In this document: positions 1 through 43,245 of the stretch, piece by piece
Position numbering within the stretch: position 1 is the first letter of the stretch
How the letters are laid out: each line of letters starts with the position of its first letter
Assembly (NCBI GenBank): GCA_903873415.1
Contig: CAIQOK010000010.1
Coordinates: 1 to 43,245 of the forward strand
Reading direction: 5' to 3'
Length of the DNA: 43,245 nt
DNA from: an uncultured Verrucomicrobiota bacterium
GTDB lineage: Bacteria > Verrucomicrobiota > Verrucomicrobiia > Limisphaerales > CAIQOK01
Program-made: the position numbers and the translations under genes
Notes under the pieces: model-generated
The model's database searches: none
What the model was told of the DNA's origin: nothing
Seen by the model: the letters and a program-made list of their open reading frames with translations, nothing else

Positions 1-34
1 AGCCTGACGAGCTACCGGGCTGCTCCACCCCGCG
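1..34 (-). tRNA. Initiator tRNA-fMet(CAU), 5' half, cut by window edge
   Basis: Read on the minus strand from base 34, the sequence starts CGCGGGGTGGAGCAGCCCGG and continues with TAGCTCGTCAGGCT. This matches the 5' half of bacterial initiator tRNA: acceptor strand CGCGGGG with the C1 typical of initiators, D stem GAGC/GCTC, a GG-containing D loop, and the start of the anticodon stem. The window ends at U33, one base before the anticodon, so CAU itself is not seen. Elongator tRNAs do not normally begin this way. The rest of the gene lies outside the window. Confidence 0.85.
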
Positions 35-161
35 ATCCTTGTTGGATGGACACTATGCCTGAGTTTTTGCGGGGTGCAAGCGATTTAATGAAAACCCGCC
101 GTTTTTTTCGCACACGCCTCCAATGCTTTGACAGGTCGGCCCGCTTGCCTATTCTGGCAGG

Positions 162-1262
162 GTGCGCATTGTATCTGTTCCCTTGGGCCATCGCAGCTAC
201 GATATCAAAGTCGGCCCCGGCCTGCTGACAACACTGGGTACCGAATGCACCCGGCTTGGATTGGGTCGCCGGTGTGCCGTCATTTCCGATCATCTGGTCG
301 CTCCGCATTACGCGGCGGCGGTCCGCACCAGTCTGGAGCGGGCGGGGATTGAATCGGTTCTCGTCACGGTCGACGCCGGTGAAACAGCCAAGAGTTTGAA
401 GACGGTGCAGTCGTGCTATGATCAGTTGGCAGAGCATCGGCTGGAACGCCAATCCTTCGTAATCGCCTTGGGCGGAGGCGTAGTGGGGGATCTGACCGGG
501 TTCGTGGCAGCCACTTATCTGCGTGGAATCCCCTTCGTCCAGCTGCCCACCACACTGCTGGCGCAGGTGGACAGTTCGGTGGGGGGCAAGGTGGGTGTGA
601 ACCTGAAGGCGGGCAAAAACCTCGTCGGTGCTTTTCATCAGCCGCGCCTCGTGCTGTGCGATCTGAACACGATTAAGACCTTGCCGGAACGCGAATTGCG
701 CGCCGGTTTGGCTGAGGTCATCAAATACGGCATTATCAGCGACGCGGTTTTCTTCGCCCGGTTGGAGCGCGACCTGCCCAAACTGCTGCGGCGCGATCCA
801 AAGACACTCGGAGAGGTGGTCGCCCGATGCTGCGAGATCAAAGCCGAAGTGGTGGGGCAGGACGAAAACGAGGGAGGGTTGCGGGCGGTTTTGAATTTTG
901 GTCACACCCTTGGCCATGCTTTGGAGGCCATCTCCAGTTACGGCAAATATCTGCACGGCGAAGCCATCTCAATCGGCCAAGTGGCGGCGGCTGAACTCTC
1001 CGCCAGGCTTCTGGGGTTGCCTTGGAATGATGCGGTGCGGATCCGGGATTTGTTTGCACGCTCCGGCCTGCCGGTGGCCGTGAAACTCACCCGCGCGCAG
1101 CGAAAGAGGATTTTTAGTGCAATGCAACTCGACAAGAAAGTCAGCGGCGGCGAGATCAAATTTGTTCTGGCCAAAAAGATCGGCACCGTTGAGTTTGGCT
1201 GCCGCGTGCCCCGGTCGATGATTGAGCTGGCTCTGGACTTTCAGGTCCCTGCCGCCAAGTGA
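162..1262 (+). CDS. aroB: 3-dehydroquinate synthase AroB
   Basis: Second step of the shikimate pathway: converts DAHP to 3-dehydroquinate in the cytoplasm, using NAD+ and a divalent metal. At 366 residues it has the family's usual length. Diagnostic stretches are GGGVVGDLTGF (NAD/phosphate binding), LPTTLLAQVDSSVGGK, GKNLVGAFHQP, AEVIKYG with the metal-binding Glu, NFGHTLGHA and HGEAISIG with the two metal-binding His. The start is GTG at 162; an in-frame TGA at 129 rules out a longer form and AGG directly precedes the GTG. It sits beside a tRNA gene and faces gluQ tail to tail. No missing catalytic residue is apparent. Confidence 0.96.
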   Translation: MRIVSVPLGHRSYDIKVGPGLLTTLGTECTRLGLGRRCAVISDHLVAPHYAAAVRTSLERAGIESVLVTVDAGETAKSLKTVQSCYDQLAEHRLERQSFVIALGGGVVGDLTGFVAATYLRGIPFVQLPTTLLAQVDSSVGGKVGVNLKAGKNLVGAFHQPRLVLCDLNTIKTLPERELRAGLAEVIKYGIISDAVFFARLERDLPKLLRRDPKTLGEVVARCCEIKAEVVGQDENEGGLRAVLNFGHTLGHALEAISSYGKYLHGEAISIGQVAAAELSARLLGLPWNDAVRIRDLFARSGLPVAVKLTRAQRKRIFSAMQLDKKVSGGEIKFVLAKKIGTVEFGCRVPRSMIELALDFQVPAAK

Positions 1263-1375
1263 CTCAAGGCGCTGCGGCGCGGTTGGAGGACGGGTTGGTG
1301 ATGCGTTTTTAGAGCGGGTTTGATTTCCCTTCGGTAAATGCACTTGATCTGTCAGCGAAGGCAAAATAATTTTAT

Positions 1376-2266
1376 TCAGCCGGAACACACCCCGCCCCAC
1401 GCAGATCGCATCGCCTGAGGCGATTCCCCCCGGATCCTCAATTGGCGCAGGCTTAGGCTGTCGTGCCGCTTGGAAAGCCGAAGTCCGGCATCATCGGTCA
1501 TCAGGGGGCAATGGACAAAAGCCGGCGGCTCCAAGCCCAGCGCCCGGTAGAGCAGGATCTGTCGCGCCGTGCTCACCAGTAGGTCCGCCCCACGCACCAC
1601 TTCAGTGATCCGCATTGTGGCGTCATCCACCGTGCAGGCCAGTTGGTAGGCGGGCACATTGTCATGCCGCCAGACCACGAAATCCCCGAAATCCCGGCCG
1701 GCGACAAAACACTGCCCCCCAAGGCGTCCGTCTGTGAAGGATATCGTCTCCCCGTCCGGGACGCGGAAACGCCAAGAGATTTTGCGCGCCGCGCTGTCCG
1801 GCCTGAGCGCCTGCCGGCATGTGCCGGGATAGACAGGTTCCTGGTCATCGGAGGCGTGCGGCGCAGCAAGGGCGGCCTCGATGTCTTTGCGGGAGCAGAC
1901 GCAGGGATAGAGAAAGCCGTCGGATTTGAGGCGTTCAAACGCATCGCGGTAGAAGGTCACCCGCTGGCTTTGGTGATAAGGGGCGCAAGGCCCGCCGCAA
2001 TCGGGTCCTTCCTGCCAATCGAAGCCGAACCAGTGCAGGTCTTCGAAAATTGCGGCCACAAATTCCGGGCGGCAACGGGCTTGATCGAGATTCTCGTTGC
2101 GCAGGATCAGTGTGCCGCCGCGGGCACGGCAACGTTCCTGGGCCTCCCAGAAGGTCCGGGCATGGCCCAGATGCATATAGCCTGTTGGCGACGGGGCCAA
2201 CCGGCCGCGGTAGGGTGTATTTGGCAGCTCCGGACTACGATTCTCCATTTTCAGCAAGGCTGCCAC
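1376..2266 (-). CDS. gluQ: Glutamyl-Q tRNA(Asp) synthetase (GluRS-like, class I)
   Basis: A truncated glutamyl-tRNA synthetase paralogue that in characterised members attaches glutamate to queuosine at the wobble position of tRNA-Asp. It has the catalytic Rossmann half only (296 residues; full GluRS has about 470) and no anticodon-binding domain. Visible are RLAPSPTG (22-29), the HIGH-type motif HLGHA (32-36), zinc ligands C122, C124, Y146 and C150, which is the GluQ arrangement, and a KMSKS-type motif RLSKR (263-267). Met7 (start at 2248) is an alternative start and fits the family's N-terminus about as well. It is convergent with aroB; 113 bases separate the two stops. Confidence 0.88.
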   Translation of the reverse strand: MAALLKMENRSPELPNTPYRGRLAPSPTGYMHLGHARTFWEAQERCRARGGTLILRNENLDQARCRPEFVAAIFEDLHWFGFDWQEGPDCGGPCAPYHQSQRVTFYRDAFERLKSDGFLYPCVCSRKDIEAALAAPHASDDQEPVYPGTCRQALRPDSAARKISWRFRVPDGETISFTDGRLGGQCFVAGRDFGDFVVWRHDNVPAYQLACTVDDATMRITEVVRGADLLVSTARQILLYRALGLEPPAFVHCPLMTDDAGLRLSKRHDSLSLRQLRIRGESPQAMRSAWGGVCSG

Positions 2267-2323
2267 AATGAGCGGGGGGGCACTTTGGTATGCCGTTGGT
2301 GTAAAAAGGCGTCAGGACGGTGT

Positions 2324-3730
2324 TCAAGGCCCGGTGGGTGAAGGGCGGTTGGGAATGAGCACGGAATCGCCCGGTCGCAGTTTGCGCAGGTTGACATCCG
2401 GATTGGCTGCGCGCAGGGCGCTGATGGAGACGCCGTAGAGGGTGGAGAGGGAACCTTCGTTCTCGCCGATCCCCAGAACATGCGGATGGGTCTGTAGTGA
2501 AAACGGGATTGGGGCGTTCGGGGGTGAGCGCGGGGCGGTTGGGGTCGGGGCGGTTGCAGAGGGATCCTCCGGCAGGTCTTGGCCCAAGGCTTGGGCGTTG
2601 GCCTTGAGTTGTTCAAGCTTGGCGCGCTGCAATGCAATGGCAAGCTGCTCAGGTGTCCAGTTTGTTTTCGACCGCAGGGCGGCCTCCTGCTCGGCCACGG
2701 TCTGACTGATTTCATAGAGGGTGCGTGCGGCGGCGGGATTGCCGGCTCGCTGGGCTGCGGCGAAGGCGTCGCGATAGACGGGATCCTGCAACAACTGAAG
2801 CAGCTCATATCGCTCGGCACCCAGAGCCGTTTTGAGGGTCGTTTCCCGCTGTTGCTCCAGCGACTGACGCTCCGAAATGCCGGCGGCATCGGTGGGCGGG
2901 GTGAGCGTGAGGATTTTGCTGTTGTAGGCGTCGGCGGCATGGAACATGGCGCGGAACTCCTCCGGGGTGGCATTGAAGAATTTGAGCTCCCCTAACTCCG
3001 TCCTGAGGTTGTCCGCTTCGGTGGAGTTGCGCAGCATGTAATCCTCAAGCTGAGGCGGGGTAAGTATATGGGCCAGCTCTTCGCGGGCCTGCTTGCGCAG
3101 CCGCCCCAGTTCGGCCGGATCCGGGGCGAGTCCGGCGGCCTGGCGCGCGGCCAGATAAGCGGCGGAACGGTCGCCGGCCCGCGTGTCGGCAGCTTGGAGT
3201 AAGTCCTTGAGCTCGGCTGAAAGCTGGCTCAGCACCGGTCCGTCCAGCTTGACTCCGCGGCGGGATGGGCGGGGAAGATTGTTGAGGTCGCCGGCCTCCC
3301 AGCTTGCCCCGAGCAGTTGGGTGAGCAATCTGCGGCGCTCACTTTCCAGGCCGCGCAGTTTCTCCACCGCCGCCCGCAGAACCCGGGTGTCGGGCTCGCT
3401 CCGCCACCATTGTTGCTCGGGCGTGGTCACCTCGCTGCCCATGCGCCGCGCGAACAGGGAATTGACGTCCGCAATGATGATGTCGCGGATGGTGGGTTCC
3501 GGACACCCGATGTCGCGCAGGTTGGCGATATAACGGGAGTAGTCGGTGGACTCGATCTGGGACCAGGAAAAGAACTGTTTGCGGACGACGACATTGGTTT
3601 TGACCAGCAACTCGCGTTCATGCCCGGCGGAGTTGCGGGCGTGGGGCGGGGCGGGGACCCAGTGCAGACAGAGAGTGCCCAGAACGAGGTTGATGCCCAA
3701 AGCGACAAAAAATAATCCGCGCCAGCGCAT
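2324..3730 (-). CDS. Membrane-anchored protein with C-terminal LysM domain, function unknown
   Basis: 468 residues. The N-terminus (MRWRGLFFVALGINLVLGTL) is a signal anchor or uncleaved signal peptide, which puts the rest in the periplasm. The middle (about 60-360) is helical and charged, rich in Glu, Arg and Ala, with no domain I recognise. A Pro/Thr/Ala-rich linker follows, then a LysM-like module in the last 50 residues (HVLGIGENEGSLSTLYGVS ... ALRAANPDVN ... LRPGDSVLIP), which usually binds peptidoglycan or chitin-like glycans. The open frame runs upstream to 4162, but that part lies inside purM on the other strand; the ATG at 3730 starts exactly at the hydrophobic segment. Divergent from purM, 168 bases apart. 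Confidence 0.8.
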   Translation of the reverse strand: MRWRGLFFVALGINLVLGTLCLHWVPAPPHARNSAGHERELLVKTNVVVRKQFFSWSQIESTDYSRYIANLRDIGCPEPTIRDIIIADVNSLFARRMGSEVTTPEQQWWRSEPDTRVLRAAVEKLRGLESERRRLLTQLLGASWEAGDLNNLPRPSRRGVKLDGPVLSQLSAELKDLLQAADTRAGDRSAAYLAARQAAGLAPDPAELGRLRKQAREELAHILTPPQLEDYMLRNSTEADNLRTELGELKFFNATPEEFRAMFHAADAYNSKILTLTPPTDAAGISERQSLEQQRETTLKTALGAERYELLQLLQDPVYRDAFAAAQRAGNPAAARTLYEISQTVAEQEAALRSKTNWTPEQLAIALQRAKLEQLKANAQALGQDLPEDPSATAPTPTAPRSPPNAPIPFSLQTHPHVLGIGENEGSLSTLYGVSISALRAANPDVNLRKLRPGDSVLIPNRPSPTGP

Positions 3731-3898
3731 ATGGTTTGTTGGAGTGATCCTTGTCCCGACCGGAGCGAAATGCAATATCGAAAAATAATCCCGGAAAATT
3801 GAGGCCCGCTCCGGGCGGACGCTGCGGGCGCGTTCGGTTGCGGAATTCCGGGAAATTTTCTCGCCCGCCGCCGGGTTTGTGGATTTAATTTCCGCCGC

Positions 3899-4966
3899 AT
3901 GAAACAAAAAGCTTACGCCGCCGCCGGCGTTGACATTGATCTGGGCAACAAAGTCAAAGCCACACTGCCCCGGCTGCTGGCCAGCACCCATCGCCCCGAG
4001 GTGCTCGGCAAGGTCGGCGGCTTTGGCGGCCTCTTCGCCTTGGACCTCAAAAAATACCGCCAACCCGTCCTCGTCTCCTCCGTGGACGGCGTTGGGACCA
4101 AGCTGAAAATCGCCTTCGCCCTGGACAAGCACGACACCATCGGCGCGGATTTGGTCAACCACTGTGTCAACGACATTGCGGTGCTGGGGGCTGAACCGCT
4201 CTTCTTTTTGGATTATCTGGGCACAGGCAAGCTAGAGCCCTATGTGTTCACCGAGATTATCAAGGGTTTCGCCCGCGCCTGCTCGGAAAACAACTGCTCC
4301 CTCATCGGTGGCGAGACCGCCCAGATGCCCGGCTTCTATCAGTCGGGCGAATACGACGTCAGCGGCACCATTGTGGGTGTGGTTGAAAAGTCCAGAATGC
4401 TCAATGGTCAGAAGACCGTCAAACGCGGCGACCTGGTCATCGGCATCGCCTCCAGCGGCCTGCATACCAACGGATATTCGCTGGGCCGGAAAATCTTTTT
4501 CGATCAGCTCAAGCTCACCCCCAAGAGTCGCGTGCCCGGACTCAAAGGCTCTATCGGTGAGGAACTCCTCAAGGAACACATCAGCTACGGACCGCTGGTG
4601 CAAAAACTTCTAAAGCGCTTCAATTTCCAAGCCCCCGGCCCCAAGTCCCCTTTGCCTGTCAAGGCCTTCGCCCATATCACCGGTGGCGGCTTCGTGGATA
4701 ATATCCCCCGGGTGCTGCCCAAATCCCTCGACGTGCTGATCAACAAGGGATCCTGGGACATGCTACCCATCTTCCAAATCATCGAGCAGAAGAGTGGCGT
4801 GCCTGATGAGGAACTCTACCAGGTCTTCAACATGGGAATCGGCATGGTGGTCATCGTTTCGGCTGACATGGCGGCGCCGGCACTCAAATTCATCCGCGCC
4901 CAAAAACATCAGGCTTGGATCATTGGCGAGGTGATCAAGGGCACGGGTGCCGCACGGGTGGTTTAG
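3899..4966 (+). CDS. purM: Phosphoribosylformylglycinamidine cyclo-ligase PurM (AIR synthetase)
   Basis: Fifth step of de novo purine synthesis: ATP-dependent closure of the imidazole ring of FGAM to give AIR. 355 residues, normal for PurM. Family stretches visible: SSVDGVGTKLKIA, GADLVNHCVNDIAVLGAEPL, GGETAQMPGFYQ, HTNGYSLGRK, AHITGGGFVDNIPRVLP and QVFNMGIGM. The ATG at 3899 gives the expected MKQKAYAAAGVDIDLGN start. It is transcribed away from the LysM gene and ends at a bidirectional terminator shared with the FKBP gene. purD lies 1.1 kb downstream on the same strand, so two purine genes are close but not in one operon. Confidence 0.96.
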   Translation: MKQKAYAAAGVDIDLGNKVKATLPRLLASTHRPEVLGKVGGFGGLFALDLKKYRQPVLVSSVDGVGTKLKIAFALDKHDTIGADLVNHCVNDIAVLGAEPLFFLDYLGTGKLEPYVFTEIIKGFARACSENNCSLIGGETAQMPGFYQSGEYDVSGTIVGVVEKSRMLNGQKTVKRGDLVIGIASSGLHTNGYSLGRKIFFDQLKLTPKSRVPGLKGSIGEELLKEHISYGPLVQKLLKRFNFQAPGPKSPLPVKAFAHITGGGFVDNIPRVLPKSLDVLINKGSWDMLPIFQIIEQKSGVPDEELYQVFNMGIGMVVIVSADMAAPALKFIRAQKHQAWIIGEVIKGTGAARVV

Positions 4967-5063
4967 GGCTGCCGCCGCATTTGGAGGGATCCCCGAGGGC
5001 CACTGGTTCGGTCCTTTCTCTGGAGGCTGGCCCCTGAGAGGGTGGAGGATTCAGACAGCCTGC

Positions 5064-5103
5064 AAAAAACGCGCCAGACCTAAGTCCGGCGCGTTTTCTT
5101 TTA
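5064..5103. terminator. Bidirectional Rho-independent terminator between purM and the FKBP gene
   Basis: The arms AACGCGCC (5068-5075) and GGCGCGTT (5088-5095) pair perfectly, and after one mismatch GAC/GTC extends the stem around a CTAA loop. A run of A (5064-5069) lies on the left and TTTTCTTTT on the right, so the hairpin has a U-tract in both directions. It lies between two convergent stops (4966 and 5118), the expected place for a shared terminator. Confidence 0.85.
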
Positions 5104-5117
5104 AGCAGGCCCACCGT

Positions 5118-5957
5118 CTATTTTTTATCGGGCGCGGAATCCGGGGATTTGATGACTTCGATTTTGGCCCCTTTCTTCATCTCCTCGCTGGAGGGGACGC
5201 GGATGATGTCGCTGGTCATCGGCTTGGCCGGGACGGCGCTGGGGGCCGGTTCGGCGGGCTTGGCATCCAGAAGTTCCACCTCGAAAATGAGGGTTGAATT
5301 CGGCCCGATCCCCTGGGTTCCGTGATCCCTGTAGGCCAGGCTGGCTGGGATGAAGAGCTGCCACTTGGATCCGATCTTCATGTGCTGCATGGCCTCAGTC
5401 CAGCCGCGGATGACGCGGTTGACGGGGAATTGAGCTGGCTTGCCACCATGCTTGGCCGAGCTGTCGAATTCCGTGCCGTCAATCAGGGTTCCCCGATAGT
5501 TTACGGACACGACATCATTGCTGCCGGGCATTGCACCGGATCCTTCGACAAGGATCTTGTATTGGAGCTCTGCCAGGGGTTCGTCGGGGAGTTTTACGGG
5601 AAGAATCTTCACACCCGGCTTGGTTTTGTTTTCCGCCAGAAAAGCATCCCCCTGCAACTGGTTTTTTTTCCCGAGCTTTATCTTCGCCTCGGCCTGATAG
5701 GCCATGATGGCTTCACGGGCTTGGTTTTGATCCAGTTTGGCCGGGCGGCCCGCCAGCATGTCCTTGATGGACGCGAGCATGATGTCGGTGTCGACATCCA
5801 TGTTGCTGTTTTTAAGCTGGTTGCCAAAGAAAATGCCTATGGCGTAGCTGGCCTTGTCCTTGGGGCTGGCAAAAGCGGCGACGTTGGTCTGGGCCACCGC
5901 TGCGGAACCGGCCGTCGCGAGGGCCGCCAGTAAAATGAGTTGGGTCGCTTTTTTCAT
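5118..5957 (-). CDS. Exported FKBP-type peptidyl-prolyl cis-trans isomerase
   Basis: 279 residues. A Sec signal peptide (MKKATQLILLAALATAGSAA, cleavage near A22-Q23) is followed by a Mip/FkpA-like helical dimerisation region (about 30-110) containing SYAIGIFFGNQLK. The FKBP catalytic domain is at about 131-232 and shows VSVNYRGTLIDGTEFDSS, VIRGWTEAM, SKWQLFIPASLAY and STLIFEVELLD. A Pro/Ala linker and a 45-residue charged tail end the protein; the tail is not part of the usual family. By family it helps fold proteins in the periplasm or outer membrane. Divergent from purD with 125 bases between the starts. Confidence 0.93.
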   Translation of the reverse strand: MKKATQLILLAALATAGSAAVAQTNVAAFASPKDKASYAIGIFFGNQLKNSNMDVDTDIMLASIKDMLAGRPAKLDQNQAREAIMAYQAEAKIKLGKKNQLQGDAFLAENKTKPGVKILPVKLPDEPLAELQYKILVEGSGAMPGSNDVVSVNYRGTLIDGTEFDSSAKHGGKPAQFPVNRVIRGWTEAMQHMKIGSKWQLFIPASLAYRDHGTQGIGPNSTLIFEVELLDAKPAEPAPSAVPAKPMTSDIIRVPSSEEMKKGAKIEVIKSPDSAPDKK

Positions 5958-6082
5958 GTCTATCTCAGTTCGTGGTAATAGTGATAACGATTTGTTTAAC
6001 TACCGCATGATGGAAAGTCCAGCGGGAAAAACGTTCAAAATTACTTTGCCCGTCCCCGTGGCTTCCTGATTCAATCCACCCG

Positions 6083-7372
6083 ATGAAACTTCTCGTCGTC
6101 GGTTCGGGTGGGCGTGAGCACGCCTTGGTCTGGAAACTGGCGCAGTCGCCTCAGGTCACCCGCTTGTGGTGCGCCCCGGGCAATGCCGGCATCGCTCAAG
6201 AACGCCTCGCGGCCAACGGCGCCCCGGTGGAGTGCGTCAACCTGGGCGCCGAGGATCTGCCCCGGCTCTTGGCCTTTGCCCAGTCCAATCATGTCGATCT
6301 CACGGTTGTCGGGCCGGACAACCCGCTCGCGCTGGGAATTGTGGACCTCTTTCAACAGCATGGCCTGCGGATCTGGGGGGTGAACCGCAAAGCTGCGCAG
6401 TTTGAATCCTCAAAAGTTTTCTCCCAGGATTTCATGGGGAAATACGGCATCCCCACCGCGGTGGCCGGCACCTTCGACCAGCCCTCTGCCGCCAAACGCT
6501 TCTGCGCATCGCTCGGCGGCCCCTGCGTGGTTAAAGCCGACGGGCTGGCCCTGGGCAAGGGCGTCCTGATCTGTCCCACCTTGACCGAGGCCGAAAGGGC
6601 TGTGGACCAAATCATGGTCGGCAAAGCCTTCGGTCAGGCTGGATCGCGCGTCGTGATCCAGGAGTTCCTGGAAGGAATCGAGGTGTCTCTGCACGCCCTG
6701 TGCGACGGCAAGACAGCAAAGGTTTTTCCCACGTCCCAAGATCACAAGCGCGCCTTGGACGGGGATCTGGGCCTGAACACCGGCGGCATGGGAACGTATT
6801 CACCGACGCCTTTCCTGACCGACTCCCAGTTGGCCGTCACCGCCCAGCAAGTGCTCGAACCCTTTATGCGGGGTTGCACAGCCGAGGGGATTGATTACCG
6901 CGGAATCCTCTATCCCGGCGTGATGCTCACCAGAAACGGCCCGAAGATCCTGGAGTTCAATGCCCGGTTGGGCGATCCGGAAACGCAGGTGTATCTGACG
7001 CGGCTGGAGAACGATCTTGTGGAACTGCTTGACGCCAGCGCGGGCGGCACGCTGGACAAGCTGGAATTAAAGTGGAGTCCTCTGGCAAGTGTGTGTGTGG
7101 TGATGGCCAGTGGCGGCTATCCGGGCAACTATTCGAAAGGCAAACCGATCTTCGGTCTGGAAGCGGCCAATGCTTTACCAAACACCAAGGTTTTCCATGC
7201 CGGCACGGCCAGAGCAGGGGAGAGCATCGTGACGAACGGCGGCCGCGTGCTGGGTGTGACCGCCTTGGGCAGGGATTTGAAGGAGGCGCAATCCGCCGCT
7301 TACACAGCTGTCGGGAAAATCTGTTTTGAAGGTGCGCAATTCCGTGGCGATATCGCGGTGAAGGCTTTGTGA
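6083..7372 (+). CDS. purD: Phosphoribosylamine-glycine ligase PurD
   Basis: Second step of de novo purine synthesis: joins glycine to phosphoribosylamine with ATP (ATP-grasp fold). 429 residues, full length. Visible: GSGGREHALVWKL at the N-terminus, VVGPDNPLALGIVD, VVKADGLALGKGV (ATP-grasp Lys), the DHKRALDGDLGLNTGGMG substrate loop, GILYPGVMLT, and EFNARLGDPETQ with the Mg-binding Glu and Asn. The ATG at 6083 starts directly at MKLLVVGSGG. No neighbour on the same strand is close enough for an operon; the following 398 bases carry no recognisable gene. Confidence 0.96.
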   Translation: MKLLVVGSGGREHALVWKLAQSPQVTRLWCAPGNAGIAQERLAANGAPVECVNLGAEDLPRLLAFAQSNHVDLTVVGPDNPLALGIVDLFQQHGLRIWGVNRKAAQFESSKVFSQDFMGKYGIPTAVAGTFDQPSAAKRFCASLGGPCVVKADGLALGKGVLICPTLTEAERAVDQIMVGKAFGQAGSRVVIQEFLEGIEVSLHALCDGKTAKVFPTSQDHKRALDGDLGLNTGGMGTYSPTPFLTDSQLAVTAQQVLEPFMRGCTAEGIDYRGILYPGVMLTRNGPKILEFNARLGDPETQVYLTRLENDLVELLDASAGGTLDKLELKWSPLASVCVVMASGGYPGNYSKGKPIFGLEAANALPNTKVFHAGTARAGESIVTNGGRVLGVTALGRDLKEAQSAAYTAVGKICFEGAQFRGDIAVKAL

Positions 7373-7770
7373 CCGAGATCAGAGGTCCTGGGTCTGGACC
7401 GGAAGCAATCAGTCCGATCCTGCCGCGCAAATTCCTTTGTTCGCTAAATCCGTCTCAAGCATCAAAACGCATCCTCTTTCGAGCGTCGCAGGCGCGGACT
7501 TTTTCCGGGTCGAGATCATCATCAAAGACAATGGTTTCATGCCCAAGGATTAAGGGCGATAGCGTCGGGAAATCGGCAGGGATCGGAAATGCTAAATGGA
7601 AAAACGCTGGAATCCTGAAGCGAAAAAATCCAGCCGCCAAGCCCTTGCCGTTTTTTGTGTCCTGTTTGAGGGGCAGAGGCCCCAAGCGCTGCGGTTGGAG
7701 GTGGCTGGGTTATTTTCCGAAGAGTCCTGAGGTTGCAAGAGCGAAGGAGCGCTGCGCATAGTGTTTGTCA
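7373..7770. other. Gene-poor stretch between purD and the TauE-like gene
   Basis: Open frames exist on both strands (for example 7455-7685 minus and 7369-7761 plus), but neither product resembles a family I know. The minus one ends with an acidic-then-basic tail (GHETIVFDDDLDPEKVRA). A small GC hairpin GGGGC-AGAG-GCCCC is present near 7673 without a T-run, so it is not called a terminator. No RNA gene was recognised. Confidence 0.5.
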
Positions 7771-8511
7771 ATGAATCTAAGCGTGTGGCAATGGTTTTTT
7801 CTGGCCTTGGGCGCCTTCACCACCGGACTGGCGAAGACCGGCATATCCGGAGTGGGCATTCTGGGCGTGGCGCTTTTCGCCAATGCCATTCCAGCCCGCA
7901 CATCCACCGGGGCGCTGTTGCCTCTTCTCATCTGTGCTGACTTGTTCGGTTTGGCCTTTTACCGAAAACACGCCAGCTGGGGACATCTATGGAGACTTTT
8001 CCCATGGGTGTTGCCCGGAGTGATCGCAGGCTACCTCTCTCTGAACCGGATCAACAGCAATCAGGTGGGTCGGTTGATGGGCTGCATTTTACTGGGGATG
8101 ACGTTGCTGCATCTGTGGCGACGATCCCGTGCCGACCCGACGCCACAACCCCGGCCGCATAATACTTTGTTGGCGGCCCTGACGGGGTTTGTCGCCGGGT
8201 TCACAACAATGATGGCCAATGCCGCCGGACCGGTCATGATGCTGTATCTGCTTGCCACGGGTCTGCCGAAGCTGGTGTTTGTCGGCACCGGCGCCTGGTT
8301 CTTCATGCTGGTGAACCTTTTCAAAGTCCCTCTCAGTGCGCACCTAGGCCTGATCACATCCGAGTCGCTGCGGTTGGATGCGCTGTTGTTGATGCCGATG
8401 ATTCCGGGGGCGCTGCTGGGGCCGGTCCTATTACGGCGTATCAATCAGGTGCGATTTGAAAGGATGGTATTGGTGCTGACCTTGATGGCCTCGCTGAGGT
8501 TGATGTTGTGA
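7771..8511 (+). CDS. TauE/SafE-family membrane permease (sulfite/sulfonate exporter type)
   Basis: 246 residues, almost wholly hydrophobic, with about seven or eight membrane segments. The N-terminal repeat (FLALGAFTTGLAKTGISGVG) and its counterpart in the second half (AALTGFVAGFTTMMANAAGP) are the TauE/SafE signature repeats, and the MMANAAGPVMMLYLL segment is characteristic. Family members export small organic anions or sulfur oxyanions from the cytoplasm; the substrate here cannot be told. The ATG at 7771 is preferred; a TTG two codons earlier (7765) is nearer to the GGAG at 7746 and is possible. The gene stands alone between purD and uvrA. Confidence 0.87.
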   Translation: MNLSVWQWFFLALGAFTTGLAKTGISGVGILGVALFANAIPARTSTGALLPLLICADLFGLAFYRKHASWGHLWRLFPWVLPGVIAGYLSLNRINSNQVGRLMGCILLGMTLLHLWRRSRADPTPQPRPHNTLLAALTGFVAGFTTMMANAAGPVMMLYLLATGLPKLVFVGTGAWFFMLVNLFKVPLSAHLGLITSESLRLDALLLMPMIPGALLGPVLLRRINQVRFERMVLVLTLMASLRLML

Positions 8512-8890
8512 GAACCAACTGGAACCACAGCATGTTTTACAAGCCGCACTGGCGGAGTCTGGAAATTATCCCGGGAATAAAGACCTGAGAATTTGAGGGT
8601 TGGCGGTTCCGGTTTAATGGTGAGAAGGGGCCCCGGAAATCAAGGGTGTAAGCGGCGGTGGCGCTTCTAATATTTAATGCAGGGACCCGACGGGTTCGAG
8701 CCCGGACTCCAGGCTGATGCGTTTTTTTTGGGGGGGAGGTGAGCAGGTTGAAACCGGTTCGGATTTTCTCTCGGTGGGGATGCGGGTGCCTGTGTTTCAA
8801 GATCGGCAATGGATCGGCAGTTCTTTACTTTGCTTGATCTGACCTTCGACCTAAGCTGCCTATTGTTCGGTTCTGAAAACAACAAAAACC
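8512..8890. other. Intergenic stretch before uvrA, nothing recognised
   Basis: 379 bases with no convincing gene. There is a poly-T/poly-G stretch (TTTTTTTT then GGGGGGG near 8721-8736) and a T-arm-like motif near 8685-8710 that does not fold into a tRNA. The uvrA promoter should lie in the last 100 bases, but no clear -35/-10 pair or LexA-type palindrome is visible. Confidence 0.5.
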
Positions 8891-11865
<2,975 letters not shown>

Positions 11866-11887
<22 letters not shown>

Positions 11888-11941
11888 ACCGGGATCTGCC
11901 GCTTAGGAGGCGGCAGCTCTATCCATTTGAGCTACGGGGGC
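11866..11941 (-). tRNA. tRNA-Arg(CCU), encoded CCA end
   Basis: Minus-strand reading from 11941: acceptor GCCCCCG pairs with CGGGAGC (one C-A mismatch), D arm GCTC/GAGC, anticodon stem GCCGC/GCGGC with loop CTCCTAA (anticodon CCU, reads AGG), variable AGAT, and a perfect T arm CCCGG-TTCAATT-CCGGG. Discriminator A and CCA are encoded (11866-11869). The 3' end overlaps the uvrA coding sequence by 22 bases on the opposite strand. Confidence 0.95.
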
Positions 11942-12021
11942 AAACGGACTGACTGGGAAAATAGAACATTCCCTTTTTTTATCAAGTCTATCGGACCGGC
12001 ATCCAAAGCTCGTATCCGCCC

Positions 12022-12483
12022 CGCATTGGACGTCTGTATCAGGTTGAAAGAGCGGCCCGGGAACAAAAGCTGGGATCAGCCTCGCGCCTTGGACTTCGGC
12101 GGGAGCGCAGCGCGGCGTAGGTCGGCGCGCTGAGGGCGCGGATGCAGTGTGTCCGCAGCGAAGTGCTGCCCGGGAGCCAGCTGGCCAAGGCGTGCGACTC
12201 TGCGCTGCGGATCTGGACGCGGCTGGAAGTGTTTTTGGGCAACGGCCAGGTGGAGGTGGACAACAAACTGGCTGAGAATGCCAGGCGCCCGGTGGCGTTG
12301 GGACGCAAGAACTGGCTGCACATCGGGGACGAGACAGCCGGTCCGAAGATCGCGGCGACCCTAAGCGTGCTGGCGACCTGCCAGCAGCTGGGGATTTCAG
12401 CGCGGGAATATTTTTTGGATGTGTTGCCCAGGATTGGAACCTCGAGCGCTGCCGGGATGAAAAAGCTCACACCGCAAGCCTAG
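12022..12483 (+). pseudogene. IS66-family transposase (TnpC), C-terminal remnant with in-frame stop
   Basis: Reading frame 1 from about 12022 gives IGRLYQVERAAREQKLGSAS, then TAG at 12118, then in the same frame VGALRARM and the C-terminal part up to TAG at 12481. The downstream part holds the IS66 hallmarks: LPGSQLAKACDSALRIW, VEVDNKLAENARRPVALGRK and NWLHIGDETAGPKIAATLSV. Only about the last 150 of some 500 residues remain, with one stop codon inside. Neither tnpA/tnpB nor terminal repeats were seen, so the element cannot move by itself. Confidence 0.85.
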
Positions 12484-12574
12484 GCCAAGTCGCGGGGCAA
12501 GCCCTCCGAACCCTCTTGATCAGGAAATCTGCGCGCCCTGAGGCGTGGATCCGCCGGTCGGATACACACCATCA

Positions 12575-12599
12575 ATGAACTCGGCGACTTCGAGTTCAT
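12575..12599. promoter_or_regulatory. Perfect inverted repeat upstream of the toxin-antitoxin pair, possible operator
   Basis: ATGAACTC (12575-12582) and GAGTTCAT (12592-12599) are exact reverse complements separated by nine bases, 28 bases before a -35 box. VapB-type antitoxins repress their own promoters by binding inverted repeats, so an operator role is plausible. The position upstream of the -35 is less usual than one overlapping the promoter. Confidence 0.35.
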
Positions 12600-12626
12600 C
12601 GACTCCGTGGCAATTCAGCCTGGGGA

Positions 12627-12654
12627 TTGACACGCGCCCATATTACCATATTGT
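12627..12654 (+). promoter_or_regulatory. Putative promoter of vapBC-type operon
   Basis: TTGACA (12627-12632), a full consensus -35, is followed after 16 bases by TATTGT (12649-12654) as -10. Transcription would start about four bases before the ATG at 12665, giving an almost leaderless mRNA. The stretch also carries three CATATT copies (near 12639, 12647 and 12659). Confidence 0.45.
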
Positions 12655-12664
12655 CACCCATATT

Positions 12665-12952
12665 ATGAAGACCACGTTGGACTTGCCGGACAACTTGCTG
12701 ATTGCGGCCAAGGCGCTGGCTGCCAAACGCAAGACCACCCTGAAGGCTATGGTGGAGCACGCCCTTCGTCGGGAAATCGCGCCGCAGGAAACGCTCGCGG
12801 CCGACAGCCTCTACGAAGCGGGGCCGTTCGGCATTCTCAGCCTCAAAAAGCGCCGCAGCGGGCTCTCTGCGAATCAGGTGCAGCACCTTATCGATCATCA
12901 ATATGCTGACGAAGATGCCAGAGTCATTTCCATCGCCACCGCAAAGTCATGA
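12665..12952 (+). CDS. VapB-type antitoxin (ribbon-helix-helix)
   Basis: 95 residues. The N-terminus (MKTTLDLPDNLLIAAKALAA) has the short beta strand followed by two helices of ribbon-helix-helix antitoxins that precede PIN toxins (VapB/DUF2191 type); the rest would be the toxin-binding tail. By family it neutralises the toxin and represses the operon. The open frame extends back to 12545, but the ATG at 12665 is where homology begins and a promoter lies just before it. It overlaps the toxin by four bases (ATGA), so the two are translationally coupled. It lies between two transposase remnants. Confidence 0.85.
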   Translation: MKTTLDLPDNLLIAAKALAAKRKTTLKAMVEHALRREIAPQETLAADSLYEAGPFGILSLKKRRSGLSANQVQHLIDHQYADEDARVISIATAKS

Positions 12953-13380
12953 TCCACCTTCTGGATGCCGATGTGCTGATTGCGCTTGGAGACTCCAACC
13001 ACCCGTATCGGGCTGCCGCCTTGGAGTTTTTTGAGAAATGCGCCACTGTGGAAGGCTGGGCTACCTGCCCCTTAACAGAGAACGCTTTCATCCGCATTTT
13101 TGGTGCTACTACTTATCCTAACGGGCCAGGCTCGGCGGCGGAAGCCAGGCGCGTGCTCAGGAGCTTTACAGCCGCTCCTGGCCACCAGTTCTGGCCCGAT
13201 AACCTCTCGCTGACGGATCTACAAACCTTTCCAAGCCTCTCCGCTTCCAAGCACCTCACCGACCTTTACCTCCTGGCCCTCGCTCTGAAGCACGGAGGCA
13301 AGCTGGCCACCTTGGACCGGAGTATTGCTCTTGCCCACATTCCTGGCGGAGCGGCGGCGCTCCACCTCATCGTTCCATGA
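12949..13380 (+). CDS. VapC-type toxin, PIN-domain ribonuclease
   Basis: 143 residues, a full PIN domain. Acidic Mg-binding residues expected for VapC are present: D6 in HLLDADVLIAL, E44 in PLTENAFIRI, D105 in SKHLTDLYLLALA and D123 in LATLDRS. The LTENAF and SASKHLTDLYLLALA stretches are typical of the TIGR00028-like VapC branch. By family it cleaves RNA (tRNA or rRNA) when freed from the antitoxin. The ATG overlaps the antitoxin stop. All catalytic residues remain, so the pair looks functional despite its decayed surroundings. Confidence 0.88.
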   Translation: MIHLLDADVLIALGDSNHPYRAAALEFFEKCATVEGWATCPLTENAFIRIFGATTYPNGPGSAAEARRVLRSFTAAPGHQFWPDNLSLTDLQTFPSLSASKHLTDLYLLALALKHGGKLATLDRSIALAHIPGGAAALHLIVP

Positions 13381-13673
13381 TGCCGCCTAGTCCCCTGCCA
13401 AAAAGCCGCGTTCAACCGCGTGGTTCCAACGAATAAAATCCGAGCGCACGCCAAGCCCTCGAAGCGGGGCAGGGAACCACTCGTGTCCCAGGTCGATGAG
13501 ATTCTCTGGAAATAAAAAACCTCCCCGCAAATGTGATCGGGCGGATCAAAACCGGCCCGGCACGGCATCACGGAAATTGAGCTCTTGGAGGTCACGTTCA
13601 GGACGCTGGAACTCTACCAGCGTGATCCTTCAGGCGATGGGGCGGGCCATCCCATTTCCACTGATCTTTCAGT
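13381..13673. other. Spacer between toxin gene and IS630 remnant, nothing recognised
   Basis: About 290 bases. No frame on either strand gives a recognisable protein and no tRNA-like fold was found. It may include decayed ends of the neighbouring IS630 element, but no terminal inverted repeat could be matched. Confidence 0.4.
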
Positions 13674-14745
13674 TCATCCCCGGCGACCCGTGAGGATGTC
13701 CCGCCCTTTGGCTTTCCAGACGCAGCACTTTGCTTCGGAATCACGCTGCGCAAGATAGGCATCTTTTGAGGCTACGAACTCGCCGAGGCTTGCGAAGCTG
13801 ACGTCGCGCACACAATCCACCGTCAGGTCGTGGAAGAAACGTTCAACGGACTTCATGCATGAGGACGAAGCGGGCGTGAAGTGCCATATCAGGCGTTCCA
13901 CTCCATGCTGCTTGAGGTGCCCCTGGTTGCACTACTTGATCCAACTGTTTCTTTCGGGTGCTTGTGGGTCGCGTAGTTGTCGATGATGAGGTGGAGCGTC
14001 AAGCCGATGGACGTTTGTTTTTCCAGATGCCTGATCTTATCCAGCCATTTCACGTGCGAGTGGCGTTCGGCAGTCTGCCGGAAGATTTTTCCGTGAAGAT
14101 GGCTCAAGGCGGCAAAGAGCATGATGGTGCCGTGATGGATCTAGTCATGCGTGCCCGTCCGCACCCGGTGCGGTCCCAAGGGCAATCCAGGCTGGGTTCG
14201 CGCCAACGCCTGGCATTGGCTTTTTTCGTCGCAGCAGAGCACCAGTGACCGTTCCGGCGGATTGAGATTGAGACCGATGACCTCCCAAAGCTTCGCCTCG
14301 AAATCCTTATCGTTCGGAATCTTGAAGGTTCGCGTGATGTGCGGTTTGATGTCATTGGTGCGCCATAGGAGCTGCACCGTGTTGGGGAAACGCCTTTGGT
14401 TTTGGCCATGGTGCGGCAGGACAATTGGGTTCTTCCCGGCGGGGGGGGCTTGGGCGATGATCTTAGCAGGGATTTGGGCGGGGATCGTCGGTTTGAGTCC
14501 GGAGCGCCGGGCCTCAGTCAGACCGGGAGCTCGGTTCTTCATAAAGCGGGCTTCCCATTTGGTGACAACCGGGCGATTGACATCGACGAGCCTCGCGGAC
14601 CGTTGCTGGCTGTGCCCTTCGGCGCGGGTGAGGATGATTCGTGCGCGCCTGACTTGCGTTGGGGTGCCTTGGCGCTTCTGATCAGGGTTTGAAGTTCCCG
14701 CAGTCGTGGGGGATCAATCGTCAGGATTCGAATTGGACGGGCCAT
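13674..14745 (-). pseudogene. IS630-family transposase, nearly complete but broken by frameshifts and a stop
   Basis: Four fragments line up in the right order on the minus strand. The N-terminus MARPIRILTIDPPRLRELQ starts at 14745. The next block (14542-14141) has LWRTNDIKPHITRTFKIPND and VLCCDEKSQCQALARTQPG with the first catalytic Asp. A TAG at 14143-14141 replaces the Tyr codon expected after RTGTHD. Then IHHGTIMLFAALSHLHGKI and LIIDNYATHKHP (second Asp), and after at least one more shift ERLIWHFTPASSS and SVERFFHDLT (catalytic Glu) to the end at 13674. The N-terminal fragment and the second block also differ in frame. Not functional. No terminal repeats or TA duplication could be identified. 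Confidence 0.9.
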
Positions 14746-14798
14746 AGGCACATTCATAAAGCCCGCTTGTTTTGAAAATCTAGTTCTAGCCCAGAACA

Positions 14799-15779
14799 CT
14801 AGTCGGCAGGTGAGAGGATGGCCTCCGCAGACGCCCAACCCGAAAGCGCCGCCCCTTCTACGCGCGGGGCGGCGAAGGCGTCGCCGGCCAGCACGAGTGG
14901 AGGCGACTGGCTCACGACTACGCAGGGGAATTGATCGACGCGCATCGGCTTGCTGTAGCGCCAGCCGTGGACTTGGAACGTCGTGATCCCCGCGCCGAGC
15001 CATTGCGCGGCTGTGTTGAGCAGAGCCCGAGCGCTCTCATCCCGGTTGCGATCCCAATGCTCGATGCTGAACGCATGCGTGGCGTGAATCGTCACGGCCG
15101 GCTCCGCGGAGATTCCTTTCAACTGATTGTCCGCGATCCAAGCGATAGGTCCATCTGCGGGTGTGAAGCCTCCGGGAGGCGGGATGCGCGACGGACCATC
15201 GAGCACGGCCATGATTGCGAGGCAGCGCTCGTATTCGATGGCGGCGAGACGCGTCCTCATTTCCGGCGCGAGAATGATGCCTCCCGAGTCCAGTAGCGCG
15301 AGCGATTGCGGCACGGGTGGCGTGAGCACCACGGCGTCGGCGGTGAAAGTGCGGCCGGTCGTGGTTTCCGCTCTCCATTGATCCCCGGCGCGGTGCAATG
15401 CTGCGACCGGCGTTTCCAAATGGAGATCGAGGCCAGCGGCGAGATGCTTAGCCACGGCGGACATCGCGGGTTTTCCGCGCCAGCGCGCGTGAACGTCCAC
15501 GCCGCCCGCAAAACCGCGGCACCATTCCTTCATCGCCCCTTTCTGCCGTCCCTGTTCCAGCACGGCGGCGAAGCGCGGGTCGCGCGTGGTGATGAATTGA
15601 GCCCCGTGGTCGAATGTTGCGCCATCGATCCGCCGGCTCGCCAGCCGTCCGCCGACACCGCGGCCTTTGTCGAGCACGAGCACGCGGCGGCCTGCCCGTC
15701 GCAATTCCCCCGCCGCGATCAACCCCGCAATCCCAGCGCCGATGACGAGCACGTCCGTGGTTTGTTTAGTCGCGTCCAT
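14799..15779 (-). CDS. FAD-dependent amine oxidase-like / renalase-like oxidoreductase
   Basis: 326 residues. The N-terminal Rossmann motif is VIGAGIAGLIAAGEL (GxGxxG at 14-19), followed by the acidic ribose-binding DKGRGVGGRLASRR segment (37-50), which is the renalase-type fingerprint; FDHGAQFIT follows. The C-terminal FAD contact is LVLAGDAFAAPRVEGAALSG. Family members oxidise small amine or dihydronicotinamide substrates; the substrate here is unknown. It is divergent from the repair operon. Renalase-like oxidoreductases and DUF2256 proteins often accompany photolyase/cryptochrome genes, so a tie to the genes at 16.4-19.5 kb is plausible but is inference. Confidence 0.87.
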   Translation of the reverse strand: MDATKQTTDVLVIGAGIAGLIAAGELRRAGRRVLVLDKGRGVGGRLASRRIDGATFDHGAQFITTRDPRFAAVLEQGRQKGAMKEWCRGFAGGVDVHARWRGKPAMSAVAKHLAAGLDLHLETPVAALHRAGDQWRAETTTGRTFTADAVVLTPPVPQSLALLDSGGIILAPEMRTRLAAIEYERCLAIMAVLDGPSRIPPPGGFTPADGPIAWIADNQLKGISAEPAVTIHATHAFSIEHWDRNRDESARALLNTAAQWLGAGITTFQVHGWRYSKPMRVDQFPCVVVSQSPPLVLAGDAFAAPRVEGAALSGWASAEAILSPAD

Positions 15780-15949
15780 TCAGCCCTTCATGCTGCAGTC
15801 TGTTCGTGCGGGAAGCAATGCTAGGCGCACAAATTTCGCGCGCACCGCGATGTTTCGCTCACTCCCTCCCCGTTGCTTGCAGCTCCGCCTCAAGGATTTC
15901 CGCGATGCGCGCCGGAGGACTGAGGTGCGCAGCGGAGCAATGACCCACT

Positions 15950-16079
15950 ATGGTCGCAGCCTTGAACTCCGTCCTCATCCTTTTCTCCGCCCTTTCCTTC
16001 CTCGGCTACGGAGTGGCGTGCTTTTTGCCCGCGTATATGAATCGGGAGTTCGAACGCTACCGCCTCGCCTCGCAGCGCA
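15950..16079 (+). pseudogene. DoxX-like membrane protein, N-terminal fragment
   Basis: From ATG 15950 the frame reads VAALNSVLILFSALSFLGYG then VACFLPAYMNREFERYRLAS. That is one membrane helix followed by the MxxEFERYRL stretch found near the N-terminus of DoxX-like proteins. After about 16079 the frame no longer makes sense and stops at 16165, because from here the other strand carries a second DoxX-like piece. The remaining helices of this protein are missing. Confidence 0.6.
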
Positions 16080-16308
16080 GCGCGCCCAGCCCGATCGACG
16101 CCGGCTGCGCCACGCGGTGGATCCAAACGGCGGCGATGAGCGCGACCGCCAGGCTCACCTTCTAAACACCGGCCACGCAGATGAACCAAAACGGCAGGCC
16201 GTAGGCGGCGAGTTCCTTGCGCATATTCTTCGCATCGCCGCCGCGAAATCGCGTCGCTTTGCCCAAGCGAAGCGTCCAGACGTTCAGGATGCCAAGGGCG
16301 ATGACGAA
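16080..16308 (-). pseudogene. Second DoxX-like membrane protein fragment, opposite strand
   Basis: Minus-strand frame from 16308: IALGILNVWTLRLGKATRFR, GGDAKNMRKELAAYGLPFWF, ICVAGV, then TAG (16164-16162), then KVSLAVALIAAVWIHRVAQP and ASIGLGAL. This is the first three-helix part of a DoxX-like protein with one in-frame stop; the expected continuation after IGLGAL is lost at the junction with the plus-strand fragment near 16080. It is a broken gene: no start codon is visible and a stop (16311-16309) lies just upstream. Confidence 0.6.
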
Positions 16309-16374
16309 CTATTCCACGGCATGAAAGTAACCACTAGCGAAACCGCGGGAAACAGCTACTGTTCGCGCGGACAG

Positions 16375-17664
16375 ATGGACTTGCAGCACAAACTCGAAAT
16401 CCTCGCCGACGCGGCGAAATATGACGCCTCCTGTGCGAGCAGCGGGGCGGCGCGGAAGGATTCGCGCGGCAGTGCCGGCGTGGGCTCCACGGGTGGCGCG
16501 GGAATCTGCCATTCGTATGCGCCGGATGGTCGCTGCATTTCGCTGCTGAAGGTGCTGCTCACGAATGCGTGCCTTTACGACTGCCACTACTGTATCAATC
16601 GGCGCTCGAGCAATGTGCAGCGCGTGCGATTCACGCCGGATGAGGTGGTGCGGATCACCCTGGATTTCTACAAGCGGAACTACATCGAGGGGCTTTTCCT
16701 GAGCAGCGGCATCATCCGCAGCGCGGATTACACGATGGAGCTGGTCATCGCAGTAGCGCGGAAGCTGCGCGAGGAGCATCACTTTGGCGGCTATATCCAC
16801 CTGAAGACGATCCCCGAGGCGTCGGCCGCGCTCATCGAAATGGCGGGGCGCTACGCGGACCGCATCAGCATCAATATCGAGCTGCCCACGCAGCAGGGAC
16901 TCGCGAAACTCGCGCCGGAAAAAAACCTCTCACGCACGCAGGATGCTATGGGCCATATCCGAGGGAAAATTGACGAGCGCCATGCTGAGAAGCGCAAGCC
17001 GGATGCGCCTAAGCCGCCGCCTTTTGCGACCGGGCAGAGCACGCAGATGCTCGTGGGTGCGGATGATTCCACGGACGCCGTCATCCTGCGGCGCGCGGAT
17101 GTGCTCTACGGCGAATACCGCCTGCGGCGCGTGTATTACTCGGGCTTCAGTCCCATTCCCGAGCCGTCGGCGTTGCTGCCCATCCAGCCACCGCCCCTGG
17201 TGCGCGAACACCGGCTCTATCAGGCGGACTGGCTGCTGCGCTTCTACGGCTTCAAGGTGGATGAGATCGCCAACGACGCCGCGCCAAATCTCGACTTGCA
17301 GCTCGACCCGAAGCTCGCGTGGGCGTTGCGCAACCGCACCGTTTTTCCCGCCGACATCAACAAGGCCTCGCGCGAAATTCTGCTCCGTGTGCCGGGACTC
17401 GGCGTTCGCAATGTGGAGCGCATTCTCGGCGCTCGTCGCTACACGCGGCTGCGGCTCGCCGACCTGCTGCGCCTGCGTGTGCCGATGAAAAAATTGCTGC
17501 CGTTCATCATCGCCGCGGACCATACGCCGGCGCGGCTCGGGCTTGATGATGATGCGCTGCGCGCCCGCTTTCTGCCGCCGCCGCGTCAGGCGGAACTGAA
17601 CTTCGACGCGCCGCCGCCGCCGGTCTCCGGGGACATAGAATCCGTTCGCTCGGGCGATCTGTAG
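16375..17664 (+). CDS. Putative DNA modification/repair radical SAM protein (UDG-linked family)
   Basis: 429 residues. It matches the radical SAM family known as rSAM_link_UDG (TIGR03916), which travels with DUF4130/uracil-DNA glycosylase partners and is thought to act on DNA. The 4Fe-4S cluster motif is C66-x3-C70-x2-C73 in NACLYDCHYCINRR; further Cys at 20, 45 and 54 lie in stretches typical of the family (AKYDASCASSG, GICHSYAPDGRC). A helix-hairpin-helix DNA-binding region lies at about 325-375 (FPADINKASREILLRVPGLG). The open frame reaches back to 15667, but the family starts at MDLQHKLEILADAAKYDASC, so ATG 16375 is chosen. Two bases separate it from the DUF4130 gene. Codons are strongly biased to GCG and CGC. 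Confidence 0.9.
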   Translation: MDLQHKLEILADAAKYDASCASSGAARKDSRGSAGVGSTGGAGICHSYAPDGRCISLLKVLLTNACLYDCHYCINRRSSNVQRVRFTPDEVVRITLDFYKRNYIEGLFLSSGIIRSADYTMELVIAVARKLREEHHFGGYIHLKTIPEASAALIEMAGRYADRISINIELPTQQGLAKLAPEKNLSRTQDAMGHIRGKIDERHAEKRKPDAPKPPPFATGQSTQMLVGADDSTDAVILRRADVLYGEYRLRRVYYSGFSPIPEPSALLPIQPPPLVREHRLYQADWLLRFYGFKVDEIANDAAPNLDLQLDPKLAWALRNRTVFPADINKASREILLRVPGLGVRNVERILGARRYTRLRLADLLRLRVPMKKLLPFIIAADHTPARLGLDDDALRARFLPPPRQAELNFDAPPPPVSGDIESVRSGDL

Positions 17665-17666
17665 CC

Positions 17667-18548
17667 ATGCGCACTGTCGTCATCCAGCCGGTCTTCGCGG
17701 AATGGCGCAAAAGTGCGCGCGAACTCCTCGCGCTACGCGTGCCGCCCGAAGATGTGCTGTGGTCCGACGAAGCGCAGGAGCCCGGCCTTTTCGCCCCGAC
17801 CGTCGATGCCTCCCCGCGCGCTGCGGTGCCGAAAGTGCCGCCCGCTTTTCTCGACTTGGCCCGCAGCGTCGCCGCACACTGCGACGCGCGGCGATGGGGC
17901 GTGCTCTACCGCGTGCTCTGGCGTCTCACGCACGGTGGCGAGCGCCATCTCCTCGCCGTGGCGACCGACAGAGACGTGCGGCAGCTTCAGCAGTGGTGCA
18001 AAGCCATTGGCCGCGACATTCACAAGATGCATGCCTTCGTCCGCTTCCGTCTCGTGGGCCGCGACGAGGCGACGGGTCGCGAGCAATTCGCGGCGTGGTT
18101 CGAGCCCGAGCACCGCATCGTGCATCTGGCCGCGGGCTTTTTTGAAAAGCGATTCGCCGGCATGGACTGGTCGATTCTTACGCCGCATGGATGCGCGCAT
18201 TGGGACGGCAGCTTGCTGCATTTCACCCCCGGCGTCCCGCGCAGCGCCGCTCCGGATGACGACGCGCTTGACGACCTCTGGCGCACCTACTACCGCAGCA
18301 TCTTCAATCCCGCGCGGCTCAAGGTGCGCGCGATGCAATCCGAGATGCCGAAGAAGTATTGGAAAAATCTGCCCGAAGCCACGCTCATTGCCGACCTGAT
18401 TGCGAAGAGCAGCGGACGCGTGGAGAAAATGCTTCGCACCGAACTGCGCCCCGCCAAACCCGCGCCGAAAAATGCGTATCTCGATTCGCTCCGCGTCTTG
18501 AATACACCCGAGCGACCTCCGCCCGACGAGCCGCCGCAAACTCCGTGA
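17667..18548 (+). CDS. DUF4130 protein, partner of the radical SAM repair protein
   Basis: 293 residues, matching the family (TIGR03915/DUF4130) found next to rSAM_link_UDG proteins. Typical stretches: VIQPVFAEWRKSARELLALR near the N-terminus, the HKMHAFVRFRLVG block, FAAWFEPEHRIVHLAAGFF, and FNPARLKVRAMQSEMPKKYW. In many genomes the same domain is fused to a uracil-DNA glycosylase; here the protein ends soon after DUF4130 with a Pro-rich tail, so the glycosylase domain is absent. It starts two bases after the radical SAM stop, and its TGA overlaps the next GTG start. The biochemical activity of the family is, to my knowledge, not established. Confidence 0.88.
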   Translation: MRTVVIQPVFAEWRKSARELLALRVPPEDVLWSDEAQEPGLFAPTVDASPRAAVPKVPPAFLDLARSVAAHCDARRWGVLYRVLWRLTHGGERHLLAVATDRDVRQLQQWCKAIGRDIHKMHAFVRFRLVGRDEATGREQFAAWFEPEHRIVHLAAGFFEKRFAGMDWSILTPHGCAHWDGSLLHFTPGVPRSAAPDDDALDDLWRTYYRSIFNPARLKVRAMQSEMPKKYWKNLPEATLIADLIAKSSGRVEKMLRTELRPAKPAPKNAYLDSLRVLNTPERPPPDEPPQTP

Positions 18549-18700
18549 AAGGCGTCAAGAAACAGCATCTCCCGGAGAAAATATGCGTCGCGTGCCGACG
18601 GCCTTTCACGTGGCGGAAAAAGTGGGAGCGCGTCTGGGATGAGGTGAGATTTTGCAGCGACCGCTGCCGGATGATGAAAGGAAAAGCCCGTTCGGACTGA
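18545..18700 (+). CDS. DUF2256 small zinc-ribbon protein
   Basis: 51 residues. Four cysteines in two pairs, C14-x2-C17 and C37-x3-C41, frame the conserved ICVACRRPFTWRKKWERVWD and EVRFCSDRCRM stretches of DUF2256. The open frame runs back to 18359 inside the upstream gene; the real start is GTG 18545, which overlaps the previous stop (GTGA). DUF2256 genes are often next to cryptochrome/photolyase-type genes. Its place in this operon suggests a role with the DNA-repair proteins, possibly as a nucleic-acid-binding helper; that is inference. Confidence 0.88.
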   Translation: MKGVKKQHLPEKICVACRRPFTWRKKWERVWDEVRFCSDRCRMMKGKARSD

Positions 18701-18719
18701 ACCTGTCGCACGCCCCTCA

Positions 18720-19499
18720 ATGCCACTCTTTGAACGCTACATCGGCATCGACTACTCCGGCGCGGAGACGCCCACAAAGAGTCTGCCCGGCCTGCGACTA
18801 TATGCAGCGACCCGTGAGCAACCCCCCGCCGAGATTCCGCCGCCGCCCAGCCCTCGCAAGTATTGGACGCGGCGCGGGCTCGCCGCGTGGCTCGCAAGCG
18901 AACTCCGCTCGGGGCCGCCCACGCTCGTCGGCATCGACCATGCGTTTTCATTCCCGCTGCGCTACTTTGAAGCCCACCGGCTCGCGCCCGACTGGCTGGC
19001 ATTCCTCGATGACTTCCAGCGCCACTGGCCGACCGACGAGGACGACATGTATGTTGATCTCATCCGCGACGGTTCGCGCGGATGCGGGGCCGAGCGCGCC
19101 GGCAGCTCGCGATGGCGGCGGCTTGCGGAGGAGCGATGCCGGGCGAAGTCGGTCTTTCACTTCGATGTGCAGGGCAGCGTCGCAAAGTCCACGCACGCCG
19201 GGCTGCCTTGGCTGCGTTTACTCCGCGCGGAACTCGGGGAGCGCGTGCATTTTTGGCCGTTCGACGGCTGGGTCCCGCCGCCAGGCCGTTCCGTGGCCGC
19301 CGAAATTTACCCAGCGCTATGGAGCCGGACATTTCCGACCGAAGGCCGCAATGCCCACCAGCACGATGCTTACAGTGCTGCGCGCTGGATGCAGCAGAGC
19401 GATACCGCCGGCAAGCTGGGCGAGCACTTTGAGCCTCGACTCACGTCGACCGAGCGCACGCAGGCTTCGGTGGAAGGCTGGATTCTCGGCCTCGGTTAG
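18720..19499 (+). CDS. DUF429-like protein, predicted RNase H-fold nuclease
   Basis: 259 residues. The pattern YIGIDYSGAETP at the N-terminus, LVGIDHAFSFP in the middle, VAAEIYPALW, and HQHDAYSAARWM near the end gives the spaced acidic residues of the DUF429/RNase H-like superfamily (a candidate Asp/Glu/Asp metal site). Activity is predicted only. It begins 19 bases after the DUF2256 stop on the same strand and shares the GC-rich codon use of the three genes before it, so it probably belongs to the same operon. Confidence 0.75.
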   Translation: MPLFERYIGIDYSGAETPTKSLPGLRLYAATREQPPAEIPPPPSPRKYWTRRGLAAWLASELRSGPPTLVGIDHAFSFPLRYFEAHRLAPDWLAFLDDFQRHWPTDEDDMYVDLIRDGSRGCGAERAGSSRWRRLAEERCRAKSVFHFDVQGSVAKSTHAGLPWLRLLRAELGERVHFWPFDGWVPPPGRSVAAEIYPALWSRTFPTEGRNAHQHDAYSAARWMQQSDTAGKLGEHFEPRLTSTERTQASVEGWILGLG

Positions 19500-19639
19500 T
19501 CGCTCTCCGCATCGAGGACGCTGCTTTCACGCGACGGTGAGCGCGCGAAGATGCCGACTCATCTTTTCACAGAAAGGGAAGAAGCCGCCGGTCGCGAGGG
19601 CGAAGGCGTGCGCGTCTGATTAGAGCCGGATGAGCGTGA

Positions 19640-20096
19640 GAACGATATCAAGTGCGGCGAGTTGTTCCGCAAGGTGCGGGACAAGGTCTCCCACCGGGCG
19701 ACGTGGGGCGCGTGCGCAGGGCGCGGATGTTGCGGGTGTGTTTTCTCCAGCAATGGTATGCTCCGGCCGACGAAGCCCTCGAAGACGCGCTTTATGACAG
19801 TCAGGCGCTGCGCGATTTCGCCCGCATTGATCTGGGTGCCGACGCTGTTGCCGACGCCATCACTCCGCTCGAGTTTCGCCGCCTGCTGGAATCGCACGAC
19901 CTGTGCAAAGGCCTTTTTCAGGCCATCAACGCCGATCTGAGTGCGCGCGTTTGTGGAACATCCTTTGCACATCGTGAAGAATCTGTTTCGGCATCGAAAG
20001 GTGCGGTATCGGGGACTGACCAGGAACAGGCATAAACTTTACACCCTGTTTGGACTGGCCAACGTGGTCATCGGCAGCCGAACCGCCACGCCATAA
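19640..20096 (+). pseudogene. IS5-family transposase remnant with internal deletion
   Basis: The first part reads RMLRVCFLQQWYAPADEALE, DALYDSQALRDFARIDLG and TPLEFRRLLESHDLCKGLFQ, the N-terminal third of an IS5-group transposase. After NADLSARV the frame changes and continues VEHPFHIVKNLFRHRKVRYR-like (here VEHPLHIVKNLF), GLTRNRHKLYTLFGLANVVI, the conserved C-terminus, ending at TAA 20094. The central part with the catalytic Asp residues is missing, so the copy is dead. No terminal repeats were identified. Confidence 0.85.
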
Positions 20097-20732
20097 AAAA
20101 TGAATCAACCCGGTTGAAGGAGTGAAAAACAGCGGCCAAACACCGCCGCCAAACCGGAACCAACCCGTCAACCCAAGTAGCCGGACGTGTTTTGAGGCCG
20201 GTTAAGGGGCATAAGACATCAGTCATCCTTGAGATTTGAAAACGTCGCTTTATTCAGCGTTTCCTTGGAGCGTGAAGGCAAGGATAAGATTTTCTTGGAC
20301 ACCTTGCCGGGCAAATTCACGGTCACACGAACGGGAGCTTGAACCCATTGCGGACGCGGTTGCTTTTCTGATCCGCCAACGCAGCGTCCCACGCCTCGCA
20401 GATGACTGCGCGGGCCGCCTCAATGCCTGCCTTGGGGCAGACGGCTCGGCCTGTGCCGCTGATGCCGAAGTCGTCACGGACGCTGACCTTAATGAAGATG
20501 CCGCCCAGCTTATGGCGATGAATACGTGTCGAGGCGGTTTCCTTTTAACTGCAACACCATCCGGTGTCGAATGGCTGCGAAAAATTCTTGTTTTGGGTGC
20601 GTTTATGTTTGCATCCGTATCCCGTTTGCTTTAACCAGACCGCGCTGATGCATATTTCGCGTCCCCCCTTCACTTGGAACGCTAATCGTGCTTGAGCCGA
20701 TATTCACCATTATTCAATTGCAGAGGCGAACC
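20097..20732. other. Decayed stretch between IS5 remnant and RCC1-repeat gene
   Basis: 636 bases without a gene I can name. On the minus strand fragments such as GRAVCPKAGIEAARAVICEA and VNLPGKVSKKILSLPSRSKE (frames differ, about 20530-20210) look protein-like and may be remains of a broken gene. The plus-strand open frame at 20236-20634 is not convincing. An AGAGGCG sequence at 20722-20728 would serve as ribosome-binding site for the ATG at 20733. Confidence 0.4.
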
Positions 20733-23692
20733 ATGAAAAACAAAACCATCATCTTTCTTGCGCTGCTCGGCGTGCTTTCCTCCACCCCCATCGCCCAAGC
20801 GGCGCTGCCAGCGGCGCCTGGTTCGCCTACGGCCTGACGCCTAATCTGGCGATTGCCGGAATCATCCCCAATCCTAGTTTTGAGTCCGACACCTTCACGA
20901 CTTTCCCGGGTTACGCCAGTGTCAATGGCGGTGCCATAGCCGGATGGGTTCTCTCGGATCCCGCCAGAGTGGGGCTGAACCCGGCTGGCGGAAGTCCCTT
21001 TGCCGACAACGGCGCTATCCCGGAGGGGGCCAATGTTGCGTTCATTCAAAGCATGGATAATTCCTTGAATACCATCTCCACCACCCTGACCAATCTGACG
21101 CCCAATGGCATTTATGAGCTGAGCTTCCGCGCAAATCACCGATCTGGATACGGCACCACCCCCAATCCCATCTGGCAAATGAGCGTCCAAGCTGAAATTT
21201 CCTTCACAGCGTCGCCGGCGGTGGGCGGAAACAACGGTTACTATACAAACTTTGGGATTTTCACCGCCTCCCTAGGGACGACGGCAAACCTTGTTCTGGG
21301 CAATCAAACCGCCGATGACTCCACGATTTTGCTGGATGCCTTCTCCATCAATCAGGCCACCGGCGGTATTAATCTGGGCAACGGCTCTGCAAATCTGATC
21401 GCGACCAACCAGCTCACCGGGCTGACGCCGGCCACCACGTATTATTACCGCCTTGAGGCGACGAACAGCTCGGGACGCACTCTGGGAACGATTTTGAGTT
21501 TCACTACCGCGGTTGCCGTGCCGTCGGTAGTCACCCAACCCGCGACGAGTGTCAACCCCACCAACGCCATCCTCAACGGCATGGTGAGCCCGAACGGCGC
21601 GGCTACCCAAGTCTGGTTCAACTATGGCACCACCACCAACTACGGCAGCATGACGGCCACCGCCATTCTGCCAGCCTCGACGGCAACATTTTCGGTCAGT
21701 AATCTGGTTTTCAGCCTCACGCCCGGCAAAGTCTACCACTATCAGGTGGTGGCGGCCAATAACGCGGTGACGAATTTCGGTAGTGACCTGACCTTTTTCA
21801 GCTTGCTGGCAGCACCCCAGGTCGCGTTGCCCACCTTGGCCCTGATCGGACCGGCAAGGCTGACTAATGAGTGCCACAGCCCTTACAGCGAACAGGGTGC
21901 GGGCGGGACTAGTGCTCTGACCGCGCGTGCAGCGCACACTCTGGCGCTGCAGGTCGACGGAACAGTTGCCGCGTGGGGATATAATGGCAATGGGCAGTTG
22001 AACATACCCACGGGGTTGAGAAAAGTTGTGGCCCTTGCCGCTGGCCAGCTTCACAGTCTGGCTTTGAGAAGCGATGGGACGATCGCCGCGTGGGGAGATA
22101 ACACCTATGGCGAGTTGAACATTCCAACCGGGTTAAGCAACGTGGTGGCTATCGCCGGAGGTTATTTTCATAGTCTGGCTCTGCGGAACGACGGGACGGT
22201 CGCTGGGTGGGGATATAATGTCGATGGCGAAACGACTGTTCCCGCCGGCTTAAGCAACGTGGTGGCTGTCGCCGGAGGTCGAGCTCATAGTCTGGCTCTA
22301 AGAAGCGATGGGACGATCGCCGCGTGGGGAGATAATCTCGATGGCGAGTTGAACATTCCAACCGGGTTAAGCAACGTGGTGGCTATCGCCGGAGGTTATT
22401 TTCACAGTCTGGCTCTGCGGAACGACGGGACGGTCGCTGCGTGGGGAGATAATAGCTCTGGCCAGTTGAACATGCCAGCCGGGTTGAGCAACGTTGTGGC
22501 TATCGCGGGAGGCTATGCTTACAGTCTGGTGCTGCGGAGCGATGGGACGGTCGCTGCGTGGGGAGATAATGAATCTGGGCAGTTGAACATCCCCACCGGC
22601 TTGAGCAACGTGGTGGCGATCGCCGCAGGCGATTTTTACGGTCTGGCTCTTAGAGGCGATGGGACGCTCGCAGCGTGGGGAAATAACGCCCTAAGACAAT
22701 TGGACATTCCTGCCAGTATTTTTTTGCACTGCACAATCAGCGGCAGCGTGAACACCGACGCTCCAGGGATCTACGTGCTGAGCTACAGCGCCACCAATTT
22801 TCTGGGGGCCAGCACCATCACCAACACCCGAACCGTGGTAGTTGCAGACACCCTTCCGCCCGTAATCAGCCTGCTGGGACCAAGTTCGCTGACTACTCCG
22901 CTGAATGCGCCCTTCATCGATCCCGGCGCAACGGCGCTGGACGCCTGTGGCGGTAGTTTTGCCATAACCACCGACAGCAGCACGGTTAATGTGGCTCAGC
23001 CGGGCACCTATACCGTGACCTACCGTTCCACGGACAGCTATGGCAACACCGCCACCAACACCCGCACCGTGGTGGTGGCCACAGTGCCTGCTATCTCCGG
23101 TCTTGGCGCCTTGGTCATCTCCAGAAACGGAGTGACCGGTATTCGCACCGTCACCCTGGCCGCTCTGGTGAACCCGAATGGTCTGGATACGACTGTCAAT
23201 TTTCAATATGGCCTGAGCCTAGCTTATGGTGGAACAAACAATGCCTCAGCGTTGCCAGCCACCTTTAGTCCGAGCAACGAGACGTTCAGTTTGGACCTAA
23301 GTGCGGGCCTCACCTACCACTGGCGGCTAGTGGCGTCGAACAGTTTGGGCACCAGCATTTCGCCAGACCAGACCTTCAACACCGACACGCCTGGCGGCGG
23401 CCTCCCCGGCGACCTGAACGGGGACGGCGTGGTAAGCCAGTCCGAGCTGGAAGCGGTGTATGCCAACTACGTGACCAACAGCCCGTGGCTTTATATGACC
23501 AATGTGGCGGGCCTCGGCGGGACAAACGTGAGCTTCACGCTCCCCAACTCCGTCGCCGGCGCCTACACGGTCCAATACAGCACCAACCTGGTAAACTGGA
23601 TTCCTCTCGGCCCGGCTATACCACGCCACCTCTTCACTGACACCAACGCGCCGACCGTGCCTCAGCGTTATTACCGCTTGAGTTATCCGTGA
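20733..23692 (+). CDS. Secreted RCC1-propeller/Ig-like repeat protein, frameshifted after the signal peptide
   Basis: ATG 20733 encodes a clear Sec signal peptide (MKNKTIIFLALLGVLSSTPI, then AQAALP), but this frame stops at 20835. The frame of the mature protein is open from before 20810 (SGAWFAYGLTPN) to TAA-free 23692, so one base seems lost near 20807-20815. Order in the mature part: a lectin-like module with NPSFES near its start, two fibronectin III-like modules (LTGLTPATTYYYRLEATNSS), an Ig-like DUF5011/HYR-type domain split by seven RCC1 repeats, a second such Ig-like domain (PPVISLLGPSSLT), another FN3-like unit, a Ca-binding dockerin-like loop DLNGDGVVSQSEL, and the C-terminal YSTNLVNW...YYRLSYP region common in Verrucomicrobia. 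Probably extracellular; role unknown. A GTG at 20969 is the first available start in the long frame but falls inside a domain. Confidence 0.75.
21908..22709 (+). repeat. Seven tandem 117-bp (39-residue) RCC1 repeats
   Basis: Units begin at 21908, 22025, 22142, 22259, 22376, 22493 and 22610, each encoding a version of VVAIAGGYFHSLALRNDGTV-AAWGDN...GLSN. Seven units would close one RCC1 beta-propeller. The stretches 22071-22206 and 22305-22440, exactly two units (234 bp) apart, differ at about five positions by eye, which points to a recent duplication or gene conversion of a two-unit block. Confidence 0.9.
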
Positions 23693-23816
23693 TTGGTGAA
23701 ACCAAATAAACGACCCAACGCTCCCAAGTCCCCTGTGTGCTGAACCTCTCAGCGTTTCAGCCAAGAACGAATGACGATTCAGCCCCTGCGCACAAAGGCG
23801 CTCGGATCTTTGTTTG

Positions 23817-25274
23817 TCAGTGCTTGTTCGGGGTGGAAGGGTTATTGCCCATGCGTCTGCCGATCAATCGGTAGAGCAGGGTGGCAGCCAAACCGATCAA
23901 GCCGAGTTGTAAGAGTTTCACAAAGGCGTGATCGACCAGAGCCTTTCCGCTGGTTTGCGCCGCTTGCAACGCGGGGGTTATTTGCCCCGCCAATCGTGAA
24001 AGATTGGTCGAGGCGAGGGTTTGATTGAAGGTGAGTAGCATCTCGTTGAGTTGCCCTGCCGCGGATTCCAACCTGAGTGCGGTTTCGGCGTAATCCTCTA
24101 TTCGGAAAGGCTCTGTGTTGGTGGTGGTGCTGGAGAACCGGTTTGTCTCCCCGACTCCGAACCGCTGCATCAAGAGGTCGAAGGTTGTCAGGGTGGTGTT
24201 TAAGGAGGCCGACATCAGGGAGCCGGTGCTAAGAGTCTGACGAATCTCGGTGGCAAGAGGGGCGAGTTTTTGTTCTTGGGATTGGAGGGCCTTGAAGATT
24301 TCCTGCCGCTCGGCGCTGAGCTGGGCGGGAAGCTGCTCCGCAGTCCGGGTGAATCGCTCAAATGAGGCGGTGAGTTGGGTGGAGTTGGTGACGAGTTGAG
24401 CGATGGCAGGGAGGTCGGTTGCGTCGAGGCTGAGCAGCTCGGTTTGCCAGCGCAGGAGCTGGGGCAGCTTTTGTGAAACATAGAGCGCCCGTTCGCCAAA
24501 AAGCCGGGTCAACGCCACTTCGTGGGTGGCAGGGTCCAAAGCGGACAGTGGATCGAGCTTGAGCAGATCCAAAACGCCGCCGGGTTTTTGGGGTTTGGTT
24601 GGGCTGGATTGGGCTAATTGCCAGATCAGCCCCGTGGCACGGGCTTCAATCACGCCTTGGGGCAGGGGATTCTGGTGGTGCCAGGCTTCAATGGCTGCGC
24701 GCAATTCCGACAGCTGCTCCGGGGTAAGCAGGCGCTTGGTCAAATCCCACAGGCTTGTCTCCGTGTCGTGCAACCCCAGGAGCAGCGGCTGCGAGGACGC
24801 GCCGAAAACCTTCGGTCCCCAGTATTCCTCCAGGCCTTTCCGTGTCATCGTCACAAACACCGTCATGTCCAGCAGGTTGCCCACGGAATTGGGACTGGAA
24901 ACCATGGAGAGAGCCTGGGAATTCAACGCCGTTTTCCAATGCAACACCTCGGCGCGGGTCGGTTCATTTGTCCCGCGCCGCAGATGGTTCACCGCGACAG
25001 TGGCTCGGTAAGTGAACTCATCGGCCAGTCGCAGCAGTTGCTGCTGCAGGGCGACCGGATCGAGGGGGGGCGGTTCTGATTTTGCGGTGGTGACTGTCTG
25101 CAGCGCTCTTGAGGGCGCTTGGGAGACTCCTTTGATCACCTGGCAGCCTTGCATGAGCGGGCAGAGCAATGCGGCCAAGGCCAAGCTACACCCAGCACAG
25201 ATCTGGAAGCGGGCCTCAAAGAGTTTGCTCCGCCGGTTCCGGGGTGGACAGACTGGGGTCGGATTAAGGGGCAT
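23817..25274 (-). CDS. Lipoprotein with C-terminal transmembrane segment, function unknown
   Basis: 485 residues. A long basic N-region precedes a hydrophobic stretch ending in a lipobox, LMQG-C44, so the chain is probably lipidated at Cys44. Conserved-looking stretches are LRRGTNEPTRAEVLHWKTAL and LLDMTVFVTMTRKGLEEYWG; the middle is helical with many Gln and Thr. Near the C-terminus a second hydrophobic helix (LLQLGLIGLAATLLYRLIGR) is followed by a basic tail. I do not recognise the family. The start overlaps the stop of the upstream lipoprotein gene by 11 bases, so the two form an operon. A shorter N-terminus is possible. Confidence 0.75.
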   Translation of the reverse strand: MPLNPTPVCPPRNRRSKLFEARFQICAGCSLALAALLCPLMQGCQVIKGVSQAPSRALQTVTTAKSEPPPLDPVALQQQLLRLADEFTYRATVAVNHLRRGTNEPTRAEVLHWKTALNSQALSMVSSPNSVGNLLDMTVFVTMTRKGLEEYWGPKVFGASSQPLLLGLHDTETSLWDLTKRLLTPEQLSELRAAIEAWHHQNPLPQGVIEARATGLIWQLAQSSPTKPQKPGGVLDLLKLDPLSALDPATHEVALTRLFGERALYVSQKLPQLLRWQTELLSLDATDLPAIAQLVTNSTQLTASFERFTRTAEQLPAQLSAERQEIFKALQSQEQKLAPLATEIRQTLSTGSLMSASLNTTLTTFDLLMQRFGVGETNRFSSTTTNTEPFRIEDYAETALRLESAAGQLNEMLLTFNQTLASTNLSRLAGQITPALQAAQTSGKALVDHAFVKLLQLGLIGLAATLLYRLIGRRMGNNPSTPNKH

Positions 25275-25806
25275 GAATCGGTTGCTCCTTGGGTTGGTAG
25301 GGGATCGGAGGACTTGCTTTGGAGGTGATCCTGAACAGCGACGATTCCTGGCTTGTGCGTTTGGTGACCCGCCCGTAATGACCTTTGAGCGCAGGTCCCG
25401 GCCGGTGTTCTTTGCGCTCGATCAGGGTGCTGCCTTCCGGGGTTAGCACGACTTCCACTGGGGTGATCATGCCGTTGTGGACATCGACCTCCAAGTCGTC
25501 CGGGCCGAGAACGGGTCGATTTAGAAAAGTGATTCTCAGGCGATAATGGCCTGGAGGAAAGCCCAGGCGCAACACCCCTCCCGCGGGAGGTGCGAATTTT
25601 GAGGAAATCGGGCGGAAATCCCCCCGCGGCTTGTCGAACACGCTCACTTGCCAGCTCAACTCGCTCTTCTCTCCCGCTCGGAAATCAACATAGCCAGTGC
25701 CGGCCCGGGCCCGGGCCGGGTTCACATCCCGTGTGCTGCAACCAGCCACCCCCATTGCCAGCAGTGACAAAATCCAAATTATCCATATCGAGGTTTCTTT
25801 TTTCAT
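25264..25806 (-). CDS. Small lipoprotein, function unknown
   Basis: 180 residues. The signal peptide is typical for a lipoprotein: MKKETSIWIIWILSLLAMGV followed by AG-C23 as lipobox. The mature part has a beta-rich look (GYVDFRAGEKSELSWQVSVF, GHYRLRITFLNRP, ITPVEVVLTPEGS), resembling PEGA-like or Ig-like surface modules, but I cannot name a family. First gene of a two-gene operon, overlapping the next start by 11 bases. Divergent from the PSCyt1 gene with 174 bases between the starts. Confidence 0.75.
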   Translation of the reverse strand: MKKETSIWIIWILSLLAMGVAGCSTRDVNPARARAGTGYVDFRAGEKSELSWQVSVFDKPRGDFRPISSKFAPPAGGVLRLGFPPGHYRLRITFLNRPVLGPDDLEVDVHNGMITPVEVVLTPEGSTLIERKEHRPGPALKGHYGRVTKRTSQESSLFRITSKASPPIPYQPKEQPIHAP

Positions 25807-25980
25807 CCGGGTCCCATGTCGTTGAGCTTAGGCGGGGAGGCTCCCCGGTTGCAATCCCGGATCGGCGGTGGAGCTAAGCCCGAGTGGCAAAGGTTTTCGG
25901 TCCGGAATTTTTTGATTTGGGGTGCAAATAGACTTTGCTCGGCAGTGTTTGCCAGCCATGATTTGAGCTTGACCCAGACA

Positions 25981-30054
<4,074 letters not shown>

Positions 30055-30213
30055 CGCCTGCGCATTGTCGAATCGAAGCCCGGATGAGCGCGTTGAAACC
30101 ACGCTGCGCCAAAGGTCTGTCGCACCGTCTTCTGCTTCATACGATTGGGGGGGAAGGCGGGCGCCTGGCCGGGTGTTTTTTGGTTTTTCCATAATGGTTT
30201 CGGCTCTTTTATC

Positions 30214-31620
30214 ATGAAACAAATGATCACCCGCCGCGAGATGCTCCAGCGTTGTTCCACGGGGTTCGGCATGTTGGCGTTGGCCGGACTGATGCCGCAG
30301 AACCTCTTGGGCGCCTTGCGCCGCCCTGCGCCGGACTTCAAGCCGCGCGCCAAGAACGTGATCTTTTGCTACATGTCCGGCGGCGTCTCGCATATCGACT
30401 CCTTCGACCCCAAGCCGATGCTCAAAAAACTCGCCGGGCAGGCGATGCCGGTGAAGGTGGAGCGGACGATGTTTGACAACAACGGCCAGATTTTCGCCAG
30501 CCCCTTCGAGTTCAATCAGCATGGCAAGAGCGGTATCCCGATCAGTTCGATGTTTCCGAAGATCGCCCGATGGTGCGCCGACGATCTGGCCGTGATCCGT
30601 TCGATGACGTCCAAGGTGAACGAGCATGCCCAGGCGAATTATTTTTTTCACACCGGGTTTCCAGTGATGGGGTATCCCAGCGCCGGAGCCTGGGTGAACT
30701 ACGGACTGGGCTCGGTGAGCCAAAACCTGCCCGGCTTCGTGGTGCTGCAAAGCGGCGGTGCGGCCGTGCCGCACGGAGGGGTGGGTTTGTTCAGCAGCGG
30801 ATTCCTTCCCGCCCAGCATCAGGCTTCCGTCCTGACGGCCGATGCCCGCGAGCCGGTGCCGAACATCACCCCCAAGGAAGCCGGTGACATGCAGAGAGCC
30901 AGGCTCGATTTCGTCCGGGATTTGGACACGGATTTCGCCAGCCGCAACGCACAGGTGGAGGCGGCGGTGAAAAATTACGAGACCGCTTATCGCATGCAGT
31001 CCGCCGTGCCGGACCTGGTGGATGTTTCCGGTGAAACGGCCGCCACCCGCACCCTCTACGGCATCGACGATCTGCACCCTCAAAAGGCGGCTTATGCCAG
31101 GCAGTGCCTGCTGGCACGCCGCCTGGTGGAACGCGGCGTCCGATTTGTTGAACTAAGCTGCTTGACCCAGAACATCGGGGCGGGGGGCGCGCCCAATCCT
31201 TGGGACCAGCACGGCGATCTGGAAAAAGGTCACGGTGCCATGGCCAACCAGGTCGATCAACCCATCGCGGCGCTACTTCAGGATTTGAAACAACGCGGAT
31301 TGCTTGACGAGACGCTGGTGATCTGGGCGGGGGAATTCGGGCGCACGCCCTTTTCCCAGGGCAGCAATGGGCGCGACCACAATCCCTACGGATTCTCGGT
31401 CTGGCTGGCTGGCGGCGGTGTGAAAGGCGGCACCATCTACGGCGCAACGGACGATCTCGGGTATCATGCCGTGGACAAGATCACCACTGTTTACGATCTC
31501 TGGGCGACGGTTCTGCATCTGATGGGGCTGAATCACGAGAACCTGACCTACCTCTCCGGCGGCCGGAATTTCCGACTCACCGATGTGTTTGGAAATGTGA
31601 TTAAAGACATTATCGCCTGA
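30214..31620 (+). CDS. DUF1501 protein with twin-arginine signal
   Basis: 468 residues. The N-terminus [20 protein letters not shown] has a twin-arginine motif (R7-R8), so it is probably exported folded. The DUF1501 (alkaline phosphatase/sulfatase-like fold) body shows [20 protein letters not shown] near the start, [40 protein letters not shown] and [20 protein letters not shown]. It follows the PSCyt1/DUF1549/DUF1553 gene by 159 bases on the same strand, the standard pairing, and the two likely work together. ATG 30214 is chosen at the Tat signal; the frame also extends upstream. Confidence 0.93.
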
Positions 31621-31711
31621 CCCGCAGCGCCAGCGTTCATGCTCTGCAAGGTCTGAGCGCCGTGAAAGCGCCCGGGAAAAAGTTGGGAAAGGCGAAGAAG
31701 AAATGGGTGGT

Positions 31712-31774
31712 GGGTTGGAGTTGAAACCATCCAGATCGGGCCTCAGCAGGGTGGTGTTCGCGCGGCTCCAACCC
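31712..31774. repeat. Inverted repeat between convergent genes
   Basis: GGGTTGGAG (31712-31720) and CTCCAACCC (31766-31774) are exact reverse complements with a 45-base loop, in the gap between two convergent stops (31620 and 31851). There is a CATTTTT after the right arm. It may be a weak terminator or a chance match; the long loop argues against an efficient one. Confidence 0.3.
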
Positions 31775-31850
31775 CCTCATTTTTCTGGACGGTGATCAAC
31801 CGGAGGATTAGTTGCAGAGCCGGTTTCGGCGTCCGTCCTGTTGTCGCCAG

Positions 31851-32648
31851 TCAGGCCACGATGGTGTGATTCAGTGGTGCGGCATTTTCTGACGGTCGGT
31901 TTTGCCGGGCTTTTACTCTGGCAGCACTCAGGAATTCTTTGAGCCGGCAGTTGAATTCCGGGGCGCAGCGCTGGCTGAGCTGTAGCACCACCGGGAGGTG
32001 TCGTATCCGCACCTCCGTTCTGCCTCGCCCGTCTTTCTGCACTGAGACTAGAAAGTCCAGATTGATGATGGACTGGCGGTGGATGCGCACGAACTGCGAG
32101 CCGGGCAGTTCCTCGATCCATTGCTTGAGCGGTTTTCGGAAGAGCATTTTCTGATCAGCGCCCCAGAAGGCCTGTGAATATTCGCCTGCCGACACGACGA
32201 CTTTCAACTCGGAAAAGTTCACCAGTTGGATCTTTTTCTGGCTTGCGGCCAGAAAGGAGGGATTGTTGGTCTGGTCGCTGCGGTCTTTGTTCTGATGCGG
32301 GGCGGGATGCAAGCGCAATGCAAGCCCGTTTTCCTTGCTTTCGTTAAGGTGTTTCCTGTTCAGGGCCAGATCCTCCAGCCACTGCAAGCCGGCATTTTCG
32401 CTGCCTAATTCCCCCGCCACCATGGAGAGAACCTCAAGGAGCTTTTTGACGGTCTCCGACCTCCGCCATTCTTCTGTGTCCCGTTTTGTGAGGCTCGCTG
32501 TCGCCGTGCCCAGAAGCTCGACTAAGCGTGCGGAGGCGGAGATCAACTTGTCATCCTTCCGCCCGGAGGCGGCCGGTTCCCGCCGGCCAATCCCGGCCTT
32601 CAAGTCCACTAGGGTTGTCGAAGGAGGTGTCTTTGATTTCATATTCAT
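31851..32648 (-). CDS. LytTR-type DNA-binding protein without receiver domain
   Basis: 265 residues. The C-terminal half (about 140-250) is a LytTR domain: IQLVNFSELKVVVSAGEYSQ, MLFRKPLKQWIEELPGSQFV and RIHRQSIINLDFLVSV, with the FVRIHRQSIIN block diagnostic. There is no receiver domain in front; the N-terminal 130 residues are charged and not recognised, with a possible helical stretch at 45-100. LytTR proteins bind direct repeats upstream of target promoters. The gene is transcribed away from the signalling operon, with 738 bases in between, so that gap is a natural candidate for its binding sites. Met3 (32642) is an alternative start. Confidence 0.85.
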   Translation of the reverse strand: MNMKSKTPPSTTLVDLKAGIGRREPAASGRKDDKLISASARLVELLGTATASLTKRDTEEWRRSETVKKLLEVLSMVAGELGSENAGLQWLEDLALNRKHLNESKENGLALRLHPAPHQNKDRSDQTNNPSFLAASQKKIQLVNFSELKVVVSAGEYSQAFWGADQKMLFRKPLKQWIEELPGSQFVRIHRQSIINLDFLVSVQKDGRGRTEVRIRHLPVVLQLSQRCAPEFNCRLKEFLSAARVKARQNRPSENAAPLNHTIVA

Positions 32649-33386
32649 AATCAGCCGCAGATCCCGCCGACCCGCCGTCGGCCCTCGGGATCCTCGACTG
32701 GGGATCTGGATCGTTTCGTTTGTGCCACTTTTCGCAAGAGCCTCAACCTGGCCTTTGCCCGTTTTCCAGCCTCCACCTTAACCCATGGGATTGTTCATGA
32801 TAGATGCCACTTCTACGTAATCCGCCTCGGTAGTTTTATGGAGGCCGCCGCATCGCATTTAGTGATGAGCAGGCATCTGTGATCCGTAAATCCCCTGTGT
32901 TAACTGAGGGCGCAACGGACGTCCTCGCGTCATTGAAACTTAATTCAGGGTGATGCTTTATCCTCGGTGGGTGCGGGCGGTCAGGCCGAACTGCCAAGGA
33001 TGTGGCTGAGGTCCGTTGTCTGAATTCGTCGCCGGTCGGCAGGTCGGGATTGCCGGGAGTGCAAACGCCGCGCCTCAGGAGGGCGGACAACTACGGGCGG
33101 CGAACAAGGGTGGAACCAGAACGCACTGCTGCCTCACGACTGACGGCTCTCATTCGGATCGTTCGCCTCCTTCCCGGGGGGGGGCTGCCAGTGCGGAAGT
33201 GCAGGGGTTGATTGAGAAAATATGCTTTGCGATCCATGCCTGCTGCACTACGCTAAATTTTCATCTATATGTGGAAGATTGATCGGCATGATCGCGGGCT
33301 GCGCAGGTTGCGCCATGCCATTTAGCCCGACAGACGACCGTGCTTTGAAAGCTTCACTTCTCCTGGGCGATAACCGTCAAGAAAGC
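32649..33386. other. 738-base gene-free region between the LytTR gene and the signalling operon
   Basis: Short open frames occur on both strands but none resembles a protein. The frame of the response regulator extends back to 33222 with internal ATGs at 33288 and 33315, yet receiver homology begins only at 33387. The region should contain the divergent promoters of the LytTR gene and of the ten-gene operon, and perhaps a long leader; I could not pick a convincing -35/-10 pair or LytTR direct repeat by eye. Confidence 0.5.
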
Positions 33387-33764
33387 ATGCGAAAAATATT
33401 GTTGGTTGAGGATAACGAAATGAACCGGGACATGCTCTCGCGCCGCTTGGAGCGGCGCGGCTTCCAGGTGTTGATCGCCGTGGACGGGGGGCAGGGGGTC
33501 GCGATGGCGCGGTCGGATCTTCCCGAACTCATCTTGATGGATATGAGCCTGCCGGTCATAGACGGTTGGGAGGCCACGCGGATGCTCAAAGCGGATGCGG
33601 CCACGCGGGGAATTCCTGTGATAGGCCTGACGGCTCATGCCATGGCGGGCGACCGGGAAAAGTGCCTGGAAGCGGGCTGTGACGATTACGACACCAAGCC
33701 CGTCGAGCTGGTGCGGCTTTTGGAGAAAATCAACGTCCTGCTTCCCAGCAGCCCCGCACCGTGA
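33387..33764 (+). CDS. Single-domain response regulator (CheY/DivK-like)
   Basis: 125 residues, receiver domain only. Acidic pocket E8-D9 in LLVEDNEMNR, phosphoacceptor D52 in LILMDMSLPVIDGW, the switch T82 in IGLTAHAMAG, and K104 in DTKPVE are all present, so it should be phosphorylatable. No output domain, so it must act by protein contact, or as phosphate carrier between kinase and other receivers. The ATG at 33387 starts exactly at MRKILLVEDN. It heads the operon; its TGA overlaps the GTG of the phosphatase gene. Confidence 0.9.
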   Translation: MRKILLVEDNEMNRDMLSRRLERRGFQVLIAVDGGQGVAMARSDLPELILMDMSLPVIDGWEATRMLKADAATRGIPVIGLTAHAMAGDREKCLEAGCDDYDTKPVELVRLLEKINVLLPSSPAP

Positions 33765-35227
33765 GCAACCCCGTTTCCAGTCCCGATGGTCTGGCGCAAT
33801 TGCGGCATGACCTGCGCACGCCGGTCAACCAGATCATTGGCTACAGCGAGATGCTTGAGGAGGATGCCGAGGCGTCCGGGCACAGCCCCTACGTTTCCGA
33901 TCTGCGTAAGATCCAGTTTGCCGCGCGCACTCTGCTCGGCTTGGTTGACACCCGGCTTGATGCCGGGGTTCTCGGAGGTTTTGCCCCCGTTCCGACGAAA
34001 CCGGCGCAGGCCCACGAGCGCGTTCAATCTCCTTTCGCCAAAAGCGCCGACGGTGAGAATGAGAGTGTTCGGATGGCGGGCCGGGTGCTGGCAGTGGATG
34101 ACAATGAAAACAACCGCGACGTCCTGACCCGGCGTTTGCAGCGTCACGGGCTGACGGTGGAGAGTGCCGCCGACGGACTGCAGGCGCTGGCCTTGGTGCG
34201 CGCCCGGTCTTTCGATCTGGTGTTGTTGGACATTATGATGCCGGAACTTGACGGCTACAGTGTGTTGCAGCAGATGAAAGCCGATCCCCTGACGCGCCAC
34301 ATTCCGGTCATCATGATTTCCGCGCTGGATGAGTTGGATGGCGTGGTTCGATGCATTGAGGCGGGTGCCGAGGATTATCTGCCCAAGCCCTTCAATCCTA
34401 CCTTGCTGCGCGCCCGTATCAGCGCCTGCCTGGAAAAGAAGTCCCTTCGGGATGCGGAGCAGAGGCATCTGCAGTTGATCGAGGAGACCAAGCGCCGCTT
34501 GGACGAGGAGCTGGCGGAGGCGGCGCACTATGTCCGCTCAATTTTTCCTCCCCCCACCTCGGCTCCGCTGGCCATCGACTGGAAATATGAGCCGTCAACC
34601 GAGTTGGGCGGGGACGCGTTCGGCTACCACTGGATTGACGCCGATCATTTTGCCGTTTATTTGCTGGACGTTTGCGGCCATGGCGTCGGGGCGTCACTGC
34701 TCTCGGTCACGGCCATCAACGTCCTCCGTTCCGGTTCGTTGCCCGCCACCGATTTCCGCAATCCGGGCGCGGTCTTGTCCGCCCTGAACAATGCCTTCCA
34801 GATGGAGCGGCAGAACAACATGTATTTCACCTTGTGGTATGGGGTCTATCATGCCCCTAGCCGCACGCTCCATCACGCCAGTGGCGGCCATCCCCCCTCG
34901 CTCCTGCTTGCGCCCGATGCCACCGGGGCGTTTGCCAGCCAGCGTCTGATTTCCCCGGGCCTGATCATCGGGGCGATGGAGGACGTGGTTTATGCGGCGC
35001 AGTCATGCATCGTGCCGCCCGGGGCGCACTTGATGGTTCTCTGCGACGGGTGTTATGAGGTGGCGGACGCGGAGGGAGAGATGCTGGATTTTGACGAGTT
35101 TGAGAAATTCATGCAGCTCAACGGGATCCGGCCTGACGGCTTGGATCAGCTCTTTCAGTGGTTGAGAGTGCGCCACGGCGAGGGCCCGTTGGATGACGAT
35201 TTTTCAATGGTGCGAATCCAGTTTTGA
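33761..35227 (+). CDS. HisKA-receiver-PP2C (SpoIIE/RsbU-type) phosphatase
   Basis: 488 residues. Residues 11-65 form a HisKA-like segment with H16 in [20 protein letters not shown] but no ATPase domain follows. A receiver at about 107-225 has D113-D114, phosphoacceptor D157 and K209. A coiled linker (225-260) leads to the PPM/SpoIIE phosphatase: F262PPP near its start, GGDAFGYH (D285), LLDVCGHGVGASL (D303) and DDDFSMVRIQF at the end. By family, phosphorylation of the receiver controls dephosphorylation of STAS proteins; STAS genes lie just downstream. GTG 33761 overlaps the upstream stop by four bases. The orphan HisKA closely resembles that of the kinase at 41673. Confidence 0.92.
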   Translation: MSNPVSSPDGLAQLRHDLRTPVNQIIGYSEMLEEDAEASGHSPYVSDLRKIQFAARTLLGLVDTRLDAGVLGGFAPVPTKPAQAHERVQSPFAKSADGENESVRMAGRVLAVDDNENNRDVLTRRLQRHGLTVESAADGLQALALVRARSFDLVLLDIMMPELDGYSVLQQMKADPLTRHIPVIMISALDELDGVVRCIEAGAEDYLPKPFNPTLLRARISACLEKKSLRDAEQRHLQLIEETKRRLDEELAEAAHYVRSIFPPPTSAPLAIDWKYEPSTELGGDAFGYHWIDADHFAVYLLDVCGHGVGASLLSVTAINVLRSGSLPATDFRNPGAVLSALNNAFQMERQNNMYFTLWYGVYHAPSRTLHHASGGHPPSLLLAPDATGAFASQRLISPGLIIGAMEDVVYAAQSCIVPPGAHLMVLCDGCYEVADAEGEMLDFDEFEKFMQLNGIRPDGLDQLFQWLRVRHGEGPLDDDFSMVRIQF

Positions 35228-35229
35228 GC

Positions 35230-35649
35230 ATGAACGATCTCTTTGTTCTTCAAGTCCGAAATGACCTTGCGGCGCTGCCCGCCGCGTGCGAGGCGCTGAG
35301 CCAATGGCTGGCTCAGAGGGATGTCCCCCCGGCCGCCGACTATCTGGCCAATCTGGCCCTTGAGGAACTCGTCACAAACTGTATTAAATACGGATACGAC
35401 GATGCTCTCGAGCACACCATCGAAGTCGAGGTGAAGCTTTCCGACACCGAAATGGTTTTCACGTTGGCGGACGACGGGCACGCCTTCAATCCGCTGGACT
35501 TGCCCGAGCCGGACCTCAATCTTCCGGTGGGGGAGCGATCCATTGGAGGATTGGGGATTCATCTGCTCCGCAAAATGTCCAGCCGGGTGGAGTATTCCCG
35601 CGAGCAGGGAAAGAACCGGGTGTCGCTTTATAAAACCTTGGGAAGCTGA
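35230..35649 (+). CDS. RsbW-like serine kinase / ATP-binding anti-sigma-type protein
   Basis: 139 residues, a HATPase_c_2 domain of the GHKL type. N box EELVTN (45-50), G1 box DDGHAFNP (81-88) and G2 box GGLGIHLLRK (106-115) are visible. In partner-switch systems such kinases phosphorylate a serine on STAS antagonists and otherwise hold a sigma factor or another effector. Two STAS genes follow directly. ATG 35230 lies two bases after the phosphatase stop; a TTG at 35224 that overlaps the stop is the alternative. No sigma factor is encoded in the window. Confidence 0.9.
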   Translation: MNDLFVLQVRNDLAALPAACEALSQWLAQRDVPPAADYLANLALEELVTNCIKYGYDDALEHTIEVEVKLSDTEMVFTLADDGHAFNPLDLPEPDLNLPVGERSIGGLGIHLLRKMSSRVEYSREQGKNRVSLYKTLGS

Positions 35650-35672
35650 AATCCCACTTTGAATCAATTTTT

Positions 35673-36017
35673 ATGAATCTTGTGTTTAACGAACTGTCGG
35701 ACGGAATCCGGGTGATTGGCCTGGGTGGAAGTCTCGATCTGGCCGGAACCGCCTCGGTTGAGACCCGATTCTATGCGCACTGCAATGCCGAGGTCCCGCG
35801 GATCGTAGTTGATCTGTCGGCCACGACCTTTGTCGGCTCGCTGGGGATCCGGATGCTGCTCCAAGCCATCAAATCCGCCAAGGCCCGCGGCGGCCGACTG
35901 ATCATGATTCATCCCGCCGCGGCTGTAGCCTCCACGCTGGAACTTGCCGGTCTGGGATCGTTTTTGCTGAAGGGGGGAGCAGATGAGGCGGTTGCTTTGC
36001 TGGCCGCCGGAAAATAA
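35673..36017 (+). CDS. STAS-domain antagonist protein (SpoIIAA/RsbV-like)
   Basis: 114 residues, a single STAS domain. The signature IVVDLSATTFVGSLGIRMLL holds the phosphorylatable serine, S56, in the usual place at the start of the helix. It should be a substrate of the RsbW-like kinase and of the PP2C phosphatase encoded just upstream. Twenty-three bases separate it from the kinase gene. Confidence 0.9.
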   Translation: MNLVFNELSDGIRVIGLGGSLDLAGTASVETRFYAHCNAEVPRIVVDLSATTFVGSLGIRMLLQAIKSAKARGGRLIMIHPAAAVASTLELAGLGSFLLKGGADEAVALLAAGK

Positions 36018-36076
36018 CGTTGCTCAGACTCAGGCTGCGCTTTTATCTTTGATCGATTGATTACCAACCTAGAAGT

Positions 36077-36460
36077 ATGAACCAACTCAACATCACGCTG
36101 AATCAGAAGACCACCTCCACCGGACACTTGGAGATCACCCTGAAGCTGGACGGGAATCTGGACAATACCACCGTCGCAGCCCTTCAGGCCAAGCTGACTC
36201 CGAGTCTGGAGGCCAAACCTGCGCAGCTGATCTTTGATCTCGCCTCGCTCAAGTATGTCACCAGCATCGGCATCCGCCTTTTCTTCATGGCGGTGAAACA
36301 GCAGAAGCCTCACGGTGGTCACGTTTCTTTTGTCCACTTGCAGCCTCAGATCAAGGAGGTCTTCGCCATCATGGGAAGCCTTCCCGACATGAGCATTTTC
36401 CGGGATCAAAACGAGCTGGACGCCTATCTCCTGGCCCGGCAGCGCACGTATCAATCCTGA
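36077..36460 (+). CDS. Second STAS-domain protein
   Basis: 127 residues. The STAS fold shows LIFDLASLKYVTSIGIRLFF with S63 at the phosphorylation position, and an N-terminal strand HLEITLKLDGNLDNTTV. It differs well from the preceding STAS protein and has a longer C-terminal helix (FRDQNELDAYLLARQ), so it is not a recent copy. Two STAS proteins beside a single kinase suggest either competition for it or separate targets. Confidence 0.9.
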   Translation: MNQLNITLNQKTTSTGHLEITLKLDGNLDNTTVAALQAKLTPSLEAKPAQLIFDLASLKYVTSIGIRLFFMAVKQQKPHGGHVSFVHLQPQIKEVFAIMGSLPDMSIFRDQNELDAYLLARQRTYQS

Positions 36461-36490
36461 TCTTCCCGATGGAGGGCAACCTTCGAATTC

Positions 36491-38563
36491 ATGTTGGAAA
36501 CCATTAGGCGTCTGGCCCTCGGGCTTTTTCTGCTGGCTCTCTCGGCTGCAGTGTTGCTTTACACGGATCGCGGATCGCGCCGGCACCCGGCCAAAGCTGC
36601 GGCGGGGGCGGCATCTTCTGGGAAGGTTTTTCGTGTTGCCCTGGTTCAGCACGCATCGGTTCCGCCATTGGAGGACGGAGCCCATGGGGTGCTTGAAGCT
36701 TTGGCTCAGCGGGGCTATTCCGACGGCGGGCGTATCTCGGTGAAGCGTTACAACGCCGAGTCAGATATCGGCACTGCCAATGCGATTGGCAAGGAGGTCA
36801 CCAGCGGCGGATATGATCTGATTGTGAGTGTCAGCACCATTTCGCTGCAAACGATCGCCAACGCAAACAAGTTCGGGCGCAGGACTCCACACGTGTTCGG
36901 GTTGGTGACCGACCCCTATGCTGCCGGGGTGGGGATAGAGGCCACCAACCACGCGATTCATCCTGCCTACATGGCAGGCTATGGCTGCATGCAGCCCGTA
37001 GAGACCATCTTTCGCACTGCCCTGAGCATGCGGCCGGAGCTCAAGTCGGTGGGGTTGGTGTGGAATCCGGCCGAGGCCAACTCCTTGGCTCAGACCAAGG
37101 CGGCCCGGAAAGTGTGCAGCAACCTTGGGATCCACCTCGTGGAGGCCAATGCAGAGAACAGCACTGCCGCAGTGGAATCCGTTCACTCTCTCATCTCCCG
37201 CGACGTCGAGGCCATCTGGATCAGCGGTGATATCACGGTGTCCCTGGCGGCGGACATGATCATCAATGCGGCGAGGCAGGCGAATATTCCCGTATTCAGC
37301 TCCATGCCTCCCACCGTCAAACGAGGGGCTCTTTTTGATCTGGGTGCGAATTATACCGAGGTGGGCCGTGGTATTGGCGCGCTGGCCGCGGAGGTGCTGG
37401 ATGGAAAGGACACGGCCGGAATTCCTGTTGAAAACAAGGTTCCCGAGCTGTTTTTCTTCAACGAGACAGTGCTGGCCGGATTGAAACAACGGTGGAGCAT
37501 ACCAGCCCCGGTCCGACAGCGGGCCAAAGGATGGATTACGGCCACGGAAACCAATCTGCCTGCGGCTTCACCGCTAGCCTCAGCCGCCGAGCCCCGCGCG
37601 AAGTCCGGTCGCGTTTATAAGATCGGATTGGCCTACTTTGCCCCTGAGGCCGGGGCTAAATCCTGCATCCGCGGTGTTTTTGACGGCTTGCGTGAACTTG
37701 GTTTCGAGGAGGGAAAGAATCTGGAGGTTCAAAGGGCACACGCCCAGGGTGAAATTGCTAATATTCCACTTATTCTGCAGAATTTTGACTCGTCCACAGT
37801 CGATCTCGTGCTTCCTATGAGCACGCCGGTTATCAGTGGCGCCTGCGGCTTGGTCCATCGAAAGCCGGTGGTCTTCACGTATTGCTCGGATCCCGTTGCC
37901 GCCGGGGCAGGGACTTCGTTCGCCAACCACTTGCCTCAGGTCACCGGGGTGGGATCGTTTCCACCCGTTCAGGACATGGTGGATTTCATACATAAAACCC
38001 TGCCGGCAGCGAAGACGATCGGAACCATTTATAACGCATCGGAGGCCAACTCAGTGAAGGTAGAGGAGGTTGCCCGCGGCTTGTTTGCCGCCGCGGGTAT
38101 CAAGCTGGATGAGATTACCATCGGTTCCTCGGCGGAGGTGCTGCAGGCTGCCCAGGCGCTGGTCAGTCGCCGCGTTGATGCTTTTTATATTCAGGGCGAT
38201 AACACCGTGTCTCAAGGGTTTGATGCAGTGGTCAAGGCCGCTCAGGATGGCAAGATCCCTCTGTTTGTAGATGATCCGGACACGGCGAGGCGTGGGGCCA
38301 CCGCCTGCATCGGACTGGGCTACTATCGGCCCGGTTATGCGGCGGCCAAAAAGATTGCCCGCGTTCTTCTGGGGGAGAGCCCTTCAGGGATTCCCATTGA
38401 AAATGTTTCGGAAAAAGCCGTGTGGCTTGATCTGGCTCAGGCGGAGCGGCTGGGGTTCAAATTTCCCGACGATATTCTTGCGGAGGCGGAGCGGGCTCGA
38501 ACCGGCGCCTCTCCGGAAAGCCCGGCGCCTGCCAGTTCAACTCCGCACCTCAAGTCCAAATGA
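36491..38563 (+). CDS. Double ABC_sub_bind (TrpX-like) substrate-binding protein, membrane-anchored
   Basis: 690 residues. An N-terminal hydrophobic helix (about 8-27) with few positive charges may be a signal anchor. Two copies of the PF04392 periplasmic-binding fold follow, about 46-345 (FRVALVQHASVPPLEDGAHG ... LKSVGLVWNPAEANS) and about 378-665 (YKIGLAYFAPEAGAKSCIRG ... AKTIGTIYNASEANS), joined by an Ala/Pro-rich linker. Each half keeps the LxxRxVDAxxIxGD-type block (DVEAIWISGDITVS; RVDAFYIQGDNTVS). Characterised relatives are predicted to bind tryptophan or similar amino acids; the ligand here is unknown. Permease and ATPase genes follow, interrupted by a STAS gene. Confidence 0.88.
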   Translation: MLETIRRLALGLFLLALSAAVLLYTDRGSRRHPAKAAAGAASSGKVFRVALVQHASVPPLEDGAHGVLEALAQRGYSDGGRISVKRYNAESDIGTANAIGKEVTSGGYDLIVSVSTISLQTIANANKFGRRTPHVFGLVTDPYAAGVGIEATNHAIHPAYMAGYGCMQPVETIFRTALSMRPELKSVGLVWNPAEANSLAQTKAARKVCSNLGIHLVEANAENSTAAVESVHSLISRDVEAIWISGDITVSLAADMIINAARQANIPVFSSMPPTVKRGALFDLGANYTEVGRGIGALAAEVLDGKDTAGIPVENKVPELFFFNETVLAGLKQRWSIPAPVRQRAKGWITATETNLPAASPLASAAEPRAKSGRVYKIGLAYFAPEAGAKSCIRGVFDGLRELGFEEGKNLEVQRAHAQGEIANIPLILQNFDSSTVDLVLPMSTPVISGACGLVHRKPVVFTYCSDPVAAGAGTSFANHLPQVTGVGSFPPVQDMVDFIHKTLPAAKTIGTIYNASEANSVKVEEVARGLFAAAGIKLDEITIGSSAEVLQAAQALVSRRVDAFYIQGDNTVSQGFDAVVKAAQDGKIPLFVDDPDTARRGATACIGLGYYRPGYAAAKKIARVLLGESPSGIPIENVSEKAVWLDLAQAERLGFKFPDDILAEAERARTGASPESPAPASSTPHLKSK

Positions 38564-38589
38564 TCACTTTCGTTCTTCTTATGGATTCA

Positions 38590-38626
38590 GCGCTGGAGGC
38601 ATCGGGTGTTCTGCCTGTGGCAGCGC
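38590..38626 (+). promoter_or_regulatory. Intergenic hairpin inside the operon
   Basis: GCGCTG (38590-38595) pairs with CAGCGC (38621-38626) and, inside, AGGCA (38597-38601) pairs with TGCCT (38612-38616) around a ten-base loop; one base on the left and four on the right are unpaired. It lies in the only gap of about 100 bases within the ABC part of the operon, between the binding protein and the STAS-fusion gene. It could stabilise or attenuate the mRNA, as is common after binding-protein genes. No T-run follows directly. Confidence 0.4.
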
Positions 38627-38668
38627 CAGGCCGACACGGATTTTTAAGCCCCTAAGCCTTGCTTGACC

Positions 38669-39919
38669 ATGGAAATCACTCAACATTCCCGCCGAGGCGG
38701 TTTGGAATTGCGGCTTGTGGGCCGAATGGACGCCAACTGGGCTGATCATGTGGGCAATGCCATAGAAACAGCTATCCGCGCCGGTCTGCATGCGGTGGAT
38801 TTGAATTTCGCCGGGGTGGATTATATCAGTTCGGCGGGGATCCGCATTTTGTTGAAATACCACAAGCAGCTTAAGTCGGCGCGCGGTGTGTTGAGGGTGG
38901 TGCAGCCGGCCGAAAGCGTTCTGACGGTTCTGAAACTTTCCGGCATTGCCGGAATGCTTGTGGCGGAGGCGGCTTCCCCTGCGGTGGCCGTTTCCGCGCC
39001 GGTAGCACCTGATGTGTGGCAACGGAATGGAACTGTTTTTGAGGTCTACGAGCAGCGACCGGGTTGTGTTCTGGACTGCTTTCCGCACGGCCGGCCTGAA
39101 AAACTTGCCACAGGCCAACTCTCCGGGGATTCGGGAAGCCGCCTCTGTTTTGATAACGAGACCTTTGGTTTGGGATTAGGCGCCTTTGGAAAGGACCCGG
39201 CCGGAAGTCGCGGGCGCTACGGGGAGTTTCTGGCTGTCGGCGGGGCTGCTATTACCCAGCCCACCGATGGGAGCAGCGTTCCGGACTTTCAAATCACGCA
39301 GGGACAGCTGGTGCCGGAGGCCAATCTTCTCTATGGCCTGACCGGTAAAGGTTCTTTTGCCCGTCTGTTCCGGTTCGAGTCCTCAGGCAGTCAGCGGGGC
39401 TCTCTCGGATTGGCAGAACTGGTGGAGGGAGTTCTGGAAAACCTGCAGACCAACGCCGCAGGTTTTGCCATCCTTGCCGAGAGCTCGGGGGTCGTTGGCG
39501 CCCACCTTCGTCAATCCCCTGATCTTGCAGCCGGTCAATCGCCCTGGACGTTTCCCGGCGTGCGCGACTGGATCTCTTTCACGACCGAGCGCAGCGATGA
39601 GCGGAATCTGGTTTTGATTGTCGGCTTTGCCGAGCGCCTGCCGCCGGCTGAATCCAGCCTCTTTCTCCGTCCTCTTGGTAAAGGAACCACGGCGCAGGGA
39701 CATTTTCATGCTGTGGTCTTTCCCTATCGGCCGCTCCCTAAAGGGAATCTGGACTTGAAGGAGGCGGTGGCCGGGTTGATGTCGACGGAATCGGCCCGAT
39801 CGGTTCTCCACCTGCTGCCCGATGAGCGCGAATTTGAGGGGGTCGGGCAAACGGATTTGATGCGCGGGGCCTGCTGGGCCGGGCCGTTGAGAATCAAGGG
39901 GCGCACCCCGGAAAACTGA
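38669..39919 (+). CDS. STAS domain fused to a 300-residue C-terminal region of unknown type
   Basis: 416 residues. Residues 1-103 are a STAS domain: VDLNFAGVDYISSAGIRILL with S54-S55 at the phosphorylation site. Residues about 120-416 match nothing I know; they contain GCVLDCFPHGRPEKLATGQL, CFDNETFGLGLGAFGKDPAG, SRGRYGEFLAVGGAAITQPT, AELVEGVLENLQTNAAGFAI and HFHAVVFPYRPLPKGNLDLK, with a mixed alpha/beta look and no membrane segment. It lies between the binding-protein and the permease genes and is soluble, so it may tie the partner switch to the transporter. ATG 38669 is used; a TTG two codons upstream is possible. Confidence 0.8.
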   Translation: MEITQHSRRGGLELRLVGRMDANWADHVGNAIETAIRAGLHAVDLNFAGVDYISSAGIRILLKYHKQLKSARGVLRVVQPAESVLTVLKLSGIAGMLVAEAASPAVAVSAPVAPDVWQRNGTVFEVYEQRPGCVLDCFPHGRPEKLATGQLSGDSGSRLCFDNETFGLGLGAFGKDPAGSRGRYGEFLAVGGAAITQPTDGSSVPDFQITQGQLVPEANLLYGLTGKGSFARLFRFESSGSQRGSLGLAELVEGVLENLQTNAAGFAILAESSGVVGAHLRQSPDLAAGQSPWTFPGVRDWISFTTERSDERNLVLIVGFAERLPPAESSLFLRPLGKGTTAQGHFHAVVFPYRPLPKGNLDLKEAVAGLMSTESARSVLHLLPDEREFEGVGQTDLMRGACWAGPLRIKGRTPEN

Positions 39920-39927
39920 TTTCACAC

Positions 39928-40866
39928 ATGATATTGCTCATTGGTGCTACCTCGATCGGACTCATCCTCGCCCTTCTGGCGTTGGGTGTTTACCTCAGCT
40001 TCCGGATTTTCAACTTTCCGGATATCACGGCAGACGGTTCGATCACCTTGGGGGCCGCAGTGACGGCCACGCTGCTGGCCCATCATTGGGCGCCGGCAGT
40101 GGCGACGCTGGCCGGGTTTGCTGCAGGCATGGTTGCGGGAACAATCACCGGACTGCTTCATACCAAGTTCAAAATCAACGAACTCCTGAGCGGTATTCTG
40201 GTCATGACCGCCCTGTATTCGGTCAATCTCCACATCATGGGAAAGAGCAACGTGCCGCTGCTCAATGAATCCACTCTGGCCAGTCAGGCTGAACAAGTGG
40301 CATCTTATCTCTTTCGCGGTCCGGCGGATTTGAATGTCCTGGGGTGGCCGGTGAGCATTCGTGACTTCGCCGTCCTCAGCGGAGTCCTGGCACTGGTGGT
40401 CCTCGTGGGTCTCCTCCTCTATCTGTTTTTTCAAACCAATCTCGGAACCGCCATGCGGGCAACCGGGGACAATCCACAGATGATAAGGGCCCTGGGGGTC
40501 AGTGTGGATTACATCCTGATTCTCGGCCTGGCCTTGTCCAATGGACTGATCGCACTGGCCGGTTCCCTGCTGGCGCAATATCAGGGCTTTGCGGATGTGC
40601 AGATGGGCATCGGCATGGTGGTCTGGGGGCTGGCGAGCGTCATCATTGGAGAATCCCTGGTGGGCGGTCGCCGGATCGGCCTGCTGATTGTCGGTGCGGT
40701 CATGGGCTCGATTCTGTTCCGTCAACTGGTGGCCATCGCACTGCGATGGGGCTTGAATCCTAACGATCTCAAGTTAATCACGGCGGGGTTTGTATTTGTG
40801 GCGCTGGTAGCCCCGGCCCTGTTGCGTAAATTCAAATCAGCTCCCGCCAAACCCGCTGCCGCCTGA
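39928..40866 (+). CDS. ABC transporter permease (TrpY/branched-chain type)
   Basis: 312 residues with about eight or nine membrane segments; BPD_transp_2 (LivH-like) family. Recognisable are LALGVYLSFRIFNFPDITAD, GSITLGAAVTATLLAHHWAP, the FKINELLSGILVMTALYSVN segment, GTAMRATGDNPQMIRALGVS (the cytoplasmic loop that contacts the ATPase) and GMVVWGLASVIIGESLVGGR. It forms the channel of the importer with the ATPase that follows one base after its stop. It starts eight bases after the STAS-fusion gene. Confidence 0.9.
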   Translation: MILLIGATSIGLILALLALGVYLSFRIFNFPDITADGSITLGAAVTATLLAHHWAPAVATLAGFAAGMVAGTITGLLHTKFKINELLSGILVMTALYSVNLHIMGKSNVPLLNESTLASQAEQVASYLFRGPADLNVLGWPVSIRDFAVLSGVLALVVLVGLLLYLFFQTNLGTAMRATGDNPQMIRALGVSVDYILILGLALSNGLIALAGSLLAQYQGFADVQMGIGMVVWGLASVIIGESLVGGRRIGLLIVGAVMGSILFRQLVAIALRWGLNPNDLKLITAGFVFVALVAPALLRKFKSAPAKPAAA

Positions 40867-40867
40867 T

Positions 40868-41680
40868 ATGCTTGAGATTGCGAATATTACCAAGACGTTT
40901 CACCCCGGCACCCCCAACGAGGTGCGAGCCCTGCGCGATGTCTCTTTGCGGCTTGAGGCCGGATCGTTCCTGATCATCATCGGCACCAATGGCTCGGGTA
41001 AATCCACCCTGCTGAATGCGGTGGCGGGAACCTTTCTGGTGGATGAGGGACAAATCGGATTGGCCGGGCATTCGATCACGCGATGGTCGGAGCATCAACG
41101 GGCCAAACTCATCGGTCGCGTCTTCCAAAACCCCTTCAGCGGAACCGCGCCCAACATGTCCATTGCCGAGAACCTGGCCCTGGCGGCCCGACGCGGCCAG
41201 CCCCGGGGCCTTGGATGGGGGCTGACGCGCAAGCTCAGGCAGGAACTTCAGGCCCGCATTCGCACCTTGAATATGGGGTTGGAAAGCCGCATTGATAATC
41301 CCATCGGCACTCTCTCCGGCGGACAGAGGCAGGCGTTGACCCTGTTGATGGCCTCCTGGCTGAAGCCCGAACTCTTGTTGCTGGACGAACATACCGCCGC
41401 ACTGGATCCCAAGAGCGCAGACCAGGTCATCCGGCTGACGCATGAAATTATTCAGCGGGACAGGTTGACGACCTTGATGGTGACCCATTCCATGCAGCAG
41501 GCGGTGAATCTGGGGAACCGGATCGTTATGATGCATCGCGGGCGGGTTCTGCATGATTTGCAGGGTCCGGAACGCGCCCGGGTGAGGCCGGAAGATTTGT
41601 TGAAACGATTTGATGAGGTGCGCCGACGGGAACAACTGGATCCTGCGGTGGCGGACATGCTGCAGAAAAATTATGTCTAG
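40868..41680 (+). CDS. ABC transporter ATPase (TrpZ-like)
   Basis: 270 residues. Walker [10 protein letters not shown] (39-47), Q-loop [20 protein letters not shown] (Q87), signature LSGGQRQ (149-155), Walker [14 protein letters not shown] with catalytic E174, and H-loop VTHS (H207). The DEHTAALDP variant is typical of ATPases that go with PF04392 binding proteins. All catalytic residues are present, so it should power import. It starts one base after the permease gene and overlaps the kinase gene by eight bases. Confidence 0.93.
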
Positions 41681-43245
41681 AGAGCAAATCGCCGCTTTGC
41701 CTCAGCCATCCCAACCCGGCAAAACCAGACGCGGCATTGCCCGACAGTTGCAGTGGTCTGTTGGCGCTGCTGCCGCGCTGGCCCTCGGGGTCACCATCCT
41801 CATCAACTACCAGTTGGCCAGAGCCGAGCTCATGGAGCAGGCTAATGCCCGGGCTGTCTCGGAGTTGCACGCGGCGGTAAACCGGATGGACGATTTCGTG
41901 CTCCGGATGAATTCCCTGGCTCAGAGTCTCATCGCCCGCCAGCAGGCTCTCGGATTGAAAGATTATGGAGACCGGAAGGGGTGGCAGGATTTCATAGCGC
42001 AGCTGCTTGCGGGCCAGTCCGAAAAAGAGGTCTGGGATCTTTTTCTAGCCTATGACCGCAAAACTTCGCAGGACACCAATTCGATGCGTTGGGTTGATCG
42101 CAAGAGCTGGCCCAACATGCAGATCCTGCATTATGACTACCATGACCCGAAGCAGGACTGGTATTCCGGTCCTAAAGCGTCCGGCAAGTTTTACGTCACC
42201 GAACCGTATTTTGATGAGGGCGGATCGGACATCACCATGGTCAGTCTGACCCAGCCGGTGAGGGTGGGGGGCGAATTCTTCGGTGTTGCCGGAGTGGATC
42301 TTTCGCTCGACCGGATTGTGGAGATGGTGGGGCAGATCAAATTGCGGCTGCACATGCAAGGTGGCAAACAGGAAACGGACGCGCAGTTTGCCTATCTGCT
42401 CAGCCGCGGCGGCAAGGTTGTGGCACATCCCAATGCTTCCCTGATGGCGCATCGCGGGGGCGGGGGCGTGGACGTTGGGAAATTGCCCGGCGGCGGCGTG
42501 ATCCAGTTAAAGCCGGAGGGGACCATGCAGACAACCCTTCTGGGCCGCAAGATGCGTGTGTTCTGGAACACCTCCCAACTCACCGGCTGGAAACTTGTTC
42601 TCAATGTGCCCGAGGAACTTATTCTGGCCCCGGTCTTCAGCATGACCGTCAGCACTCTGGTGGTCGGGTTGGGCGGGTTGGCGCTTACCCTTATTCTATT
42701 GGCCTTTATCGCCCTAAGGCTGGCCAGACCCATTCTTGAATTGCGCGTTGCTTCCAGCGCCTTGCAGCATGGGGAATTCAACACCGCGCAACTGGATAGT
42801 CTTGCGCAGCGGCCCGACGAGCTCGGCGATCTGGCGCAGGGCTTTGTGACCATGGCCGGACAAATCCAGGCCCGCGAACAGCAGTTGGCCCGATGGAATC
42901 AATCCCTTGAGTCCACCATCCAGGAGCGGACGACCGAGCTCAAGGAGGCCGTGGCCCAGGCGCAGCAGGCTCGGGAGGAGGCGGAGATGGCGAACCGGAC
43001 GAAGAGCGCATTTCTGGCGAACATGAGCCACGAGCTGCGCACACCGATGAACGCGATCATCGGCTACAGCGAGATGCTGACCGAGGAGGCAGAGGATCTG
43101 GGACAGGAGAGTTTCGTGTCGGACCTAAAGAAGATCAATTCCGCGGGCAAGCATCTGCTGGGGCTCATCAACGATGTGCTGGATCTCTCCAAGATCGAGG
43201 CGGGCAAGATGACCGCATATTGTGAGCCGTTTGACGTGGCAGTCA
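41673..43245 (+). CDS. dCache-HAMP sensor histidine kinase, 3' end beyond the window
   Basis: 524 residues seen. A first membrane helix (about 23-45) and a second near 325-350 enclose a periplasmic dCache sensor with the typical [39 protein letters not shown] and [14 protein letters not shown] stretches; such domains often bind amino acids. A HAMP domain ([20 protein letters not shown]), a coiled coil (about 400-440) and a HisKA domain with H453 in [20 protein letters not shown] follow; the sequence ends before the ATPase domain. It may continue with receiver domains. ATG 41673 overlaps the ATPase stop by eight bases, so it is co-translated with the transporter. Confidence 0.92.

Follow-up and report, generated by a model that had tools for sequence, protein, structure and literature searches.

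Evidence for an RCC1 propeller nested within an Ig-like domain in Verrucomicrobiota

Can a whole RCC1 propeller be carried inside an Ig-like domain, and do the two parts of the interrupted domain then still fold as one? To our knowledge, the insertion of whole propellers into much smaller domains has rarely been documented. The question is raised by a gene in the window (the whole stretch of DNA that was analysed, 43,245 nt from an uncultured Verrucomicrobiota bacterium), where an earlier note had read the first half of a DUF5011 domain (presumably Bact_surface_Ig-like, PF16403), then seven RCC1 repeats, then the other half of the domain. This reading and its coordinates proved correct for the frame at nt 20969–23692. 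With little doubt, the RCC1 propeller is nested in a PF16403 Ig-like domain, and nesting is the explanation that best accounts for the evidence presented below.

The host gene and its domain layout

The features of the host gene are as follows (nt positions in the window).

20733–20837, + strand: signal-peptide-like start (ATG, 34 codons, stop), in a frame that differs from the main ORF
20969–23692, + strand: host gene, open frame of 907 aa from GTG; the frame is also open further upstream
21515–21802, + strand: FN3-like domain directly ahead of the nested unit (bounds approximate, by eye)
21830–21901, + strand: first part of the interrupted Ig-like domain, PTLALIGPARLTNECHSPYSEQGA (flank profile, hhalign E 4.1e-14)
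21914–22732, + strand: seven 39-residue RCC1 units, 7 x 117 nt (PF13540)
22730–22843, + strand: second part of the interrupted Ig-like domain, PF16403 positions 35–71 of 71 (31.7 bits)
22865–23077, + strand: intact PF16403 Ig-like domain, positions 1–71 of 71 (59.3 bits), serving as internal reference
23411–23458, + strand: EF-hand/dockerin-like calcium loop, GDLNGDGVVSQSELEAVYANYV (EF-hand_5 14.1 bits, cut-off 25.9; motif by eye)

RCC1_2 (PF13540) matched the window protein in seven stretches (E 1.4e-58, 117-nt spacing), all of them above the family cut-off in the genome search. The second Ig part, TISGSVNTDAPGIYVLSYSATNFLGASTITNTRTVVV, represents the last half of PF16403, and the final residues of RCC1 unit 7 extend into the Ig domain. 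The PF16403 cut-off of 27 bits is passed both by the second part alone (31.7) and by the joined flanks (35.2). The next Ig-like domain had been described as uninterrupted, in agreement with the full-length PF16403 match listed above. Pfam also returned two stretches each of fn3 and Pur_ac_phosph_N, with fn3 under its cut-off, and the EF-hand-like loop sits in the C-terminal region of the protein. Similarity of the main ORF to the L046 protein begins at about nt 20866 (NPSFE...), before the GTG at 20969, and a frameshift or assembly error is probable near nt 20800–20830, between the signal-peptide-like start and the main ORF. That start, upstream and in another frame, hints that the window protein may be secreted, and a surface location may be envisaged.

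Two flanks of one Ig-like domain

Flanks taken from 22 complete nested copies, plus a few from incomplete copies, were compared (hhalign) with an alignment of 25 intact Ig domains chosen by Pfam alone. The first flanks (23 nested copies) align to columns 1–25 of 70 with an E-value of 4.1e-14 and the second flanks (24 sequences) to columns 31–70 of 70 with an E-value of 1.5e-16, while no signal (E 0.23–0.59) came from the controls, in which first flanks were reversed, column-shuffled (five versions) or set against RCC1 units. This is the comparison relied upon, rather than an earlier one with 18 intact domains (E 2e-9 for columns 1–32 of 76 and 1.4e-12 for columns 30–76 of 76), which was partly circular because those domains had been picked with the joined-flank profile. 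In the window protein, the joined flanks score 35.2 bits by Pfam against 34.0 for the second part alone, a gain of 1.2 bits, and the first part on its own went undetected by Pfam in all three cases tried, the window among them; as the first part of the window protein is weak by Pfam, its identity rests on its relatives. Of five joined copies shown singly, four gave a Pfam match that spans the junction, and in one of these comparisons (L065) joining the flanks raised the PF16403 score from 43.8 to 57.1 bits. The joined flanks score as PF16403 in 21 of 22 nested copies, a figure of small weight, as the cut-off can be reached with the second part alone. Half-domain scores, using profiles derived from seven of the nested copies, separate nested from other arrays, and both flanks are retained in proteins whose neighbouring domains differ.

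Columns 26–30 of the intact alignment, where many intact domains carry a DxCxG motif, are absent from the nested flanks, which indicates that the propeller replaced a loop. The earlier description of an insertion into the Ig domain is thus upheld as regards nesting, but it was not a clean insertion. Among 100 intact Ig domains, which along with the tree described below stem from the joined-flank pick and may lean towards nested-like domains, the DxCxG cysteine was present in 48 and an ECH-type cysteine in 22, with both found in 21 of these 22, a pattern that suggests a disulfide in the intact domains. The first cysteine is kept in about half of the nested copies (a loose pattern finds it in 15 flanks out of 33, a set in which L265 is no nested copy), and the propeller occupies the place of the second.

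Single-sequence AlphaFold2 on 432 residues was useless (pLDDT 39), and an alignment of the 25 nested sequences only was used as input instead, with the model numbered along nt 21821–22849. The resulting model (mf8706ef0fa3d) has a mean pLDDT of 90.1 and a pTM of 0.79. Block means of pLDDT are 86–98 across the propeller (residues 31–300), and the Ig part is the weakest region, with block means of 56, 89 and 71 in its first part, 73, 94, 59, 79 and 91 in its second, and values under 50 at residues 1–3 and 327–330. Outside the propeller, strands are predicted at residues 13–17, 305–307, 316–325 and 332–342, with two-residue bridges at 7–8 and 27–28. The strand at 13–17 needs a partner and, beyond the propeller and the bridges, only strands of the second part are available, which makes one Ig domain likely. 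The Ig halves would then be in contact, and it is likely that the two parts co-fold as a single Ig domain.

The top PDB matches to the model (Foldseek) were BLIP-II (E 7.5e-29), then UVR8. VIA-align gave a Z of 36.1 and an rmsd of 2.0 over 278 residues for UVR8 (model 25–302 against chain 12–379), and a Z of 34.6 and an rmsd of 1.7 over 248 residues for BLIP-II; the absence of Ig-like folds from its PDB rows is uninformative, as one domain fills the list. RCC1-type proteins of viruses, along with some unnamed proteins, were among the matches of a viral structure search. The predicted ring is closed and UVR8-like, from which the two ends of the insert should lie close together, as the earlier note had anticipated.

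Recurrence and origin of the nested unit

RCC1 arrays within DUF5011 were found well beyond the window. The fetched loci hold 36 nested copies (a list of 38 rows, less L265 with one unit and L242 with two), and 31 of them, the window included, have both flanks. The unit number in these complete copies is seven in 30 and five in one (G085). Duplicate contigs were counted once (e.g., L100 = G213, L139 = G013). A profile of seven nested domains found at least 19 full-span places in at least 14 of 320 genomes of the window's order, or at least 15 genomes in ten families of the order when the five-unit G085 copy is added; hence, the nested propeller is unusual in frequency, as had been claimed, but it is not the oddity of a single protein. 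Among 387 genomes across the phylum, full-span matches occurred in at least three, namely that of the window, G459, from a different order of the same class, and G478, from a different class. The order and phylum scans gave best matches only, and since at most six (order) or five (phylum) candidates were scored per genome, these frequencies are lower bounds. A scan of named genomes confirmed at least 558 relatives, and among the best 80 taken the sources of nested copies were IMCC26134, Limisphaerales, subdivision 3, other Verrucomicrobia MAGs and a Kiritimatiellales MAG. Verrucomicrobia bacterium IMCC26134 (G459, CP011265.1), which is complete as a single 4.0-Mb contig, has nine nested copies in four genes, all nine with seven units. 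Chance is excluded by this recurrence (31 complete copies, 30 with seven units, nine in one complete genome), and the presence of the nested unit in related bacteria indicates that it is a building block passed on by inheritance and not a single chance event.

The four large genes of IMCC26134 (L257, L258, L259 and L260) carry their nine nested units among InlB-B-like repeats, and the L257 protein starts with three phage tail collar stretches (PF07484). The five units of the L051 copy (G085:C897) are much alike and come from a fragmented MAG; they represent either a collapsed repeat or a genuine five-unit ring. One gene of G063:C4 (L045, L016) has two nested copies, one of them broken by an in-frame TAA inside the RCC1 array. 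At G023:C17 (L266, L242), two RCC1-like units lead directly into the second part of a PF16403 domain, and stops interrupt the frame further upstream; this locus is probably a broken nested copy and was excluded from the counts. A search for other inserts in the same Ig loop, based on C-part-only PF16403 matches outside the known nested copies and read in eight fetched regions, revealed no inserted domain other than RCC1. Two of these regions (G034) open their contig piece with the C-part, in L269 along with the end of an RCC1 array and in L270 along with no more than its last residues; in two more (G040) and in that of G091, what lies directly upstream of the C-part is a contig end or else a frame that is dissimilar or filled with stops. 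The G060 match is a diverged, uninterrupted domain, and that of G033 has stops on either side.

Two other explanations of the architecture deserve consideration. A beads-on-a-string arrangement, in which a free RCC1 propeller lies between degenerate or unrelated segments that resemble Ig halves, would fit the failure of Pfam to detect the first part alone (three of three cases) and the small gain in the window (1.2 bits), and other propellers of the window genome do alternate with complete, separate Ig-like domains. We nevertheless consider it improbable, as the first-flank profile matches exactly the columns that are missing (E 4e-14, against 0.23–0.59 in controls), joined copies give Pfam matches over the junction (four of five, with the marked rise in L065), such flanks are absent from other arrays according to half-domain scores (profiles from seven nested copies), and both Ig parts are retained across differing protein contexts. 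That assembly or gene prediction misjoined a repeat-rich propeller into an Ig gene is barely credible. Some nested copies do lie at contig ends (G034) or contain a stop (G063), and many sources are fragmented MAGs, but the nine copies in the complete IMCC26134 genome exclude an assembly artefact for the architecture, and the same junctions are found in many genomes.

In a tree of the Ig parts, which is weak (62 columns) and includes two of the nine IMCC26134 copies, one clade (SH-aLRT 87) unites 18 of the 22 nested copies, the other four lie among intact domains, and three changes are required in all; the tree is compatible with a single origin or with several. The interrupted Ig domain of the window is nearest to nested ones from other genomes and not to its own intact neighbour. 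The neighbouring domains of the nested unit vary: in the window and L046 proteins Pfam detects fn3-type domains as well as intact PF16403 ones, in L114 it gives a weak fn3-like match and in L044 none (FN3-like segments by eye), while the IMCC26134 protein that was scanned has five Flg_new_2 (InlB-B-like) repeats with one fn3, the other three genes appearing alike by eye. Together, the differing neighbours and the tree placement suggest that the nested unit has been inherited and shuffled as a whole, and it may stem from one or a few old insertions. Mean pairwise identity between nested copies is 0.37 for the first Ig part, 0.42 for the second and 0.52 for the propeller. Within the window propeller, identities out of 39 residues are 17–25 for blade 1, 17–21 for blade 7 and 25–33 for inner pairs. 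The greater divergence of blades 1 and 7 would be expected if the inner blades had been re-amplified or homogenised and the end blades face the Ig domain, as may be the case here.

Two further contigs of the window genome carry RCC1 arrays in very large frames. On contig C113 (L009), a 9708-aa frame has five arrays of about seven units that alternate with complete Ig-like domains, in tandem and not nested, along with many further repeats. The 5629-aa frame on contig C81 (L010) has two arrays of longer units (144-nt spacing), adjoining repeats with ASALTYGQ-like motifs.

Ring closure and comparison with known systems

Each unit of the model has three strands (VVAIAAG, HSLALRS, TVAAWG) with tight turns between them, a long loop then leads on to the following unit, and for this reason a short RCC1 unit was taken as one blade. 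Leaving aside those at locus ends, all 24 nested arrays start and end with whole units, one stop-broken copy included, as do 31 of the 31 complete nested copies. Among 151 other arrays, 28 begin and end with a whole unit and 97 have a unit split between the two ends; in loci of the window's order the corresponding figures are 4 and 41 of 54, and two of the four whole arrays (L022, L008) have a half unit upstream that was missed by the cut-off, as reading the flanks revealed. Nested and other arrays alike stem from loci retrieved by nested or RCC1 queries, a non-random sample. Arrays at locus ends (22 free, 3 nested) were left out of these counts, and the Fisher p-values (2e-15, 3e-16) should not be taken at face value because related sequences were treated as independent. 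A typical free array starts on the third strand of a unit and ends on the first two, giving a blade common to both ends. Such Velcro closure with a shared blade is absent from the sequence phase of all 24 nested arrays, and judged by this phase the nested rings appear to be a natural non-Velcro set. They are still members of the RCC1 fold, since the same applies to 28 of 151 other arrays and, it seems, to UVR8.

Whole-unit phase is not unique to nested arrays, an idea ruled out by the same 28 free arrays, which include 14-unit examples from Paenibacillus. The latter (L095, L104, L107, L146) have their 14 whole units behind a signal-peptide-like start and before a segment of the type LxxLxLxEGxFxxxF, and probably form two rings.

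We propose that the nested unit is probably a two-domain module of a secreted multidomain protein, in which the Ig domain would act as pedestal and clasp. A seven-bladed propeller of the short-unit RCC1/BLIP-II type replaces the loop after the DPGA motif of the PF16403 domain. The chain would leave the half-built Ig domain, build the whole ring, come back to the point of departure between blades 7 and 1, and then complete the Ig domain, which would serve as a rigid pedestal and, from outside, as a clasp joining the ends of the ring, so doing the job of the blade to which both ends contribute in most free RCC1 arrays. The disc would be displayed on a string of FN3-like, Ig-like or InlB-B-like domains and, by analogy with other RCC1/BLIP-II propellers that bind proteins, most likely binds a protein or glycan. 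The constant number of seven units would be expected if closure of the ring were needed to bring its ends together.

The clasp role itself is offered tentatively. It is not strictly needed, given that UVR8, judging from the ends of its alignment, seems to start and end in the same phase without an Ig domain, free whole-unit arrays exist in Paenibacillus and elsewhere, and the designed WRAP-T protein, according to the accessible text of PMC8458387, is as stable in its non-Velcro version as in one Velcro form. The same facts favour a neutral form of nesting, in which the Ig domain is a mere spacer without mechanical role: a UVR8-like ring is stable without it, free whole-unit arrays are found, and non-Velcro WRAP-T is stable. 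Against this rather doubtful though real possibility stands the constancy of seven units and of phase in nested copies, maintained despite the divergence of the Ig parts and the propeller (identities 0.37, 0.42 and 0.52). A pedestal that also clasps the ring continues to be our preferred reading. It is quite possible, if somewhat less likely than not, that such an 'Ig-clasped propeller' is a distinct, inheritable domain type of the Verrucomicrobiota and Kiritimatiellales, in which an Ig domain replaced the Velcro blade, closing the ring from outside with a second fold, and in which evolution moved the combined unit, rather than just the propeller, among surface proteins.

Propeller closure has so far been studied with designed permutants (PMC8458387, as far as its accessible text describes). 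There, the middle (2-2) Velcro is said to be rare in nature, with RCC1-like domains named as exceptions, and among the versions of the designed Pizza propeller those without Velcro closure were the least stable (41.8 and 45.3 versus 52.5 °C). If the clasp is real, the same bacteria would supply natural matched rings for testing closure, nested ones without and free ones with a shared blade, and the nested unit would be a ready scaffold that holds a binding disc on a rigid stalk.

No description of RCC1 inside an Ig-like domain was found in the accessible open-licence PMC literature. The highly repetitive RCC1/BLIPII propellers of PMC9218822 are likewise bacterial rings with much-alike blades; in the accessible main text of that paper the words 'inserted' and 'Ig-like' are absent, and no description of nesting was found. 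The host domain is a PF16403 member in both its parts (Pfam, hhalign). The usual members of this family are uninterrupted over 71 positions, whereas here the DxCxG loop after DPGA has given way to about 270 residues. UVR8 (4dnv_A, 6xzl) is an RCC1-type ring whose ends, judging from the limits of the aligned ranges, seem to coincide in ring position with those of the nested one. It is a plant photoreceptor with longer units and is not known to be inserted in another domain. The BLIP-II ring is seven-bladed. BLIP-II (1jtd_B, 3qhy_B) was the best PDB match by sequence (E 7e-53) and shares short RCC1-type units with the nested propeller, but it is free-standing, without an Ig domain, and in its best alignments the end points fall at other places of the ring (model 3–279 or 47–303). 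According to the accessible text of PMC9218822, BLIP-II is a secreted binder, and RCC1 and BLIP-II propellers interact with or bind proteins. As a beta-lactamase inhibitor, BLIP-II has only its fold and repeats in common with the nested unit.

Follow-up and report, generated by a model that had tools for sequence, protein, structure and literature searches.

The 43,245-nucleotide stretch analysed here (the window) carries at 38669-39919 a gene for a protein of 416-418 aa, referred to as STAS-X, in which a STAS domain and a linker are followed by a domain of about 300 residues, referred to as domain X; this gene, its parts, and the switch and importer genes of the window given below lie on the + strand. 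The reading frame extends from 38663 to 39919, with 418 codons from a TTG and 416 from the ATG at 38669, and the ATG is the likelier start because most homologues start at the equivalent ATG. The STAS domain (38669-38968) had been called normal, with serines S54-S55, in a preliminary description of this DNA, and PF01740 indeed matches residues 14-97 (8.8e-11). The serine pair, numbered S56-S57 from the TTG and S54-S55 from the ATG, is encoded at 38828-38833, with S57 at the usual STAS phosphosite position, and each serine is at least 90% conserved in the alignment of STAS-X homologues. In a full-length AlphaFold model (pLDDT 84.8), the STAS half is nearest to SpoIIAA and RsbV (Foldseek, TMt mostly 0.76-0.89), while MlaB is a weaker match (TMt 0.60-0.73); STAS-X has the STAS profile, the fold and the phosphorylatable serine of an anti-sigma-factor antagonist of the SpoIIAA/RsbV type. 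A linker of 11 residues (103-113; 38969-39001) is disordered in this model (pLDDT <50), and domain X, with a predicted AF0104/ALDC/Ptd012-like fold (AlphaFold and Foldseek), occupies 39011-39895. Promoter and terminator scans remained at or below chance.

As also described previously, the STAS-X gene sits between a binding-protein gene and a permease gene. The former (36491-38563) encodes a tandem TrpX-like substrate-binding protein (SBP) with an N-terminal hydrophobic anchor and two ABC_sub_bind units (PF04392, 2.4e-96, in two stretches), and its match to NF041285 falls below the cut-off of that profile. The permease is TrpY-like with a BPD_transp_2 domain (39928-40866; PF02653, 1.8e-31), followed by a TrpZ-like ABC ATPase of 270 aa (40868-41680; PF00005, 8.1e-29) that shares 46-56% identity with TrpXYZ-type ATPases. 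The ATPase ends in a conserved, distinct tail of 19 residues (41621-41677), common to the operon ATPases, whereas generic TrpZ-like ATPases (259-266 aa) end differently. A reading of this tail as an MlaF-style extension was rejected, and the tail argues only weakly for docking, because relatives without STAS-X differ there in sequence and fall short by only ~6 residues. Right after the ATPase gene lies a Cache-HAMP-HisKA kinase (41610-43245), cut by the window end, which may sense for the STAS-X importer system.

Five genes related to partner switching precede the SBP gene on the same strand. These encode a response regulator receiver (33387-33764; PF00072, 6.8e-23 on the longer frame 33222-33764), a receiver fused to a SpoIIE-type PP2C phosphatase (33761-35227; PF00072, 5.6e-30, and PF07228, 1.7e-34), an RsbW-type serine kinase (35224-35649; PF13581, 2.9e-26), and two single-domain STAS proteins (35673-36017, with PF01740 at 1.5e-14, and 36077-36460, with a STAS match at 36125-36406). 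In a search of the window's own genome, this kinase was the only strong stand-alone PF13581 match (7.8e-26), the next match (2e-9) lying inside longer frames. No sigma gene was recognised within the operon, and four sigma70_r3 matches lie elsewhere in the genome, so that a sigma factor may still be a partner. A competent partner switch is supported by the retained S-S site, the SpoIIAA/RsbV-like STAS domain, and the presence of this kinase in the operon.

Family, fold and conserved residues of domain X

The roughly 300 residues behind the STAS domain had been described as lacking an assignable motif, and domain X indeed has no Pfam or NCBIfam match even at E ≤ 10. None of the 34 family members has a significant Pfam match in X, and the PDB sequence matches of STAS-X are confined to the STAS part, with none in X. 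Since no sequence family matches X, a common family with an unrelated housekeeping role was not encountered. With X alone as the query, matches at E ≤ 0.001 were obtained in 19 of 388 genomes of the same phylum, although one of them (L019, 3e-4, a repeat protein) was discarded, and the GTDB genome collection held 15 STAS-X loci, mostly in Verrucomicrobiota and two in Acidobacteria. Spread by viruses or plasmids was also considered and dropped, as two viral-contig scans and a plasmid tblastn returned no STAS-X. X is not a chance ORF, because its conservation at the protein level extends to another 33 aligned sequences, which come from Verrucomicrobiota and Acidobacteria. Family A comprises 25 aligned sequences including that of the window, whose relatives share 29-68% identity in X; the nine sequences of family B have about 20% identity to family A in X. 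The fusion is old and stable, since all 33 members with an available N-terminus carry the STAS domain. One contig of 5.6 kb (L056, G004:C252) holds two identical, inverted family-B gene copies and is probably an assembly palindrome. Domain X and the STAS-X architecture represent a new family and a new arrangement built from known folds, and no paper in the literature searched names both "STAS domain" and "acetolactate decarboxylase".

The structure prediction and fold search proposed in the preliminary description pointed to the fold of ALDC and PTD012. An AlphaFold model of X alone, built from 14 window and GTDB sequences (pLDDT 85.6, pTM 0.89), gave 15 Foldseek matches in the PDB at E ≤ 0.001, namely 14 ALDC or ALDC-like chains and human PTD012 (1xcr; 6.1e-6, TMq 0.50). 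The top match was ALDC 5yho, both with X alone (5.3e-7) and with the full-length model (3.0e-7), and the similarity to ALDC covers nearly the entire domain (TMt 0.55-0.63). PPC/DUF296 proteins came next (Foldseek probability 0.94-1.00), and all significant PDB matches of X fall into these groups. Because the model matches ALDC, PTD012 and PPC/DUF296 proteins, X very probably adopts the AF0104/ALDC/Ptd012-like fold, as a branch of it that is unlisted. The earlier characterisation of the region as soluble alpha/beta was right as a description, but the predicted model is mostly beta. A PP2C-like fold, the first guess from sequence, was ruled out by the model and the fold search, and a viral-fold library returned nothing for X at E ≤ 0.001, with merely weak DUF296-type matches.

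Judged by sequence, X is not a member of PF03306 (ALDC) or PF08925 (DUF1907/PTD012), as the former profile matches 0/34 members at E ≤ 1 and the latter likewise 0/34; a DUF1907 search in the phylum gave no match, with its controls also unmatched. Profile-profile comparison of X with ALDC by hhalign was weak (P about 0.001, probability 22%; reversed control P 0.27), and the GE(F/M) strand and the ALDC "NLFCAIRIDGSF" strand are among the short stretches that align. A global hhalign alignment was discarded for its meaningless end alignments.

Across the two subfamilies, a small set of polar residues is retained. E188 of the GE(F/M) motif (39224-39226) and D208 (39284-39286) are invariant (34/34 each), the candidate metal ligands H347-x-H349 (39701-39709) are found in 33/34 members and correspond to the HxH of ALDC in the matching late strand, and H383 (39809-39811; 34/34) is a candidate third ligand. 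In the predicted model, H347 and H349 share one late strand and H383 lies on the following one (strand 262-266 of X), making the three candidates for a metal site of the three-His kind found in the ALDC and PTD012 branches. In PTD012, zinc is bound by three His, and work from 2025 established this protein as a 3-dehydro-L-gulonate decarboxylase (PMC12435205). A metal site at H347/H349/H383 is likely, given the resemblance of the conserved His to the ALDC pattern and to the zinc His of PTD012. The match to ALDC is nevertheless partial: of its HxH, GGH histidine at +11 and RSVP arginine, only the HxH is kept in X. In ALDC sequences of the same phylum the third His follows the H-x-H by 11 residues, whereas H383 follows it by 34, and nothing in subfamily B generally matches the arginine motif. 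It could be argued that the ALDC match is fold resemblance only and that X, binding neither ligand nor metal, has a role in structure or oligomerisation, as would suit the weak sequence-profile similarity between X and ALDC. Yet the residues conserved across ~20% identity are not confined to the core but include three His, a Glu and an Asp, and this explanation appears very improbable. A decarboxylase/PTD012 fold with conserved His and Glu makes X more likely to be enzyme-like or ligand-reading than a pure docking domain.

Genomic context of STAS-X in related genomes

Family-A loci with enough sequence share the order SBP, STAS-X, permease and ATPase, with the exception of L047, where three other ORFs separate STAS-X from the permease. 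Among the 388 genomes, family-A X and the close permease clade (E ≤ 1e-100; 56-83% identical to the window's permease) occur in the same 13 and in no others, and X is absent from three further genomes with permeases of 38-41% identity. Ordinary TrpXYZ-type plasmid operons encode SBP, permease and ATPase without STAS-X. The link of family A to an ABC importer, as put forward in the preliminary description, is thus well supported by fixed gene order and by a permease clade shared in 13/13 genomes, and SBP, STAS-X, permease and ATPase constitute the minimal unit. The idea in the preliminary description that X may be the output of the partner switch, for instance by docking to the ABC ATPase or by replacing the missing sigma factor as the kinase's partner, is partly supported. 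As is typical of MlaB-type proteins, STAS-X is co-encoded with an ABC ATPase. The SBPs of STAS-X loci (36491-38563 in the window, and those of L025, L042, L044, L047, L050 and L035) contain 1-4 ABC_sub_bind units per chain (378 to 1350 aa) and have an N-terminal hydrophobic stretch, and each adjoins one permease/ATPase pair. Family-B loci (L014-L018 and L020-L024) encode STAS-X with a motif like GEMITIGGTMVWLPTDGHDTPDFLIPK and lack importer genes nearby; neither an ABC importer of the STAS-X-operon kind nor common neighbours were seen in their neighbourhoods. Importer docking is therefore not a general function of the family, since subfamily B has STAS and X without nearby ABC genes.

Where the upstream sequence of a family-A locus suffices, an RsbW-type kinase gene lies nearby in 10 of 17 cases, so the kinase is frequent but not obligatory. 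In L044, a single chain (2793-5231) combines Cache, HAMP, SpoIIE phosphatase and HATPase_c_2 kinase domains and is a switch phosphatase and kinase fused to one sensor. Two of the alternative explanations concern the switch. In one, STAS-X acts like any other anti-sigma-factor antagonist, X being an accessory domain, and frees a sigma factor encoded elsewhere in the genome, and its place among ABC genes reflects co-regulation only. While the resemblance of its STAS domain to SpoIIAA/RsbV and the four sigma70_r3 matches in the genome are in line with this, the constant SBP/permease placement and the co-occurrence with the permease clade in all 13 genomes, even where no kinase gene is near, render it improbable. 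In the other, X senses a ligand or metal without catalysis and through its occupancy controls the STAS domain, so that STAS-X reports the importer's cargo to the kinase/phosphatase pair, being a sensor and not an output. Such a role would suit an operon that holds two further STAS proteins along with the sole strong stand-alone RsbW-type kinase of the genome, the SpoIIAA/RsbV-type STAS fold, and the retention of STAS-X without ABC genes in subfamily B. However, the kinase gene is absent beside 7/17 testable family-A loci and the fully conserved His/Glu set exceeds the needs of a simple sensor, leaving this explanation rather unlikely.

A neighbourhood search with an ALDC profile, made once ALDC had emerged from the fold search, revealed true PF03306 genes inside two family-A operons, L044 (1053-1811, +) and L050 (5709-6473, +). 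The order in L044 is STAS, ALDC, NMT1-like, Cache/HAMP/SpoIIE/HATPase, SBP x4, STAS-X, permease and ATPase, while L050 has kinase, ALDC, SBP x3, STAS-X, permease and ATPase. One of these two ALDC genes lacks and the other has a lipoprotein-type signal. As ALDC occurs in 31 of 145 genomes (about 21%), roughly 0.02 in-operon cases would be expected by chance, a figure that is the author's estimate and not a formal test. The window's own genome contains no PF03306 enzyme, which counts against the mechanism proposed below. A STAS gene is next door in two more of the 20 ALDC loci examined, compared with a total of 0-10 STAS genes per genome in nine genomes (six in that of the window). In these two (L112:8964-10236 and L114:6844-8802), ALDC adjoins a single-domain STAS gene away from any STAS-X, and L114 additionally has an RsbW-type kinase.

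In a further alternative, STAS-X is itself catalytic and, as an ALDC-like enzyme, decarboxylates or hydrolyses a 2-hydroxy or 3-oxo acid delivered by the importer, with the STAS domain merely localising or switching it. Beside the true ALDC genes in two STAS-X operons, the invariant His, Glu and Asp of X speak for catalysis, as does the position of ALDC and PTD012 as its nearest folds, the latter being itself a beta-keto acid decarboxylase (PMC12435205). X does not retain the ALDC Arg motif or the spacing of the third His, and catalysis is a serious possibility, albeit one judged to fall short of even.

Proposed mechanism and relation to known systems

STAS proteins are chiefly known for switching sigma factors. 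To our knowledge, MlaB is the one structurally solved case of a STAS protein as an ABC-ATPase partner. In MlaB-MlaF, the interface between the STAS protein and the ABC ATPase includes the phosphosite position (PMC7367683). The favoured interpretation is that STAS-X is a dedicated cytoplasmic partner of the TrpXYZ-like importer. Domain X, with the probable metal site H347, H349 and H383 and the further conserved polar residues E188 and D208, would bind or process the imported organic acid or a product thereof, while the N-terminal STAS domain would serve as a docking and switch module. With S57 unphosphorylated, the STAS domain would engage its partner, for which the ATPase of the importer is the likeliest candidate, just as MlaB engages MlaF; in this operon, the RsbW-type kinase may also be a partner of the unphosphorylated STAS domain. 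Phosphorylation by the kinase would then release STAS-X, which would be reset by the receiver-bearing phosphatase of the SpoIIE type. That the STAS domain is closer to SpoIIAA/RsbV than to MlaB favours the kinase over the ATPase as the partner. If X binds or processes its ligand and the STAS domain switches, X would couple a cytoplasmic metabolite to importer activity. Computation shows the two domains, the fold, the conserved residues, the constant operon and the co-occurrence with the permease clade; from these we infer that metal binding, a ligand or substrate, ATPase docking and phospho-control may all belong to STAS-X. The overall proposal, an importer-dedicated, STAS-switched ALDC-fold subunit that binds or processes cargo and so couples a metabolite to the importer, has in our judgement about an even chance of being right. 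More tentatively, this may be a hitherto undescribed STAS-switched, metal-dependent ALDC-fold family acting as a cytoplasmic gate or processing subunit, and hence a sigma-less switch with an enzyme-like, transport-coupled output.

If confirmed, this would be the second system to link STAS and ABC proteins, one equipped with a defined small-molecule module, and a new branch of the ALDC/PTD012 superfamily without a Pfam or NCBIfam entry, and it would allow the targets of sigma-less partner switches to be tested directly. The permanent fusion of STAS to a decarboxylase-fold domain, encoded with one importer clade, is an architecture that suggests a metabolite-reading or -processing step tied directly to the importer.

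Among known proteins, ALDC (AlsD/BudA, PF03306) resembles X in predicted fold, the GE(F/M) strand and the late H-x-H strand, and is also linked to STAS-X through the true ALDC genes in two of its operons. X differs in matching no Pfam family, in its 10-15% identity, in the third His at +34 instead of +11, in lacking a general counterpart of the RSVP arginine motif, in its STAS fusion and in the absence of a secretion signal. PTD012/C11orf54 (DUF1907, PF08925) shares the fold class, and the three-His zinc site is that of PTD012, but X has no Pfam match and only 11-12% identity to it, and PTD012 lacks a STAS fusion. Like MlaB with MlaF, STAS-X contains a STAS domain, is encoded together with an ABC transporter and is dedicated to it; MlaB, however, is a short single STAS domain, whereas STAS-X combines a longer STAS domain of the SpoIIAA/RsbV type with domain X, its transporter is a TrpXYZ-like importer, and its docking to the ATPase is a proposal. 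The operon shares its SBP, permease and ATPase families with TrpXYZ-type importers (ATPases 46-56% identical) but differs in the STAS-X gene between SBP and permease, the anchored SBP of 1-4 units and the ATPase tail. Finally, it resembles RsbU/RsbW/RsbV and sigma-less switches such as SypA/SypE in its PP2C phosphatase, RsbW-type kinase, STAS proteins and retained S-S site, and is set apart from them in that no sigma gene was recognised and one of its STAS proteins carries an enzyme-fold domain.
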